Shown here one piece after another: positions 1 through 64,000 of a stretch of DNA of 64,000 bases. The stretch covers positions 533,001 through 597,000 of the forward strand of contig NC_016621.1 of assembly GCF_000236405.1 (NCBI RefSeq), read 5' to 3'. Position numbers and translations under genes: made by a program. The notes below the pieces were generated by a model. The model saw only the letters and a list, made by a program, of their open reading frames with translations, was not told the DNA's origin and did no database searches. Source of the stretch: Blattabacterium sp. (Cryptocercus punctulatus) str. Cpu. Lineage in GTDB: Bacteria; Bacteroidota; Bacteroidia; Flavobacteriales; Blattabacteriaceae. Each line of letters starts with the position of its first letter. The first letter of the stretch is position 1.

Positions 1-509
1 GAAATTTTTTGAGATAAAAAATCTTCAATAATTTTTTTTACAAAAAAATATATATCAAGAAAAATTAATTTTAAAAATTTTTTTTTTATATTCATATAAA
101 GTATATTTTTTTGATAAAAAAAAAAATTAAAACCTTTCTTTCCAATAGAAAAAAAAATATCTTCATTTTTTACTGAATTATCTTTTTTTTGAATTATTTT
201 ATTAATTTTATCAAAAATTAAGGAATTAAATGACCCACATAATCCACGATTAGAAGTAATTACGATAAATAATTTTTTTTTAGATGAAAAAAAATAATTA
301 TTTTTTTTTAAAATTTTTGTATTTTCATGGAATGAATATAAAATATTTTGAAATAATTGTTCTATATATTTTGAATATTTTTTGAAATGAATAAGAGATT
401 CTTTAGATTTTCGTAATTTTACGATAGAAATCATTTTCATAGCTTCTGTAGTTTTTATAATAGAAGCTATAGATAAAATTCTATTTTTTATTTCTTTTGG
501 ATTAGACAT
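1..509 (-). CDS. atpG: ATP synthase F1 gamma subunit, partial (runs off left edge)
   Basis: Gamma subunit, the rotating central stalk of F1-ATPase that couples proton flow to catalysis. About 169 codons from the start are visible; the rest lies beyond position 1. The translation begins MSNPKEIKNRILSIASI, followed by EAMKMISIVKLRK, the family's N-terminal helix, and later carries SNRGLCGSFNS, a gamma-subunit hallmark, near residues 80-90. The ATG (507-509) sits 2 bp after the atpA stop, so it is the last visible gene of the atpBEFHAG operon. Nothing looks broken in the visible part. Confidence 0.95.
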   Translation of the reverse strand, partial: MSNPKEIKNRILSIASIIKTTEAMKMISIVKLRKSKESLIHFKKYSKYIEQLFQNILYSFHENTKILKKNNYFFSSKKKLFIVITSNRGLCGSFNSLIFDKINKIIQKKDNSVKNEDIFFSIGKKGFNFFFYQKNILYMNIKKKFLKLIFLDIYFFVKKIIEDFLSQKI

Positions 510-511
510 AA

Positions 512-2095
512 TTAAGAAGATAGATATTTTTCACTTAATTCCAGTGCTACATTTTCTAATATAGATGCTGATGTTTCATCAAATAAACCATTTTTTAAAG
601 AATCTAATAAATTTTTGTGTTTCTCATTTAAATAAAAAAGATATTCTTTTTCAAAAGATGAAATTTTTTCAATAGGAATATTTTTTAAAAAATTTTTAGT
701 TCCAGCATAAATAATAGCAATTTGATCGGAAATATTATATGGATTATGAGGTGCCTGTTTTAATATTTCTATATTTCTTTTTCCTTTTTGTATAATATTC
801 ATAGTTGTAGGATCTAACTCAGATCCAAACTGAGAAAAAGATTCTAATTCTCGAAATTGAGCTTGATCTATTTTGAGGGTTCCAGATATTTTTCTCATAG
901 ATTTAATTTGAGCAGATCCTCCTACTCGGGAAACGGAAATACTTTCATTAATAGCTGGACGGACTCCAGAATGAAATAGATTTTTTTCTAAAAAAATCTG
1001 TCCATCTGTTATAGAAATAACATTGGTTGGAATATATGAAGATACATCTCCAGATTGAGTTTCAATAATAGGAAGGGCAGTTAAAGATCCTCCCCCCTTT
1101 ACATATTTTTTAATGGATTCTGGAATATCATTCATTTGTTTAGCAATTTTTTGATCTTGTATAATTTTAGCAGAACGTTCTAATAAACGAGAATGTAAAT
1201 AAAAAACATCTCCTGGATATGCTTCTCTACCAGGAGAACGTCGCAATAATAAAGATATTTCTCTATAAGAAACAGCTTGTTTGGATAAATCATCATAAAC
1301 TACTAAAGAAGAATGACCTGTATCACGAAAATATTCTCCAATAGAAGTTCCAGAAAAAGGGGCAAAAACTTGTATGGATGCAGGATCTGATGCTTTAGCT
1401 GCTATTATAACAGTATAATTCATAGCACCTTTTTTTTCTAGAATTTTTGCTATTCTAGCTATTGTAGATCCTTTTTGGCATATAGCTACATAAATACAAT
1501 AAACTGGTTTATCCGTTTCAAAAAATTCTTTTTGATTAATAATAGTATCAATAGCAATAGTTGTTTTTCCAGTTTGTCTATCTCCAATAATCAATTCTCT
1601 TTGTCCTCTTCCTATAGGTATCATACTATCTATAAATTTTATTCCGGTTTGAAGAGGTTCTTTTACAGGTTCTCTATAAATAACACCTGGTGCTTTTCTT
1701 TCTAATGGCATTTCAAATAGTGGTCCTATTATTTCCCCTTTTCCATCTATAGGATTTCCTAGTATATCTATTACACGTCCTAGCATCCCTTTTCCAACTT
1801 TTATAGAACAAGTTTTCCCTGTACGTTTAATCATATCCCCCTCTTTTATATCTTTTGAATGATTAAGCAATACTATGCTCACATAGTCTTCTTCTAAATT
1901 CAATACAATTCCTTTTATTCCAGTATGGAATTCTACTAATTCTCCACAAAATGCCGAATTTAGACCAAAAGCTCGAGCGATTCCATCACCTATTTGAACT
2001 ACAATTCCATATTCAGATAATTTTGATTCATATTGAAAATCAGATAATTGTTTTTTAAGAATGGATGATATTTCAGAATATTTTAAATCGTACAT
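512..2095 (-). CDS. atpA: ATP synthase F1 alpha subunit
   Basis: Alpha subunit of the F1 head, which binds nucleotide non-catalytically and completes the beta-subunit sites. It has 527 residues, close to the usual length. Visible motifs are the P-loop GDRQTGKTT (about residues 168-176), the N-terminal beta-barrel with [13 protein letters not shown], and [10 protein letters not shown], which carries the arginine that reaches into the catalytic site. It sits between atpH (13 bp gap) and atpG (2 bp gap). The beta and epsilon genes (atpD, atpC) are not in the window; in Bacteroidota they commonly lie elsewhere. Confidence 0.98.
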
Positions 2096-2108
2096 AAAAA
2101 TAAATACT

Positions 2109-2660
2109 TTATATTGAATCTTTGAATATATTTTTAATACTTAATAATTGATTCTTCACACTTAAATCCCATTCTTTATATCCTATTTGAAATAAAAATC
2201 CCCCAATAAGAGATTTATCAATTTTATTAATAATGTGATATTTTTTATTTTTTAATTTTTCTGAAGAAATAATTTTATGTATTATCATTTTTTGAATATC
2301 TATACTTAAAGGAAAAAAAGAAGTAATAATACATTTTAATAATCCTTTTTTTTCTTTATATATTTTTTGATATTCTAAAAAAATTTTTTTTATAAGATAT
2401 TCTCTATTACGTATAATTAAAATTTTTATAAAATGAAAAATAAAAATATCGAAAGAATAGAAAATTTTCTCTAAAATTTGTATTTTTTTTTCTGAATTTA
2501 ATAAAAAAGAATGAAAAAACTTATTTAACTCTACATTTTTAGATAATAAGAAAGATATTTTTTTTATTTTTTGATAAATAGAATCCATGTTATGGGTTTT
2601 CATAGAACTTTCAAAAAGTACCATAGCATAATGTTTAGTTATTCTTATTTTCGAAAACAT
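2109..2660 (-). CDS. atpH: ATP synthase F1 delta subunit
   Basis: Delta subunit (OSCP type), linking the peripheral stalk to the F1 head. It has 183 residues, normal for the family. The call rests on the N-terminal helical pattern [14 protein letters not shown], which corresponds to the RYAxALFE segment of delta subunits, on the C-terminal [22 protein letters not shown] segment (the usual GGFxIxxGDxxxDxSV), and on its position between atpF and atpA. The sequence is rich in lysine, isoleucine and phenylalanine and diverged, as expected for an endosymbiont; position and C-terminal motif make the call firm. Confidence 0.93.
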
Positions 2661-2673
2661 TTTAAAATGTTTA

Positions 2674-3171
2674 TTAGTTTAATTTATTTAGCCATTCTTT
2701 TATAAATTTCTCTTGTTTTTCCATTTTTTGATTTTGATCCAATTCTTTTTTTAATATTTTTTCAGCAATTTTTATGGAAATATTTCCTATTTGATTTTTC
2801 AAATCATGAATAGCAGCTTTTTTTTCTATGTGTATAATTTTTTTTGTTTCTGTTAATATTTTTTTTTTCTCTAAAAAACCTTCTTCTATTGCTTTATATT
2901 TAATATTTTCTTTCATTTGAATAGCTTCTTTCAAAATCATATCTCTTTTTATACGAGTTTCTTTTAAAATTTTATTTTTTTTATTTTCTATAAAATCCAA
3001 TTCTTTTTGAATTTGATTAGCTTTTTCTATAGAAATTCGAATTTTTTCTTCTCTTTGATCAATAAATTTTATTATTGGTTTCCAAGCATATTTAGAAAGA
3101 AACAATATCAATATTACAAATATTATTGTTTGCCAAACAATTAATCCAATAGAAGGAGTTATCAAATCCAT
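2674..3171 (-). CDS. atpF: ATP synthase F0 b subunit
   Basis: Subunit b, the peripheral stalk holding F1 against the membrane. It has 165 residues: one membrane segment (about residues 5-25, GLIVWQTIIFVILILFLSKY), then a long charged coiled coil. KYAWKPIIKFIDQREEKI after the membrane helix is the typical transition. The gene lies 9 bp from atpE and 13 bp from atpH, inside the ATP synthase operon. Confidence 0.95.
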   Translation of the reverse strand: MDLITPSIGLIVWQTIIFVILILFLSKYAWKPIIKFIDQREEKIRISIEKANQIQKELDFIENKKNKILKETRIKRDMILKEAIQMKENIKYKAIEEGFLEKKKILTETKKIIHIEKKAAIHDLKNQIGNISIKIAEKILKKELDQNQKMEKQEKFIKEWLNKLN

Positions 3172-3180
3172 TATAAAAAT

Positions 3181-3408
3181 CTATTTAAACACAGCTAATA
3201 AAGCAGTTACTATTCCAAAAAGGGCAGCACCTTCAATAAGAGCTGAAGCAATAATCATTGCATTTTGTATTTTTTCTGAAGCTTCAGGTTGTCTAGCAAT
3301 AGAATCCATAGCTGAACTTCCAATTTTACCAATTCCTAAACTAGCTCCTATCACTGCAATTCCAGCTCCTAAAGCAGCTAAACCGGAATATGTTAAATCT
3401 ATATCCAT
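3181..3408 (-). CDS. atpE: ATP synthase F0 c subunit (proteolipid)
   Basis: Subunit c, the proton-carrying rotor ring. It has 75 residues in two membrane helices. The first holds the glycine/alanine-rich pattern ALGAGIAVIGASLGIG; the polar loop contains ARQPE; the second holds ASALIEGAALFGIV, whose glutamate is the ion-binding carboxylate. No sodium-binding signature is evident, so proton coupling is likely. It is the most conserved protein of this operon and shows no damage. Confidence 0.97.
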   Translation of the reverse strand: MDIDLTYSGLAALGAGIAVIGASLGIGKIGSSAMDSIARQPEASEKIQNAMIIASALIEGAALFGIVTALLAVFK

Positions 3409-3417
3409 AATATAATG

Positions 3418-4458
3418 TTATTTCATTTTACATTTATAATTCTTTACGGTTGTTCCTATGAGCAAAGCAGATAAAGTTGTAAAAATAAAAGCTTGCAAAA
3501 AAGCAACCATAATTTCTAACAGGGAGATAAAAAAACCAAAAATAATGGAAAAACTAGTAATTAAAAAACTTTTAAAAATAAAAATAAGACAAATAAAACT
3601 TAAAATGACAATATGTCCAGCAGTAATATTAGCAAATAAACGAATACATAAAGTTAATGGACGAATTAAAATCCCTACCAATTCTATTGGAGCTAATAAT
3701 AATTTTATTCCTATTGGAACATTGGGCATCCATAAAATATGTTTCCAATAACTTTTATTAGCCCTCATATAGGTTATTATAAAAGTAATTATAGATAAAA
3801 ATAACGTAATACTTATATTTCCGGTAACATTTGGAAATCCTGGTAGCATTCCTATTAAATTGTTAATCAATATAAAAAAAAATATAGTTAATAAAAAAGG
3901 AAAATAAATTTTATATTTTTTTTCCCCAATATTTGGGATAACAATCTCATCACGAATAAATAGTATTAAAAATTCCAAAAAAATTCCTAAACTCCATTTT
4001 ATTTGATAATTTTCGTAATTTTTCCTCATTTTTATAAAAATGAAACATAATAAAATAAAGGAAATAAAAATAGATACTACATTTTTTGTAATAGAAAAAT
4101 CTAATGGTTTATCATTTTTTGGATAACCTTTTGAATCCATATATAAATTTCCAATAGAATCGGTTTTATATATTTTTTCTTTAAACATTTTATAATTTCC
4201 ATATTTTCCTTTTACTACTTTTCCATGAGAAAATTGAGAAGAAAAAAAAAATTCTAATCCATTATTCCATAAAAATATAGGTAAAGAAAAATTTTTATCC
4301 CCAATAATATTCCATTCATGGGAATCACTGATATGTTCAATAATTGTCTTAGCTACATCAATATTTTTTTTTTCTTTTGCGAAAATATTCACATGAATAA
4401 AACCAAAAAAATAAGGAATAATAAATAATATATTACTAATTTGTTTAACCCCATTCAT
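3418..4458 (-). CDS. atpB: ATP synthase F0 a subunit
   Basis: Subunit a, which forms the proton half-channels against the c-ring. It has 346 residues, longer than the enterobacterial form because it carries the extended N-terminal region usual in Bacteroidota: an apparent signal sequence (residues 1-28) followed by about 100 exported residues. The C-terminal half has five or so membrane helices and the essential arginine in LCIRLFANITAGH. First gene of the operon; its start lies 10 bp after a perfect hairpin (4469-4522). Confidence 0.95.
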   Translation of the reverse strand: MNGVKQISNILFIIPYFFGFIHVNIFAKEKKNIDVAKTIIEHISDSHEWNIIGDKNFSLPIFLWNNGLEFFFSSQFSHGKVVKGKYGNYKMFKEKIYKTDSIGNLYMDSKGYPKNDKPLDFSITKNVVSIFISFILLCFIFIKMRKNYENYQIKWSLGIFLEFLILFIRDEIVIPNIGEKKYKIYFPFLLTIFFFILINNLIGMLPGFPNVTGNISITLFLSIITFIITYMRANKSYWKHILWMPNVPIGIKLLLAPIELVGILIRPLTLCIRLFANITAGHIVILSFICLIFIFKSFLITSFSIIFGFFISLLEIMVAFLQAFIFTTLSALLIGTTVKNYKCKMK

Positions 4459-4468
4459 TCAATAGACG

Positions 4469-4522
4469 AATAGAAAACAAATTTAGTTTTTTTATTAAAA
4501 AAAACTAAATTTGTTTTCTATT
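4469..4522 (-). terminator. perfect 25-bp hairpin between cysS and atpB
   Basis: Two exactly complementary 25-nt arms (4469-4493 and 4498-4522) are separated by a 4-nt loop. On the transcribed strand the hairpin follows the cysS stop by 46 bp and ends 10 bp before the atpB ATG. It could terminate cysS transcription, although no separate U-tract follows, or it could form the 5' leader of the ATP synthase mRNA. The structure is certain from the sequence; the role is inference. Confidence 0.55.
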
Positions 4523-4568
4523 AAATTATGAATTAAAATCAATTTAAAAAATGAAAATATAGATTAAA

Positions 4569-6059
4569 TTAAAAAATTTTATCATCATGTAATAAAATTC
4601 CTATATCATATAATTCATTTCGAATTTTATCTGAAAGAATCCAATTTTTCTTTTTTCTTTCTTCTGTTCTAATTTTTATTAATTTTTCAGTAATTATTTT
4701 TAATTTTTTAGAAGATTTTTCCAAAAAATTTTTTTCAATAATTTGAATACCAAGAATATCAAAAATAAAATAATTCATATATTTTTTCAATAAATGAATA
4801 GTTTCTATATCATTATCATTGATAAAAGCAGAATTAATGATATGAGATACTTTAAATAAATAAGAAATTAACAATGGAGTATTAAAATCATCATTTATTG
4901 CTTCATAACAGTTTCTTATCCATTGAGAAACATCAAATATAAAACTATTCGTTTTTTTTTTTTTAGAAGAAAAAAAATTTAATTTTTGGATCCCATTCAT
5001 TAACCTATAATATCCTTTTTCTGCATCTATAAGTCCTTTGTTAGAAAAATTTAAAATACTACGATAATGAGATTGTAAAATAAAAAATCGAATAATGGTT
5101 GGATGAAAAGTTTTTTTACGACATTTGGAAATCAAATCTTTTAATTCTAAGTAATGGCCAGTTGATTTACTCATTTTTTTATCATTTAATGTTAACATAT
5201 TTGTATGCATCCAATAATTTGCAAGTTTATTATTATAAACACCTATCGCCTGTGCTAATTCACATTCATGATGTGGAAATTTTAGATCAATCCCTCCACC
5301 ATGAATATCAAAAATTTCTCCTAAATATTTTGTACTCATAGTAGTACATTCTATATGCCAACCTGGAAATCCTTTACCCCATGGAGAATTCCAATTCATA
5401 ATATGATTTTTTTTTGCTTTCTTCCAAAGAGAAAAATCTTGAAAACAATGTTTTTCTTTTAAAAATTTTTTTTGTTTACTAAATAGTTTATCTATTCTAT
5501 TATGACTTAATATTCCATAAGAATAAGATTTTCTATACTTTTTCATATCAAAATAAATAGATCCATTTTTTTCATACGCTAATTTTTTTTGAATCAATTT
5601 TTGAATTATATCAATTTGTTCTATAATATGACCAGTTGCAGTAGGTTCAATACTTGGAGGTAAAGTATTGAAAAGATTTAAGGTAGAATGAAAAGAAATA
5701 GTATATTTTTGGACAATTTCCATAGGTTCAAGGCCTTCTATACGAGATTTTTTTAAAATTTTATCCTCTCCGTTATATTTTTCCTTTTCTAAATGTCCTA
5801 CATCTTCTAAATGTCCTACATCCGTGATATTTCTTACATAACGAACTTTATAGCCTAAATGTTTTAAATAACGAAAAATTAAATCAAATACAATAAAAGT
5901 CCGACAATTTCCTAAATGTAGATGATTATAAACTGTAGGACCACAAACATAAATTCCCACATATTCTTTATGAATAGGTTGAAATAATTCTTTTTTTCTA
6001 GTTAAAGAATTATATATTCGTATATGATTTCGTATATTTTTTTTTTCTTCTATTTTCAT
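4569..6059 (-). CDS. cysS: cysteinyl-tRNA synthetase
   Basis: Class I aminoacyl-tRNA synthetase charging tRNA-Cys. It has 496 residues. The N-terminal CGPTVYNHLHLGN holds both the first zinc cysteine and the HIGH-like motif; IECTTMS and FPHHECELA supply the remaining zinc ligands; KKMSKS is the KMSKS loop. The C-terminal helical domain is slightly short. A 6-residue tandem duplication (DVGHLE twice, encoded by 5788-5823) sits after the Rossmann segment NITDVGHLE. It lies 17 bp from the folE stop, probably co-transcribed with it. Confidence 0.97.
   Translation of the reverse strand: MKIEEKKNIRNHIRIYNSLTRKKELFQPIHKEYVGIYVCGPTVYNHLHLGNCRTFIVFDLIFRYLKHLGYKVRYVRNITDVGHLEDVGHLEKEKYNGEDKILKKSRIEGLEPMEIVQKYTISFHSTLNLFNTLPPSIEPTATGHIIEQIDIIQKLIQKKLAYEKNGSIYFDMKKYRKSYSYGILSHNRIDKLFSKQKKFLKEKHCFQDFSLWKKAKKNHIMNWNSPWGKGFPGWHIECTTMSTKYLGEIFDIHGGGIDLKFPHHECELAQAIGVYNNKLANYWMHTNMLTLNDKKMSKSTGHYLELKDLISKCRKKTFHPTIIRFFILQSHYRSILNFSNKGLIDAEKGYYRLMNGIQKLNFFSSKKKKTNSFIFDVSQWIRNCYEAINDDFNTPLLISYLFKVSHIINSAFINDNDIETIHLLKKYMNYFIFDILGIQIIEKNFLEKSSKKLKIITEKLIKIRTEERKKKNWILSDKIRNELYDIGILLHDDKIF
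5788..5823. repeat. 18-bp tandem duplication inside cysS
   Basis: Two adjacent 18-bp units (5788-5805 and 5806-5823) are identical at 17 of 18 positions and encode DVGHLE twice in frame. In relatives, as I recall the family, a single copy is followed directly by about ten residues ending in GEDKI, so this looks like a clean insertion of one unit. Confidence 0.8.
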
Positions 6060-6076
6060 ATATTTTTATATTCCTT

Positions 6077-6756
6077 CTATGGAATTCCAATGTAATGGAA
6101 AAATTCTTTTCGAATTTCCGGGTTTTTTTTAAATATTCCTAATAATTTAGTAGTAATAGTTTTGGTATTGATATCTTGAATTCCACGAGAATTTACGCAT
6201 AAATGTTTTGCTTCTATAATACAAGCAACATTTTTTGTATTTAAGATTTTTTGTAAAGATTTTACGATTTGTATAGTTAAACGTTCTTGAACTTGTGGTC
6301 TTTTTGAATAATAATTCACTATTCTATTAATTTTAGAAAGACCTATCACTTTCCCATTAGAAATATAACCAACGTGAGCTTTTCCAACAATAGGTAAAAA
6401 ATGATGCTCGCATATAGAATATATTGTAATATTTTTTTCTATTAACATTTGGTTATACCTGTATTTATTTTCAAATGTAGATACTTTAGGAAAAGTCTTG
6501 GGATTAAGACCACTAAATATTTCTGTTATAAACATTTTTGCTACTCTTTTAGGGGTACTACGTAAACTATCATCATTCATATTCAATCCTAATATTTCCA
6601 TAATATGGAAAAAATATTTTTCTATTTTAGAAATTTTTTCTTCGTCACTAATAAAAAAGGCATCATTACGTAATGGGGTTTCATGATCTTCTAATAAAGA
6701 AGAAATAGTTTTCTTTATTTTTTTTTAAAAAATTTTTGATGTTTCTCTTCCATCAT
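6077..6756 (-). CDS. folE: GTP cyclohydrolase I with apparent 5' poly(A) frameshift
   Basis: Converts GTP to dihydroneopterin triphosphate, the first step of folate/pterin synthesis. The zinc site is visible (CEHHFLP and LCVNSRGI). The uninterrupted ATG-started frame begins only at 6601 (174 residues), but the same frame stays open upstream to 6724 and encodes clear family sequence (LLEDHETPLRNDAF, then SDEEKI) without any ATG. The natural start is the ATG at 6754-6756, which runs MMEEKHQKFF into a run of nine A (6726-6718 on the coding strand) and then meets a stop; a tenth A would join the two frames perfectly. Either RNA polymerase slippage restores the protein, a shorter product is made, or the run length is a sequencing error. 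Confidence 0.88.
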
Positions 6757-6856
6757 TAATTAACTTAATTAATCCATGATAAACAAAGGTACAAAAAGGA
6801 ATATGTCTTTTTTTTTAAAAAATAATTATTCTAATTTTTATATTTTTCATATTTAT

Positions 6857-7657
6857 TCAATTTTTTTTAAAATTAAAAGGTATCCTACAAATAGGAATAG
6901 GAATTACTTTATGCATGTTTTTTTGATGTAAAGTTTGATATTTTTTAAGGATATTTTTTTCACTTTCCTTAAAAATATCATAATTGAAAAAATTTTTTTT
7001 TTCTTCTGTAATTTTCATTGCCCATTCCAATTCTTCATAAGTGGCTTTTAGTTGATCTTCATCAGATCTTTGATCTTCCCATAATCCATCCGTAGGTTTT
7101 GCTTTTTGTATACAATTAATAATTTTTAATTTTTTAGCTAAAAAACGTATTTCACTTTTTGTTAAATCTGCTATAGGATGGAGATCCACTCCACCATCTC
7201 CATATTTTGTAAAAAATCCAACTCCGAAATCTTCTATTTTATTTCCAGTTCCAACTACTAAATAATTATTTATATTAGCATAATAGTATAAAGTTATCAT
7301 ACGAATACGAGATTTTATATTTGCTAAAGCAAGCAAATTTTTTTTTTTAAAAGGATCGTTTACTGTATGAATAAAAGATAAATATAAAGAAGATAAATCT
7401 TTTTTTATATGATGGACATTTAAAAATTTAGATTTTAAAAAATTTGCATGTTTTTGAGATAATAAATTTTTATTTTTATCTAGTATTGGCATTTCTAATA
7501 TTAAAGTTGGATACTTAGTCATAGCAACTAAAATGGATGTTACAGATGAATCTATCCCCCCGGATATACCAATAATAAATCCATTGGATTTAGATTTTTT
7601 TATATATTTTATAAGCCAATATATAATATATTCAATTATTTTTTTTGCATTTATCAT
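6857..7657 (-). CDS. nadE: ammonia-dependent NAD synthetase
   Basis: Amidates nicotinate adenine dinucleotide to NAD, the last step of NAD synthesis. It has 266 residues, matching the short ammonia-dependent form; there is no glutaminase domain. The PP-loop ATP-binding motif SGGIDSS lies near residues 34-40, and GTGNKIEDFGVGFFTKYGDG and KPTDGLWEDQ are typical of the family. It is divergently arranged with tsaB (43 bp between start codons). Upstream on this strand there is no further gene, so it probably has its own promoter. Confidence 0.95.
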   Translation of the reverse strand: MINAKKIIEYIIYWLIKYIKKSKSNGFIIGISGGIDSSVTSILVAMTKYPTLILEMPILDKNKNLLSQKHANFLKSKFLNVHHIKKDLSSLYLSFIHTVNDPFKKKNLLALANIKSRIRMITLYYYANINNYLVVGTGNKIEDFGVGFFTKYGDGGVDLHPIADLTKSEIRFLAKKLKIINCIQKAKPTDGLWEDQRSDEDQLKATYEELEWAMKITEEKKNFFNYDIFKESEKNILKKYQTLHQKNMHKVIPIPICRIPFNFKKN

Positions 7658-7700
7658 TTTAAATGATTTTTATATTTTTCATAAAAAAAATTTTAAAAAA

Positions 7701-8345
7701 ATGTCCTTAATTCTTAATTTAGAAACTTCTACAAAAAATTGTTCGGTAAGTATTTCCAAAAATGGAATATGTATTACATCTATAGAAGAATGTTCGGAAA
7801 AATATCTTCATTCAGAAAAATTACATACATTTATACAATATGCTATAAAAATTTCTAAAATTGATATAAATGATTTAAAATCAATTTGTGTTAGTAAAGG
7901 TCCTGGTTCTTATACTTCACTAAGAATAGGAATATCTGCCGCTAAAGGTTTGTGTTTTTCATTAGGGATTCCTTTATTATCATTAGATTCATTAACAATT
8001 ATGAGTCAAAAAATAGATATTAAAGATGGATTTTTATTACCTATGATACATGCAAAATCCGATTTTTTTTATACTTCCTTATTTAATAAATCTAAAAATC
8101 GGATAGCACCTATCTCTATAAAAAATATCAATGATCAATATTTCAGATTTATCACAAAAAATCAAAAAGTATATTTTTTTGGTAATGTAAATTTTCAAGA
8201 AAAAGAAAAAAGTTTATTGACAGATTATTTTCATTTTTTTTCTCATATTTATCCCTCTGCCATAGATATGTCTTTTCTTTCTTATGTAAAATTTTGTAAT
8301 AAAAAGTTCAATAAAATTGAAAATTTTATTCCATTTTATTTATAA
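7701..8345 (+). CDS. tsaB: tRNA t6A synthesis protein TsaB (YeaZ family)
   Basis: Non-catalytic partner of TsaD in making N6-threonylcarbamoyladenosine at position 37 of ANN-decoding tRNAs. The start at 7701 gives 214 residues beginning MSLILNLETSTKNCSVSIS, the usual opening of the family; an upstream in-frame ATG at 7533 would add 56 residues that overlap nadE on the other strand and have no family resemblance. SKGPGSYTSLRIGISAAKG is the ASKHA-fold signature. Its partner TsaD is encoded at 56437-57471. Confidence 0.93.
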   Translation: MSLILNLETSTKNCSVSISKNGICITSIEECSEKYLHSEKLHTFIQYAIKISKIDINDLKSICVSKGPGSYTSLRIGISAAKGLCFSLGIPLLSLDSLTIMSQKIDIKDGFLLPMIHAKSDFFYTSLFNKSKNRIAPISIKNINDQYFRFITKNQKVYFFGNVNFQEKEKSLLTDYFHFFSHIYPSAIDMSFLSYVKFCNKKFNKIENFIPFYL

Positions 8346-8404
8346 TAAATAAAATCTATTTTTTTTCTATTTATATATTATTAAGTAAAAATATATATTT
8401 TTTT

Positions 8405-9232
8405 GAATAGGATTATTAAAATTGGAACAAAACATAGTCCAATATAAGTTTATTAAGCTAGAAAAATCAAAATTTTTATTCAAAAAAAGGTTATTATTAT
8501 CGTTTATTTTTTTATAAAATATGAAGGATATTTAATTCAAAATATTCCTATTCATAAATTAAAAAAATCAGGTATTTTTACTAAAAAAAATTATTCAGGT
8601 TATGCTTTCAAGAGTAATTGATTTAGTTCTTTCAGTTTATTTAAAATAGATTAGTTTTTCTTATTTATTAAAATAAATAGTAGTATATTACAAAAAAATT
8701 CAATAATTTTTTTTTTTAAGATTCAAATATACATGCTATTACAGATACTGTAAGTCTTAAAAGAGATTTTTTATAAAAATTTTTATCCACATCATAATTT
8801 TGTAAATTATAAATATAAATACAAAATTAAAAAAACTCCGTTAAAATTATTGTAAAAAAAGCTATTTTAAAAAAATAGGATTGGAACGTTGAGGTATATT
8901 ACATAATTTATAGAAATTAAATTTTCAAATATTAAATTGAATGATAAATTAACGAAATTATATTATTTAAAAAAATGTAAAATATTAATTTTGAGTATTT
9001 TATAATATATATATATGTAAATCATAATAGGGGATCATGTAATTATTTATTAAAAATAAAATTACTTATTTTACAGGAATATTGTTCAATATAAATAGTA
9101 TGAATCAAATACAAAAACAAAAATAGGATATCATAATAATTTTATCGTAATAGAATGTTCGTAAGAAAATATTAGAATAAGGTTAGATGGAAATTTTATT
9201 GAAAAAAATCAAGGGAAAAAATATTTCATAAT
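8405..9232 (+). pseudogene. hemC: decayed porphobilinogen deaminase (hemC)
   Basis: This gap holds no open frame, but read across frames it carries the landmarks of hydroxymethylbilane synthase in the right order and at about the right distances: IIKIGTKHSP (near 8412), YEGYLIQNIPIHKL then KSGIFTK (8520-8585), TVSLKR (near 8750), PHHNFVN (near 8787), KIGLER (near 8873), CSI with IKYKNKNRI (9076-9125) and LDGNFIEKNQGKK (near 9184). Many stop codons and several frame changes interrupt it. No start remains. It sits between tsaB and trkH on the same strand. The identification is from motif order and spacing, not from an alignment. Confidence 0.85.
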
Positions 9233-9237
9233 AAATT

Positions 9238-10992
9238 ATGATCCAAATTAATTTCCGAAAATTATTACCGTTTTTAACTCCAATTATATTTTTATATATA
9301 ATTATTTCTTTAGGATGGAAAACTTCTATAAATACTTTTATTAATGTAGTAATACTTATTGTAATGATGTTAATATTAAGTTTTTTTCATTTTTTTATCC
9401 TTTTTGAAAAAAAATTAGATAAAGGATATCAATCTATGATATTCTTATCTTTTTTCGTTTTTATTCCCTCTATACTATTTTCTATGGGAAAATTTTTTTT
9501 TTTTAGTCACGAAACAATTACAGATGTAAGAGGGGTTTTATTAACGAGTTTAACTATATATATATTAATTCGCATTACCTATTTTATGCGAAAAATATAC
9601 GTAAAAATTAATAATCCTATTTTTATTTTTATTACTAGTTTTGTGTTTTTATCTTTTTTAGGATCATTATTTCTAATGTTACCATCATCAACCGTTAAAA
9701 AAATATCATTTATAGATGCATTATTTACTTCTACTAGTGCTGTATGTGTTACTGGATTAGGGGTATTAGATACTTCTAAAGATTTTACTTATTTAGGAAA
9801 AATTATTATTCTAACTTTGATAGAACTTGGAGGATTGGGGATTTTAACCGTAACTTCTTTTTTTAGTTATTTTTTTAGGGATGGTTTTTCTTTTAGAGAG
9901 GGTGTCTATATAAGCAATTTTTTGAATACAAAGACTACAAATAACGTTCTTTTTTTAGCTGTAAAAGTAGTTTTACTTACTTTAATAGTAGAAATAGTAG
10001 GAACTTTATTAATCTATTTGTCTATTAAGAACGAAAGGAGTATTATAGAATATGATAGTCCTTTATTTTTTTCTATTTTTCATTCTATATCTGCTTTTTG
10101 TAATGGAGGTTTTTCTACTCTTAATAGAGGTTTTTATTCAGAATCTGTAAGATTTAATTATTTATTCCAATTTATTATTGCATGTTTATTAATATTGGGA
10201 GGAATAGGTTTTAATATTTTATTTAATTTTTTTACATATATATGGTTAACGTTAAAAAAATATTTTTACAAAATTTTTAAAGATGAATATTTTAGATGTC
10301 CTGTACATATTTTTACTTTAAATACAAAAATTGTTTTATTTACAACTTTTTCTTTACTTTTTTTTGGAACTATTTTTTATTATATAAGCGAATATCATTA
10401 TTCACTTTCTGAACATTCTTCTATTTTTGGAAAGTGGATTATTTCATTTTTTTCTTCTGCTACATCTAGAACAGCTGGATTTCAAGTATTAAATATGGAA
10501 AAATGGACACCCTTAACTATCTTATTTACTATTTTTTTGATGTGGATTGGTGCATCTCCTGCTTCTACAGGTGGAGGAATTAAGACAAGTACTTTTGCAT
10601 TAGCATTAATGAATATTATCTCTTTATCTATAGGAAAAGATAGATTAGAAATTCAAAAAAAAGAAATTTCTTCAAAATCTGTTAGACTTGCTTTTGCCAT
10701 TATAATATTATCTCTCATTATCATATATATAAGTATTTTTATTATTCTTTTTTTAGATCCAAAAAAAGATATTTTATCCATTTCTTTTGAAGCTTTTTCG
10801 GCTTTTTCAACAGTAGGATTATCTTTAGGAATTACTCCTAATTTATCCAATGGTAGTAAGTTAGTTTTAATTACTTTGATGTTATTAGGAAGAATAGGCG
10901 TTTTTAATATTATGATAGGATTATTAAAAAGAAATAGAATAAATTCTTCTTATTATTATCAATATCCTCAAGGAAATATTCTAATCAATTAA
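9238..10992 (+). CDS. trkH: TrkH/KtrB-type potassium uptake protein
   Basis: Membrane channel subunit of a Trk/Ktr potassium uptake system. It has 584 residues with about ten or more membrane segments. The repeated pore (P-loop) signatures are visible: FTSTSAVCVTGLGVLD, then AFCNGGFSTL, SRTAGFQ and FSTVGLSLG, with the conserved glycines that line the filter. ASPASTGGGIKTSTFA is the region near the third pore. The regulator trkA follows after 6 bp, so the two form one unit. The N-terminal portion is long, as in other Bacteroidota TrkH proteins. Confidence 0.94.
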   Translation: MIQINFRKLLPFLTPIIFLYIIISLGWKTSINTFINVVILIVMMLILSFFHFFILFEKKLDKGYQSMIFLSFFVFIPSILFSMGKFFFFSHETITDVRGVLLTSLTIYILIRITYFMRKIYVKINNPIFIFITSFVFLSFLGSLFLMLPSSTVKKISFIDALFTSTSAVCVTGLGVLDTSKDFTYLGKIIILTLIELGGLGILTVTSFFSYFFRDGFSFREGVYISNFLNTKTTNNVLFLAVKVVLLTLIVEIVGTLLIYLSIKNERSIIEYDSPLFFSIFHSISAFCNGGFSTLNRGFYSESVRFNYLFQFIIACLLILGGIGFNILFNFFTYIWLTLKKYFYKIFKDEYFRCPVHIFTLNTKIVLFTTFSLLFFGTIFYYISEYHYSLSEHSSIFGKWIISFFSSATSRTAGFQVLNMEKWTPLTILFTIFLMWIGASPASTGGGIKTSTFALALMNIISLSIGKDRLEIQKKEISSKSVRLAFAIIILSLIIIYISIFIILFLDPKKDILSISFEAFSAFSTVGLSLGITPNLSNGSKLVLITLMLLGRIGVFNIMIGLLKRNRINSSYYYQYPQGNILIN

Positions 10993-10998
10993 AAAAAT

Positions 10999-11697
10999 AT
11001 GAAAATTATAATTATTGGGTTAGGAAATTTTGGAAGATCTTTAGCACTTAATTTAACAGATAACGGACATGAAGTTTTTGGAGTAGATCACAAAATGGAA
11101 AAAGTTGACTTATTAAAAGATCGTATAGCTAATGTAGTTTGTATGGATGCTAATAATGAATTAGCTTATAAAGTATTGCCTATACAACAAGCTAATTTAG
11201 GAATTGTTGCTATTGGAGAAAATGAAGGGTCATCAATAGTAACAACGGCGATATTAAAAAAATATAAAAATCTTAGAATAGTCAGTAGATCTTTATCAAC
11301 AATACATGATACTATATTAGAGGCTATGGGAATCAATGATGTAATTCACCCAGAACAAGATGCCGCTTATCGATTGACAAAACAAATATCTTTTAATTAT
11401 GCTTTAGATTATTTTAGAGTAGATAATAAACATTCTATTGCAGAAGTTTTTTCTCCATATTCCTTTAGTGGAAAATCAGTTAAAAGTCTTAAACTAACAC
11501 AAAAATATTCTGTTTCCTTAATTACTGTCATACGAGAAATTAAAAATTCTATTTCTTTCAATGAAAAATCTAAAAAAAAAGTGATAGGATTGGTTACTGG
11601 GGATACTATTTTACAAAAAGGAGATATATTGACAATTTTTGGATCTAATAAATCTATAATGAATTTTTTAAAAGATAAATTAACAAATCCTGATTAA
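10999..11697 (+). CDS. trkA: Trk/Ktr potassium uptake regulator (RCK domain protein)
   Basis: Cytoplasmic nucleotide-binding regulator that gates the TrkH channel. It has 232 residues: an RCK-N Rossmann domain starting MKIIIIGLGNFGRSLA (GxGxxG plus the acidic GVDHK turn) and a C-terminal RCK-C domain (about 140-225, ending in GDILTIFGS). This single RCK pair matches KtrA-sized proteins rather than the doubled E. coli TrkA. The downstream gap (11698-11873) before the convergent actF gene holds only AT-rich sequence with no open frame. Confidence 0.93.
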   Translation: MKIIIIGLGNFGRSLALNLTDNGHEVFGVDHKMEKVDLLKDRIANVVCMDANNELAYKVLPIQQANLGIVAIGENEGSSIVTTAILKKYKNLRIVSRSLSTIHDTILEAMGINDVIHPEQDAAYRLTKQISFNYALDYFRVDNKHSIAEVFSPYSFSGKSVKSLKLTQKYSVSLITVIREIKNSISFNEKSKKKVIGLVTGDTILQKGDILTIFGSNKSIMNFLKDKLTNPD

Positions 11698-11873
11698 AAT
11701 ACTTAAAAATATTCCATTTTAAATATAAAAAATCTATTTTAAATGATTAATTTATTTTTACTAGTTGTAATAATGGTATAAAAGGATTTTTATATAATTT
11801 TTAAAATTTTTTTTCAAAAAAATTAAAAATAATAAAACTATTTTTTTTATTTTAATTAAATATCTTTATTTTT

Positions 11874-13148
11874 TTACATATAAGGATATTTATATTTTTT
11901 ACTTTCTTGAAAAAAAGGATTTCCAATAAAATTGAGATTTTTTCTATTTATATTGAAAAATAATATATAAATAAAAATATTACCTATTAGTAATAAAGAC
12001 CCTATTTCATGTAATCCAAATTGTGGATATAAATGTTTATTTAAAATTATTTCTGGAGCTATTAAATTGTATATATCTATATAATGGCCAACGAGTAATA
12101 AAGAAGAAACTATAAGTACTATTTTTGTATTAATTTTGTTTTTACTACTCATCAAACCAAAAAAAGGAACCAAAAAATTTAGAATAATCATCCAAAAATG
12201 GATATTTCCATATAGTTCCTCTCTTTTCAAAAAGTGAATAACTTCTTCTGGAATATTTCCGTACCAATAAAGTAAAAATTGTGAAAACCAAAAATAGGTC
12301 CACAATAAACTACTAGAAAAAAGATATTTACTTAAATCATGCAAATGATTTTCATTAAATAATGGTAAACATCCTATTTTTTTTAAATAAATAGAAAGAA
12401 TAGTAATAGATCCAATACCGGTAACCATATAAGAGCTTAAAATATACCAACTAAATAAAGTACTAAACCAGTGAGGATTTAAAGACATAATCCAATCCCA
12501 TCCCATAAAAATAGATGTTATAGAAAAAAATATTATAAACATAATAGAAAAAAATTTTAATTTTTTATAATCTTTCCAAGATCTTGTTAGATTCAAAATA
12601 TGAGATGTTTTTTTTAATTTAAAATAAAAAAAATTCCAACCTATTATATAAATTAAACTTCTGATTAAGAAAAAGGGGATATTTAAAAAAGCTTTTTTAC
12701 TTGAAATAACTTTATCATACTTTAATAATGAAGTAGAATAAAATTGATTAATATCCATCCAATGAAAAATATGAATAATACCCATAAAATTTAATAAAAA
12801 AAATATTAAAATAAAAAAACATCCATATGGAATAAAAGAAGCTAATTCTTCTATAATAGGATGAATTATGATCGACCATCCAGATTTTGATACATATTGT
12901 ATTCCTAAAAATAATAAAGATCCTAGAGAAATAGTAGTAAAATAAAAAATAGCTATATATAACCCTAGCCAAGGTTGATTTTCTTTTTTTTCATCTTTTT
13001 GATATGAAACATTTTTTAAAAAAAAATATTTTTTTTGATTAAAATTTATTCTATTTAAAACAGGAATTTTATCAAAAAAAATAAGAAAACATCCTAATGT
13101 CATTAGAAAAAAAATTATTTTTTTTAATTTTTTAGAAAATTGATACAT
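11874..13148 (-). CDS. actF: alternative complex III membrane subunit ActF
   Basis: Quinol:cytochrome c oxidoreductase membrane subunit. It has 424 residues with around ten hydrophobic segments and the family-like stretch MGWDWIMSLNPHWFSTLFSWY, where a histidine and aromatics line a membrane helix, plus LWTYFWFSQFLLYWYGNIPEE. It is last in the actABCDEF order and 17 bp from actE. In many Bacteroidota cytochrome oxidase genes follow here; in this window the convergent trkA gene follows instead, so the oxidase must be encoded elsewhere. Confidence 0.9.
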   Translation of the reverse strand: MYQFSKKLKKIIFFLMTLGCFLIFFDKIPVLNRINFNQKKYFFLKNVSYQKDEKKENQPWLGLYIAIFYFTTISLGSLLFLGIQYVSKSGWSIIIHPIIEELASFIPYGCFFILIFFLLNFMGIIHIFHWMDINQFYSTSLLKYDKVISSKKAFLNIPFFLIRSLIYIIGWNFFYFKLKKTSHILNLTRSWKDYKKLKFFSIMFIIFFSITSIFMGWDWIMSLNPHWFSTLFSWYILSSYMVTGIGSITILSIYLKKIGCLPLFNENHLHDLSKYLFSSSLLWTYFWFSQFLLYWYGNIPEEVIHFLKREELYGNIHFWMIILNFLVPFFGLMSSKNKINTKIVLIVSSLLLVGHYIDIYNLIAPEIILNKHLYPQFGLHEIGSLLLIGNIFIYILFFNINRKNLNFIGNPFFQESKKYKYPYM

Positions 13149-13165
13149 TGTATTTTAATTGTATT

Positions 13166-13726
13166 TTATCTATTTATTTTTTTTAGATACATTACATATT
13201 CTGATAATTGCCATCTATCCCTTTCATTTAATTGAGAAGCATAAGAATTCATATTATTTTTTCCATAAGTAATAACATTATAAACACTTTCAATAGTCAG
13301 ATCTCTATCTTTATAATTAGGAATACCGAATATTTTTTCATTTTTGACTAAAATTCCTTGTCCATCTCCACTATCTCCATGACATATAGAACAATTTATT
13401 TTATATAATTTTTCTCCATTTTTTATGTTGTTTTTGGATTTATTCTTATTTTTTCTTTTGTAAAAAATAAATTCATAAGAATTTTTGGGAATAGTTCCTT
13501 TTACTGGTAAAAGAGAGGAAGTTTTTTCTTTTAAAAAAAGAGGAATTTTTATTTTTTTAACATTTTTTTTATAATTAGGATATGGTTCTGAATAAGGTTC
13601 ATAAGCATCCGAATAATACATATCTGGCATATATACTCTATTGGGCTTTGATTTATCAAACCAACAGGAATTTAATCCTACATTAAATAAAAAAAGTAAA
13701 ACAATATAAAAATATTTATGATTCAT
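13166..13726 (-). CDS. actE: alternative complex III mono-haem cytochrome c subunit ActE (lipoprotein)
   Basis: Mono-haem cytochrome c subunit of alternative complex III, 186 residues. A hydrophobic signal sequence ends in a lipobox-like GLNSC (Cys21), so it is probably a lipoprotein. After a tyrosine-rich segment (YMPDMYYSDAYEPYSEPYPN) comes one haem motif, NCSICHGDSGDGQG, and a later methionine-containing NNMNSYASQL segment that could give the sixth haem ligand. It would hand electrons on to the terminal oxidase. The gene lies between actF and actD. Confidence 0.92.
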   Translation of the reverse strand: MNHKYFYIVLLFLFNVGLNSCWFDKSKPNRVYMPDMYYSDAYEPYSEPYPNYKKNVKKIKIPLFLKEKTSSLLPVKGTIPKNSYEFIFYKRKNKNKSKNNIKNGEKLYKINCSICHGDSGDGQGILVKNEKIFGIPNYKDRDLTIESVYNVITYGKNNMNSYASQLNERDRWQLSEYVMYLKKINR

Positions 13727-13746
13727 AATTTTTTTATAATCAATTT

Positions 13747-14277
13747 TTAAACTATTCTTTTTACGTTTACTTCCATAGCTCCATTTTTTTTTAATAAATT
13801 CAATAATTTTTTAACATTATTTTTTGTATTAATTTCTATTAAAAATAGATTATCAGTAGTTCTTGGATCTGGATTTTTTGGATAAGATCCTGGAAATAAT
13901 TTACATTGGATAAGATAAGTAATACACATAAAATGTGCAGAAAAAAAAATTGAAAATTCAAATATTACAGGAATAAAAGCAGGTAGGTTTCTAACCCAAG
14001 AAAAAGCAGGTTTTCCTCCAATATTCTGAGGCCAATCATAAATCATGGTATACCAAGTAAGTATACTTGCCAAAAAAAATCCAAAAAATCCATATAAAAA
14101 GGATAAAAAGGATAAATTAGTTTTTTTTAATTCAAGTAATTTATCTAAATTATGAACTGGAAATGGAGTATATACTTCATATATAGTTATCTTTTTTTTT
14201 ATAAGAATTTTTATACTATTGATCATTAAATCATCATTATCATATAATGCATGAATATTAAATTCGGATTGATTCAT
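13747..14277 (-). CDS. actD: alternative complex III subunit ActD (DUF3341)
   Basis: Small membrane subunit of alternative complex III, 176 residues. It has an N-terminal cytoplasmic-type region containing YEVYTPFPVHNLD (a DUF3341 signature), two membrane helices (about 60-80 and 95-120) separated by the loop DWPQNIGGKPAFSWVRNLPA, and a C-terminal segment with DPRTTDNLFLIEI. No cofactor motif is visible. The start lies 2 bp after the actC stop, showing tight co-translation. Confidence 0.93.
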   Translation of the reverse strand: MNQSEFNIHALYDNDDLMINSIKILIKKKITIYEVYTPFPVHNLDKLLELKKTNLSFLSFLYGFFGFFLASILTWYTMIYDWPQNIGGKPAFSWVRNLPAFIPVIFEFSIFFSAHFMCITYLIQCKLFPGSYPKNPDPRTTDNLFLIEINTKNNVKKLLNLLKKNGAMEVNVKRIV

Positions 14278-14279
14278 TT

Positions 14280-15668
14280 TTATTTTTTTGTAATATTTAT
14301 ACTTGTTTTAGAAGATTTTAATATTGTTTTTAATTCTGACTGTGATATAACTGGAAATACACGTATATATAGTAAATAAAGAACAAAAAAGAACCCAATA
14401 GTTCCTATAAAAATTCCTACATCAACAAATGTAGGAATAAAACCTGTCCATGATGAAGGTAGATAATCATGACTAAGATTTAAAACAATGATATCAAATC
14501 TTTCAAACCACATTCCAATATTTATGATGATAGCTATTATATAAGACCAAAAAAAACTTCTACGTATTGATTTTATCCATAAAAATTGTGGAATTAAAAC
14601 GTTACAAATAATTAAAATCCAAAAAGCCCACCAAAATGGTCCAGTTGCAGCTTTTACAGAAAAATAAATAAATTTTTCAAAGGGATTATTAGAATACCAT
14701 GCTAAAATGAATTCAGATATATATGCTAATGTAACTATTCCACCTGTTAATAAAATAATCATATTCATATATTCAATATGATTTCTTGTAATATAATTTT
14801 CTAGAGATAGGACTTTTCTCGCTACACCTAATAAAGTTTGAACCATAGCAAAACCAGAAAATATAGCTCCTGCCACAAAATAAGGAGGAAAAATAGTACT
14901 ATGCCATCCCTTAATTACAGAGGTAGAAAAATCAAAAGAAACAATGGTATGTACAGAAAAAACTAATGGAGTGCAAAGACCTGCTAAAACTAAAGAAATT
15001 TCTTCAAATCTTTTCCAATCTTTTGATCTTCCTCCCCATCCAAAACTCAGAATACCGTAGATTTTTTTTTTTATAGGATTTTTTACTCTATCTCGTATCA
15101 TTGCAAAATCAGGAATTAATCCCATAAACCAAAAAACAGTAGAAACGGAAAAATAAGTACTAATAGCAAATACATCCCATAAAAGTGGAGAGTTAAAATT
15201 AGGCCATAAACTTCCAAATTGATTAGGAATAGGTAATACCCAATGTGCATTCCATGGTCTTCCCATATGAATAATAGGAAATAATCCAGCTTGGATTACC
15301 GCAAATATTGTCATAGCTTCAGCTGATCTATTAATAGATAAACGCCATTTTTGACGAAATAATAACAAAACTGCGGAAATTAAAGTTCCTGCATGACCAA
15401 TACCTACCCACCAAACAAAATTGGTAATATCCCAAGCCCAATTAATGGTTCTATTTAATCCCCATACTCCTATTCCTGTATTTAAAGTGTAAAAAATACA
15501 TCCTAATCCCCAAAAAAAAGCTAAAATTGAAATAAAAAAAGAAATCCACCATAATGTTCCAACTTTTCTTTCTATAGGATTCAATATATCTTCAGTAATA
15601 TTTTGAAATGTTTTATTTCCAATAATTAATGGTTTTCGTATAGAAGTGGATTCATGATTAGTTAGCAT
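14280..15668 (-). CDS. actC: alternative complex III NrfD-like quinol subunit ActC
   Basis: NrfD/PsrC-type membrane subunit, expected to hold the quinol site that works with ActB. It has 462 residues with about ten membrane helices. Recognisable segments include NFVWWVGIGHAGTLISAVL, IHMGRPWNAHWVLPIPNQFG and SFDFSTSVIKGWHSTIFPPY, with histidines and acids placed as in the family. ActF looks like a second, more distant member of the same fold. It is 14 bp from actB. Confidence 0.95.
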   Translation of the reverse strand: MLTNHESTSIRKPLIIGNKTFQNITEDILNPIERKVGTLWWISFFISILAFFWGLGCIFYTLNTGIGVWGLNRTINWAWDITNFVWWVGIGHAGTLISAVLLLFRQKWRLSINRSAEAMTIFAVIQAGLFPIIHMGRPWNAHWVLPIPNQFGSLWPNFNSPLLWDVFAISTYFSVSTVFWFMGLIPDFAMIRDRVKNPIKKKIYGILSFGWGGRSKDWKRFEEISLVLAGLCTPLVFSVHTIVSFDFSTSVIKGWHSTIFPPYFVAGAIFSGFAMVQTLLGVARKVLSLENYITRNHIEYMNMIILLTGGIVTLAYISEFILAWYSNNPFEKFIYFSVKAATGPFWWAFWILIICNVLIPQFLWIKSIRRSFFWSYIIAIIINIGMWFERFDIIVLNLSHDYLPSSWTGFIPTFVDVGIFIGTIGFFFVLYLLYIRVFPVISQSELKTILKSSKTSINITKK

Positions 15669-15682
15669 AATTTTTTTTTGAT

Positions 15683-18658
15683 CTATTTCAAATTTTTAAC
15701 TTTTAATTGATAAGATACATTTGGTCGTATACCAAGAAAATCAAGAAGTTTATAATTTCTTTTATCTCGGATTTTTTTTAAAATTTTACTATTTTTTTCA
15801 TTGATATCTCCAAAAACAATGGCATTTGTTGGACAAGAAATACTACAAGCAGTTTCAAATTCTTCATTTTTTATTTTTCTATTTTCTTTTTTTGCTACTC
15901 CTATAACATATTGGGTTTTTTGTATACATAAAGAACATTTTTCCATAACTCCTCTAGTTCGAACAACTACATCTGGATTGAGAACCATTTTTCCCAAACT
16001 ATTATTCATATTATAATTAAATTTTTGATTATTAACATAATTAAACCAATTAAATCGTCTTACTTTATAAGGACAATTATTGGCACAATAACGTGTTCCT
16101 ACACAACGATTATAAATCATCATATTTTGACCTTGCATTCCATGAGAGGTAGCTCCAACTGGACAAACTGTTTCACAAGGTGCATATTCACAATGCTGAC
16201 ACATTATAGGTTGAAAAGAAACTTTTGGATTTTTAAAAAAATCCTTATCATTTTTTGATGAATTTATTTTTTTTGAATAATATCTGTCAATTCTTAACCA
16301 ATGCATATCTCTAGATTTTCTTATTTCTTCTTTTCCAACAACAGGAACGTTATTTTCAGTATGACATGCAATAACACAAGCTCCACAACCAATACAAGCA
16401 TTTAAATCTATCGATAAATTAAAATGATGTCCATTTTTTTCTTTTTTATTATTTTTATCTTCCCAAAGAGAAATTTTTTCTGGAGGTAACATTCCTTTAT
16501 GAGTAAGGATTTTCTCTTCTTCATTCCAAATTTTTTTAGATTTTTTTAAAAAAGTTTCTAAATCTGTTTCTTTAACTAAATTTCTTCCTACTGTTGTGTT
16601 TTGGACTTGAAAACAAGCAAATTTATGTATTTTATTTACTTTTTTTATCTGTATATTTTTTTGTATTAAACTAAAATTTTCATAGACTTTGTAGGCATTT
16701 TTTCCTTGGCATATTTTAGATAGTTTTCCTATTTTTTGTCCGTATCCAAAAGATAATCCTATTGAACCTATACCTTGTCCCGGTTGGATATATACAGGAA
16801 TATTTTTAATTAAAATTTTATGGTTTTTGATTAAATTAACACAATTTCCATTCATAGATCCATTTCCAGTATACCAATTTTTTAGTCCTATTTTTTTTGC
16901 ATCATATGAGGATATAGTTAGATAGTTTTCCCAAGTAGTTCTTGTAATAGGATCTGGAAACTCTTGTATCCAAGGATTATCATGTTGATTCCCATCTCCT
17001 ATGCTTATTTTTGTGTATAATCTAAGTTCTAAATTTTTTTTCCCTTTTTTTTCATTATTGATTAACTTTACTCCATATTCGTGGATTTTTTTTTGATAAT
17101 CATATGTAAGTTTATTAGTTTTTATATTTTCTTTTTTTTCAACTACTCCATGAAATAAAGCTTCATTAAAAGAAGAAACATTAGATTGTGGAATTATTTT
17201 TTTTTCCCAAATTTTTTTTAAATATTCGTAATAATTTTTTTCTGGAATTTTACCCCAAATTATCAAAGATTCTTGAAATTGTCTTGTATTAAACAGAGAT
17301 TGAATAGTAGGCTGAATCAGAGTATAAAAACCAGTTAAAGGATGAGTATCACCCCAACTTTCAAGCCAATGAGGAATAGGAGCTAATACATTCATAGTTT
17401 CATTAGTTTCATCTCTTTTCATAGAAAAAGAAATAGTAATTGGAATTTTTTTAAAAAATTTTTTTATTTTACTAGAAAATGGAAGACTATAAATTGGATT
17501 AGTATTATGAATTAAAATAGCTCCAATTTTTTCTTTTTCTAAATCTATTATGAATTTTTGTAATTTTTTATCATTACTTTCTTTTGATAAAATAAATTTA
17601 TTCTTTTGTAAAGCGTTACTTTTAATTTTTTGATTTATTAAAAAAGATAGAATATAAGATTCTAGATTTCCATCTGCAAAAATCACACTTTTTGATCCTT
17701 TTTCTAAAATTAAATATGCTATTTTATTAATTTCCTCATCTTCATTTTCATTGATTTTTTTTTCCAAAAATATTTTTTGATAAATTTTAAATAATATTTT
17801 ATTAATTTCGGAAGGTTTTCTTGAAATCCGAATATCTGCATTTGCTCCAGATAAAGTCATATTACTTTCTATCTGAATATGTTTCAACATAGATTTTTTT
17901 GGAATTTTATTATTTACATAAGATTTTGCCAGATTTTCTGGACTCCAATCTCCCAAAAAATCTGCATCAAAAGATACTATTAATTCCGTTTTTGATAAAT
18001 CAAAAAGTGGGAACCCCCGAATTCCAAATATTTTTTCTGAAGCATCTAAAGCTACAGAATAAGAAATAGCATCATAAGTAATCCATTTAGTAGTAGGATA
18101 TGTATTTGTAAAATCCTGAATTAATTTTTTTGTAGAATAACTTGGATAAGAAGAGGAAAAAATCACAATATCCTTTTTTATTTTGGATATTTTTTTTAAA
18201 TGGGTTATTACATAATTATCGATTACCTTCCAAGAACATTTATTTCCATTAATAAAAGGATTTTTTAACCTTTCTTCATCATAAAGAGATAATAAAGAAG
18301 ATTGTATTCTAACTGATGTTGTATTGAAATATTTTGAAGTTAAATTAGGTTCTATTTTTATGGGACGTCCTTCTCTTGTTTTTACCAATACACTTCCAAT
18401 ATCAAAAGAATCCATCATCGTAGAAGCATAATAAGTTGGAATTCCAGGAGTTATACTATCTGGTTTTACAATGTATGGTATAGATTTTATAACTGGTCCT
18501 TTACATGCTGCTAAAGTTACTGAAGCTGTACTAAATCCTATCCATTTAAGAAAATCTCGTCTGGACGTTTTATTTTTTTTGACAAATACTTGAACTAAAG
18601 TATTTTTTTCAAAATGAGAAGAACCCATACTTTTTTTTTTATTATTTGATTCCATCAT
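15683..18658 (-). CDS. actB: alternative complex III iron-sulfur subunit ActB (Tat signal)
   Basis: Large peripheral subunit, 991 residues, fusing a molybdopterin-oxidoreductase-like region that has no evident cofactor role with a C-terminal ferredoxin region. The N-terminus has a twin-arginine signal (SRRDFLKWIG, residues 32-41) followed by a lipobox-like TLAAC (Cys52). The C-terminal part carries cysteine groups CIGCGACVIACH, CQHCEYAPCETVCP, CVGTRYCANNCP, CSLCIQ and CSISCP, consistent with three 4Fe-4S clusters and one 3Fe-4S cluster. A tatA gene is present at 46086-46274. It sits between actA and actC. Confidence 0.95.
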   Translation of the reverse strand: MMESNNKKKSMGSSHFEKNTLVQVFVKKNKTSRRDFLKWIGFSTASVTLAACKGPVIKSIPYIVKPDSITPGIPTYYASTMMDSFDIGSVLVKTREGRPIKIEPNLTSKYFNTTSVRIQSSLLSLYDEERLKNPFINGNKCSWKVIDNYVITHLKKISKIKKDIVIFSSSYPSYSTKKLIQDFTNTYPTTKWITYDAISYSVALDASEKIFGIRGFPLFDLSKTELIVSFDADFLGDWSPENLAKSYVNNKIPKKSMLKHIQIESNMTLSGANADIRISRKPSEINKILFKIYQKIFLEKKINENEDEEINKIAYLILEKGSKSVIFADGNLESYILSFLINQKIKSNALQKNKFILSKESNDKKLQKFIIDLEKEKIGAILIHNTNPIYSLPFSSKIKKFFKKIPITISFSMKRDETNETMNVLAPIPHWLESWGDTHPLTGFYTLIQPTIQSLFNTRQFQESLIIWGKIPEKNYYEYLKKIWEKKIIPQSNVSSFNEALFHGVVEKKENIKTNKLTYDYQKKIHEYGVKLINNEKKGKKNLELRLYTKISIGDGNQHDNPWIQEFPDPITRTTWENYLTISSYDAKKIGLKNWYTGNGSMNGNCVNLIKNHKILIKNIPVYIQPGQGIGSIGLSFGYGQKIGKLSKICQGKNAYKVYENFSLIQKNIQIKKVNKIHKFACFQVQNTTVGRNLVKETDLETFLKKSKKIWNEEEKILTHKGMLPPEKISLWEDKNNKKEKNGHHFNLSIDLNACIGCGACVIACHTENNVPVVGKEEIRKSRDMHWLRIDRYYSKKINSSKNDKDFFKNPKVSFQPIMCQHCEYAPCETVCPVGATSHGMQGQNMMIYNRCVGTRYCANNCPYKVRRFNWFNYVNNQKFNYNMNNSLGKMVLNPDVVVRTRGVMEKCSLCIQKTQYVIGVAKKENRKIKNEEFETACSISCPTNAIVFGDINEKNSKILKKIRDKRNYKLLDFLGIRPNVSYQLKVKNLK

Positions 18659-18712
18659 GAATAAATATTTATTTTAATAGAAAATGAATTATAATATCAG
18701 TAGTAAGTTTTT

Positions 18713-20035
18713 TCAATAATGACATTTAGCACATTCTAACCCACCAATCATATCTACTGTTATTTTTTTTTCTTTTTTTTGTTTTATAAAATCGGGAAAA
18801 TATTCTTTATAATATTGATTTTCAGTATCTATTTCTGTTTTTTTATGACATGAAATACACCATTCCATCGTAAAATTATTGGCCATTTCTACTTGATCCA
18901 TATTTTGAACTTTTCCATGACATGCATTACATGATAAATCTACTTTTTTTGATTTTTTTATCATTTTTTCCCCGGTAATTATATGTTGAGAATGATCGAA
19001 ATATACAAAATCAGGCATATTGTGTATACGTATCCATTGAATTGGATGAGTCTTTTTAGAATATTTTCTTACTTCTGGATCCCAACCTACTGAATGATAT
19101 ATTTTTTGTATTTCTTTATTGTATTCTTCTCTACTTTTTCCTTTTTCTATATAATCTCCTTTATATTCGTTGATAGTAATATGACAATTCATACAAATAT
19201 TAGCCGAAGGGATACCAGATACTTTGCTATATTTTGCGGAGTTATGACAATATTGACAATCAATTCCATTTATTCCAGAATGAATTTTATGAGAAAAGTA
19301 AATGGGTTGGTCAGGTTTATATCCTTTATTAACATCTATTTGCATTAAAAAAGTCCATATTCCATATATTCCTAATATAAAAAAAAATCCTATAAACGAA
19401 GAAAGAAAATACCAATTTTTTTTTTTATCTCCTAAAAATCTATATAAAAATAAATAGGTTAATATCCAAAAATTTTTTTTATTTTTTTTTGTAAAAAGAA
19501 AATCATTACTTAGTAAATGAGTTAAAATATAAATTTTATATAGAATCCAAAGTAAAATTATAGAGAAAATAAAAAGACCAAAAAAAATAATTTTTATTAG
19601 AAATTGATTTTTTTCTAGTTCTAGATTATTATAAAATTCTTGTTGATTTTCTTTTTTTTGTTGATTTTCTTGTTTTTTTGATTTTTTAATAAAGTATAAT
19701 ATATCGTCTATTTGTTGTTCAGATAATTGATTAAATGAGTTCATTTCTACGTTCCCATATTCTTTATAAATAGAAATAGCATCTATATCTCCACTATTCC
19801 TTAATGATTTGTTGTCAATTATCCATTTATGTAGCCATTCTCTATTTCTTTTTTCTGTTACACCATATAAAGCTGGTCCTATCATTTTTTTTTCTAAATC
19901 TAAGGAATGACAGGATGTGCAATTTTGTTTAAAAATTTTTTTCCCATTTTCGAAATCTCCTTCTATATTTTTTGCTTCAATTATAAATATAAAAGTAGAA
20001 AATGAAAAAAAAATAGAAAATAAAAAATTTTTCAT
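18713..20035 (-). CDS. actA: alternative complex III multihaem cytochrome c subunit ActA
   Basis: Multihaem cytochrome c, first gene of the operon, 440 residues. It has a signal sequence (1-21), an N-terminal mono-haem domain (CTSCH near residue 37), a lysine-rich linker, two membrane segments, then a five-haem domain with CQYCH, CMNCH, CNACH, CISCH and CAKCH. Six haem c motifs in total; the first lies outside the pentahaem domain described for this family. CcsBA (39814-42987) would attach these haems. The 120-bp gap upstream, before the divergent peptidase gene, should hold the operon promoter. Confidence 0.94.
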   Translation of the reverse strand: MKNFLFSIFFSFSTFIFIIEAKNIEGDFENGKKIFKQNCTSCHSLDLEKKMIGPALYGVTEKRNREWLHKWIIDNKSLRNSGDIDAISIYKEYGNVEMNSFNQLSEQQIDDILYFIKKSKKQENQQKKENQQEFYNNLELEKNQFLIKIIFFGLFIFSIILLWILYKIYILTHLLSNDFLFTKKNKKNFWILTYLFLYRFLGDKKKNWYFLSSFIGFFFILGIYGIWTFLMQIDVNKGYKPDQPIYFSHKIHSGINGIDCQYCHNSAKYSKVSGIPSANICMNCHITINEYKGDYIEKGKSREEYNKEIQKIYHSVGWDPEVRKYSKKTHPIQWIRIHNMPDFVYFDHSQHIITGEKMIKKSKKVDLSCNACHGKVQNMDQVEMANNFTMEWCISCHKKTEIDTENQYYKEYFPDFIKQKKEKKITVDMIGGLECAKCHY

Positions 20036-20156
20036 AATTGATGAATCAATTCATAACATTTTTAATCAACAAAAATAGAATAAAAGAAAAAAATTCGTAA
20101 ATTCCTTTTTTAAAAAAAAGAATAAATTTTTTATTTTTTATTCATAAGAACAGAAC

Positions 20157-21494
20157 ATGAATAAATTTTATTTTTTAATATTACTAATCATAATAATAAT
20201 GTTCAATTCTAATCCTTTGAAAGCAAATCACGAAGCTACGAAAATTAGATTTTTTGAAGAAACACTGATAAATGGACTACATATAATCTTCCACCAAGAT
20301 AATACAAATCCATTGGTTTCTGTTTCAGTTTTATATCATGTAGGGACTAAAAATGAATTTCCTGGAAAATCTGGATTTGCTCATTTTTTTGAACATCTTA
20401 TGTTTGAGGGATCTAAAAATATTAAAAAAGGAGATTTTTTTAAATATATAGCTTCTAATGGTGGAAAAAATAATGCTTATACCAATCATGATGAAACTTG
20501 TTATTACGAAATTCTACCCTCAGATCGTTTACCATTAGCTTTATGGTTGGAATCTGAAAGGATGCTTCATGCAAAAATAGATGAGGAAAGTATTAATATT
20601 CAAAGAGAAGTAGTAAAAGAAGAAAAAAAAATGCAAATCGAAAATCAACCATATGCTAAAGCTATTTCCGAAATTATACCTTCTTTATTATTTAAAAAAC
20701 ACCCCTATAAATATCCTATTATTGGTTTTGAAAAAGATTTAAATACGGCAACAAAAAAAGATTACAAAAAATTTTATGAAACTTATTATGTTCCAAATAA
20801 TGCTACGTTGGTTGTTACTGGGGATTTTGAAATGAATGAAGCAAGGAATCTTGTTCATAGATATTTTTCTTCTATTCCTAAAGGAAAAATAGATTTTAAT
20901 ATGAAAAAAATAGAAGAAGAGCCCATTAAAAAAGAGATTTTTTTTACATATGTAGATAAAAATACTAAAGTTCCTGGAGTTTTTTTATCATATAGATTGC
21001 CAAAAATGATTGATAAAGATACTTACGTATTAAAAATTATAGATCATGTTCTTTCTTCTGGAGAAAGTTCACGTATAATGAAAAATGTAATCAATAAAAA
21101 ACAATTAGCTTCTTATGCTGGATCTTTTTTAGATTCTATGGAAGATTATGGTATTTTTATTATATATGGATTAATCAATCCAAAAATAACTTTAGATCAA
21201 TTAACTAAAGTTATAGATGAGGAAATAGAAAATTTGAAAAAAAAAGGGATTACACAGTATGAATTAAATAAACAAAAAAATTTTTTTGAAAAAAAATTTC
21301 TTTTTGATAATTATTCTATGAGTGGAATAGCATCAAATTTATCCCACTATTTTTTATATTATAAAAATACAAATTTAATTAATACAGATATAGAAAAATA
21401 TCGTAAAATATCTGTAGAAGATATTAAGATTGTTGCTAATAAATATTTAAATAAAAATTGTAGAGTACGTTTATATAATGTTCCAATTAGTTAA
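20157..21494 (+). CDS. M16 family zinc metallopeptidase, active subunit
   Basis: Predicted zinc peptidase of the M16 (pitrilysin/insulinase) family, 445 residues. A signal sequence (1-23) suggests export. The inverted zinc motif HFFEH (residues 76-80) is intact and the distal glutamate lies in the following EREVVKEE-like helix. The gene overlaps the next one by 17 bp. Together they encode an active subunit plus an inactive partner, an arrangement known for M16B heterodimers. Substrate unknown. Confidence 0.92.
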   Translation: MNKFYFLILLIIIIMFNSNPLKANHEATKIRFFEETLINGLHIIFHQDNTNPLVSVSVLYHVGTKNEFPGKSGFAHFFEHLMFEGSKNIKKGDFFKYIASNGGKNNAYTNHDETCYYEILPSDRLPLALWLESERMLHAKIDEESINIQREVVKEEKKMQIENQPYAKAISEIIPSLLFKKHPYKYPIIGFEKDLNTATKKDYKKFYETYYVPNNATLVVTGDFEMNEARNLVHRYFSSIPKGKIDFNMKKIEEEPIKKEIFFTYVDKNTKVPGVFLSYRLPKMIDKDTYVLKIIDHVLSSGESSRIMKNVINKKQLASYAGSFLDSMEDYGIFIIYGLINPKITLDQLTKVIDEEIENLKKKGITQYELNKQKNFFEKKFLFDNYSMSGIASNLSHYFLYYKNTNLINTDIEKYRKISVEDIKIVANKYLNKNCRVRLYNVPIS

Positions 21495-22923
21495 TTTTTT
21501 AAAAAATATTATTTTTATCATAATAATTAACCTTTTTTTTCAAACTAATATGTTTTCTCAAAAATTTGATCGAAATTTACCACCTAAATCTTTAAAAAAG
21601 AAGATATTCATTAATATTAAAAAACCAGTTTTTTTTAAAATGAAAAATGGATTAAAAGTTTTAATTGTAGAAAATCATAAACTTCCTTTAGTTAGAATTG
21701 GATTAGAATTAGATTATAAACCCTTCTTAGAAAAAGATAAAGCTGGTATCAAAAAAATTTTTGGAAAAATGCTTCGTTCTGGAACCAAAAATTATTCTAA
21801 AGAAAAATTAGATGAAGTTATTGATTATATAGGAACAACTTTATATACTTCTTTCTCAGGTATATCTATTTCTACTTTAAAAAAAAATTTGGAAAAATCA
21901 ATTTCTATTATGAGTGATATTTTGTTGAATAGTAAATTTGATAATTCTAAAGAATTAGAGAAAATAATTAAACAAAAAATTATAGATATCAATCTATCAG
22001 AAAAAGATCCAAATGCAATTTTACAACGTGTACGAAATGTTTTATATTTTGGAAAAAATCATCCTTATGGAGAATATGAAACTTACGATACTATAAAAAA
22101 TATCACTCTTAACGATTTACAAAAATTGTATCATAAATATTATATTCCGAATATTTCCTATCTTTCTTTTATAGGAGATATTTATCCAAAAGAAGCAAAA
22201 AAATTATGTAAACGTTATTTCCATAAATGGAAAAAAGGATCTTTGTTTCATGAAAAAAAAAATAGAGCCGAACTGATAAAATCTACGAATCTAGAAATAG
22301 ATTTAGTTGATATTCCAACTCTTACCCAATCTACAATTTGTTTTGGAGGTCCTATTTTGTTAAAAAAAAATGATCCTGTATATTTTTCTTCTATTTTAGC
22401 AAATGGAATTCTAGGAGGAGGACCTCAAAGTCGTTTATTTTTAAATCTTAGAGAAAAAAAAGCTTATACATATGGAGCTTATTCTATTTTAAAACCGGAT
22501 AAAAATATAGGTTATTTTTCCATTTATACTCAAGTAAGAAATGGAGTTACTGATAAGGCTATAGAAGATATTTTAAAAGAAATTATAGAAATAACAAAAA
22601 ATAAAGTTTCTTTGGAAGAATTAAAAATTAAAAAAGAAGAAATATGTGGTCAATTTATCATGAATTTAGAAGATCCTAATAGAATTAGTGATCTTTTTAT
22701 TAGTGAATTAAAAAATAATCTTCCAAGTAATTTTTACAAAAATTATTTGAAAAATATACAGTCTGTAACTATATATAATATACATTCTTCATGTAAAAAA
22801 TTTTTTTCTGTAAAAACTGGAAGAATTTTAATTATTGGAAAAATTAATGATATTTTACCTAATCTTAAAAAATTTGGTTATCCTATTCGTTTTTTTGATA
22901 AATTTGGAAAAATATTAAAATGA
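21478..22923 (+). CDS. M16 family peptidase-like protein, catalytically inactive partner
   Basis: Second M16 protein, 481 residues, with an N-terminal signal sequence. The position of the zinc motif reads AGIKKIFGKMLRSGT and has no HxxEH, so it cannot bind zinc in the usual way. It keeps GILGGGPQSRLFLNLREKK and AYTYGAYS, which carry the substrate-binding Arg/Tyr pair typical of the non-catalytic half. It overlaps the active subunit gene upstream by 17 bp and the next gene by 4 bp, pointing to translational coupling. Confidence 0.9.
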   Translation: MFQLVNFLKNIIFIIIINLFFQTNMFSQKFDRNLPPKSLKKKIFINIKKPVFFKMKNGLKVLIVENHKLPLVRIGLELDYKPFLEKDKAGIKKIFGKMLRSGTKNYSKEKLDEVIDYIGTTLYTSFSGISISTLKKNLEKSISIMSDILLNSKFDNSKELEKIIKQKIIDINLSEKDPNAILQRVRNVLYFGKNHPYGEYETYDTIKNITLNDLQKLYHKYYIPNISYLSFIGDIYPKEAKKLCKRYFHKWKKGSLFHEKKNRAELIKSTNLEIDLVDIPTLTQSTICFGGPILLKKNDPVYFSSILANGILGGGPQSRLFLNLREKKAYTYGAYSILKPDKNIGYFSIYTQVRNGVTDKAIEDILKEIIEITKNKVSLEELKIKKEEICGQFIMNLEDPNRISDLFISELKNNLPSNFYKNYLKNIQSVTIYNIHSSCKKFFSVKTGRILIIGKINDILPNLKKFGYPIRFFDKFGKILK

Positions 22924-23246
22924 ATGAAATAATGAATGAAGATTTATCTTTAGAAAATCGTATTATTTCTGTATTAAAAAAGATATATGACCCAGAAATA
23001 CCAGTAGATATTTATGAACTTGGTCTTATTTATGATATTCAAATTTCTAGAAAAAAAGAAGTGAAAATTTTGATGACTCTAACAACGTCTAATTGTCCAG
23101 TAGCCGATATTTTACCTATAGAAGTAAAAGAAAAAATTCAATCTATTAAAGAAATTAATAATGTAAATGTAATTTTGACGTTTGAGCCACCTTGGGATAG
23201 AGGATTTATGAGTGAAGAAGCTCGTTTAGAACTTGGAATGTTATAA
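22920..23246 (+). CDS. MIP18/DUF59 family iron-sulfur assembly protein (SufT-like)
   Basis: Small DUF59 (MIP18) domain protein, 108 residues, probably helping iron-sulfur cluster maturation. Visible family features are IYDPEIPVDIYELGLIYDI, the conserved cysteine in TTSNCPVAD, and the C-terminal FEPPWDRGFMSEEARLELG. It overlaps the preceding M16 gene by 4 bp. ActB and other cluster proteins are plausible clients, but nothing here shows the client directly. It may be called SufT or PaaD-like in other genomes. Confidence 0.9.
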   Translation: MNEIMNEDLSLENRIISVLKKIYDPEIPVDIYELGLIYDIQISRKKEVKILMTLTTSNCPVADILPIEVKEKIQSIKEINNVNVILTFEPPWDRGFMSEEARLELGML

Positions 23247-23266
23247 ATTTTAATATTAAGATAAAT

Positions 23267-24214
23267 ATGAGCCTTTTTAGTTTACTATTTTATGGATTAT
23301 TAATTCTTTTGATTTTATCTTTTTTTTCTAGTTTTATTTTTATAGTTCATCAGGAAACTGCATCTGTTATTGAAAGACTTGGAAAATTTCATAATATCCG
23401 TCAGGCTGGACTTCATTTTAAAATTCCTATTATAGATAATATAGTTGGAAAACTTACGTTAAAAATTCAACAATTAGATATTTTGGTAGATACAAAAACT
23501 AAAGATAATGTTTTTGTGAAAGTAAAAATTTCTGTACAATTTAAAGTTATCGAAAATAAAGTATATGAAGCTTTTTATAAATTAGATAATTCTAATACAC
23601 AAATTACATCCTATATTTTTGATGTAGTAAGAGCAGAGGTACCAAAAATGCGTTTAGATGATGTTTTTGAACGAAAAGATTATATTGCTATTGCTGTAAA
23701 AAGAGAATTAGAAGAATCTATGTTAGATTATGGATATTCTATTATTAAAGCATTAGTTACAGATTTAGATCCTGATGATCAGGTAAAACAAGCCATGAAT
23801 CGTATTAATACTGCTGAGAGAGAAAAAGTTGCTGCGGAATATAAAGCCGAATCTGAAAGAATACAAATTGTAGCTAAAGCTAAAGCAGAAGCTGAAAGTA
23901 AAAAATTACAGGGAAAAGGAACAGCGGATCAACGTAGAGAAATTGCCAGAGGAATTTTAGAATCTGTTGAAGTGTTAAATAATGTTGGAATTAATTCACA
24001 AGAAGCATCTGCTTTAATTGTAGTAACGCAACATTATGATACTCTTCAATCTATGGGCGAAAGTTCAAATACAAATTTAATTTTATTACCTAATTCTCCA
24101 GGTGCAGCTAATGATATGTTGAATAATATGATAACTTCATTCAATATATCTAATCAAATTGGAGAATCTATAAAAAAGAAAAATGAGAGTAAAAATAGTA
24201 AAAAAAATAAATGA
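23267..24214 (+). CDS. SPFH/band 7 membrane protein (stomatin-like)
   Basis: Stomatin/prohibitin-type membrane scaffold protein, 315 residues. It has one N-terminal membrane segment (about 5-28), then the SPFH domain beginning VHQETASVIERLGKFHNIRQAGLHFKIP, and a coiled-coil region rich in alanine, glutamate and lysine (AEREKVAAEYKAESERIQIV). Such proteins organise membrane domains and often associate with membrane proteases. No NfeD partner is adjacent. The C-terminal tail is lysine/asparagine-rich low complexity. Confidence 0.92.
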   Translation: MSLFSLLFYGLLILLILSFFSSFIFIVHQETASVIERLGKFHNIRQAGLHFKIPIIDNIVGKLTLKIQQLDILVDTKTKDNVFVKVKISVQFKVIENKVYEAFYKLDNSNTQITSYIFDVVRAEVPKMRLDDVFERKDYIAIAVKRELEESMLDYGYSIIKALVTDLDPDDQVKQAMNRINTAEREKVAAEYKAESERIQIVAKAKAEAESKKLQGKGTADQRREIARGILESVEVLNNVGINSQEASALIVVTQHYDTLQSMGESSNTNLILLPNSPGAANDMLNNMITSFNISNQIGESIKKKNESKNSKKNK

Positions 24215-24231
24215 TAAAATTATAAAATTCC

Positions 24232-24585
24232 ATGGAAATAATAGGAATAGTAAAAAAATTATTTGATATTCAAAAATTTGATAGTGGATTTCAAAAAAGG
24301 GAAATGGTGATCACTACAGAAGAGCCATATCCTCAAAACATATTACTGGAATTTATTCAAGATAAAGTGGAATTATTGAATTCTATAAGACTAAAAGATA
24401 AAATAAAAGTTTTTATTAATATTCGTGGAAGAGAATGGACTAACCCAGAAGGAATTATAAAATATTTTAATTCTATACAAGGATGGAAAATTGAGGAGAT
24501 CCAACGGTCTTTAGGATCTTCAAAAAAAACATCTACTATATCTCCATCTTTATCTTCTGATGATTTTGATGATTTACCTTTTTGA
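24232..24585 (+). CDS. DUF3127 protein with SSB-like acidic C-terminal tip
   Basis: DUF3127 protein, 117 residues, a Bacteroidota family of unknown function. It opens MEIIGIVKKLFDIQKF and has FQKREMVITTEEPYPQNIL and RGREWTNPEGIIKYFNSIQG, compatible with a small beta-barrel (OB-like) fold. After a serine-rich linker it ends DDFDDLPF, very like the acidic tip by which single-stranded DNA-binding protein recruits partners. A DNA-related role is inference only. It lies 17 bp after the SPFH gene and converges on nth with a 13-bp gap. Confidence 0.85.
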   Translation: MEIIGIVKKLFDIQKFDSGFQKREMVITTEEPYPQNILLEFIQDKVELLNSIRLKDKIKVFINIRGREWTNPEGIIKYFNSIQGWKIEEIQRSLGSSKKTSTISPSLSSDDFDDLPF

Positions 24586-24598
24586 TTTTATCTTATTT

Positions 24599-25225
24599 TT
24601 ATAAAAGATGATTATGGACTAATTTTTGATAAATAATATCTTTTTTAGGATTCCATTTTCTAGATGGAGAATATTTTTTTCCATAAAAAATAATTTGAAG
24701 ATGTAATTTTTTCCATTTTTTTTTTGAAAATATCCGTTTAGCATCTTGTTCCGTTTGTTTTACATTTTTTCCGTTACTTAATTTCCATCTGAACATCATT
24801 CTATGAATATGGGTATCTACAGGAAAAACCGGTATTTTTGATCTATGAAATAAGAAAACAGAAGCACTTTTATGACCAATTCCAGGTAAAGATTCTAATT
24901 CTAAAATATTATTTGGAATAATTCCATGATATTTATTTATTAAAATATTCGATAAATTATAAATATTACTAGATTTTTTATTATAAAGTCCAATATTTTT
25001 TATTGAATTTTTAATCCCATTTATAGTAAGTTGAATAATATCTTGAGGATTTTTAATTTTTTTAAAAAAATGTTTTGTCAATTCGTTAACTTTTTCTTCC
25101 TTACTCCTGGAAGTTAAAAGTATAGCTAAAAGTAAAGTAAATTCATTAATATAATATAATGAACTGATTGGATTAGGATAAATAAAATCTAAGGTATCTA
25201 TGATAATTTTTATTTTTTTTTGTTT
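24599..25225 (-). CDS. nth: endonuclease III-like DNA glycosylase lacking the cluster cysteines; start unclear
   Basis: Base-excision repair glycosylase for oxidised pyrimidines. The helix-hairpin-helix LPGIGHKSASVFLFH with the catalytic lysine and the catalytic aspartate in FPVDTHIHR are intact. The C-terminus (KKYSPSRKWNPKKDIIYQK) has none of the four cysteines that hold the usual 4Fe-4S cluster. The frame is open to 25225 (208 residues, the normal length) and the upstream part is family-like (IIIDTLDFIYPNP, LLLAILLTSRS), but the only ATG/GTG/TTG is the TTG at 25081, which would cut off about 48 residues. Translation may begin at an ATA/ATT codon, or the start has been lost next to a nine-A run (25221-25213). 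Confidence 0.85.
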   Translation of the reverse strand, partial: KQKKIKIIIDTLDFIYPNPISSLYYINEFTLLLAILLTSRSKEEKVNELTKHFFKKIKNPQDIIQLTINGIKNSIKNIGLYNKKSSNIYNLSNILINKYHGIIPNNILELESLPGIGHKSASVFLFHRSKIPVFPVDTHIHRMMFRWKLSNGKNVKQTEQDAKRIFSKKKWKKLHLQIIFYGKKYSPSRKWNPKKDIIYQKLVHNHLL

Positions 25226-25246
25226 TTAATATTGAATTAAGTTATT

Positions 25247-27364
25247 TTATTGCTTTTGAATAGAGATGTTAATCTCATTCATTTTATCGTTCATTTGAAG
25301 TGTTATTTGATCTCCTTTTTTTAAGGTTTCACTAATAATACATTCCGATATAGGATTTTTTATAAATTTTTCTATTATTCTTTTTAATGAACGGACTCCA
25401 TATTCTTGGTTAAATCCCTTTTTCTGAATAAAATCTTTTACTTCTGGAAATAAAATTAATTTATATCCTAAATAAGACATATGAATACTTATTTTTTCTA
25501 ATTCTATATGAGTTATTTTATATATATCTTCTTGGTTAAGAGTATTAAAAATGATAATATCATCTATTCTATTTATAAATTCTGTAGAAAAAATACGTTT
25601 CAAAGTTTTTTCTAAAATATTTTTATAATCATTTGATTTTTTTGATTTAGTATAAAAACCTATTTCTTGACCAAATTCTCTTAATTTTTGAGTATCCGTA
25701 TTTGAGGTAAAAATAATTACAGAATTTTTAAAATTTACTTTTCTTCCAAAACTATCAGTTATACATCCATAATCAAGTATTTGTAATAAAACATTAAATA
25801 CTTCATGATGAGCTTTTTCTATTTCATCTAATAAAATAACAGAATAAGGTTTACGACGAATAATTTCTGTTAACTGCCCTCCTTCTTCGTATCCTACATA
25901 ACCAGGAGGAGCTCCTATTAATCTAGAAATAGAAAATTTTTCCATATATTCACTCATATCGATACGTACTAATGATTCCTCTGAATCAAAAAGTTCTTTT
26001 GCAAATATTTTTGCCAAATAAGTTTTTCCAACACCTGTTTTTCCAAAAAAAATAAAAGATCCTATAGGGCAATTAGGATCTTTTAATCCTGTTCTATTTC
26101 TTTTAACTGCTTTCACTATTTTTTCTATAGCTTCATCTTGTCCTATTATTTTTTCTTTTAGAATACTTGTCATTTTATTCAATTTTTTCATTTCCGCTTG
26201 AGCTATCCTATTTACTGGAACTCCACTCATCATGGAAACTACTTCTTCTACGTTTTCTTCAGAAACTATTTCTTTATTTTCTTTGGATAAATTTTCCCAT
26301 GATTGTTGTGCTTTTATCAATTGTTTTTCTATACGTTTTTCCATATCACGTAAATGCGCTGCTTCTTCATATTTTTGGCACTTAACTACTTTCAATTTTT
26401 TTTTCCGAATATTTTCCAATTCCTTTTCCAAAAAAATTATTTCTTGGGGAACTTTAATATTTTTAATATGGACACGAGATCCAGCTTCATCAAGTGCATC
26501 AATAGCTTTATCTGGTAAATAACGATCTACAATATATCGTACAGTTAAATTTACACAAGCTTTTATAGATTCTTCTGTATAAATTACATTATGATGATTT
26601 TCATATTTTTCTTTTATTTTTTTTAAAATTTCAATAGTTTCTTCTTCAGAAGAAGGTGGTACTATAATTTTTTGAAATCTACGTTCTAATGCTCCATCTT
26701 TTTCTATATATTGTCTATATTCATTTAATGTAGTTGCTCCAATACATTGAATAGATCCTCTAGCTAAAGCTGGTTTAAATATATTAGAAGCATCTAATGA
26801 ACCAGTTGTTCCTCCTGCTCCAATCATTGTATGAATTTCATCTATAAAAAGAATTAAATTTGTATCTTTTTCTGACTCATTTATAATAGTTTTCATTCTT
26901 TCTTCAAATTGACCTCTATATTTAGTTCCAGAAACTAAAATTGCTAAGTCTAAAACAACTACTCTTTTATTATATAATACTCTGGAAATTTTTTTTTGTA
27001 CAATACGTAAAGCTAAGCCCTCGGCAATAGAAGATTTTCCTACACCGGGTTCTCCTATAAGTAGAGGATTATTTTTTTTTCTCCTGCTCAATATTTGAGA
27101 TACTCGTTCAATTTCCTTTTCTCTTCCTACTACTGGATCTAATTTACCATTAATAGCAATAGAATTTAGATCAATTCCAAAATTATCCAATATTGGAGTA
27201 TTTATTTTTATAGAAGAAGTTCCTCTATTATTGTTATTGTTGTTGTAATAACCAGATCCCGTTCTAATTCCTCCAAATCCTCCATAATAAGAAGAGGAAA
27301 TATCATTTTCAATATTTTCATCTAAATAATAAGTAGAATAAAAAAAAAATCTATAATGATTCAT
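25247..27364 (-). CDS. clpC: ClpC-type AAA+ unfoldase lacking the N-terminal domain
   Basis: Hsp100 unfoldase that feeds substrates to ClpP. It has 705 residues, roughly 130-150 fewer than usual. AAA module 1 has GEPGVGKSS and FIDEIH; the middle UVR-like segment has KYEEAAHLRDMEKRIE; AAA module 2 has GKTGVGKTY and LLDEIEKAH; EIGFYTK is the loop that docks on ClpP (49469-50146). The Clp N-domain repeats are absent: the protein begins with a tyrosine/asparagine-rich stretch (SSYYGGFGG, NNNNNN) directly before module 1. Only 53 bp separate it from dnaX, so the domain is not hidden upstream. Confidence 0.93.
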   Translation of the reverse strand: MNHYRFFFYSTYYLDENIENDISSSYYGGFGGIRTGSGYYNNNNNNRGTSSIKINTPILDNFGIDLNSIAINGKLDPVVGREKEIERVSQILSRRKKNNPLLIGEPGVGKSSIAEGLALRIVQKKISRVLYNKRVVVLDLAILVSGTKYRGQFEERMKTIINESEKDTNLILFIDEIHTMIGAGGTTGSLDASNIFKPALARGSIQCIGATTLNEYRQYIEKDGALERRFQKIIVPPSSEEETIEILKKIKEKYENHHNVIYTEESIKACVNLTVRYIVDRYLPDKAIDALDEAGSRVHIKNIKVPQEIIFLEKELENIRKKKLKVVKCQKYEEAAHLRDMEKRIEKQLIKAQQSWENLSKENKEIVSEENVEEVVSMMSGVPVNRIAQAEMKKLNKMTSILKEKIIGQDEAIEKIVKAVKRNRTGLKDPNCPIGSFIFFGKTGVGKTYLAKIFAKELFDSEESLVRIDMSEYMEKFSISRLIGAPPGYVGYEEGGQLTEIIRRKPYSVILLDEIEKAHHEVFNVLLQILDYGCITDSFGRKVNFKNSVIIFTSNTDTQKLREFGQEIGFYTKSKKSNDYKNILEKTLKRIFSTEFINRIDDIIIFNTLNQEDIYKITHIELEKISIHMSYLGYKLILFPEVKDFIQKKGFNQEYGVRSLKRIIEKFIKNPISECIISETLKKGDQITLQMNDKMNEINISIQKQ

Positions 27365-27417
27365 AAATAAAAATGTTTCGAGGAAGATAAATTATATTTT
27401 TTTTGTTTTTTTCATTA

Positions 27418-28887
27418 TTATATTGGTATTTTTGGTATAGAAGATGAAAATTTTAAATTTAATTTTTCTATCAATTTATCTACATATTTATTTTTTTTAG
27501 ATAGAAAATTATATTGTTCTTTTGGAAAATTGTTTAATTTTTTTGTTAAAGTTTTAAATTTTAAATGAGGGTTATTTAATTTTTTCCGTAAATATTTTAT
27601 AAAATATGCTTGGATTAAAAAAAACTCCCTATTTTCTAATTTTGAAGGAATTATTAAAATTATTCTACTTTCAAAAATTTGGAATTGTATTTTATTTTTT
27701 AATAAATTTAAATAAATTGGATTTATTTTTTCGGAAATTTTTTGTATAAAAATTTTCCAATTTTCTTTTAAAAATTGAATTTTTTTATTTTTTAATTCAG
27801 AAGTATACCGATTGAAATTCCATTTATAAAAATAAAAACCATTAACTAATTGTATTAAATAGATTTCTATTATTAATCTAGAATTTTTACTCAAAATCGA
27901 TTCCTTTTCCATATTATGACAAATCATTAAAGCTTTAATTAAAAAAGAAGAAGATAATTTTTTTGATTGTTTTATATAAGATTGTATAATAGTTTTATTT
28001 TTATATTTTAAAAGAAATATGGTATCAGTATTTTTAGATAATAATAAATTTCTAAAATGATTGGTTAATCCACTTATAAAAATGGTGACTGATACTCCAT
28101 TTTTGAAAATTTGATTTAATAATATTAATATTTTAGATATTTTTTCATTTAATAGATAATCAATCATATTAAAATAGTAATCTATATCCAAAATACCTAG
28201 TTTTTCCATTACTAATTGTTTAGAAATTTTTTTTTTTTCATAAAAAGTAAGTCGATCAAAAGTAGAAAGAGCTTTACTAATTGAACCATTTCCATATTGA
28301 GAAATGAGAAATAAAGCTTCCTTTTCTATTTGAATACATTCTTTTTCCGAAATTTTTTTCAAAAAAAAATAAATTTCTTTTAAAGAAATTTGTTTAAAGT
28401 TATAAACTTGACTATGTAAAATAATGGAATCAATAATTTCATTATTTTCTGAACAACAGAAAATTAATAATACATGTGAAGGAAGTTTTTCAATACTTTT
28501 TAAAAGTAAGTTCAAAGATTCTTGAGAAAATAAATGAATATCATTTATGATAAGTATTTTATACTTTCCTTTTTTTGGATATACAAAAATTTTTCTTATT
28601 TTTTCAAAAATAAATTCTATTGGATGATTAAAAATTCCACTAATTTCAAAAACATTCAAGTATCCTCCTTCTGAAAAAGAATTTAATTCATTGGATAAAA
28701 TTTTCGCACAGGTATTTTTTCCAACTCCTTTGGGTCCAAAAAATAATAAAACTTGAGATAAAAAACTATTTTTTATGGCATTTTTTAAAATGATTATAAC
28801 TTCATTTTGACCAATGAGATCATTCCATTTTATAGGCCTATATTTTCTAGTTAATACAGTTTTATATGAAAAAACCTTATTATCCAT
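27418..28887 (-). CDS. dnaX: DNA polymerase III tau/gamma subunit with degenerate ATPase motifs
   Basis: Clamp-loader subunit that connects the replicative polymerase to the sliding-clamp loader, 489 residues. The N-terminus RKYRPIKWNDLIGQNEV is characteristic. The ATPase hallmarks have drifted: Walker A reads GPKGVGKNT (the residue after GK is Asn instead of Ser/Thr), Walker B reads IINDIHLFS where IIDEVHMLS is usual, and the SRC motif that supplies the arginine finger reads LHS. The C-terminal region is lysine-rich and hard to assign. It is 12 bp from the sucC stop. Confidence 0.92.
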   Translation of the reverse strand: MDNKVFSYKTVLTRKYRPIKWNDLIGQNEVIIILKNAIKNSFLSQVLLFFGPKGVGKNTCAKILSNELNSFSEGGYLNVFEISGIFNHPIEFIFEKIRKIFVYPKKGKYKILIINDIHLFSQESLNLLLKSIEKLPSHVLLIFCCSENNEIIDSIILHSQVYNFKQISLKEIYFFLKKISEKECIQIEKEALFLISQYGNGSISKALSTFDRLTFYEKKKISKQLVMEKLGILDIDYYFNMIDYLLNEKISKILILLNQIFKNGVSVTIFISGLTNHFRNLLLSKNTDTIFLLKYKNKTIIQSYIKQSKKLSSSFLIKALMICHNMEKESILSKNSRLIIEIYLIQLVNGFYFYKWNFNRYTSELKNKKIQFLKENWKIFIQKISEKINPIYLNLLKNKIQFQIFESRIILIIPSKLENREFFLIQAYFIKYLRKKLNNPHLKFKTLTKKLNNFPKEQYNFLSKKNKYVDKLIEKLNLKFSSSIPKIPI

Positions 28888-28899
28888 TATTATAATTTA

Positions 28900-30078
28900 C
28901 TAATCCGATAAAATTTCTTTAATTTTATCAGAAGCTTCTTTTAAAGTATAAGTAGAATAAATTGGTAATTTACTAGTATCAAGTTTTTTTTTAGCTATTA
29001 TTTCATTTGTTCCTTGTAAACGAACTACAACGGGTATTTTAATATCATGATCAATATGATGATAGGAATTAATAATTCCTTCTGCAACAGTATCACAACG
29101 AACAATTCCTCCAAAAATATTTATTAATATAACTTGTACCGATGGATCTTTCCATATAAGAAGAAAGGCTTTTTCTACACGTTTTTTATCAGCATCTCCT
29201 CCTATATCTAGAAAATTAGCTGGATCCCCTCCACAAGATTTTATCATATCCATCGTAGCCATAGCTAATCCAGCTCCATTTACCATACAACCTACATTAC
29301 CTTCTAATTTTAGAAAATTCAATTTATATTCAAACGCTTCTATTTCCATAGAATTCTTTTCTTCTCTATCAAATAAATTAGCATATTTTTTTTGACGAAA
29401 TAAGGCATTATCATCTATAATTATTTTTGTGTCTACTGCTATAATTTTATTATCAACAGTATAAATTAAAGGATTTATTTCTAACAATGTAGCATCACAA
29501 GATAAATAAGCATTGTAAAGAGAAATTAAAAAAGAACTTAAGTTTTGTATTCCTAAATTAAATCCAATTTTTCTAGTTTGAAATAGATGTAATCCCCATG
29601 ATGGATCTATTTCTTCTATATATATTTTATCTGGATATTTTTTTGATATATATTCAATATCCATTCCTCCTTCTTTAGAATAAATAATTACATTTTTTTC
29701 TAAATCACGATTTAGCATTATTGATAAATAATATTCTTTAGGAAGATGAGTAGAGAAATAAACATCTTCAGAAATTAAAACTTTATGAACTAATTTACCT
29801 TTTTTTGAAGTTTGTGGAGTGATTAAATAATTTCCTAAAATTTCTTTGGATTTTTTATACACTTCTTCCAAAGAACGTACAATTTTTATTCCTCCACCTT
29901 TTCCACGTCCTCCTGCATGTACTTGTGCTTTAATAACTAAAGATTTTTTATTAGTTTTTTTAAAAACAATTTTTGCAGCTTTTACAGCTTCTTCTGGAGA
30001 AGTAGCAATAATCCCATACGGGACATGAACTGAAAAAGAATTTAATATTTCTTTTCCTTGAAATTCATGTAAATTCAT
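28900..30078 (-). CDS. sucC: succinyl-CoA synthetase beta subunit
   Basis: ADP-forming beta subunit of the TCA-cycle enzyme that interconverts succinyl-CoA and succinate. It has 392 residues, full length. It begins MNLHEFQGKEIL with the ATP-grasp segment VIKAQVHAGGRGKGGGIK; the C-terminal part has GAGLAMATMDMIKSCGG, DIGGDADKKRVEKAF and NIFGGIVRCD. The alpha subunit gene sucD is not in the window. It starts divergently from the LolD-type ATPase gene, 103 bp apart, and a TAAATTTA box near 30098-30105 is a weak promoter candidate. Confidence 0.97.
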   Translation of the reverse strand: MNLHEFQGKEILNSFSVHVPYGIIATSPEEAVKAAKIVFKKTNKKSLVIKAQVHAGGRGKGGGIKIVRSLEEVYKKSKEILGNYLITPQTSKKGKLVHKVLISEDVYFSTHLPKEYYLSIMLNRDLEKNVIIYSKEGGMDIEYISKKYPDKIYIEEIDPSWGLHLFQTRKIGFNLGIQNLSSFLISLYNAYLSCDATLLEINPLIYTVDNKIIAVDTKIIIDDNALFRQKKYANLFDREEKNSMEIEAFEYKLNFLKLEGNVGCMVNGAGLAMATMDMIKSCGGDPANFLDIGGDADKKRVEKAFLLIWKDPSVQVILINIFGGIVRCDTVAEGIINSYHHIDHDIKIPVVVRLQGTNEIIAKKKLDTSKLPIYSTYTLKEASDKIKEILSD

Positions 30079-30181
30079 TTAGAATATTTTTTAAAAGTAA
30101 ATTTAAACTAAAATTAGTTTTTTTTTGAAAAGTTTTGTATAGTTTATTAATAATAATATGATTAAATTTACATAAAACTTT

Positions 30182-30850
30182 ATGGTTCAATCTAAAAATA
30201 TTTATAAATTATTTGGAAAAAGAGAAATTTTGAAAGGAGTAAATCTTAGAGTTAAAACCGGAAATATAGTATGTATATTAGGTGAATCTGGATCTGGAAA
30301 AAGTACTTTATTACATATCCTGGGAACTTTAGAAAATCCTACTTTTAAAAAAAATAAAAAAACGGTTTTAAAAATAGATGGAGAAAACGTATTGTCTATT
30401 ACGGAAAAAAAATTATCCATTATTAGAAATGAAAAAATTGGATTTATATTTCAAACCCCCCAACTTTTTCCTGAATTTACAGCATTAGAAAATGTTTTTT
30501 TGCCAATTTTGATAAAAATAAGGAATCAAAAAAAATGTAAAAAAAAAGCAAAAAAATTATTGAATAAATTGAATATTTCTCAATATGAGAACTCAAAACC
30601 TGAAGAATTATCTGGAGGTCAAAAACAAAGGATATGTATTGCAAGAGCATTAATTAATGATCCGAAAATAATTTTTGCGGATGAACCTTCAGGAAACTTG
30701 GATATAAAAAATGCTAATAAATTACACAATTTTTTTTTTTCTCTAAAAGAAGAATTTAAACAAACTTTTTTAATTGTAACACATAATCTAAAATTAGCAG
30801 ATATGGCAGATGAAAAATTAAAAATAGAAAATGGAATAGTAATAAATTAA
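30182..30850 (+). CDS. lolD: LolD-type ABC transporter ATPase
   Basis: ABC ATPase, 222 residues, of the LolD/MacB family that powers lipoprotein release from the inner membrane. Walker A GESGSGKST, Q-loop FIFQTPQL, signature LSGGQKQR, Walker B IIFADEPSG and the switch histidine in VTHNLKL are all intact. No permease (LolC/LolE) gene is next to it, so the partner must be elsewhere; a FtsX- or MacB-type partner cannot be excluded from sequence alone. The esterase gene follows after 5 bp. Confidence 0.85.
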   Translation: MVQSKNIYKLFGKREILKGVNLRVKTGNIVCILGESGSGKSTLLHILGTLENPTFKKNKKTVLKIDGENVLSITEKKLSIIRNEKIGFIFQTPQLFPEFTALENVFLPILIKIRNQKKCKKKAKKLLNKLNISQYENSKPEELSGGQKQRICIARALINDPKIIFADEPSGNLDIKNANKLHNFFFSLKEEFKQTFLIVTHNLKLADMADEKLKIENGIVIN

Positions 30851-30855
30851 AAAAA

Positions 30856-31521
30856 ATGCTTTTAAATAAACTTTCTATTAAACATATTATCAAAAAACCA
30901 AGAATATTGAATAAATATCCAGCTCCTCTTTTTTTAATGATTCATGGATATGGAAGTAATGAAAATGATCTTTTTTCTTTTCAAAAAGATATTCCAGAAA
31001 ATTTTTTTATAATTAGTATTCAAGGATGTTATTCTTTTGGTTCAGATAAATATTCATGGTATGATATCGATTTTTCTAATAAAGATCGATTTATTAATAT
31101 TGACCAGGCTAAAAAAACTATTGAAAAAATATCTTTTTTTATAGATGAAGCTATTAAAGAATATAAATTAAATCAAAGTCAAGTATGGTTATGTGGATTT
31201 AGCCAAGGAGCTATTCTTAGTTATGGTATTGCTTTCAAAAAACCTGAAAAAGTAAAAAAAGTTATTGCTTTAAGTGGATATTTAGAAAAAAAACTTTTAC
31301 CAAAAAATATGAATTCTTCTTATATAGATTTAAAATTTTTTATTTCTCATGGAAAATATGATACTATTTGTCCTATAAATTTAGTAAAAAAAGGAATTAA
31401 TTTTCTTAAAAATAAAAAAATACTTTCTTTACAATATAAAGAATACGATTCTGGCCATTCTTTAAACAGTTATAATTATCAAGATATCATTAATTGGATA
31501 AAAAAAAATCAATCTTTTTAA
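30856..31521 (+). CDS. alpha/beta hydrolase, phospholipase/carboxylesterase family
   Basis: Serine esterase of the alpha/beta hydrolase fold, 221 residues, no signal sequence. The catalytic triad is visible: serine in the elbow GFSQGA, aspartate in HGKYDTICP, histidine in DSGHSLN. LFLMIHGYGSNENDLFSF gives the oxyanion region. It resembles the YpfH/carboxylesterase group that hydrolyses short esters or lysophospholipids; the natural substrate cannot be told. It lies between the LolD-type ATPase and a TPR membrane protein in one tightly spaced unit. Confidence 0.88.
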   Translation: MLLNKLSIKHIIKKPRILNKYPAPLFLMIHGYGSNENDLFSFQKDIPENFFIISIQGCYSFGSDKYSWYDIDFSNKDRFINIDQAKKTIEKISFFIDEAIKEYKLNQSQVWLCGFSQGAILSYGIAFKKPEKVKKVIALSGYLEKKLLPKNMNSSYIDLKFFISHGKYDTICPINLVKKGINFLKNKKILSLQYKEYDSGHSLNSYNYQDIINWIKKNQSF

Positions 31522-31528
31522 TAAAAAT

Positions 31529-32092
31529 TTGATGCAAAAATCCACGAAAATACTTTTCTCCTTATTTATTTTTATAGGATCTATTTATTTTTTTTGGAAT
31601 AAAAATTATTTATTGGGAATTATACTAATTATTTTTGGCTTATTTCCTATTTTTTTTTATTTCAGGAATGAATTTTTATTATTAGCCTTTTTTAAAATAA
31701 AAAAAAAAAATATGAAAGGATTAAAGAAGTCATTAGACTGTATAAAAAATCCAAAATTACAATTGACAAAAAATCAAATGGGCTATTATTATTTTCTTCT
31801 TGGAATTTTATATTCAGAATCCAATATTCATAAATCGGAAAATTATATGCAAAAAGCTATAGATTTTGGATTAAAATTTAAGCAAAATATAGCAATAGCT
31901 AAATTAAACTTAGCAATATATTCTTTATCAATAGGAAATAAAAAAAAAGCTGAACTATTGTTGTCAGAAGCAAAAAAAATGGATATAAGAGGATTATTGC
32001 ATGATCAAATTCAAATAATAAAAATACAAATGAAAAAAATGAATCTAGGAGATAAACAAAATCCTTATATTAGAAAAAATTATTTAAAATAA
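31529..32092 (+). CDS. membrane protein with TPR-like repeats, function unknown
   Basis: I do not recognise a named family. The 187-residue protein has two hydrophobic segments at the N-terminus (about 8-25 and 28-50), then a helical region. The segments GYYYFLLGILYSESNIHKSE and KLNLAIYSLSIGNKKKAELL look like tetratricopeptide repeats. A membrane-anchored scaffold is plausible. It is 7 bp from the esterase gene, so the three plus-strand genes from 30182 are probably one transcript, ending in a small inverted repeat at 32151-32175. Confidence 0.75.
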   Translation: MMQKSTKILFSLFIFIGSIYFFWNKNYLLGIILIIFGLFPIFFYFRNEFLLLAFFKIKKKNMKGLKKSLDCIKNPKLQLTKNQMGYYYFLLGILYSESNIHKSENYMQKAIDFGLKFKQNIAIAKLNLAIYSLSIGNKKKAELLLSEAKKMDIRGLLHDQIQIIKIQMKKMNLGDKQNPYIRKNYLK

Positions 32093-32150
32093 ATATATAA
32101 AAACCATAATTATTTATATTAAACCAATCAATTATCCTTTATTATTTTGA

Positions 32151-32175
32151 ATAAAATTATATCTAATAATTTTAT
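32151..32175. terminator. 10-bp inverted repeat between convergent genes
   Basis: Arms 32151-32160 and 32166-32175 are exactly complementary with a 5-nt loop, in the gap between the plus-strand TPR gene and the minus-strand sucB. The position suits a shared terminator, but the stem is AT-only and weak. The rest of the 141-bp gap shows nothing else. Confidence 0.35.
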
Positions 32176-32233
32176 AAATTCTTCTATCTGAAACTTTTTT
32201 TTCATAGAAAAAATATTGTTTTTATTATAATAA

Positions 32234-33478
32234 TTATAACTCCAATATTTTAGGAATATTTTTTTCATTTTTTCCCATTAAAAATTTTATTGGATTTTCT
32301 ATTGATTCTTTGACAGATACTAAAAATCCAACAGCTTCCTTCCCATCAATTATTCTATGATCATAAGATAAAGATAAATACATTATTGGACGGATTTCGA
32401 TAGATTTATTAATAACTACTGGCCTTTCTACTATTTTATGCATTCCTAAAATAGCGCTTTGTGGTGGATTTATTATTGGAGTAGAGAGCATAGATCCAAA
32501 TATACCACCATTAGTAATAGTAAAAGTTCCTCCTTCCATTTCATCTATAGATATTTTTCCATTTCGAACACGTGTAGATAATCTACTAATTTCTTGTTCT
32601 ATACCACGAAAAGATAAATGTTCTGCATTTCTAATTACAGGTACCATCAATCCTTTTGGTCCTGATATAGCAATACTAATATCACAATATTCAAAATTAA
32701 TTTTTTGTTCTCCATTTATTATGGCATTAATATCTGGGTATATATGTATTCCTCTAATACAAGAAATAGTAAAAAAAGACATAAATCCTAAATTAACTCC
32801 ATGTTTTTCCTTAAAAATACTTTTGTATTTTTTTCTTATTAAAAAAACTTCCTGCATATTAACTTCATTAAAAGTAGTTAGCATGGCCGTTTTATTTTTT
32901 ACAGAAACCAATCTTTCAGATAGTTTTCTTCTAAGAGAAGAAAGAGGAGTCACTCTTGTTGAACGATATATTGGAGTAGGTTTTTTTTCTATAAAAGAAT
33001 GGTAATTTATATCATCATTAGTATTAGTATCAATACAATCTTTTTTTGTAATTCTTCCATTTTTTCCCGTTCCTTTAATAGATTCTATAGGAATATTTTT
33101 TTCTTTCAATATTTTTTTTGATGCTGGAGAAGGCCAGTTTTTATTATCAGAAATTATTTCCTTTTTTTTATTTTTATTAATCTTATCTATTTTTTTTTCA
33201 GGATATAGTTGTTTATATTTTTTCTCATAAGTTTCTTTTTTTTTAGAAGTATCTATAGTACAGAGAATATCCCCAACTTTTATTTTTTTTCCTTTTTTTC
33301 CAATCAAGGTAATTATACCATTTTCCTCTGCAGAAACTTCTAAAGTTGCTTTATCTGAATCTAATTCAGCTATTAACTGATTTTTGGATACATAATCTCC
33401 ATCTTTAACTAGCCATGAGGTAACTTCTAATTCTGTAATTGATTCTCCTGGTGAAGGTGTCTTTACTTTTATTATCAT
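32234..33478 (-). CDS. sucB: 2-oxoglutarate dehydrogenase E2 (dihydrolipoyl succinyltransferase)
   Basis: E2 core of the 2-oxoglutarate dehydrogenase complex, 414 residues. Domains in order: lipoyl domain with the modified lysine in ELDSDKATLEV (near residue 43); a lysine-rich linker; the E1/E3-binding domain with PSPASKKILKEKNIP and GTGKNGRITKKD; the catalytic acyltransferase domain with SLSYDHRIIDG, where His and Asp are catalytic. It follows sucA by 40 bp on the same strand and so is very probably co-transcribed. E3 (lpdA) is not in the window. Confidence 0.96.
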   Translation of the reverse strand: MIIKVKTPSPGESITELEVTSWLVKDGDYVSKNQLIAELDSDKATLEVSAEENGIITLIGKKGKKIKVGDILCTIDTSKKKETYEKKYKQLYPEKKIDKINKNKKKEIISDNKNWPSPASKKILKEKNIPIESIKGTGKNGRITKKDCIDTNTNDDINYHSFIEKKPTPIYRSTRVTPLSSLRRKLSERLVSVKNKTAMLTTFNEVNMQEVFLIRKKYKSIFKEKHGVNLGFMSFFTISCIRGIHIYPDINAIINGEQKINFEYCDISIAISGPKGLMVPVIRNAEHLSFRGIEQEISRLSTRVRNGKISIDEMEGGTFTITNGGIFGSMLSTPIINPPQSAILGMHKIVERPVVINKSIEIRPIMYLSLSYDHRIIDGKEAVGFLVSVKESIENPIKFLMGKNEKNIPKILEL

Positions 33479-33518
33479 AGATAATTTAAATTTTAAGTAT
33501 TATTTTATAATTTTAAAA

Positions 33519-36251
33519 TTATAGAAATGCCTTTTCTAATATTTTATTTTGAATGTTTAAAAAATCTATATAAGATCCTGTAGATGTACTAGAATTTTCC
33601 GATGGTGCTATTAAATTAAATGAAAGACTATTTCCTATTTTTCTAAAAATAAAACTCCACAATCCCATATTTTCTGGTTCTTCTTGTATCCAAAAGACTT
33701 TTTTTTTATTTTTGTATTTATTAAATAATTCTATAATTTTTTTATTTTTTAAAGGATAAATTTGTTCTATACGAATTATAGATGTTATTTCATCCTTAAT
33801 AGATTCTTTTTTCTTTAGTAAATCATAATATATTTTTCCAGAACAAAAAATTAATCTTGTTACTTTATTAATATCTATAACTGAAGTATCGTCCAAAATT
33901 TCTTGAAATTTTCCTTCAGAAAGTTCATCCATTTTTGATATACATTTTGGATGACGAAGTAAACTTTTAGGAGTAAAAATTACAAGTGGTTTTCGAAAAC
34001 TTAGTTTCATTTGTCTTCTCAAAAGATGATAAAAATTAGCCGGAGTAGTACAGTTAACTAAAAATAAATTATTGTTAGCACAAAGTTGTAAATAACGTTC
34101 AATACGTGCAGATGAATGTTCTGGCCCTTGGCCTTCGTATCCATGAGGAAGTAGCATTACAATTCCATTTTTAATTTTCCATTTATCCTCTCCAGAGGAG
34201 ATATACTGATCTATAATAATTTGTCCTCCATTTCCAAAATCACCAAATTGAGCTTCCCATAAAGTTAAAGTATAAGGAGATAACATAGCATATCCATATT
34301 CAAAACCTAAAACTCCATATTCGGAAAGTGGAGAATTGTAAACTTGCATTTTTCCTTGTCCTATTCGAATATGATTAAGCAAAAAAATATCCTCTTCATT
34401 TTCAGTTTTTACAATGGTATGTCTTTGAGAAAAAGTACCTCTGATAACATCTTCTCCTGATAGACGAATATTAAATCCTTCATCTAAAAGTGTCCCATAG
34501 GATAGTAACTCTGCCATACTCCAATCTACTAATTTTTTTTTAATCATTTCTAATCTTTGTTGAAAGATAAATTTCGTTTTTTTAAAAAAAATTTTATCCG
34601 TAGGAAGAGTAAAAATTTTATTAGAAATATCTATAAGTCTTTCAATGGAAAATTGAGTATTTACTTTCTTAAAAATTTCATTAGTTTTAGAAGGAAAATT
34701 TTTCCATTCTTCTTCTAAAAATGAATTTAGAATATTCCATTTAATAGTTTTTGATTCATCAAATCCTATATTGAGAATTTTTTCATATTTTTTTTCCATT
34801 TTTTGGATTTCAATTGAATTAATGACTCCTTCTTTTTCTAATTTTTCTTTATATAAATTATATGAGTTTATATGTTTGGAAATAACTTTATATAAAGAAG
34901 GTTGAGTAAAACGAGGTTCATCGCCTTCATTATGTCCATATTTTCTATATCCAAGTAAATCTATGAAAATATCTTCATGATAATGCATTCTAAAATCTAC
35001 CGCAAAATGAATTGCTCGAATAACAGATTCTATATCATCCGCATTAATATGTAATACTGGAGAAAGAATTACTTTTGCTATATCTGTGCAATAGTGGCTA
35101 GAACGTCCTTCTGTAATATTGGTAGTAAATCCAATTTGATTATTAATTACAATGTGAATTGTACCTCCTGTTTTATAACCTTTTAATTTAGATAATTGTA
35201 TCACTTCGTATACAATTCCTTGGCCGGATAAAGAGGCATCTCCATGAATAAGAATGGGAACTATTTTTTCTGAATTACTATTTTGATTATAATCAATATC
35301 TATTTTAGAACGAGTTAGTCCCTCAACAATAGAATTTACTGATTCTAAATGAGATGGATTTGGAACAAGACTTATTTTTATATATTTACCACTGTAAGTT
35401 TTTCTAATTTTTGTAAAACCCAAATGATATTTAACATCACCGGAAAAGTATTTTTCTTTATATTCTTTTTCTTGAAATTCACTGAAAATATGAGAATATT
35501 TTTTTTTAAAAAAATTAGAAAGAATGTTTAAACGGCCTCTATGAGACATACCTACGATAAAATATTCGGTCATATATTTATTGGAAGTATAATCTATCAT
35601 TTCTTCTAATGCAGGTAATATAGATTCATTTCCTTCTATAGAAAATCTTTTTTTTCCTACGAATTTAGTATGAATAAAATTTTCAAAAGTAACTGCTTCA
35701 TTTAATTTTTTTAAAAAAAATTTTTTCTTTTTTTTGGAAAATTCAAATTTTTCTTTTCGAAACCAATTTTCAATCCATTCTATTTTTTTAGTATCCGATA
35801 TGTACATATATTCTATCCCTATAGAATTACAATAAATACTTTTTAGATGTTGAATAATGTTTTTTAAAGTATTTTTTCCAATACCAATTAATTTCCCTGC
35901 TTCAAACGAAATATCAAGTTCTTGTTCAGATAATCCAAAATTTTTTAAATCTAAAGATGGTAAATGGTTTTTCCTTTTTTGTATAGGATTTGTTTTAGTA
36001 AATAAATGACCAATCTTTCGATAAGATTGAATCAAGTTATAAACTAAAAATTCTATATTAGATGTATTAATAACTGGAACATTTAGAGCTTTATTATTAG
36101 TAGATAGTTTATTCATTGTTTCATGAAAATCAAATCCATAAAAAAAAGCACACCAACTAGGTTCTACTGAATTAGGATTTTCTTTATATTTTTTATAAAG
36201 AAATTCGATGTTATGGATATCGTTTAGAAAAGAATATTGATTATCATTCAT
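33519..36251 (-). CDS. sucA: 2-oxoglutarate dehydrogenase E1
   Basis: Thiamine-diphosphate-dependent E1, decarboxylating 2-oxoglutarate in the TCA cycle. It has 910 residues, the usual size. The N-terminal E2-binding segment (YSFLNDIHNIEFLYKKYKEN) is kept. MSHRGRLN and HGDASLSGQG with the downstream NNQIGFTTN form the cofactor and magnesium site; YRKYGHNEGDEP and SHYCTDIAKV are family blocks. Paired with sucB. The thiamine-diphosphate supply is represented here by thiN (61941-62588). Confidence 0.97.
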   Translation of the reverse strand: MNDNQYSFLNDIHNIEFLYKKYKENPNSVEPSWCAFFYGFDFHETMNKLSTNNKALNVPVINTSNIEFLVYNLIQSYRKIGHLFTKTNPIQKRKNHLPSLDLKNFGLSEQELDISFEAGKLIGIGKNTLKNIIQHLKSIYCNSIGIEYMYISDTKKIEWIENWFRKEKFEFSKKKKKFFLKKLNEAVTFENFIHTKFVGKKRFSIEGNESILPALEEMIDYTSNKYMTEYFIVGMSHRGRLNILSNFFKKKYSHIFSEFQEKEYKEKYFSGDVKYHLGFTKIRKTYSGKYIKISLVPNPSHLESVNSIVEGLTRSKIDIDYNQNSNSEKIVPILIHGDASLSGQGIVYEVIQLSKLKGYKTGGTIHIVINNQIGFTTNITEGRSSHYCTDIAKVILSPVLHINADDIESVIRAIHFAVDFRMHYHEDIFIDLLGYRKYGHNEGDEPRFTQPSLYKVISKHINSYNLYKEKLEKEGVINSIEIQKMEKKYEKILNIGFDESKTIKWNILNSFLEEEWKNFPSKTNEIFKKVNTQFSIERLIDISNKIFTLPTDKIFFKKTKFIFQQRLEMIKKKLVDWSMAELLSYGTLLDEGFNIRLSGEDVIRGTFSQRHTIVKTENEEDIFLLNHIRIGQGKMQVYNSPLSEYGVLGFEYGYAMLSPYTLTLWEAQFGDFGNGGQIIIDQYISSGEDKWKIKNGIVMLLPHGYEGQGPEHSSARIERYLQLCANNNLFLVNCTTPANFYHLLRRQMKLSFRKPLVIFTPKSLLRHPKCISKMDELSEGKFQEILDDTSVIDINKVTRLIFCSGKIYYDLLKKKESIKDEITSIIRIEQIYPLKNKKIIELFNKYKNKKKVFWIQEEPENMGLWSFIFRKIGNSLSFNLIAPSENSSTSTGSYIDFLNIQNKILEKAFL

Positions 36252-36318
36252 ATGAAAATTTTTATCTAAAAAAATTTATCAAATTTAAACAAATTAAAAA
36301 AATCTCTCAAAAATAAAT

Positions 36319-38994
36319 TTAATCCTCATTTTTTAAAAATTTTAAATATTCTTTCGTTTCTTTCAAAACTAAACTTAATCCGTCTATATTTAGACCTATT
36401 GCCATAGAAAAAAAAGATTTACCCCAATATTTTCCATGGATATAATCCGACATTTTACGGATAATTTTATGAGCATGAATATTTTTATTTTTGATAACAG
36501 AATCAGAAATAGAGATAAAAATAATAATTTTATTATTTTGTATAAAACTTATTACCATAAATAAATTCGATACTTCATTTCGTAAATCTAAAACAATTTT
36601 CTTAACAAGGTGGATTTTTAATGTTCTATTTTCATTAGAAATATCGCATATATATGTGATAAAAGGTAATTGGATAGCTTTTAATAAAAACTCTTTTTTT
36701 AAAATTTTAATTTTCTGTAAATAGTTTTTTTCAATTTTTTGTTTTAATTTTTTATTTTCTATTTTTAAACTAAGAAAACTTTTTATCGGAGATTCTGGAT
36801 ATTTCAGAATTTTTTTTAATGATTTATATTGAAAATGAATAGATTTTAAATATTGAATAGCTTTTTTTGAAGTTATAGCCTTTATCCTACGTATTCCATA
36901 CGATATAGAAGATTCTGATAAAATTTCAAAAACTTGAATTAATCCAGTACATTTTACATGTGTTCCAAGACATAATTCAGAAGAATCTCCAAACGTTATT
37001 ACACGTACTTTTTCTTTATATTTTTCATGAAATATTCCTAAACAACCTTTTTTTATTGCTTCTTTTAATGGAAAAGATCTTTTTTCTTCTAAAATAAGAT
37101 TAGAAAAAATTAATTCTTGAACCAATTTTTCTATTTTATTTAATTCTTCTGTAGTTATTTTTTTATAATGTGAAAAATCAAAACGTAAATAATCTTCTCT
37201 AATAGAAGATCCTTTTTGTTGAATATGTTCCCCAAAAACTTTTTTTAATGCAAAATGTAATAAATGAGTAGCTGTGTGATTTTTTTCAATTTCTATTCTT
37301 CTATTTTTATTTACTATTGCTTGAAAAAAGGAATCAATATTTAAAGGAAGTTTTCGAACAATATGTAAAATAACATAATTTTCTTTTATTGTATTTTCAA
37401 TAAAAATTTTATCTATTTTATTTTTTATAAAACCATTATCCCCTAATTGTCCACCTCCTTCAGGATAAAAAGGAGTTTTGGAAAAAACTAATTCGTAATA
37501 AAAATCTTTTCTTTTTTTTACTGATTGATTTTCTACCTTTCGATATTTTAAAATCATAATTTCAGATTTTAAAAAATCATATCCTATAAAATTTTCATTT
37601 TCGTATTTAAATTGATTATTATTAATTTTTATCCAATCACTTTTAATGAGTGTATTATTATCTTTTTTAGATTTTTCTTTTTGTTTTAATAATTCTTTTT
37701 GAAATGATTTTTCATCTATAGAAAAATCATTTTTTTTAGCCAATATTCTAGATAATTTTATGGGGAATCCATAAGTATCATACAATTGAAAAATACTTTT
37801 TCCATCAATAATTTTTTTATTTTTTTCTTTAGTTTTTATGATTAAGTGATGAAATCGTTCATATCCTTTTTCAATTACTCTAAAAAAAGAGGTCTCTTCT
37901 TCTTCAATTACATGTTTAATGTATTCTTTTCTATTTTCCAATTCAGGAAAAAATATTTTCATTTCTCTTACTAAAGATTCCACAATTTGGTAAAGAAAAG
38001 GCTTTTTTTTATATAAAAATCGGGTGGCATAAATAATGGATCTTCTTAAAATTCTTCTTATAACATAACCAGATCCAGTATTTGATGGTAATTGACCATC
38101 GTAAATAGAAACAACTAGAGCTCTTAAGTGATCTGCTATAATCCGTATAGATACATCTTGATAAAATTCTTCTTTATAAATCTTTCCTAAAGAATCTTTT
38201 ATATCTCTAATGATTGGAAAAAATATATCCGTATCATAACTAGATAATTTTCCCTGTAAAACCATACATAATCTTTCTAATCCCATCCCTGCATCTACAT
38301 GTTTTGTAGATAATCTATCTAAGGATCCATCTAATTTTCGAAAAAATTCTATAAAAACTAAATTCCAAATTTCTATCATCTTAGGATGTCCTTTATTAAT
38401 CAGATATTTTCCTGGTAATCTATTTTTTTCTTCTTCATTACGAAAATCAATATGAATTTCAGAACAAGGACCACAAGGTCCTGTAGTACCCATCTCCCAA
38501 AAATTTTCTTTTTTTCCAAAAAAAAGGATATTATTTTTACTTGTTAATGATTTCCAATATTGATATGTTTCTTTATCCATGGATAATCCATCTTTTTCAT
38601 CTCCAATAAAAATGGATATATAAATATTTTTTTTTGGAATGTTATATTTTTGGATTAATAATTCCCAAGCCCATTCTATAGTTTCTTTTCTAGAATAATC
38701 TCCAAAAGACCAATTTCCTAACATTTCAAACATAGTATGATGATAATTATCATATCCTACATTTTCTAAATCGTTATGTTTACCTGAAACTCTAAGACAT
38801 CTTTGAATATTAACGATTCTTTGAAATTCCGGTTTTTTATATCCTAAAAAATAATCCTTGAAAGGATTCATGCCAGCATTAATAAAAAAAAGAGTAGGAT
38901 CATCTCTTAAATAAATAGGAAAAGAAGGAATTATTTTGTGTTTTTTTTTTTGAAAAAAATCAAGGAAAATATCTCTTATATATTGATATTTCAT
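36319..38994 (-). CDS. alaS: alanyl-tRNA synthetase
   Basis: Class II synthetase charging tRNA-Ala, 891 residues, full length. The catalytic core begins FLDFFQKKKHKIIPSFP and includes FFINAGMNPFKDYFLG and RCLRVSGKHNDLENVG. The editing domain has HTATHLLHF and the zinc-binding ELCLGTHVKCTG, where a leucine replaces the usual second glycine of CGGTH; the metal ligands Cys and His remain. The C-terminal oligomerisation domain is present. Three bases separate it from plsC upstream. Confidence 0.97.
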   Translation of the reverse strand: MKYQYIRDIFLDFFQKKKHKIIPSFPIYLRDDPTLFFINAGMNPFKDYFLGYKKPEFQRIVNIQRCLRVSGKHNDLENVGYDNYHHTMFEMLGNWSFGDYSRKETIEWAWELLIQKYNIPKKNIYISIFIGDEKDGLSMDKETYQYWKSLTSKNNILFFGKKENFWEMGTTGPCGPCSEIHIDFRNEEEKNRLPGKYLINKGHPKMIEIWNLVFIEFFRKLDGSLDRLSTKHVDAGMGLERLCMVLQGKLSSYDTDIFFPIIRDIKDSLGKIYKEEFYQDVSIRIIADHLRALVVSIYDGQLPSNTGSGYVIRRILRRSIIYATRFLYKKKPFLYQIVESLVREMKIFFPELENRKEYIKHVIEEEETSFFRVIEKGYERFHHLIIKTKEKNKKIIDGKSIFQLYDTYGFPIKLSRILAKKNDFSIDEKSFQKELLKQKEKSKKDNNTLIKSDWIKINNNQFKYENENFIGYDFLKSEIMILKYRKVENQSVKKRKDFYYELVFSKTPFYPEGGGQLGDNGFIKNKIDKIFIENTIKENYVILHIVRKLPLNIDSFFQAIVNKNRRIEIEKNHTATHLLHFALKKVFGEHIQQKGSSIREDYLRFDFSHYKKITTEELNKIEKLVQELIFSNLILEEKRSFPLKEAIKKGCLGIFHEKYKEKVRVITFGDSSELCLGTHVKCTGLIQVFEILSESSISYGIRRIKAITSKKAIQYLKSIHFQYKSLKKILKYPESPIKSFLSLKIENKKLKQKIEKNYLQKIKILKKEFLLKAIQLPFITYICDISNENRTLKIHLVKKIVLDLRNEVSNLFMVISFIQNNKIIIFISISDSVIKNKNIHAHKIIRKMSDYIHGKYWGKSFFSMAIGLNIDGLSLVLKETKEYLKFLKNED

Positions 38995-38997
38995 AAT

Positions 38998-39783
38998 TTA
39001 ATTTTTTGTTCTTTTGTAATATTTAGGAGATTGTTCTATAGAATCCATAATTTTTTCCATAATTATATTTGTAGTATCGTTATTTAAATCCAATTTAATA
39101 GGTTTTTTAAAAATCATTTTTTGTAAAACTCCTTTTTTTTTAATTTTAATTCCTTTTTTATCATAGGCTTTTTGAAATCCATCTATAACAATAGGAACTA
39201 CAATAGGATTAAATTTTCTTATAACATGAACAATCCCTCTACGTCCAGGAGCAAATTCTTTAGTAGTTCCTTGAGGAAAAGTAATTAACCATCCATCATT
39301 TAAAGCAATTCCCATACGAGTAATTTCAGATAGATCTACTGATCTGTTTACTTTTTTTTTACCCTCTCTCCATGTTCTTTTTACAGTAATAGCTCCTGAA
39401 TAAGTAAATAATTTTGTAAGTATTCCTTTATTTATTGTTTCTTTAGCAGCTAGATAGTATAGATTAATTTTTGGATTTAAAAGGTAAATAGGATTTTTTA
39501 TCGTATTTATAAATCCATTTTTTACACTACAAAAAACATGAAACATAGCAAAAACATCTGCAAAATATGTTTGATGATTAGATACAAAAAGAACTCTTTT
39601 ATCAGGAAGATCTTTAATATATTCTGTACCTTTTAATTTTAATTGATTAAATCCATTATAACGATTGTAAGAAATACAACCAAAGGTGAAAATTAAAAAA
39701 CGTTTTACGAAATGAAAATTTCCAAACGCATCTCTAAATAGAGTACCCTCCTTTTTTTTCAATTTTTTTTTTTTTTTATACAA
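38998..39783 (-). CDS. plsC: 1-acyl-glycerol-3-phosphate acyltransferase (PlsC family)
   Basis: Membrane-associated acyltransferase making phosphatidic acid, 261 residues. The catalytic block is SNHQTYFADVFAM; the substrate block FPQGTTKEFAPG corresponds to FPEGTR of classical enzymes; PIVVPIVIDGF is the fourth block. The ORF begins with a lysine-rich segment encoded by a run of 15 A (39777-39763 on the coding strand) immediately after the second codon, an extreme slippage site; conserved family sequence begins only later (about residue 45), so a downstream start is possible. It is 3 bp upstream of alaS. Confidence 0.88.
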   Translation of the reverse strand: MYKKKKKLKKKEGTLFRDAFGNFHFVKRFLIFTFGCISYNRYNGFNQLKLKGTEYIKDLPDKRVLFVSNHQTYFADVFAMFHVFCSVKNGFINTIKNPIYLLNPKINLYYLAAKETINKGILTKLFTYSGAITVKRTWREGKKKVNRSVDLSEITRMGIALNDGWLITFPQGTTKEFAPGRRGIVHVIRKFNPIVVPIVIDGFQKAYDKKGIKIKKKGVLQKMIFKKPIKLDLNNDTTNIIMEKIMDSIEQSPKYYKRTKN

Positions 39784-39813
39784 AAAATATATAAAATTAG
39801 GAATATTACTTAT

Positions 39814-42800
39814 CTATTTTTTTTCCGTTATTTTTTCATTAAAATTCTCCGAATAATATGAATAATATGATAAAAGAGAAATAAAACCTAAAATTAGTAA
39901 ACTATAATAAATCCAATAAGGAATAGAAATAGGTTCTCCTCTAGCATAAGAATGTAATCCAGAAAGATAATAATTTACTCCAAAATAAGTCATAATAATA
40001 GAACTTATGGATAATATACTGGAAAAATTAAAAAAAAATAATCCTTTAATTCCTGGTATTAGACGAATATGTAATACAAAAGCATATATCATTATACTAA
40101 TGAATGCCCAAGTTTCTTTTGGATCCCAACTCCAATAACGGCCCCAACTACTATTAGCCCAAATAGATCCTAAAAAAGTTCCTATAGTTAATAGAAAAAG
40201 TCCTATAGTAAGGCTCATTTCATTAATAATAGTTAATTTATTGATATGAATTTTAATTTTTTTCTTATATTTTTTGTTAGAATTATATTTTAAAAGAATA
40301 TATAAAATAAGAACTAAAAATCCTAAAAAGGATCCTGTTAAAAAAAATCCATAGCTTGATGTGATAATAGCTACATGTATTATCAACCAATGAGATTTTA
40401 AAACTGGGACTAAATTAGTAATTTCTGGATCCATAGTATCACTATGTGCGGCTATAATCAATAAAATCGAGGAAATTAATGCGGTAATTCCTGGTACAAA
40501 TTGATTTTTATAAAATATTAAACCTATACCTACCAAACACCAACTAATAAAAATTGAGGATTCATACCCATTACTCCAGGGAGCATGACCAGAAATATAC
40601 CACCTTAAAATTAAACCTAAAGATTCAAAAATAAATAGAACGAATAAAAATGAAATGAAAATTTTATAGATCCAAAATATATATTTTCTTTCAAAAAAAA
40701 TTTTTATAAAAGTACTTATAAGAATTATTATTCCAATAACGGAATAAAAAAAAGGCAAACAGTAAAAAATATTTAATTTATTATAAAAAATTTCTAAATC
40801 TATTTTTCTTTTTGAAGGTAAAATAGATTTAGAAATTTTAAATTGATACAATTGTATTTTTTTTATTTCATTATCCGAAATATTCCAATCTTGTTCATTT
40901 TGTGCATTAAATAAAGATTTAAAATAATTATTTAACATCAATAATCCAATTGGATTTAAACGATTAGTATTTGGAATTATCCAACTAGACCATGTATTAT
41001 TTATATCGTTTGGAATAGGAAAAATACGTAAATATTTACCTTGAAAAATTCCATGAATAATTCCTACACGTTCACTAAGAGCAATAACTGCTTTATCATA
41101 TTCATTTCTTTGAATGGGACTTTTAGAAAAAGCATTTTCATAATCTTTTTGTAAATTAAATTTTAATTTTGATGTTTTTGAATCTAAAGTATAAAGATCT
41201 ATCATAGATACATAACCATCTTTATTGGCTTTTGTTTGAATTAAAAATTCAGGGCCACCTCTTTTATCCACTTTAATAAAAGGAATTTTTGTCCAAAAAA
41301 TATTATTATGATGTATAGAAATAAACCATTGATTAGCATCTAAAATTCCTAAATTATTTTTTTTATGTACCTTCCGAAGAAGGTCTAATGCCATAGTATG
41401 TATTGGTTTTATTCTTCCTTTATTATCTTGTACTAATAAATGTCCAAAATTATCTCCATGTTTTTTAGAAATATGAATATTATAAGAAATTTTTTTTAAA
41501 GAATTTTTTTTGAATTTTTTAAATTCATGAATATGAGAGAAAATAAAATTGCTATTAATTAATGAAAAAAAAATAAAGAATACAGAAATTTTAGATAAAT
41601 CTTTTAATTTACTTTTAAGAAAACTAAATCTAGTTCCTTTCCAAAATAAAGTCAGAAACATTCCTATACTCATCAAAAAATACCCAAAATAAGAAAAATT
41701 AGTACCTAAATAATCATTATTTACAGAAAAATGAGTACCTTTTTTATCTGGATCATATCCAGATTGGAAAAATCTATATCCTTTATAATTTAGAACATGA
41801 TTCATATAAATAAAATAATTTTTCTTTTTTTCTTTATCTATTAAAGTTATATTACTAATAAAAAAAGATGGAAATTCAGAACCTGGATAATTTTCTACCT
41901 TAAACTTATTTAACCTTAAAAAAAAAGGAAGATTCAAAAATATCGATCCATATCCAATGGAAATTTGGTGATTATTAAAAAATATAGGTTCACTCATCTC
42001 CATTTTATTTTTTCCTCCTAAAAAAGTTACCAATTTATATTGATTTTGAAACGATATTTTAGCCGTAATGGCGTCTAATAAATTATCATTTTTTTTATCA
42101 TCATTACAGGAATTAATATATTCTAATTTTCCTTTTACAATTCCTTCAGGAATAACCCATTGAACTATGTTTTTTTTATTTTCTATTTGATAAAAACTTT
42201 TTACTTTGAGAGGTGTAATAGTATTTTTGGATAAAAATGTAATTTTTTTATTAATCATATTTATCCTTTTTCCGAAAAAAGAAGATTTTACATAAAGTTT
42301 ATTATTTTTTTCAAAAATTTGAATTCCAAAAGGAATATCCTTATTAAGAGAAAATAAAAATCCATTTATTTTTATTATTTTTCCATTTTTAAGGAAATTT
42401 TCTATTCTTCCTTGTTGATTAGTTGAAACTATTTTTATAATTTTTTCTTTCGTATTTCTTTTCGAAAGAAAAGTTTTTGCACATGGAATATATTTTATAA
42501 TATTTACTTTTAATAAATTACCTTCAAAAAAAAATTTTCCTTTATATCTATGATGAAAAGAAGATAAAATATAAGGATCATTATAAACCATTGTATTGAT
42601 CCCTTTATGTATTTTCAATTTTATATAATTTTTTCTAGAACTAATTTTTCTATTAATATCTCCTTCTCTTAAGGACATCATTCCTTCAAAACTATAGTAC
42701 CTAGAAATAATTCCTCCAATAAAAATAAATACAAATGATATATGAAAAATTAATAAAGGAAATTTTTTTTTATTCCAAAATTTATATTTCCATATATTTC

Positions 42801-42987
42801 CTATTAGATTTATTATAATTAAAATCATCATGGTTTCAAACCAAGTAGATTCATAAATATATATTTTTGCTATATCTGTAGAATATTTCTTTTCTAAAAA
42901 AGTGGCTATTGCCATAGATAAGGCTAAAAATAAAAATAAAAAAGAAGTAATTTTTGTGGAAAAAAGCAATTTTTTTAACGTTCGCAT
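39814..42987 (-). CDS. ccsBA: fused system II cytochrome c biogenesis protein (ResB-ResC, CcsBA type)
   Basis: Membrane protein that exports haem and ligates it to apocytochrome c, 1057 residues. The N-terminal ResB/CcsB-like half has membrane segments near 10-30, 50-70 and 75-95, then a long exported domain with FEGMMSLREGD and MNHVLNYKGYRFFQSGYDPD. The C-terminal CcsA-like half has many helices and the haem-handling WGRYWSWDPKETWAF, with conserved histidines nearby (HSHWLIIHVAI, LSGLHSYARG). Clients here are ActA (six motifs) and ActE (one). It lies 30 bp upstream of plsC. Confidence 0.95.
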   Translation of the reverse strand: MRTLKKLLFSTKITSFLFLFLALSMAIATFLEKKYSTDIAKIYIYESTWFETMMILIIINLIGNIWKYKFWNKKKFPLLIFHISFVFIFIGGIISRYYSFEGMMSLREGDINRKISSRKNYIKLKIHKGINTMVYNDPYILSSFHHRYKGKFFFEGNLLKVNIIKYIPCAKTFLSKRNTKEKIIKIVSTNQQGRIENFLKNGKIIKINGFLFSLNKDIPFGIQIFEKNNKLYVKSSFFGKRINMINKKITFLSKNTITPLKVKSFYQIENKKNIVQWVIPEGIVKGKLEYINSCNDDKKNDNLLDAITAKISFQNQYKLVTFLGGKNKMEMSEPIFFNNHQISIGYGSIFLNLPFFLRLNKFKVENYPGSEFPSFFISNITLIDKEKKKNYFIYMNHVLNYKGYRFFQSGYDPDKKGTHFSVNNDYLGTNFSYFGYFLMSIGMFLTLFWKGTRFSFLKSKLKDLSKISVFFIFFSLINSNFIFSHIHEFKKFKKNSLKKISYNIHISKKHGDNFGHLLVQDNKGRIKPIHTMALDLLRKVHKKNNLGILDANQWFISIHHNNIFWTKIPFIKVDKRGGPEFLIQTKANKDGYVSMIDLYTLDSKTSKLKFNLQKDYENAFSKSPIQRNEYDKAVIALSERVGIIHGIFQGKYLRIFPIPNDINNTWSSWIIPNTNRLNPIGLLMLNNYFKSLFNAQNEQDWNISDNEIKKIQLYQFKISKSILPSKRKIDLEIFYNKLNIFYCLPFFYSVIGIIILISTFIKIFFERKYIFWIYKIFISFLFVLFIFESLGLILRWYISGHAPWSNGYESSIFISWCLVGIGLIFYKNQFVPGITALISSILLIIAAHSDTMDPEITNLVPVLKSHWLIIHVAIITSSYGFFLTGSFLGFLVLILYILLKYNSNKKYKKKIKIHINKLTIINEMSLTIGLFLLTIGTFLGSIWANSSWGRYWSWDPKETWAFISIMIYAFVLHIRLIPGIKGLFFFNFSSILSISSIIMTYFGVNYYLSGLHSYARGEPISIPYWIYYSLLILGFISLLSYYSYYSENFNEKITEKK

Positions 42988-43111
42988 ACGGATATATCTA
43001 TTTAATATTTTTTTTAAAAAAATTATAATATAGTTATAATGTCGGAACTTTTATTTCTCTAAAATAGATCTACATTATAATAGATTTATAAAAAATAAAA
43101 ATGGATAAAAA

Positions 43112-43882
43112 TTATATAGTTATATTCAATCCATCATGAGCTAAATAAACATTTTTAGGTAATTGAATCTGAATTTCATTGTGAAATCCAAAAAAGGGAC
43201 TTATATGTGTAAAATAAGTTTTTTTAGATCCGATTTTTTGTATCATTTCCAATGATTCAGATAATGTAAAATTATATGGATTTTTTGTTTTTTTTCTTAA
43301 AATATTTACAACTAAAATATTCAACCCCATTAATTTTTTAATAGTATGAATAGGGATACTACTTGCATCTGTTATATAGGCAAAATTTTCTATCCGAAAT
43401 CCTAAAATAGGAAGTGTACCATGCCATATATCTAAAGGAATTATTTTCAAATAATCTATTACAAAAAAATCCATATAATTATCCAACTCATAAATAGAAA
43501 TTTTGGAAGTATTTAAATTTTGATTTTTTGAAAAAATATAGTAAAATCTTTTTTTTAAATTTTCTAATACACGATGTAATCCATAAACTGGAATTGTTTT
43601 TTTCATTTTAAAATTAATAGATCTTATTTCGTCCAATCCTCCTATATGATCATGATGTTCATGGGTAATAAAAATTGCATCCAATTTTTCATGATTAATT
43701 CTTAACATTTGATAACGAAAATCAGGGCTACAATCTATCAAAAATGATTTGTTATCCTTTTCAATAAGAATAGAACTTCGAAGTCTTTTATCTTTTAAAT
43801 TATTTGATAAACATACTGGATGCTTAGATCCAATGATAGGGATCCCCTGTGATGTACCAGTTCCTAAAAAAGTAATTTTCAT
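43112..43882 (-). CDS. MBL-fold metal-dependent hydrolase (PhnP-like)
   Basis: Metallo-beta-lactamase-fold hydrolase, 256 residues. It starts MKITFLGTGTSQGIP and has THEHHDHIGGLDEIR (the HxHxDH metal motif near residues 75-80), ITDAS and FTHISPFFGFH, giving further ligands. The layout resembles PhnP-type cyclic phosphate phosphodiesterases and RNase Z relatives; the sequence alone does not fix the substrate. It lies 9 bp after recA. The 124-bp gap between this gene and ccsBA is AT-rich with no open frame. Confidence 0.88.
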   Translation of the reverse strand: MKITFLGTGTSQGIPIIGSKHPVCLSNNLKDKRLRSSILIEKDNKSFLIDCSPDFRYQMLRINHEKLDAIFITHEHHDHIGGLDEIRSINFKMKKTIPVYGLHRVLENLKKRFYYIFSKNQNLNTSKISIYELDNYMDFFVIDYLKIIPLDIWHGTLPILGFRIENFAYITDASSIPIHTIKKLMGLNILVVNILRKKTKNPYNFTLSESLEMIQKIGSKKTYFTHISPFFGFHNEIQIQLPKNVYLAHDGLNITI

Positions 43883-43891
43883 ATATTTTTA

Positions 43892-44884
43892 CTATTGAAA
43901 ATGCTGATTAATTATATTTTTTTTCATTTCATTTCTAATATTTTTTTTTTCTTTTAAAAATTCTTTTACAGAATCTCTTCCTTGACCTAATTTTATATCT
44001 CCATAATGAAACCAAGATCCATTTTTCTTAATAATACCTAAATTAACTCCTATATCAAGAATTTCTCCTATATTTGAAATACCTTCTCCATACATAATAT
44101 CAAATTCAGCAATTTTAAATGGAGGGGAAAGTTTATTTTTTACAACTTTTACTTTTGTTCTATTTCCTAAAATATTTTCTCCATTCTTAATTTGAATTCC
44201 TTTTCGAATATCCAAACGTATAGAGGAATAAAATTTTAAAGCATTCCCTCCAGTAGTTACTTCAGGATTACCATAAACTCCAATTTTTTCTCTTAATTGA
44301 TTAATAAATATCAGTATACTCTTAGATTTTCCTATACTAGAAGTTAGCTTTCTCAAAGCTTGTGACATCAATCTTGCTTGTAGGCCAATTTTAGACTCTC
44401 CCATTTCTCCTTCAATTTCACTTTTCGGAGTTAAAGCAGCTACTGAATCTACAACTATCATATCAATGATCCTTGATCTTATTAAATTATCCACTATTTC
44501 AAGAGCTTGTTCTCCATTATCTGGTTGAGAAATAATTAATTCTTCGATATCTACACCAATTTTTTTAGCATAAACACAATCAAAAGCGTGTTCTGCATCG
44601 ATAAATCCTGCAAATCCACCAATTTTTTGTGATTGACTAATAGCATGTAATGCTAAAGTAGTTTTTCCAGAAGATTCTGGTCCAAATATTTCTATAATAC
44701 GACCTTTAGGAAATCCTTTTATACCTAATGCTATATCTAAACTAAGAGATCCAGAAGAAATAATTTCTAAATTTTCTATACGTGTATCTCCCATCCGCAT
44801 TACTGTTCCTTTACCATAAATTTTATCCATTTTATCTAATACAAGTCTTAAAGATCTTTTTTTTTGTTCAAATTTTTCATTCAT
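43892..44884 (-). CDS. recA: recombinase RecA
   Basis: DNA strand-exchange ATPase for homologous recombination and SOS control, 330 residues. Walker [10 protein letters not shown] (near residues 69-77), Walker [20 protein letters not shown], loop L1/L2 segments including [20 protein letters not shown] and [15 protein letters not shown] are intact. The acidic C-terminal tail is reduced to a short lysine-rich end. Retention in a genome this eroded suggests recombination repair is still used. Confidence 0.98.
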
Positions 44885-44953
44885 AATCTTGTATAAATAA
44901 AATAAAATTCGATATAAAAAATTTATCCATTTATTATTAATTATTATTTTTTA

Positions 44954-46027
44954 TTATTTTTCTTTTAAAATAGAAATTTTACCTTTTGGTAATCTTAAAA
45001 AATATTTATCTCCATTTTCAGGAGTAATAATATCTACAAGATATTGTGGATTTAAAAACATTAAATCTTTATAAGAAATATTGAATTCGGAAGAAAAACT
45101 TTTCAAAGAAATTTTTTCTTTTATTGGAATTAATACGGTATCATTAAATCTAATACGAAAATGAGAATATAAGGGTTGTTGTATATTATGTTCTTTATAA
45201 TAATTCATTATATAATTAATAGCAATAAATTTTGGAATATAATTTTTGGTTTCTTTCGGAAAAAAATTCCATAAACTCCAAAAATCTTTTTTATTATGAA
45301 GTCGGATTATTTTATCTATGGTACTTGGACCAGCATTATAGGCAGCTAAAACTAATTCCCAATTTCCAATTTTATTATATAAATATTTAAAATATCGACA
45401 TGCCGCTTCTGTAGATTTAAATGGATCATTTCTTTCATCATAAATATTATTAATATGTAGATTGTATATTTTTCCAGTTTTAGGCATAAATTGCCAAATT
45501 CCTTGAGCTCCAGATTTAGATGTAATGGTAGGGTTTAGATTAGATTCTATAATGGCAATATATTTTAATTCTTTTGGTATACGATATTTTTCTAATTTTT
45601 CCTCAAACATAGGAAAATAAAAATTAGATAAGGAAATAATTTTTCCTATATATTTTCCCATACGAAGATAACTTTCTACAGATGCATGTATTATTGTATT
45701 ATATTTAAGTATTTTTATTTGAGATTTTTGATTTAGATTATTGATTCTAGATCTTAATTCATTTGCATCTATATTAGTAATAATAAGAGTTTTTTTTATT
45801 ATTTTGTGAGTAATTTTTTTTTTCCAAAAAAATATTTTTTTTGGATTCCAAATATTTTTTTTCCATAAATTATCTATATATATATGATTTATATCAAATT
45901 TTTGAATAGGTATACTTTTATTATAATTTATTTTACTTTTCTGTTCAATAAATGATTTTGATACTGATTGTATAATCAGACTTTTTAAGATGAGCATAAA
46001 AAACATAATATTTCTTATCTTTTTCAT
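44954..46027 (-). CDS. membrane-bound lytic transglycosylase (MltD-like, SLT domain)
   Basis: Peptidoglycan lytic transglycosylase, 357 residues, with an N-terminal signal sequence (about 1-22). The SLT domain holds the catalytic glutamate in AIIESNLNPTITSKSGAQG, then IWQFMPKTGKIYNL and LVLAAYNAGPSTIDK. A C-terminal segment (ISYKDLMFLNPQYLV ending LRLPKG) resembles a diverged LysM-like wall-binding unit. In Bacteroidota these proteins are called MltD. It stands 59 bp downstream of tatA on the same strand. Confidence 0.9.
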   Translation of the reverse strand: MKKIRNIMFFMLILKSLIIQSVSKSFIEQKSKINYNKSIPIQKFDINHIYIDNLWKKNIWNPKKIFFWKKKITHKIIKKTLIITNIDANELRSRINNLNQKSQIKILKYNTIIHASVESYLRMGKYIGKIISLSNFYFPMFEEKLEKYRIPKELKYIAIIESNLNPTITSKSGAQGIWQFMPKTGKIYNLHINNIYDERNDPFKSTEAACRYFKYLYNKIGNWELVLAAYNAGPSTIDKIIRLHNKKDFWSLWNFFPKETKNYIPKFIAINYIMNYYKEHNIQQPLYSHFRIRFNDTVLIPIKEKISLKSFSSEFNISYKDLMFLNPQYLVDIITPENGDKYFLRLPKGKISILKEK

Positions 46028-46062
46028 TCATTAATTATTAATTAAAAAAAAGTGTTAATAAA

Positions 46063-46093
46063 AAAAATAGAAAATGAAAAAATTTCTATTTTT
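46063..46093 (-). terminator. 11-bp hairpin at the end of tatA
   Basis: Arms 46063-46073 and 46083-46093 are complementary with a 9-nt loop; the right arm overlaps the tatA stop codon and the left arm runs into a T-rich tract on the transcribed strand. Shape and position fit an intrinsic terminator of tatA, though the stem is nearly all A/T. Confidence 0.4.
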
Positions 46094-46274
46094 CTTCTGT
46101 AGGATTTTCGTTTTCAGAAGCTTTTTTGAACTCTTTTAACCCGGTCCCTAATCCTCTCATTAATTCTGGTATCTTTTTACCACCGAAAAGTAAAAGTGCA
46201 AGAATTACAATAACCACAATTTCCGTGGTTCCAAATGTTCCAAGTAATATAAAAAAAATAAAAAATAAATCCAT
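46086..46274 (-). CDS. tatA: twin-arginine translocase subunit TatA
   Basis: Pore-forming subunit of the Tat export system, 62 residues. One membrane helix (about 16-32), then the amphipathic segment LLFGGKKIPELMRGLGTGLKEF with the FGxxKxPEL signature and a short charged tail. The start at 46274 leaves a slightly longer hydrophobic lead (MDLFFIFFILLG) than usual. ActB carries a twin-arginine signal, giving TatA an obvious client. TatC is not in the window. Confidence 0.95.
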   Translation of the reverse strand: MDLFFIFFILLGTFGTTEIVVIVILALLLFGGKKIPELMRGLGTGLKEFKKASENENPTEEK

Positions 46275-46377
46275 TGAATGGAAATTTTACTCAAATATAA
46301 AAAAAATTATGAAATTTTTATTTTTTATTATGTTAATTATATTTTAGTTATTTATTTTTTTTTATATAAATAAAAAA

Positions 46378-47400
46378 CTAAAAATTTAAAATAGAATGAT
46401 CTCCTAAATTTACTTTTTTTGGCATTTCTATATAAGATGTATAACTACCAATTATAGAATTGTAAATATTTACATTTTGTATTATTGTATAATCTTGTAT
46501 TAAAGATTTTTTTATATTACTGTTCTTTATTTTTGTGAATTTTCCTATTGAAACATAAGGTCCAATAATACTATTTTCAATTATTGTATTCTCTCCTATA
46601 AAACAAGGTCTTATAATGAAACTATTTTTTATAATTGTTTTTTCATGAATTAATTCTGATTTTTTAGATTCAATAGATAATATTTTTGAATTAGAGGATA
46701 TAGTTCTTTTTTTATTTCCAAAATCCATCCATACCTGAACTTGTTTACTAGTAAATCTAATTCCTTTTTTTCTCATATTTTCTAATGCAGAAGTCAATTG
46801 ATATTCTTGCTTATTTTTAATATTATGATCTAGTATATATTGTAATTCTTTTTTCAAGAAAGAACTATTTTTAAAATAATAAAAACCAATAATAGCCAAA
46901 TTAGATACGTTATTTTTTGGTTTTTCTATAAACCGAGTAATTATTCCGGATGGATCACTTTCTACAATTCCGAATAAATTTGGGTTTTTAACCTTTTTTG
47001 TCCATATAATATTTTCTATTTTTGTATTTTTTATAATTTTAAAATCATCATTGTAAAATAAAGTATCGGAAAAAGCAATAATGATAGGTCCTATTAAAGA
47101 ATTTTTTGCTTTAATAAGAGCATCAGCAGTCCCTAATGGTTTTTCTTGATAGTATATCACAATTTTGTGAAATCCTATATCATTAGATATTTTTATTAAT
47201 TGTTTTTCTATTTTTTTTCCTACTTTTCCTATAATAAAAACTATTTCTTTTATTGAAAGAATTTCAATAGATTTAAATAAACTTTCAAGTAATCTTTTCA
47301 AAATTGGCTTTCCTAATATTTGGATCAAAGGTTTAGGGGTGATTAGAGTATGGGGACGAAGACGGGATCCTTCACCTGCCATAGGAATTATGATTTTCAT
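46378..47400 (-). CDS. sugar-phosphate nucleotidyltransferase with hexapeptide-repeat tail
   Basis: Nucleotide-sugar pyrophosphorylase, 340 residues. It opens MKIIIPMAGEGSRLRPHTLI and TPKPLIQILGKPIL, the RmlA/GlmU-type nucleotide-binding signature. The C-terminal third (about 245-340) has isoleucine-rich hexapeptide-like repeats (IIENSIIGPYVSIGKFTKIK), a left-handed beta-helix. The sugar is not determinable; glucose-1-phosphate thymidylyltransferase-like annotation is common. It follows dut and the flippase gene in one block, an order I recall from free-living flavobacteria. Confidence 0.88.
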   Translation of the reverse strand: MKIIIPMAGEGSRLRPHTLITPKPLIQILGKPILKRLLESLFKSIEILSIKEIVFIIGKVGKKIEKQLIKISNDIGFHKIVIYYQEKPLGTADALIKAKNSLIGPIIIAFSDTLFYNDDFKIIKNTKIENIIWTKKVKNPNLFGIVESDPSGIITRFIEKPKNNVSNLAIIGFYYFKNSSFLKKELQYILDHNIKNKQEYQLTSALENMRKKGIRFTSKQVQVWMDFGNKKRTISSNSKILSIESKKSELIHEKTIIKNSFIIRPCFIGENTIIENSIIGPYVSIGKFTKIKNSNIKKSLIQDYTIIQNVNIYNSIIGSYTSYIEMPKKVNLGDHSILNF

Positions 47401-47437
47401 AAACTGAAATAAATTAATAATTTATATATCCAAAATT

Positions 47438-47842
47438 TTATATTCCGGTACTTCCAAAACTATTATATCCTCTTTTACTTTTATTTAAAATAAAATATTT
47501 TTTCCATTTTATTTTTATTTCTGGATAAATATTTATAATGGCAATTTTTTCGTTAGGTTGAATTAAAATCTTTTTTAAAGAAATATTTATTATAATTATT
47601 TTTAATTCTTTATAATATTGGGAATATTTTTTTTTTATTTTTTTTTTATTTAAAATATGGATTATACAAATAGTTACAGGATCAATGAATTTTTTTTTTA
47701 TAAAAAAATCTTTTTTAAAATTTTTATAAAAATTGAAATAAAAACCCGTTGAAATTAACTTTCTTTCCAAAAAAAATATGGAAACGGAATCTTGAATATT
47801 TGCTTTTAAAATAGATGTTGATGGATAACTTTTTGTATACAA
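47438..47842 (-). CDS. dut: highly degenerate dUTPase-like protein
   Basis: 134-residue remnant-like protein recognisable as dUTP diphosphatase by ERKLISTGFYFNF (the usual LxPxERxLIPTGL region), QPNEKIAIINI, and the C-terminal KRGYNSFGSTGI (motif 5). Its position between the flippase and the nucleotidyltransferase also fits dut. Motif 1 (AGxDL) has become STSILKAN, motif 2 (PRSGLA) is absent, and motif 3 (the loop with the catalytic aspartate and tyrosine) is replaced by lysine/isoleucine-rich sequence. The N-terminus is about 12 residues short. It is open but very likely inactive; it may be an early pseudogene. Confidence 0.75.
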   Translation of the reverse strand: MYTKSYPSTSILKANIQDSVSIFFLERKLISTGFYFNFYKNFKKDFFIKKKFIDPVTICIIHILNKKKIKKKYSQYYKELKIIIINISLKKILIQPNEKIAIINIYPEIKIKWKKYFILNKSKRGYNSFGSTGI

Positions 47843-47864
47843 AATATTCCTTTTTTTTATTTTT

Positions 47865-49340
47865 TTATTTCAATTTAGAAAAAAAATTATTTTTTTCGAA
47901 TAAAAAAACAATAATTATATATAAAAACTGTAAAAAAAAATTAATTTCTATCCTATTTTTATTATTAATTATATATAAAACTAATAAAAAAGCAAATAAT
48001 AAATGAAGAATAATATTCCATATTTTTGTATTATAAAATTTAAAAAAATTTTTTTTACTCCAAAAATATAGAACTAATACCATACTTCCATAAGAAGTTA
48101 TAGTCCCCCAAGCTGGTATCATAAAACTACTATTAGGAATTGATATAAATGTTATATTAAATAAAATTGTAATAAATACACCTATTAAGGATATATAAGT
48201 TCCAATAATCGGTTTATCTATAATTTTATAAAAAATGGATAGATTTGTATAGATTCCTAAAAATAAATTTCCCATCATTACTATTGGGATAATAGATATT
48301 GCCAGATGATATTTTTTATCGATTAAAAAATCTATGATAATGGTAATATTTCCACATATTAATACGTAAAATATTAAACCTAGTATAATAAATATATAAA
48401 TAATCTCTTCGTAATAATATTTTGCATCAGCATCTTCGGATTTTTTAAAAAAAAAAGGTTCGATTCCCAATCGAAATGCACGAATATATAAATTCATAAA
48501 AGAAGCTATTTTGTAACAAGCGGAATAAGATCCATTTATTTCATCGGAAAGCCATCTTTTAATTAATATTTTATCAAGATTTTCATTAATAGAAAAAGCT
48601 ATAGTTCCTAACATAATAGGAATTCCATAATTTAACATTTCTTTAGCTAAAATCTTATTAAACTTTTTTATACTAACTTTCCTTAAAAAAATAGGAATAA
48701 TTAAAATAAAATTACTTAAAGAAGCAATCATATTTGCAAAAAATATGTATCCTATTTTATCTGTAAAAGAATTAATCCATTCAAAAATGTAAGAATAAAA
48801 TTTAGGGATAAAGAAAATCATTTTTAATGATCTATAAAAAGAAAACATATATATTATAAAAATAGATTGTACTAATATATTTATAACATTTATAGTAGTA
48901 TATCTTAAAGACATTTCATTAGCACGAATCCAAGCCATAGGAAGAATACAAATAGTATCAAAAAATATAATTAAAAAAAACATGAAAAAATATTCTGGAT
49001 GATTTTTATATCCAGTAATAGAAATTAAGTATTTTATTGAATTTACAGAAAGTATTAAAAAAAAAGAGGTAATAAAAAATTGAATAATAACGATTGTTGA
49101 AAAAATTACTTCCTTATTATTATTCTTTTTGGATAAAAATCTAAAATAAGTATTTTCTAATCCAAAAGAAAGAAATCCTATAACTAAAAAGGATAAGGCA
49201 TACATATCTGTATAAAGTGAAAACTCTTCTCTTTTTAAATATTTAGTAAAAAATTTTAGAAAAGCATAATTCATAATCTTTGGGAAAAGAAATCCTATAG
49301 AATAGATGATGGTTTGAATCAATAATTTTTTTTTATACAC
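47865..49340 (-). CDS. polysaccharide/lipid flippase (MATE/MurJ-Wzx superfamily)
   Basis: Polytopic membrane protein, 491 residues with about 12-14 hydrophobic segments, beginning YKKKLLIQTIIYSIGFLFPKIM. The conserved NENLDKILIKRWLSDEINGSYSACYK segment matches the oligosaccharide flippase fold (Wzx/polysaccharide biosynthesis family). Such proteins move lipid-linked sugars across the inner membrane; the cargo is unknown here. Followed after 22 bp by dut and then a sugar nucleotidyltransferase. Confidence 0.85.
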   Translation of the reverse strand: MYKKKLLIQTIIYSIGFLFPKIMNYAFLKFFTKYLKREEFSLYTDMYALSFLVIGFLSFGLENTYFRFLSKKNNNKEVIFSTIVIIQFFITSFFLILSVNSIKYLISITGYKNHPEYFFMFFLIIFFDTICILPMAWIRANEMSLRYTTINVINILVQSIFIIYMFSFYRSLKMIFFIPKFYSYIFEWINSFTDKIGYIFFANMIASLSNFILIIPIFLRKVSIKKFNKILAKEMLNYGIPIMLGTIAFSINENLDKILIKRWLSDEINGSYSACYKIASFMNLYIRAFRLGIEPFFFKKSEDADAKYYYEEIIYIFIILGLIFYVLICGNITIIIDFLIDKKYHLAISIIPIVMMGNLFLGIYTNLSIFYKIIDKPIIGTYISLIGVFITILFNITFISIPNSSFMIPAWGTITSYGSMVLVLYFWSKKNFFKFYNTKIWNIILHLLFAFLLVLYIINNKNRIEINFFLQFLYIIIVFLFEKNNFFSKLK

Positions 49341-49429
49341 AAATTCAAAACTTTTTTATCAAAATTTAAGGACTTTATAAGTTCTACATTATTTTTTTTA
49401 ATCTATGGATAGATGATAGTAATTATGAT

Positions 49430-49437
49430 TAAATTTG
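49430..49437 (+). promoter_or_regulatory. candidate Bacteroidota -7 box upstream of clpP
   Basis: TAAATTTG matches the Bacteroidota -7 consensus TAnnTTTG and lies 31 bp before the clpP ATG. No clear TTTG -33 element is seen about 20 bp upstream, and such AT-rich octamers are common here, so this is weak. Confidence 0.3.
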
Positions 49438-49468
49438 ATAAAATATTTTATTATATAAGTAAATAAAA

Positions 49469-50146
49469 ATGAATTATCATAAAAAAAATTCCAAAGAATT
49501 TATAAAATTTGCTGTAAAAGATCAAAAAATAAATAGTTTATTTATAGATCAATATATTAAAATGATGACTCCATATATTGTTGAAGAACGAAAATTAAAT
49601 ATAGCACAAATGGATGTTTTTTCTCGTTTAATGATGGATCGTGTTATTTTTTTAGGAACTATAATAGAAGATCAAATAGCTAATATTGTACAGGCACAAC
49701 TGTTATTTCTTCAATCGGTAGATACCTCAAAAGATATACAAATCTATATTAATTCTCCTGGAGGGAATGTTCATGCTGGATTAGGAATATATGATACAAT
49801 GCAGATTGTTGAACCTGACGTAGCAACTATTTGTACAGGAGTAGCTGCTTCTATGGCCGCTGTTTTACTTTGTTCTGGAGTAAAAAATAAAAGATCTGGA
49901 TTAAAACATTCTAGAATTATGATTCATCAACCTATAGGTGGGACACATGGGCAAGCTTCAGATATTGAAATTACCGTTCGTGAAATTTTAAAATTAAAAA
50001 AAGAACTTTATGAAATTATTTCTATACATTCAGGATCTCCAATTGAAAAAATTGAAAAAGATTCAGATAGAGATTATTGGATGACTTCTGAAGAGGCTAA
50101 AGAATATGGTATGATTGACGAAGTGCTAAAGGCTAAAAAAATATAA
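49469..50146 (+). CDS. clpP: ATP-dependent Clp protease proteolytic subunit
   Basis: Serine protease core of ClpCP, 225 residues. The catalytic serine is in GVAASMAAVLL, the histidine in MIHQPIGGTHGQ, and the aspartate in the DSDRDYWM segment. YINSPGGNVHAGLGIYDTM is the oxyanion region. The N-terminus is somewhat extended, as usual in Bacteroidota. Its unfoldase partner ClpC is at 25247-27364. It is the only plus-strand gene between 32092 and 56437, ends 9 bp from the tRNA-Arg gene and converges with it. Confidence 0.97.
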   Translation: MNYHKKNSKEFIKFAVKDQKINSLFIDQYIKMMTPYIVEERKLNIAQMDVFSRLMMDRVIFLGTIIEDQIANIVQAQLLFLQSVDTSKDIQIYINSPGGNVHAGLGIYDTMQIVEPDVATICTGVAASMAAVLLCSGVKNKRSGLKHSRIMIHQPIGGTHGQASDIEITVREILKLKKELYEIISIHSGSPIEKIEKDSDRDYWMTSEEAKEYGMIDEVLKAKKI

Positions 50147-50155
50147 TAAAAAAAA

Positions 50156-50229
50156 TGATCACGACAGGATTCGAACCTGTGACCTACTGCTTAGAAGGCA
50201 GTTGCTCTATCCATTTGAGCTACGTGACC
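50156..50229 (-). tRNA. tRNA-Arg (anticodon TCT)
   Basis: A 74-nt cloverleaf on the minus strand. The acceptor stem GGTCACG/CGTGATC pairs, the anticodon loop is CTTCTAA between ACTGC and GCAGT, and the T arm is CAGGTTCGAATCCTG. The discriminator is A and CCA is not encoded. It reads AGA/AGG codons, abundant in this AT-rich genome. Confidence 0.96.
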
Positions 50230-50248
50230 TATATTAATAAATCAATAA

Positions 50249-50323
50249 TCGGGGTAGCAGGATTTGAACCTACGATCTCCTGGTCCCAAACCAGGCGCGA
50301 TAACCAAACTACGCTATACCCCG
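50249..50323 (-). tRNA. tRNA-Pro (anticodon TGG)
   Basis: A 75-nt cloverleaf on the minus strand. The acceptor stem CGGGGTA pairs with TACCCCG, beginning with C as in other bacterial tRNA-Pro. The anticodon loop is TTTGGGA between CCTGG and CCAGG. CCA is not encoded. It lies 11 bp after tRNA-Ser and 19 bp before tRNA-Arg, probably one transcript. Confidence 0.96.
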
Positions 50324-50334
50324 TTAAAAAAAAG

Positions 50335-50419
50335 CGGAGAATGTGGGATTCGAACCCACGCAGTATTTTTTTACCGACAGTTTAGCAAACTGTTCCGTTA
50401 ACCACTCCGGCAATTCTCC
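50335..50419 (-). tRNA. tRNA-Ser (anticodon GCT)
   Basis: An 85-nt gene on the minus strand with the long variable arm of class II tRNAs. The acceptor stem GGAGAAT pairs with ATTCTCC, the anticodon loop is TTGCTAA between ACAGT and ACTGT, the T arm is GTGGGTTCGAATCCCAC, the discriminator is G. CCA is not encoded. It is first of three tRNAs, 43 bp after the HD-domain gene. Confidence 0.96.
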
Positions 50420-50462
50420 TCCAATATTTACAAATCTAAAGTAGATCTATTAAATAAACAAA

Positions 50463-52073
50463 TTAAATTGGGTATTCAATTCTAGTAGTATGATAAATAT
50501 TTATCAATTTTTTTTTAAGAACTTTCTTTATTTTTTCTATTTCTTTAAAAGTAATATTTACATTAGAAAATTGATTTTCTTTTTTTTGTTTATTAATAAT
50601 ATTTTCTACTATATTTTCTAAATCTTTGTTAGATGGATTTTTGATGCTTTTGGAAGCAGCTTCAACAGAATCACAAATCATAACAATAGCCATTTCTTTA
50701 GAAAATGGTTTAGGTCCAGAATATTGAAATTGTTTTTCATCTATTATCAGATTTGGATATATTTTTTTTTGTTTTTCATAAAAAAAATGAATAATACGAT
50801 TTCCATGATGTGTTCGGATGAAATCCATAATGAGATCAGGTAAGTGATGTTTTTTAGCTAATTTAATTCCAATTGTAACATGTTCTAATATAATTTTAGC
50901 ACTTTCTTTTGGGCTTATATTTTCATGGGGATTAAGTGTATTATTATATTGATTTTCAATAAAAAATATAGAATTTGAAATTTTTCCAATATCATGATAA
51001 ATAGCTCCTATTTTTGCTAATAAAGAGTTAGCTCCAATAGAAATAGCTGCTTCTTCTGCAATATTTGCAACAGTTAAAACATGTTGTAAAGTTCCTGGTG
51101 CTTTTTTAGATAGTAATCTTAATATTGGAGTATTTATATCAGAAAATTCTAATAATGAAATATCTGAAGTAATATTTAATAATTTTTCAAAAAAAAATAT
51201 TAATGGATGAACCAATAAAGTTAATATTCCACTCAAAAAAAATAGATAAAAAGTATTTAAGGAAATATTTTCTAAGGATCCTTTACGAATTAGAGTAAGT
51301 GAACAAAAAGTAATTATATAAGTAATAATTATTTTACCTACTGAAAAAAATAAATTAGTTATTTTATAAATATTTTTTTTTGTTGTTAGAATCACTAAAA
51401 AGCCTGTAATAACTTGAAGAAAAATAAATTCAGAACTATTTGGTGTAATTAAGGATAATAATAAAATTGTTATTAAATGGATAATAAGGCTTAAATTTAT
51501 ATTAAAAAAGGTACGAATACTGATAGGAAAAATACAAAATGGTATTAAATATAATTTTTTATAATGATATCTTATAGTTAAGATTGTTATTAAAAATATC
51601 AATAATATATGGATTATTAAAAAATTTATCTTTTTATTATTTTGAAATATTTTACTTTGAAAATAAAAAAGATATAAAAATAATATCTTTAATATTATAC
51701 TTATCATTAAAAATAATCCTATAATTAAACCATAATACTTTTTTTTATTCCATATTCTAGATTCATATTTTTTATTAAAAATGAACATGTCGAATTTATA
51801 TTCATCTATAATATTATTTTTATTGAAAAATTGGATTTTATTGAAATAAATTTTATTCCATTTTCTAATTGTAAAATATAAAAATAAAATATTTTTTATA
51901 TTTTTTAGTATTTTAAAAATTAAATGGATAAAAGGGATCTTTATAAAAAAAAAGTTTTTTTCCCTTATTAAAATTTGGTATTTGAAAATATCTTTTTTTG
52001 GGAAAAAAAAAGGATTTAAGGATAAGATAGAATCAGTATTTATCAAAATCTTATCTGTTTTTATATAAATCAA
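50463..52073 (-). CDS. HD-domain membrane phosphohydrolase (PgpH/7TMR-HD type), shortened
   Basis: Membrane-anchored HD phosphohydrolase, 536 residues, of the PgpH/YqfF group that degrades cyclic di-AMP in other bacteria. The cytoplasmic HD domain is intact: LQHVLTVANIAEEAA, IYHDIGK and FIRTHHGNR give the metal ligands. It has a membrane block of about seven helices, but the large extracellular domain that normally lies between the first helix and the rest is much reduced; members are typically well over 600 residues. Whether this genome makes cyclic di-AMP is not shown in the window. Confidence 0.88.
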   Translation of the reverse strand: MIYIKTDKILINTDSILSLNPFFFPKKDIFKYQILIREKNFFFIKIPFIHLIFKILKNIKNILFLYFTIRKWNKIYFNKIQFFNKNNIIDEYKFDMFIFNKKYESRIWNKKKYYGLIIGLFLMISIILKILFLYLFYFQSKIFQNNKKINFLIIHILLIFLITILTIRYHYKKLYLIPFCIFPISIRTFFNINLSLIIHLITILLLSLITPNSSEFIFLQVITGFLVILTTKKNIYKITNLFFSVGKIIITYIITFCSLTLIRKGSLENISLNTFYLFFLSGILTLLVHPLIFFFEKLLNITSDISLLEFSDINTPILRLLSKKAPGTLQHVLTVANIAEEAAISIGANSLLAKIGAIYHDIGKISNSIFFIENQYNNTLNPHENISPKESAKIILEHVTIGIKLAKKHHLPDLIMDFIRTHHGNRIIHFFYEKQKKIYPNLIIDEKQFQYSGPKPFSKEMAIVMICDSVEAASKSIKNPSNKDLENIVENIINKQKKENQFSNVNITFKEIEKIKKVLKKKLINIYHTTRIEYPI

Positions 52074-52094
52074 TCCTTAATAATCATTTAGATA

Positions 52095-55000
52095 TTACCT
52101 TATTTCTAGAAGGAAAAATATTTTTTTATTTTTCAATATATTTTTTATTATTTTGATGTAATTTTTTTTCATAAAAAAAAATTCATAAATTTTTTTCCAT
52201 AAAAAATCTGATGAAATTCTATAAATAATTTCATTTCCATAAAGGGGATAAATATCATGATGTCTAGTTTTATTTTTCTTATTTTTAGAATTAGAAAAAA
52301 TAAAATTATTATTAGAACGAGAAAAAATACTTAATTTTAAGTGACTATTTTTAGTACGATGGAAATTAAAATCTAATTTAATTTCTTTTATTCTAAATAG
52401 ACTTCTTTTTTCTTTTTTCATTTTTTTTATAAAAAATTCTATATTACTTCTTATAGAAATACGATTATTAATTGCATAATATATTGAAGAAAGGATACTA
52501 CTATATTTATTTTTTTTTCTTTCGATAAAATCAAAGTTAACGTTCAATGATGGACTTATTTCTGAAATAATATTTTCTATATATTTCAAAAATAAATTAT
52601 AAATAATAGAGGATAAAAAATGCTTTTTTGGAAAATTTTTTAAAAAGAATTTTCCTAAGGTTAAAATAGAAAAAAAATTGAATATTTTTTCTTCATAAGA
52701 ATGTAAATTTTTTAATAATTTTTTTTTAATTTCTTCATTACTATTTGGAAATAAAATATCTAGATTTATATTTGGATTTTTTATATCTCCATAAATACTC
52801 ATTTTTAATTTTGTATATATTATTATAGGATCATAAGTACTTGAAAAATTTTGAATATCTAAATAATCTATTACATTAGATACATATCTAGTATAATATG
52901 CTGTTAAATTAATATTTGAGTGATTGAAATTATTGATCCAAGTAATCATTCCACCTGATTTTATTTTAAATCTTTTTTTTAATTTTAAAATTGGAATTTT
53001 TTTTTTGTTTGAAAAATGATAAAATATGTCTTTGACAAAATATTTTCCACTGGTTTGAATATTTGTATCTATATTTTTTTTTAAAAATAAAGGACCTTGT
53101 CCTCTAAATTCTATAAAATTTTCTAAATTATTATTTAATAATATTGAAACTTTGGTATTTTTATTTATATATGTTTTTATATTTAAAGAAAATTTATTTT
53201 CTTTATTATCATTTTCGACTTTTTTTATTTCATTTTTTGGAATATCATTTTTATTAAAATTTGTCTTATTATTAGGTTTTATATATTCAATAAAATTATT
53301 TTTTTTATATTTTAATCCTTTTGGGTTTATATATAAATGAGAAGAATTTAAAATATTTCCTTTTTTCATATAAATTTTTACATCTTTATCTTTTTTTATT
53401 ATTTTAAATTGTCCATTAGAAAAAATTTTTCCAAAGAAAAAAGTATTACATGTTTTGTTTGTATTTAAAACAAGCAATTTATTTGTATTTATAGATAAAT
53501 TTAAATTCCATTTAAAAAAATTATTATGTAAAAAAAATCCATTTATATAACCTTTAGTATGGTATTTTGTATCTATAAAAGGAGATGAATTTAAAATAAA
53601 AGAATTATTAATAAGATAGATATAAGTTGTATTTATCATTTCATAATCTGTATTGATAGAATTTATTTTTATTCCAAATTTTTTAATTTTTATTTTTCCA
53701 AAATAATGAGGATTATCTAACGATCCTTTAATTTGAATATCCCCTACAATAATTCCTCTTGCTTCGCAATTAATTTTTTTCCAAAAAAAGGAAAAATCTT
53801 TCATATTTAAATTTTGAATATTTACATTAAAATCAATATTTGATTTTTTTTGTAAATCATTATTAATATTTCCAGATAAAAATAAAAGTTCAGAAGATGC
53901 TTTTTTTAAAATTCCATGAATTTTATAATTATTTTTATATGGGTAAGAATCAATATAAAAATCTCCAATAACTTTTTTTTTCAATGATGCATTAGCCCTA
54001 ATTTCGATTATTATTTTCATACAATCAATTATAGTTGAAAATTCTTGTAAAATACAAAACCCATTTATAATCCCATCTATCATTATATTTTTTTTTGGAA
54101 TTATTTTTTTTAATTCTATATTTTTTAGTATAAATTGAAATTTATTACAATTTTTTTCAATAAAATCGGAATTTATTACAATTTTTTTTTGTTCTTTTTT
54201 TTTTGAAGTTGAAGATAACATAAGATTATTAATGCTCCCCCTATAATTTATTAAGTCTATTTTTATTGTTCCAATATTTTGATTCATATGATTTACGATA
54301 AACCAATCATATCCATTTATATTTAGTTTAGAAGAAATAATAAAAAAAATAAGAGAATTATTTTCCTTACATTTTTTACATGGATCATTCATTTTTTTAA
54401 AAATTAGATTAATGGTTTGTTTTTGAACTTCTTTTTTTTGTAAATTGAAAAAAAAGTTGGAAGAAATCAATAAAGAATTTTTTCTATCTAAAATAGATAG
54501 ATCGATAGATTTAAATATAAAATTTTTAAAAAAAATCTTTTCAAGGGATAGTTGGATTTTTTCTTTTAAAAAAGAATTTACCTTAATAGAAATATTTTTT
54601 ATTAAAATTTCATTTAATTTAATTTTTTTGGTAAAAAAATGAATTTTTATTTTCCGATTTTTTAATAATCCTGATAATTGAATATTATCAGATAATATTT
54701 TCATTATTTTTTGTTGATTAAAAAATTGGTAAAAAGATTTTTTAATTAATAAATTAAAATGAGCATATTGTTTTACTAAATAATTATTTTTTATTTTTTT
54801 TTTTGTAATTAAATAATATATCTCATTTTTGAATGATTTAAATAAATTATTCCATCCAAAATTTCCATAAATATGACCGATAATTATATCGGATATATTT
54901 ATAGAAATTTTTTTTAATGATTTATTTTCAAATGAAAATACTTTTATAAAAAATCTATTTTCATTTTTATATTTAGCTATTTTTATAGAAAGTTGTTGAA

Positions 55001-56009
55001 AATATGAATTTTTTTTTCTATTTAAGTTTATTTCTGATTCAGAATTAGGTGGGAAAAAAGGAGGAAATAAGTTGTAAAAATTATTATTAGCCTTTTTTTT
55101 AAAAAAAAAATTATTATAAATTCCTTTAAATTTAAAAATCCATAAACCGGATGGAACCCTACTAAAAAATGGTATTTTTTTTGATAATTTTAATATATTA
55201 TTTTTTTCTGTTAAAATTTCACCTGTGTACTGTAGATTGTTATCTTTACCACGAATAAAAGTATTACATATATTTGCTCTAATATTATTATATTGAATAT
55301 TTCCATTTAGGTTAATAAATCTTTTTTTTATAATCAAGTTTCCTCTATAAATAAAATTTTTATAATAATTTTTTATCAAATTAAATTTTAAATCAAAATT
55401 TGATAAAGTTAATTTTTGTATTTCATGAGATGAAATTTGAAGAATAGTTTTTAAAAATTGAATTTCTTTCCATTTATTTTTAAAATAGAAAATATTAATT
55501 TTATCTGAAAAAATCTGATTTCCATAAACATTTTTTATCAAAATTTTAGAAAAAGTAAGTTTTTTATTTAATTTTCCATTTATAATACCTTGAATAAAAA
55601 ATATAGAATTGGAAGACCATTTTTTAGTATAAAAACATAGACTCATTAAATCTATTCCTATTTTAGACCCTTCAAAAATTTTACCTTGTATATTCTTATT
55701 TTTTTCGTAAAAAAAAGATTTTTCGGATCCATTATTATAGAATATAAATTTTCCTTTTAGTAAACTATTATTTGTTTTTATAAAAAAATGCTTAATTTTT
55801 AATTTTAAGGGATCATATGTAAAACAACAAAAAAAATTTTTAATTATATAACTTTTTTTAAAATTTATATTTTCGTATGTTAAATAAGCATTTTTTACTT
55901 TTAAATTAGAGCAAGTAATAATTCCAATAGAATTTTTACTCAAATTTTTTTTTATTACAAATTCTTTTAATAGATAAAATAAATTGTTTTCTTTTTCATT
56001 CAAAATCAT
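52095..56009 (-). CDS. tamB: TamB-like translocation/assembly module protein (5' end broken)
   Basis: Very large beta-rich protein, 1304 residues, of the TamB/AsmA-like family that spans the periplasm and helps outer-membrane biogenesis or lipid transport. Repeating beta-strand segments run through the protein; the C-terminal part (about 1000-1180, with YYTRYVSNVIDYLDI and LFPNSNEEIKKKLL) matches the conserved TamB C-terminal domain. It starts at an internal ATG and lacks the membrane anchor, because 102 further codons of family-like sequence lie directly upstream in another frame. Asparagine/lysine-rich low complexity is strong. It lies 21 bp upstream of the HD-domain gene. Confidence 0.85.
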   Translation of the reverse strand: MILNEKENNLFYLLKEFVIKKNLSKNSIGIITCSNLKVKNAYLTYENINFKKSYIIKNFFCCFTYDPLKLKIKHFFIKTNNSLLKGKFIFYNNGSEKSFFYEKNKNIQGKIFEGSKIGIDLMSLCFYTKKWSSNSIFFIQGIINGKLNKKLTFSKILIKNVYGNQIFSDKINIFYFKNKWKEIQFLKTILQISSHEIQKLTLSNFDLKFNLIKNYYKNFIYRGNLIIKKRFINLNGNIQYNNIRANICNTFIRGKDNNLQYTGEILTEKNNILKLSKKIPFFSRVPSGLWIFKFKGIYNNFFFKKKANNNFYNLFPPFFPPNSESEINLNRKKNSYFQQLSIKIAKYKNENRFFIKVFSFENKSLKKISINISDIIIGHIYGNFGWNNLFKSFKNEIYYLITKKKIKNNYLVKQYAHFNLLIKKSFYQFFNQQKIMKILSDNIQLSGLLKNRKIKIHFFTKKIKLNEILIKNISIKVNSFLKEKIQLSLEKIFFKNFIFKSIDLSILDRKNSLLISSNFFFNLQKKEVQKQTINLIFKKMNDPCKKCKENNSLIFFIISSKLNINGYDWFIVNHMNQNIGTIKIDLINYRGSINNLMLSSTSKKKEQKKIVINSDFIEKNCNKFQFILKNIELKKIIPKKNIMIDGIINGFCILQEFSTIIDCMKIIIEIRANASLKKKVIGDFYIDSYPYKNNYKIHGILKKASSELLFLSGNINNDLQKKSNIDFNVNIQNLNMKDFSFFWKKINCEARGIIVGDIQIKGSLDNPHYFGKIKIKKFGIKINSINTDYEMINTTYIYLINNSFILNSSPFIDTKYHTKGYINGFFLHNNFFKWNLNLSINTNKLLVLNTNKTCNTFFFGKIFSNGQFKIIKKDKDVKIYMKKGNILNSSHLYINPKGLKYKKNNFIEYIKPNNKTNFNKNDIPKNEIKKVENDNKENKFSLNIKTYINKNTKVSILLNNNLENFIEFRGQGPLFLKKNIDTNIQTSGKYFVKDIFYHFSNKKKIPILKLKKRFKIKSGGMITWINNFNHSNINLTAYYTRYVSNVIDYLDIQNFSSTYDPIIIYTKLKMSIYGDIKNPNINLDILFPNSNEEIKKKLLKNLHSYEEKIFNFFSILTLGKFFLKNFPKKHFLSSIIYNLFLKYIENIISEISPSLNVNFDFIERKKNKYSSILSSIYYAINNRISIRSNIEFFIKKMKKEKRSLFRIKEIKLDFNFHRTKNSHLKLSIFSRSNNNFIFSNSKNKKNKTRHHDIYPLYGNEIIYRISSDFLWKKIYEFFFMKKNYIKIIKNILKNKKIFFLLEIR

Positions 56010-56400
56010 TGTATAATAAATATCTTTGGATTATCAATAATTAAATTTCCTATATTTAAATATTTTGAATTAATTAAAATATATTGAAATAAATTTTCAA
56101 TAGAAATTTTACATTTAGAAAAATGAACAAAAGAAAATTTATGATGATCTATGATATTTACATCATGAAAAGAAAATTCTTTTTTAAGAATATTAAAAGT
56201 TATATTTCTTACATAAATATTACCACTAATATGGTTTTTTACTTTTTCTAAAATAAAAGAAACTATTTTTTCTTTTATTTTCTGTTTTTGATAATAAATA
56301 GTATAAAAATATTCCTATTATAAAAAAAAAGGACTATTATACAAAATAAAAATATTTTTTTATTTTGAAAAATAAATTTTTGTAAAAAAAAATTAATTCA
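56010..56400 (-). pseudogene. out-of-frame 5' segment of tamB
   Basis: A frame open from 56314 to 56009 (102 codons, no ATG) encodes KEKIVSFILEKVKNHISG, FSFHDVNIIDHH and LNIGNLIIDNPKIFI, very like the N-terminal region of TamB proteins, and stops at a TGA (56006-56008) that overlaps the ATG of the long tamB frame. Further upstream (56290-56370) hydrophobic codons fit for a membrane anchor occur in the two other frames (FLFCIIVLFF and IIGIFLYYLL). At least two frame changes therefore separate the anchor from the body of the protein. The stretch to the tsaD start shows nothing else. Confidence 0.75.
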
Positions 56401-56436
56401 TTTTTTAATTCTTCTAAAGATATTGTTATTTTTTTT

Positions 56437-57471
56437 ATGAAAAAAAAACTTATTATTATTGGCATAGAATCCACATGTGATGATACCGCTGTTTCTATTA
56501 TTAATAATAGAGAAGTTTTATCTAATGTAATTATCCGTCAAAAAATTCATAAAAAATATGGGGGGGTAGTTCCTGAATTAGCTTCAAGATTTCATGATAA
56601 AAATATTTATTTAGCTGTAAATAAAGCTATTTCTTTATCAAAGATAGATAAATATGAAATTGATGCTGTATCTTTTTCTTTAGGCCCAGGATTAATCGGA
56701 TCTTTATTAGTAGGAGCTTCTTTTGCAAAATCTTTTTCAATTGGATTAAAAATTCCTTTATTAACTGTCAATCATGTACAAGCACATATACTTGTCCATT
56801 TTATACAAAATGCAAATATCAATAATTCTTTTCCCAAATTTCCTTTTTTATGTTTAATGATTAGTGGGGGGCATACCCAAATAATAAAAGTAAATGATTT
56901 TTTTAAAATGGAAATTCTAGGATCTACCTTAGATGATTCTGTAGGAGATGCATTTGATAAAATAGCTAGGATGTTGGGTATTTATTATCCTGGAGGACCA
57001 TTATTGGATCATTTTTCTAAAAGTGGATATTCTAAAAAATTTAATTTTTTCAAAAACCAAAATGTGAATGAATTAGATTTTAGTTTTAGTGGATTTAAAA
57101 GCCATATTTTTCAATTTATTAAAAAAAAATCAAAAAAAAATTCATTATTTATTAAAAATAATTTAGCAGATTTATGTGCTTCTGTGCAAAGAACTATATC
57201 AGAAATACTTTTGGAAAAAATACATAAAGCAACTATAAAAACTGGAATTTTTAGAATAGTTTTAGCAGGAGGAGTTTCCGCTAATAATGAAATTAGACGT
57301 AATTTTATTCTTTTTGCAAAAAAAAATAAAAAATGGGAAATTTTTATTCCAAAAAAAAAATATTCCATAGATAATGGAGCTATGATAGCTATTACAGGAC
57401 TATTTAAATACAAAAAAAATTTTTTTGATTCTATAAATGTAACTCCATATACAAAATTTCAAAAATTCTAA
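56437..57471 (+). CDS. tsaD: tRNA t6A threonylcarbamoyltransferase TsaD
   Basis: Catalytic subunit that transfers threonylcarbamoyl to A37 of ANN-decoding tRNAs, 344 residues. It begins KLIIIGIESTCDDTAVS; the metal motif is NHVQAHILVHF (HxxxH); MISGGHTQI, GDAFDKIARMLGI and LAGGVSANNEIRR are ASKHA nucleotide-binding blocks. It works with TsaB (7701-8345), also in the window. The gene starts divergently from tamB and ends 6 bp from the convergent gcvP stop. Confidence 0.97.
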   Translation: MKKKLIIIGIESTCDDTAVSIINNREVLSNVIIRQKIHKKYGGVVPELASRFHDKNIYLAVNKAISLSKIDKYEIDAVSFSLGPGLIGSLLVGASFAKSFSIGLKIPLLTVNHVQAHILVHFIQNANINNSFPKFPFLCLMISGGHTQIIKVNDFFKMEILGSTLDDSVGDAFDKIARMLGIYYPGGPLLDHFSKSGYSKKFNFFKNQNVNELDFSFSGFKSHIFQFIKKKSKKNSLFIKNNLADLCASVQRTISEILLEKIHKATIKTGIFRIVLAGGVSANNEIRRNFILFAKKNKKWEIFIPKKKYSIDNGAMIAITGLFKYKKNFFDSINVTPYTKFQKF

Positions 57472-57477
57472 AAATTT

Positions 57478-60360
57478 TTAAGTACATCTACAAATTAAAT
57501 TTCTATCTCCATATCCATCATCAATTCGATCTATTGATGGCCAAAATTTTCTTTCTTTAACCCAATTCAATGGATAAGCAGCTTTTTCTCTAGTATAAGG
57601 ATATATCCAATTATTTCCAGTTAATATATCTAAACTATGAGGTGCATTTTTTAATACATTTTCTTTTTTCGTAAATAGACCTTTTTCTATTTCATAGATT
57701 TCTTCACGTATTTTTATAAGTGTTTCAATAAAACGGTCTAATTCTTCTTTAGATTCACTTTCTGTAGGTTCTATCATCATACATCCTTCTACAGGAAAGG
57801 ATATAGTAGGAGCATGAAATCCATAATCCATCATTCTTTTTGCTATATCTATTACTTCTATTTCAATACTTTTAAAAACTCTACAATCTATAATAAGTTC
57901 GTGTGCAACTGTATTATTATTACCAACATATAATATTTTATAAAATTTTTTTAATTTATTTTTTATATAATTAGCATTTAAGATAGATATTTCCGTACAC
58001 TTTTTAAGTCCATCTGGACCCAACATACGAATATATGCATAAGAAATTGTTAAAATTAAAGAAGATCCATATGGAGATGATGAAATGGTTAATTCATTTT
58101 TTTGATTTGAATTTTTTTGAAAAGGATGATTAGGAAGAAATGGTTTTAAATGAGGTGCAACACAAATTGGTCCCATTCCAGGCCCTCCTCCACCATGAGG
58201 TATAGCAAAAGTTTTATGTAGATTAATATGACATATATCTATTCCAATTTCTGCTGGTTTAATTAATCCTATTTGTGCATTCATATTTGCTCCATCCATA
58301 TAAACTAATCCTCCATACTCATGAATAAGATCTATTATCTCTTTTATATTTGATTCATATACTCCATGAGTAGATGGATAAGTTATCATTAATACAGATA
58401 TTAAATTTTTATTTTCTTTTACTTTTTTTAACAAATCATTTTCATCGATAGATCCATCTTGTTTAGTAAAAATTAAAACGACTTTCATTCCAGCTATACT
58501 TGCTGAAGCTGGATTAGTACCATGTGATGAAGTAGGAATTAAGGCTATATTTCTTTTATATTCGTGTAATGATTCATGATAAGCTTTAATTACCATAAGT
58601 CCAGCATACTCTCCTTGAGCCCCCGAATTTGGTTGTAAAGAAACTCCAGAAAAACCAGTTATTTCTTTCAAATATTTTTCCAAATTTTTAATAATAAATT
58701 GATATCCTTTTGTCTGATTTTTAGGGGAAAAAGGATGAATATTTCTCCATTCATATTGGCTTAAAGAGAATAATTCTGCAGAAGAATTTAATTTCATAGT
58801 ACATGATCCTAAAGGCATCATAGAATGGGTTAAAGAGAGATCTTTTTTTTCTAATCTTTTGATATAACGCATCAGTTCATTTTCTGAATGAAACTTATGA
58901 AAAATTGGATGTACTAAAAAATTAGAGGTTCTTTTTAAAAAATTGGGAATTCTATATTTTTCTTTTTCTATAAATTTTTTTTTGATATTTTTCTTACTAA
59001 CTTGATGAAAAATAGAAACAATATGGTTAATATCTTTTTCATAAGTTGTTTCGTCTAAAGTAATTGTTAAATAATTTTTATCTACATATCTGAAATTAAT
59101 TTTTCTACGTTCAGATATTTTTTTTAATTTTTTTAAGAAAAAAAAATCTGAATTTTTTATTTTTATTCTAAGAGTATCAAAATAAAATATATTCATTTGA
59201 TGAATATTATCACCAATAGTATTCATCAATAAACATTCTAATTTTTTAGTATTTTTATGAATATTTTCTGCAATTATTTTTAATCCATTTGGACCATGAT
59301 ATAAAGCATACATAGAAGCCATTATAGCAGGTAATACTTGTGATGTACAAATGTTAGAAGTAGCTTTTTCTCTTTTTATATGTTGTTCTCTTGTTTGTAA
59401 AGCCATACGAAATGCTTTTTTATTTTTTTTATCCATGGATTCTCCAATAATTCTTCCTGGAAGAAATCGTTTATATTTATCACAAGTAGCTAAAAAAGCA
59501 GCATGTGGCCCCCCATAACCCATAGGTATACCAAAAGATTGACTAGATCCTACAACAACATCAGCACCCCACTCTCCAGGAGGTTTTAATAAAGTTAGGG
59601 CTAATAAATCACTGGATACTATTACTGATATATTTTTATTTTTTGCATATTTTACTATTTCACGGTAGTCATATATTTCTCCTGAAGGAGACGGATAAGA
59701 AAGTAATAATCCAAATATTTTTTTTTTTTTATATTTTTTTAAGTTTCCATGAAAATCTTTAATCAACTTTATTCCTAAACCATAACATCTTGTTTTTAAA
59801 ATGGAAAATGTTTGTGGAAAAACTTCATCTGAAACAAAAAAATAGGAAAAGTTTTTTTGTATTTTTTTTATTTTTAAACTTTCCTTATAAATCATGAACA
59901 TAGCATCAGCTATAGCTGTACCTTCATCTAACATAGAAGCATTACTAATTTTCATTCCAGTAATATCTGAAACCATAGTCTGAAAATTAATTAAGGCTTC
60001 TAAACGGCCTTGAGATATTTCGGATTGATATGGAGTATAAGGGGTATACCAATTTGGATTTTCTAAAATATTTCTTTGAATTACAGCTGGAGTTATAGTA
60101 TTTTTATATCCTAATCCTATATAAGAACGATAAATTCTATTTTTTTTACTGATTCTATAAATATGATTTAAATATTGATATTCAGAGATTGCATTTGGTA
60201 GATTTAATCGTTTTTTTAAACGTATTTCTTTTGGAATAGTATGATTTATTAAATCTTTTATAGATTTGTATTTTAATATTTTCAACATTTCGTGAATTTC
60301 TTCACAAGATGGGCCTATATGTCTGGAATAGAATTTTTTTATAAAAAAATCCTCATTCAT
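57478..60360 (-). CDS. gcvP: glycine dehydrogenase (decarboxylating), P protein
   Basis: PLP-dependent P protein of the glycine cleavage system, providing one-carbon units and ammonia, 960 residues as one fused chain. The N-terminal half starts FYSRHIGPSCEEIHEML and has GYKNTITPAVIQRNILENP; the C-terminal half holds the PLP lysine in NLHKTFAIPHGGGGPG and EPTESESKEELDRF. Companion genes gcvT and gcvH are not in the window. Confidence 0.97.
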   Translation of the reverse strand: MNEDFFIKKFYSRHIGPSCEEIHEMLKILKYKSIKDLINHTIPKEIRLKKRLNLPNAISEYQYLNHIYRISKKNRIYRSYIGLGYKNTITPAVIQRNILENPNWYTPYTPYQSEISQGRLEALINFQTMVSDITGMKISNASMLDEGTAIADAMFMIYKESLKIKKIQKNFSYFFVSDEVFPQTFSILKTRCYGLGIKLIKDFHGNLKKYKKKKIFGLLLSYPSPSGEIYDYREIVKYAKNKNISVIVSSDLLALTLLKPPGEWGADVVVGSSQSFGIPMGYGGPHAAFLATCDKYKRFLPGRIIGESMDKKNKKAFRMALQTREQHIKREKATSNICTSQVLPAIMASMYALYHGPNGLKIIAENIHKNTKKLECLLMNTIGDNIHQMNIFYFDTLRIKIKNSDFFFLKKLKKISERRKINFRYVDKNYLTITLDETTYEKDINHIVSIFHQVSKKNIKKKFIEKEKYRIPNFLKRTSNFLVHPIFHKFHSENELMRYIKRLEKKDLSLTHSMMPLGSCTMKLNSSAELFSLSQYEWRNIHPFSPKNQTKGYQFIIKNLEKYLKEITGFSGVSLQPNSGAQGEYAGLMVIKAYHESLHEYKRNIALIPTSSHGTNPASASIAGMKVVLIFTKQDGSIDENDLLKKVKENKNLISVLMITYPSTHGVYESNIKEIIDLIHEYGGLVYMDGANMNAQIGLIKPAEIGIDICHINLHKTFAIPHGGGGPGMGPICVAPHLKPFLPNHPFQKNSNQKNELTISSSPYGSSLILTISYAYIRMLGPDGLKKCTEISILNANYIKNKLKKFYKILYVGNNNTVAHELIIDCRVFKSIEIEVIDIAKRMMDYGFHAPTISFPVEGCMMIEPTESESKEELDRFIETLIKIREEIYEIEKGLFTKKENVLKNAPHSLDILTGNNWIYPYTREKAAYPLNWVKERKFWPSIDRIDDGYGDRNLICRCT

Positions 60361-60397
60361 AAAAATAGAAATTGTGTTTAACTTCAGTAAAGTTAGA

Positions 60398-60405
60398 TAA
60401 ATTTA
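60398..60405 (+). promoter_or_regulatory. candidate promoter box upstream of mdh
   Basis: TAAATTTA, close to the Bacteroidota -7 consensus TAnnTTTG, lies 37 bp before the mdh ATG, with a TTG 23 bp upstream (60372-60374) as a possible -33 element. The octamer is palindromic and AT-only, so chance is a real alternative. Confidence 0.25.
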
Positions 60406-60442
60406 TAAAAATTTTTTATATTAATATATAAAAAAATTCAAA

Positions 60443-61375
60443 ATGAAAATTACTATTATTGGAGCAGGAAATATAGGAGCCTCATGTGCCAGTTTATTAG
60501 CTAAAATAGATATAGTTGAAGAAATTGTTTTATTGGATATAAAAGAAAAATTAGCTGAAGGAAAAAGTTTAGATATATCTCAGATGTTACCTCTTGTTGG
60601 ATCAAATACTCATGTTATTGGTATTACTAATGATTATTCAAAATCAAAAAATTCTGAAATAATTATTATTACTTGTGGATTTCCTAGAAAACCAGGAATG
60701 AGTCGTGATGATTTAGTAAATATAAATGCAAAAATTATTCATACTGTAACTAAAAAATCTATTTATTTTTCTCCAAATGCAAAATTTATAATAGTATCTA
60801 ATCCATTGGATGTGATGACCTATGTATGTTATAAAACAGCTAAAATAGATTCTTCTCGGGTTATGGGAATGGCCGGAATATTAGATTCAACTAGATATCG
60901 TTTCTTTTTATCAAAAGAATTAAATTGTTCTCCTCATGATATACAAACTTTATTACTAGGAGGGCATGGAGAGACTATGGTACCTTTATATAGATATACT
61001 TCAATATCTGGAATTCCTATCATAGAATTTTTATCGAAGGAAAAAAATCAAATCATTATTGAAAAAACTAAAAATGGGGGTGGGGAAATTGTAAATTTAT
61101 TAGGTACATCAGCTTGGATAGCTCCCAGTGCTTCTGTTGTAAATATGGTAAAAGCTATTATTAAAAATTCTAAACGAATTTTATCGTGTTCTGTTTTTTT
61201 AAATGGAGAATATAATTTAAAAAATGTGTATTTAGGAGTACCAGTAGTTTTAGGAAAATATGGAATAGAAAAAATAATAGAATTACAATTGAATAAAGAA
61301 GAAATGTTACTTTTAAAAAATTCTGCTAATCATATAAAAAATATGATTAAAAAATTGAATAATATCAATTTATAA
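60443..61375 (+). CDS. mdh: malate dehydrogenase
   Basis: NAD-dependent malate dehydrogenase of the TCA cycle, 310 residues, of the lactate-dehydrogenase-like type. The NAD site is IIGAGNIGASCASLL; substrate arginines are in GFPRKPGMSRDDL; the catalytic histidine is in LLGGHGETMVPL. Arginine at the substrate-specificity position (PRKPGMSR) fits malate rather than lactate. It is divergent from gcvP and 15 bp ahead of the quinone reductase-like gene. Confidence 0.96.
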   Translation: MKITIIGAGNIGASCASLLAKIDIVEEIVLLDIKEKLAEGKSLDISQMLPLVGSNTHVIGITNDYSKSKNSEIIIITCGFPRKPGMSRDDLVNINAKIIHTVTKKSIYFSPNAKFIIVSNPLDVMTYVCYKTAKIDSSRVMGMAGILDSTRYRFFLSKELNCSPHDIQTLLLGGHGETMVPLYRYTSISGIPIIEFLSKEKNQIIIEKTKNGGGEIVNLLGTSAWIAPSASVVNMVKAIIKNSKRILSCSVFLNGEYNLKNVYLGVPVVLGKYGIEKIIELQLNKEEMLLLKNSANHIKNMIKKLNNINL

Positions 61376-61390
61376 ATTTTTGATTGAATC

Positions 61391-61930
61391 ATGAAAAATA
61401 AGATTTTATTTTTAGTAGCTCACCCTAATATAGAAAATTCTATTTTAAATAAAAAAATTATACAGAATATTCATCATAAATACAAAGAAAATATCATTAT
61501 ACGAAAATTATATAATATTTATCCTGATTTTAAAATAAAGGTAGAGGAAGAAATAAGGATTATTTTGAATACAAAATTTATAGTATTTCAATTTCCATTT
61601 TATTGGTATAGTTATCCATCTCTTTTAAAAGAGTGGAAAGATCAAGTTTTTACAAAATTATATAAAAAAAAATCTCTTTCTGGAAAACATTTATTAGTAT
61701 CTATTACTACTGGATCAGAAAAAAAAACATTTCATGCAGGAGAAAAAAATAATTTTACTATAGATGAATTCTTACGTCCTATTCAACAAACAGCTTATAT
61801 TTGTAATATGATTTATCATGGATATGTTCATATTTCAATACATAGGGTAAAACAAATGAACGGAAAATCATGTTTTTTGGAAAATTATATAGATAAAATT
61901 ATTTTTAGTATTAATGAATGGATACAATAA
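61391..61930 (+). CDS. flavodoxin-fold NAD(P)H oxidoreductase (KefF/MdaB-like)
   Basis: FMN-binding flavodoxin-fold oxidoreductase, 179 residues. LFLVAHPNIENSILNKKI is the phosphate-binding start and FQFPFYWYSYPSLLKEWKDQVF is the highly conserved active-site block of the KefF/MdaB NAD(P)H:quinone reductase family. TTGSEKKTFHAG follows. No KefC channel is adjacent, so a general quinone or stress reductase is more likely than channel regulation. It converges with thiN (10-bp gap). Confidence 0.9.
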   Translation: MKNKILFLVAHPNIENSILNKKIIQNIHHKYKENIIIRKLYNIYPDFKIKVEEEIRIILNTKFIVFQFPFYWYSYPSLLKEWKDQVFTKLYKKKSLSGKHLLVSITTGSEKKTFHAGEKNNFTIDEFLRPIQQTAYICNMIYHGYVHISIHRVKQMNGKSCFLENYIDKIIFSINEWIQ

Positions 61931-61940
61931 AAAAATATTA

Positions 61941-62588
61941 TTATCTTTCTAAAAAAATTAATAATTCTCCTTTTTTATAACTTATTTCGATTCGTTGTAG
62001 TAGTTCAGTAGATTCGTTTCTGATACCTATATTTTGACCAATTTTCAATAATCCATTATTAATAGGATATTTTAACCCATGAGTAAATAATCCTTCTACT
62101 TTTGGAAATGGGAAAAAGAGAAACCCATTTTTATTTTTTTTCTGATAAAAAAAATTTTTTTTATCAGAAAAAAAATAATAATGATAATTATCATGAAAAA
62201 TTATGGATAATTTTTTTTTATATTTTAAAGCAGTTGATAGATTTCCTAAAAAATGATCTTGTTCTTTCCCACTAGCCCCCCAAACATTTATATTAAAATA
62301 TCCTTTAGAATGGATGATTCGTAAAGATTTATCAAAATCGGAGTAATTTTGATCTCTAGTTTCAAAAATTTCAAAAAATTTATTTTTTTTTTCTACAAAA
62401 TTTTTTTTTAAAAATGAATCAAAATCTCCAATAATAGAATCTACTCGGATACCCATTTTTTTTAAATAGTAAAAGGCTCCATCAACTGCAAATATTTTTT
62501 TGTAAAAAAAATATTTTTTAAAATAAATATGAGGTGGGGTACCATTAAGAAATAATCCAACTTCTGGACCTTGAAATCGATGATCCAT
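61941..62588 (-). CDS. thiN: thiamine pyrophosphokinase
   Basis: Transfers pyrophosphate from ATP to thiamine to make thiamine diphosphate, 215 residues. VDGAFYYLKKMGIRVDSIIGDFDSF is the catalytic block with the conserved acids; RDQNYSDFDKSLRII matches the TDxxK region (here SDFDK); NVWGASGKEQDHFLGNL follows. Pyrophosphorylating free thiamine suggests salvage. Its product is the cofactor of SucA. The gene begins 2 bp after the lptB stop. Confidence 0.92.
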   Translation of the reverse strand: MDHRFQGPEVGLFLNGTPPHIYFKKYFFYKKIFAVDGAFYYLKKMGIRVDSIIGDFDSFLKKNFVEKKNKFFEIFETRDQNYSDFDKSLRIIHSKGYFNINVWGASGKEQDHFLGNLSTALKYKKKLSIIFHDNYHYYFFSDKKNFFYQKKNKNGFLFFPFPKVEGLFTHGLKYPINNGLLKIGQNIGIRNESTELLQRIEISYKKGELLIFLER

Positions 62589-62590
62589 TT

Positions 62591-63331
62591 TTATTTTATG
62601 ATTTTATGATTTTTTTTTATAAAATAATTTCCTAAATAAACTTTTTTTACCATAGAATCTTCTATCAATTCTTTAGAAGGTCCATGTTTCAATATTTTTC
62701 CTTCAAACATTAAATAAAGACGATCCGTAATTATAAAAGTTTCTTGTACATTATGATCGGTAATTAATATACCAATTTTTTTATTTTTTAAAGAAATAAT
62801 AATTTTTTGTAATTCTTCTATCGCTATAGGATCTATTCCAGAAAAAGGTTCATCTAAAAGAATAAATTTTGGATTTGAAGCTAAACATCTAGCAATTTCA
62901 GTTCTTCTACGCTCTCCTCCAGATAAAAGATCTCCACGATTTTTTCGTATATATTGTAATCCAAATTCTTCAAGAAGTTGTTCGGTTTTTTTTTTTCTTT
63001 CTTTATAAGAATATTTTTTCATTTCTAATATGCATAAAATATTATCTTCTACAGATAATTTTCTAAATATAGATGGTTCTTGTGCTAAATATCCAATACC
63101 TTTTCTAGATCGTTTATATATTGGATCATTAGTAATATCTTCTTCATTAAGAAGTACTTGTCCTTGATCTGGACGAATAAGTCCTACAATTATATAAAAA
63201 GAAGTTGTTTTTCCTGCTCCATTTGGCCCAATTAAACCAACTATTTCTCCTTGATTTAACCAAAAAGAAACATTTGTTACAACATTTTTTTTTTTATATT
63301 TTTTGTATATATTTTTCGCTATCAAAACCAT
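62591..63331 (-). CDS. lptB: LPS export ABC transporter ATPase LptB
   Basis: ATPase of the Lpt system that moves lipopolysaccharide to the outer membrane, 246 residues with the start at 63331 (MVLIAKNIYKKYKKKNVV), which matches the family's usual N-terminus; an in-frame ATG 51 bp further up adds unrelated residues. Walker A is GPNGAGKTT, Q-loop YLAQEPS, signature LSGGERRR, Walker B FILLDEPFSGID, switch ITDHNVQE. FRKLSVEDNI is typical of LptB. Its presence implies an outer membrane with LPS-like lipid transport. Confidence 0.93.
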   Translation of the reverse strand: MVLIAKNIYKKYKKKNVVTNVSFWLNQGEIVGLIGPNGAGKTTSFYIIVGLIRPDQGQVLLNEEDITNDPIYKRSRKGIGYLAQEPSIFRKLSVEDNILCILEMKKYSYKERKKKTEQLLEEFGLQYIRKNRGDLLSGGERRRTEIARCLASNPKFILLDEPFSGIDPIAIEELQKIIISLKNKKIGILITDHNVQETFIITDRLYLMFEGKILKHGPSKELIEDSMVKKVYLGNYFIKKNHKIIK

Positions 63332-63402
63332 GATTATAACAATTTTTATTTTTAAAAAATCAATTTGATTGTTAAATTGCAAATTTATATTTATTATGTA
63401 AT

Positions 63403-64000
63403 ATGATAAAAAATATTTTATTTAAGTTTAGTTTTTTTTTGATAATTTTTTGTAATTTTTCTTTTGCTATAGAATTAGAAAAAGTAAATGGTATTTCTGT
63501 TATAATAGGAGATGAAATAATCTTAGATTCCGAGATAAAAAATTATTTAGATTATAATAAAAATATTTCTCCATGTAAAGGATTAAAAAATTTATTAATT
63601 CACAAATTAATTCTTTATTATGCAAAAAAAGATCCTAATTTACATATTTATGATCAAGAATTAGAAAAAAAAGTATCTAATATATTAGAAGAAAATTTGG
63701 TAAATACTAAAAATTATTATACTAAGGAATTTTTGGAAGAATTCACTGAAACTATTAAAAATAATCAATATATAGAAAAATTTTATCAAAAAATAATAGA
63801 CGATATAGAAGTTTCTCCTGAAGAGGTAAAATATTTTTTTAATAAAAAAAAGGAAAAATTACCTATAATTCCAAAAAAAATATGTATTTCTTATATGATT
63901 TTTTATCCAAAATTAATTGAAAAACACCGGAATAAAATTTTTAATTTTTTGAAAAAAATCAAAAATGAAATTCATTCTGATAAAGATTTTTCGACGAAAG
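63403..64000 (+). CDS. surA: SurA-like periplasmic chaperone/peptidyl-prolyl isomerase, partial (runs off right edge)
   Basis: About 199 codons are visible before the window ends. A signal sequence (residues 1-22, ending NFSFA) is followed by VNGISVIIGDEIILDSEIKN, the typical start of the SurA N-terminal chaperone domain, then a helical region (LLIHKLILYYAKKD). The parvulin domain that would confirm isomerase activity is only beginning (ISYMIFYPK near residue 166). It is divergent from lptB with 71 bp between the starts; both serve outer-membrane assembly. Confidence 0.85.
   Translation, partial: MIKNILFKFSFFLIIFCNFSFAIELEKVNGISVIIGDEIILDSEIKNYLDYNKNISPCKGLKNLLIHKLILYYAKKDPNLHIYDQELEKKVSNILEENLVNTKNYYTKEFLEEFTETIKNNQYIEKFYQKIIDDIEVSPEEVKYFFNKKKEKLPIIPKKICISYMIFYPKLIEKHRNKIFNFLKKIKNEIHSDKDFSTK

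Follow-up and report, generated by a model that had tools for sequence, protein, structure and literature searches.

A ruined hemC between tsaB and trkH of a Blattabacterium genome, very probably a relic of sirohaem synthesis

What is the DNA that separates tsaB from trkH in Blattabacterium sp. (Cryptocercus punctulatus) str. Cpu? Between the end of tsaB (8345) and the start of trkH (9238), the longest open reading frame on either strand is 38 aa. An earlier reading of the letters (the sequence-only reading) had described the gap as lacking any open frame, which is correct, and as a full-length ruined hemC. Positions are given for the window, the 64,000-nucleotide stretch of DNA that was analyzed. 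The genome under study (G000; 609,561 bp, larger contig C2 of 605,745 bp) was compared with 48 relatives, designated by other G numbers, giving a sample of 49 Blattabacterium genomes; the window spans bases 533,001-597,000 of C2.

The identity of the gap is clearest from a relative that retains the gene. In G012, an intact hemC of 311 aa occupies the same position between tsaB and trkH and matches both PF01379 (E=4e-58) and PF03900 (E=1e-13). Window positions 8403-9234 align end to end with the full 936 nt of this gene at 83.1% identity over 798 aligned bases. The alignment score is 2181, whereas none of 200 dinucleotide shuffles exceeds 664 and none of 114 further 895-bp segments taken elsewhere in the window exceeds 652; the similarity to HemC is far beyond chance. 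A DNA profile built from the eight intact hemC genes recovers the same region as two collinear pieces on the + strand (E=3.6e-56 for model positions 1-578 and E=6.3e-19 for 736-930). A search of the G000 genome with PF01379 gave no match; the protein-level signal alone has thus decayed beyond the reach of a routine family search, and nucleotide alignment to relatives was used instead. A blastn search against a plasmid collection returned nothing useful. The sequence-only reading had also proposed looking at the tsaB-trkH interval of related symbionts, and an intact hemC lies there, in the order tsaB-hemC-trkH, in eight congeners (G012, G017, G023, G030, G035, G062, G065 and G069). With full-length collinear homology, an orthologous position, inactivating lesions and a lost codon-position constraint, 8403-9234 is a hemC pseudogene whose two ends are both present (Table 1).

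The damage is extensive. Relative to the G012 gene, 25 indels have added 34 nt to the G000 copy and removed 138 nt; 19 of them shift the frame, and 11 new in-frame stops precede the natural end. Stops and frame changes run over the whole length, as had been claimed. The further claim that no large deletion had occurred holds in that the relic is nearly full length with both ends kept, but not for the 138 nt lost, which include deletions of 48, 41 and 21 nt. In E. coli HemC, Asp84 is the catalytic aspartate. The HSLKDVP motif, lost from the G000 copy with the 48-nt deletion, is the one that holds this residue, as established for the E. coli enzyme. At the cofactor-cysteine site, the alignments show the codons to be replaced, and the relic is left with neither the catalytic Asp of HSxKDVP nor the cofactor Cys of a functional porphobilinogen deaminase. 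Of seven peptide landmarks proposed earlier, five are confirmed: IIKIGTKHSP (8412), KSGIFTK (8565), TVSLKR (8747), PHHNFVN (8787) and KIGLER (8872). The other two, CSI (9083) and LDGNFIEKNQ (9183), fall in homologous HemC DNA but were read out of frame; at these places the alignment gives ILFN and MEIL..KI.

Table 1. Features of the tsaB-trkA region and its flank in G000 (window coordinates).
Feature	Position	Strand	State	Evidence
tsaB	7701..8345	+	intact upstream neighbour	ORF; orthologue adjoining trkH in 49/49 congeners
hemC pseudogene (porphobilinogen deaminase / hydroxymethylbilane synthase)	8403..9234	+		end-to-end alignment, profile matches
Junction of 48-nt deletion	8622..8623	+	codons lost for IAVHSLKDVPTKLPEE, motif carrying the catalytic aspartate; HSLKDVP gone	alignments
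Approximate junction of 41-nt deletion (exact position aligner-dependent)	8944..8946	+	PSPGQG region lost; 21- and 10-nt losses further on	alignments
trkH	9238..10992	+	intact downstream neighbour	ORF; 90% identity to G012 TrkH
trkA	10999..11697	+	intact	ORF; 7/8/29 codon-position differences vs G012
hemD (uroporphyrinogen-III synthase) 5' stub	11704..11827	+		nucleotide alignment to G012 hemD region, score 482

The time of inactivation can be bracketed on the tree of TrkH+TrkA, in which G060 is the sister of G000 (94% identity in the two proteins, support 100/98) and G012 branches next. The hemC of G060 is also ruined, and both sisters carry the same codon-239 stop and the same 2-nt deletion. 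Substitutions in hemC at codon positions 1/2/3 number 10/12/10 on the branch shared by G000 and G060 and 29/35/22 on the G000 branch, compared with 6/3/10 on the G012 branch; for comparison, differences between G000 and G012 amount to 30/19/76 in TrkH and 7/8/29 in TrkA. The shared lesions and the flat codon-position pattern indicate that hemC died after the split from G012 and before G000 and G060 parted, and the same two observations bear out the earlier claim that inactivation is not recent. Dates based on endosymbiont 16S place the eastern American Cryptocercus groups 18-24 My apart and the Asian and American ones up to 59-78 My apart (PMC4553549). If the hosts of G000, G012 and G060 are all Cryptocercus, hemC would have died tens of millions of years ago, a figure that is only indicative.

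Loss of hemC is common in the genus: the gene is broken or gone in 41/49 genomes. The best tree from TrkH+TrkA requires 11 independent losses, and a minimum of 6 remains with weak forks collapsed. Ten relics (G015, G018, G022, G029, G031, G061, G066, G068, G070 and G071) keep part of the 3' end adjoining trkH and have mostly lost the 5' end. Several of these come from one clade, and the pattern may reflect shared descent. In G071, the TrkH match itself changes frame partway, which may be an early lesion of trkH or a sequencing error.

The genes whose presence accompanies that of hemC point to the pathway it served. An intact frame for the sulfite reductase CysI (PF01077) is found in precisely the eight hemC-intact genomes, with a fragment in G010, and CobA (uroporphyrinogen-III methyltransferase, TIGR01469) exceeds the cut-off in precisely the same eight. 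A second HemD, adjoining trkA, occurs in these eight and in G010, and G060 and G071 keep decayed traces of it. The co-occurrence is all-or-none: hemC is intact in 8/8 genomes with cobA, the adjacent hemD and cysI and in 0/41 without them (Fisher p=2e-9, with relatedness ignored). When kinship is taken into account, 5/5 supported independent pairs agree (sign test p=0.0625, the lowest value attainable with five pairs). Judged from gene content, hemC is very probably a member of the sirohaem and sulfite reductase module, being intact only where cobA, the adjacent hemD and cysI are present. Two kinds of match were taken to be other members of these families and not counted, since strains that lack hemC or cysI have them too, namely weak TIGR01469 matches and a HEM4 (HemD-family) match elsewhere in the chromosome of 47/49 genomes. 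The HEM4 protein of G000 is encoded at C2:267723-268325, and nearly all congeners have one, including those without a sirohaem or haem pathway.

The rest of the module has decayed as well. In G012, the cys cluster has the order cysH-D-N-E-K-cobA-cysJ-cysI-sirC (names assigned from homology and order), with sirC carrying PF13241 and PF14824. The cluster is complete in G012 and the other seven hemC-intact genomes. In G060 it consists of pseudogenes, most cys and sirohaem genes still being visible as such, and in G000 it is almost all deleted: cysH, cysD, cysN, cysK, cysI, cobA and sirC are undetectable, cysE is a scrap and only cysJ is open. Of the hemD of G000, the remainder beyond the 5' stub is deleted, and at a junction near 11828 the sequence rejoins that found downstream of hemD in G012; the stub lies between trkA and a convergent gene at 11874. 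The sequence-only reading had the right gene, while sirohaem (rather than haem) membership and the ruined neighbour hemD had escaped it. In the G000 lineage, every gene of the module was damaged either already in the ancestor common to G060 or soon after.

An independent stage of decay is seen in G010, which belongs to a different clade. Here hemC, cobA, cysI and the trkA-side hemD are all broken or fragmentary: cobA is down to 30 codons, cysI is halved and cysD was not detected in this genome, but hemC is broken only by one 1-nt deletion, and its remaining differences from G017 (30/7/44 over the codon positions) still show constraint. In G010, hemC is apparently among the last members of the module to break. 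In G012, a run of 11 A in the trkA-side hemD contains a single frameshift, and the other sirohaem and sulfite genes of this genome are all open; the frameshift represents a first step of pathway loss, a gene rescued by slippage or an assembly error.

HemC is common to the haem and sirohaem pathways, and the relic could instead be a leftover of haem synthesis, in an ancestor that made haem until the host supplied it. The window encodes haem-dependent cytochromes, and Blattabacterium is listed as receiving haem from its host (PMC9603385). However, a companion-gene search that covered hemA, hemB, hemE and hemH found each in 0/49 genomes, positive controls being detected; neither G000 nor its relatives have these companions of haem biosynthesis. 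In the eight intact genomes, hemC is nevertheless under purifying selection (pairwise dN/dS 0.16-0.35), and a haem role could not have kept it selected after hemA, hemB, hemE and hemH were lost. Their absence everywhere while hemC stays selected in eight genomes argues that hemC is not a haem relic, and its presence tracks cysI and cobA. A haem origin is thus very unlikely.

Even less probable is that the relic still functions, either translated with the help of slippage or recoding, or retained because trkH uses it as a regulatory or RNA element. Such a role could account for its persistence at nearly full length although the cys cluster is deleted, and for the relics of other genomes that keep mainly the 3' part adjoining trkH. 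Yet 19 frameshifts, many stops, the missing catalytic and cofactor motifs and substitutions spread flatly over codon positions speak against a protein, and the relic has no Rfam match at E<=1. Its 3' end is no better conserved than the rest (identity 0.78-0.81), which argues against a trkH promoter; many of the relics with a 3' part belong to one clade, and in other congeners trkH is preceded by gaps of just 3-120 bp. That an assembly or sequencing error hides an intact hemC is improbable in the extreme. Indel errors arise easily in AT DNA rich in homopolymers, and the single frameshifts in the G010 hemC and the G012 hemD may be of this kind, but the G000 copy differs by dozens of substitutions in a neutral pattern and by multi-base deletions, shares lesions with another assembled relative, G060, and comes from a genome that has also lost the dependent cys genes.

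The hemC relic is therefore very probably that of a sirohaem pathway gene, which decayed together with hemD, cobA, sirC and cysI after the loss of sulfite reduction. No member of the genus appears able to make porphobilinogen, and from this gene absence we infer that the compound would be supplied by the cockroach host, although we know of no porphobilinogen transporter. HemC, HemD (encoded beside trkA), CobA and SirC (from the cys cluster) would then convert porphobilinogen to sirohaem for the sulfite reductase CysI. Assimilatory sulfite reduction was presumably lost first, in the ancestor of G000 and G060 after its split from G012, freeing the module from selection. With hemC, hemD, cobA, sirC and cysI rendered useless, their joint decay would have followed, leading in G000 to an almost wholly deleted cys cluster, a hemD cut to a stub and a hemC remaining at nearly full length. 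Host porphobilinogen is not a new idea: a model of the German cockroach strain already requires it and links it to sirohaem (PMC3819652), and it also appears in another cockroach-strain model (PMC3287516). What is added here is genus-wide comparative support and the relic. In the literature searched, no paper was found that names both Blattabacterium and hemC, nor one that gives the joint loss of hemC, hemD, cobA and cysI in its present form.

The gene that stands apart is cysJ, which is present in 49/49 genomes, its partner cysI being intact in eight only. In G000, it lies outside the window (C2:255987-257666) and differs from its G012 counterpart by 47/29/77 over the codon positions, like functional neighbours. 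In eight genomes (G007, G014, G020, G024, G026, G033, G036 and G063) only the C-terminal FAD/NADPH (FNR) half of CysJ was detected, open in most, and G002 and G068 have its two halves in different frames. The retention of CysJ without CysI, and of the FNR half alone in eight genomes, suggests a CysI-independent role, possibly as a ferredoxin or flavodoxin reductase. An isolated cysJ was noted earlier in the Periplaneta americana strain (PMC3287516). A broader proposal, in which we place about as much belief as doubt, is that porphobilinogen, HemC, HemD, CobA, SirC and CysI form an orphan, host-fed pathway kept or lost as a unit, with hemC among the last to break (as in G010 and G000) and CysJ alone escaping, its FNR half having another job.

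Such joint loss resembles the "domino" pathway-wise gene loss of obligate insect symbionts, in which the genes of one pathway are likewise lost jointly and repeatedly in separate lineages. The general effect of pathway-wise gene loss was reportedly described by Kinjo et al. in MBE in 2021. Within the genus, the intact hemC genes include those of the Blattella germanica and Mastotermes darwiniensis symbionts (putatively G069 and G035), which have the same order tsaB-hemC-trkH-trkA-hemD and collinear sequence; these copies are open and under purifying selection, whereas that of G000 is a pseudogene. In the sulfate assimilation cluster of Blattabacterium (cysHDN-E-K-cobA-cysJI-sirC) and its sirohaem module (PMC2768785, PMC3819652, PMC6039017), hemC would be the first bacterial step; by contrast, G000 has only cysJ open, the rest being deleted or ruined. 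Another insect symbiont, Serratia symbiotica SCc, is likewise predicted to begin its tetrapyrrole pathway from host porphobilinogen (PMC3213167), although there the proposed product is haem and in Blattabacterium it would be sirohaem.

The locus illustrates how a stretch that defies annotation in a reduced genome can be identified as a particular dead gene, and its death dated by comparison with sister genomes, with hemC assigned to a sirohaem and sulfur module rather than to haem synthesis. The genomes form a graded series for measuring how fast, and in what order, a pathway collapses; in it the module is open in G012, ruined in G060, mostly deleted in G000 and freshly broken in G010. The host-porphobilinogen step moves from a model prediction in two strains to a testable comparative pattern across the genus. 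The loss of hemC is ordinary symbiont erosion, one episode in the stepwise shrinking of these genomes, but unusually well documented, and the value of the case lies in its clean pathway context and its graded decay series.
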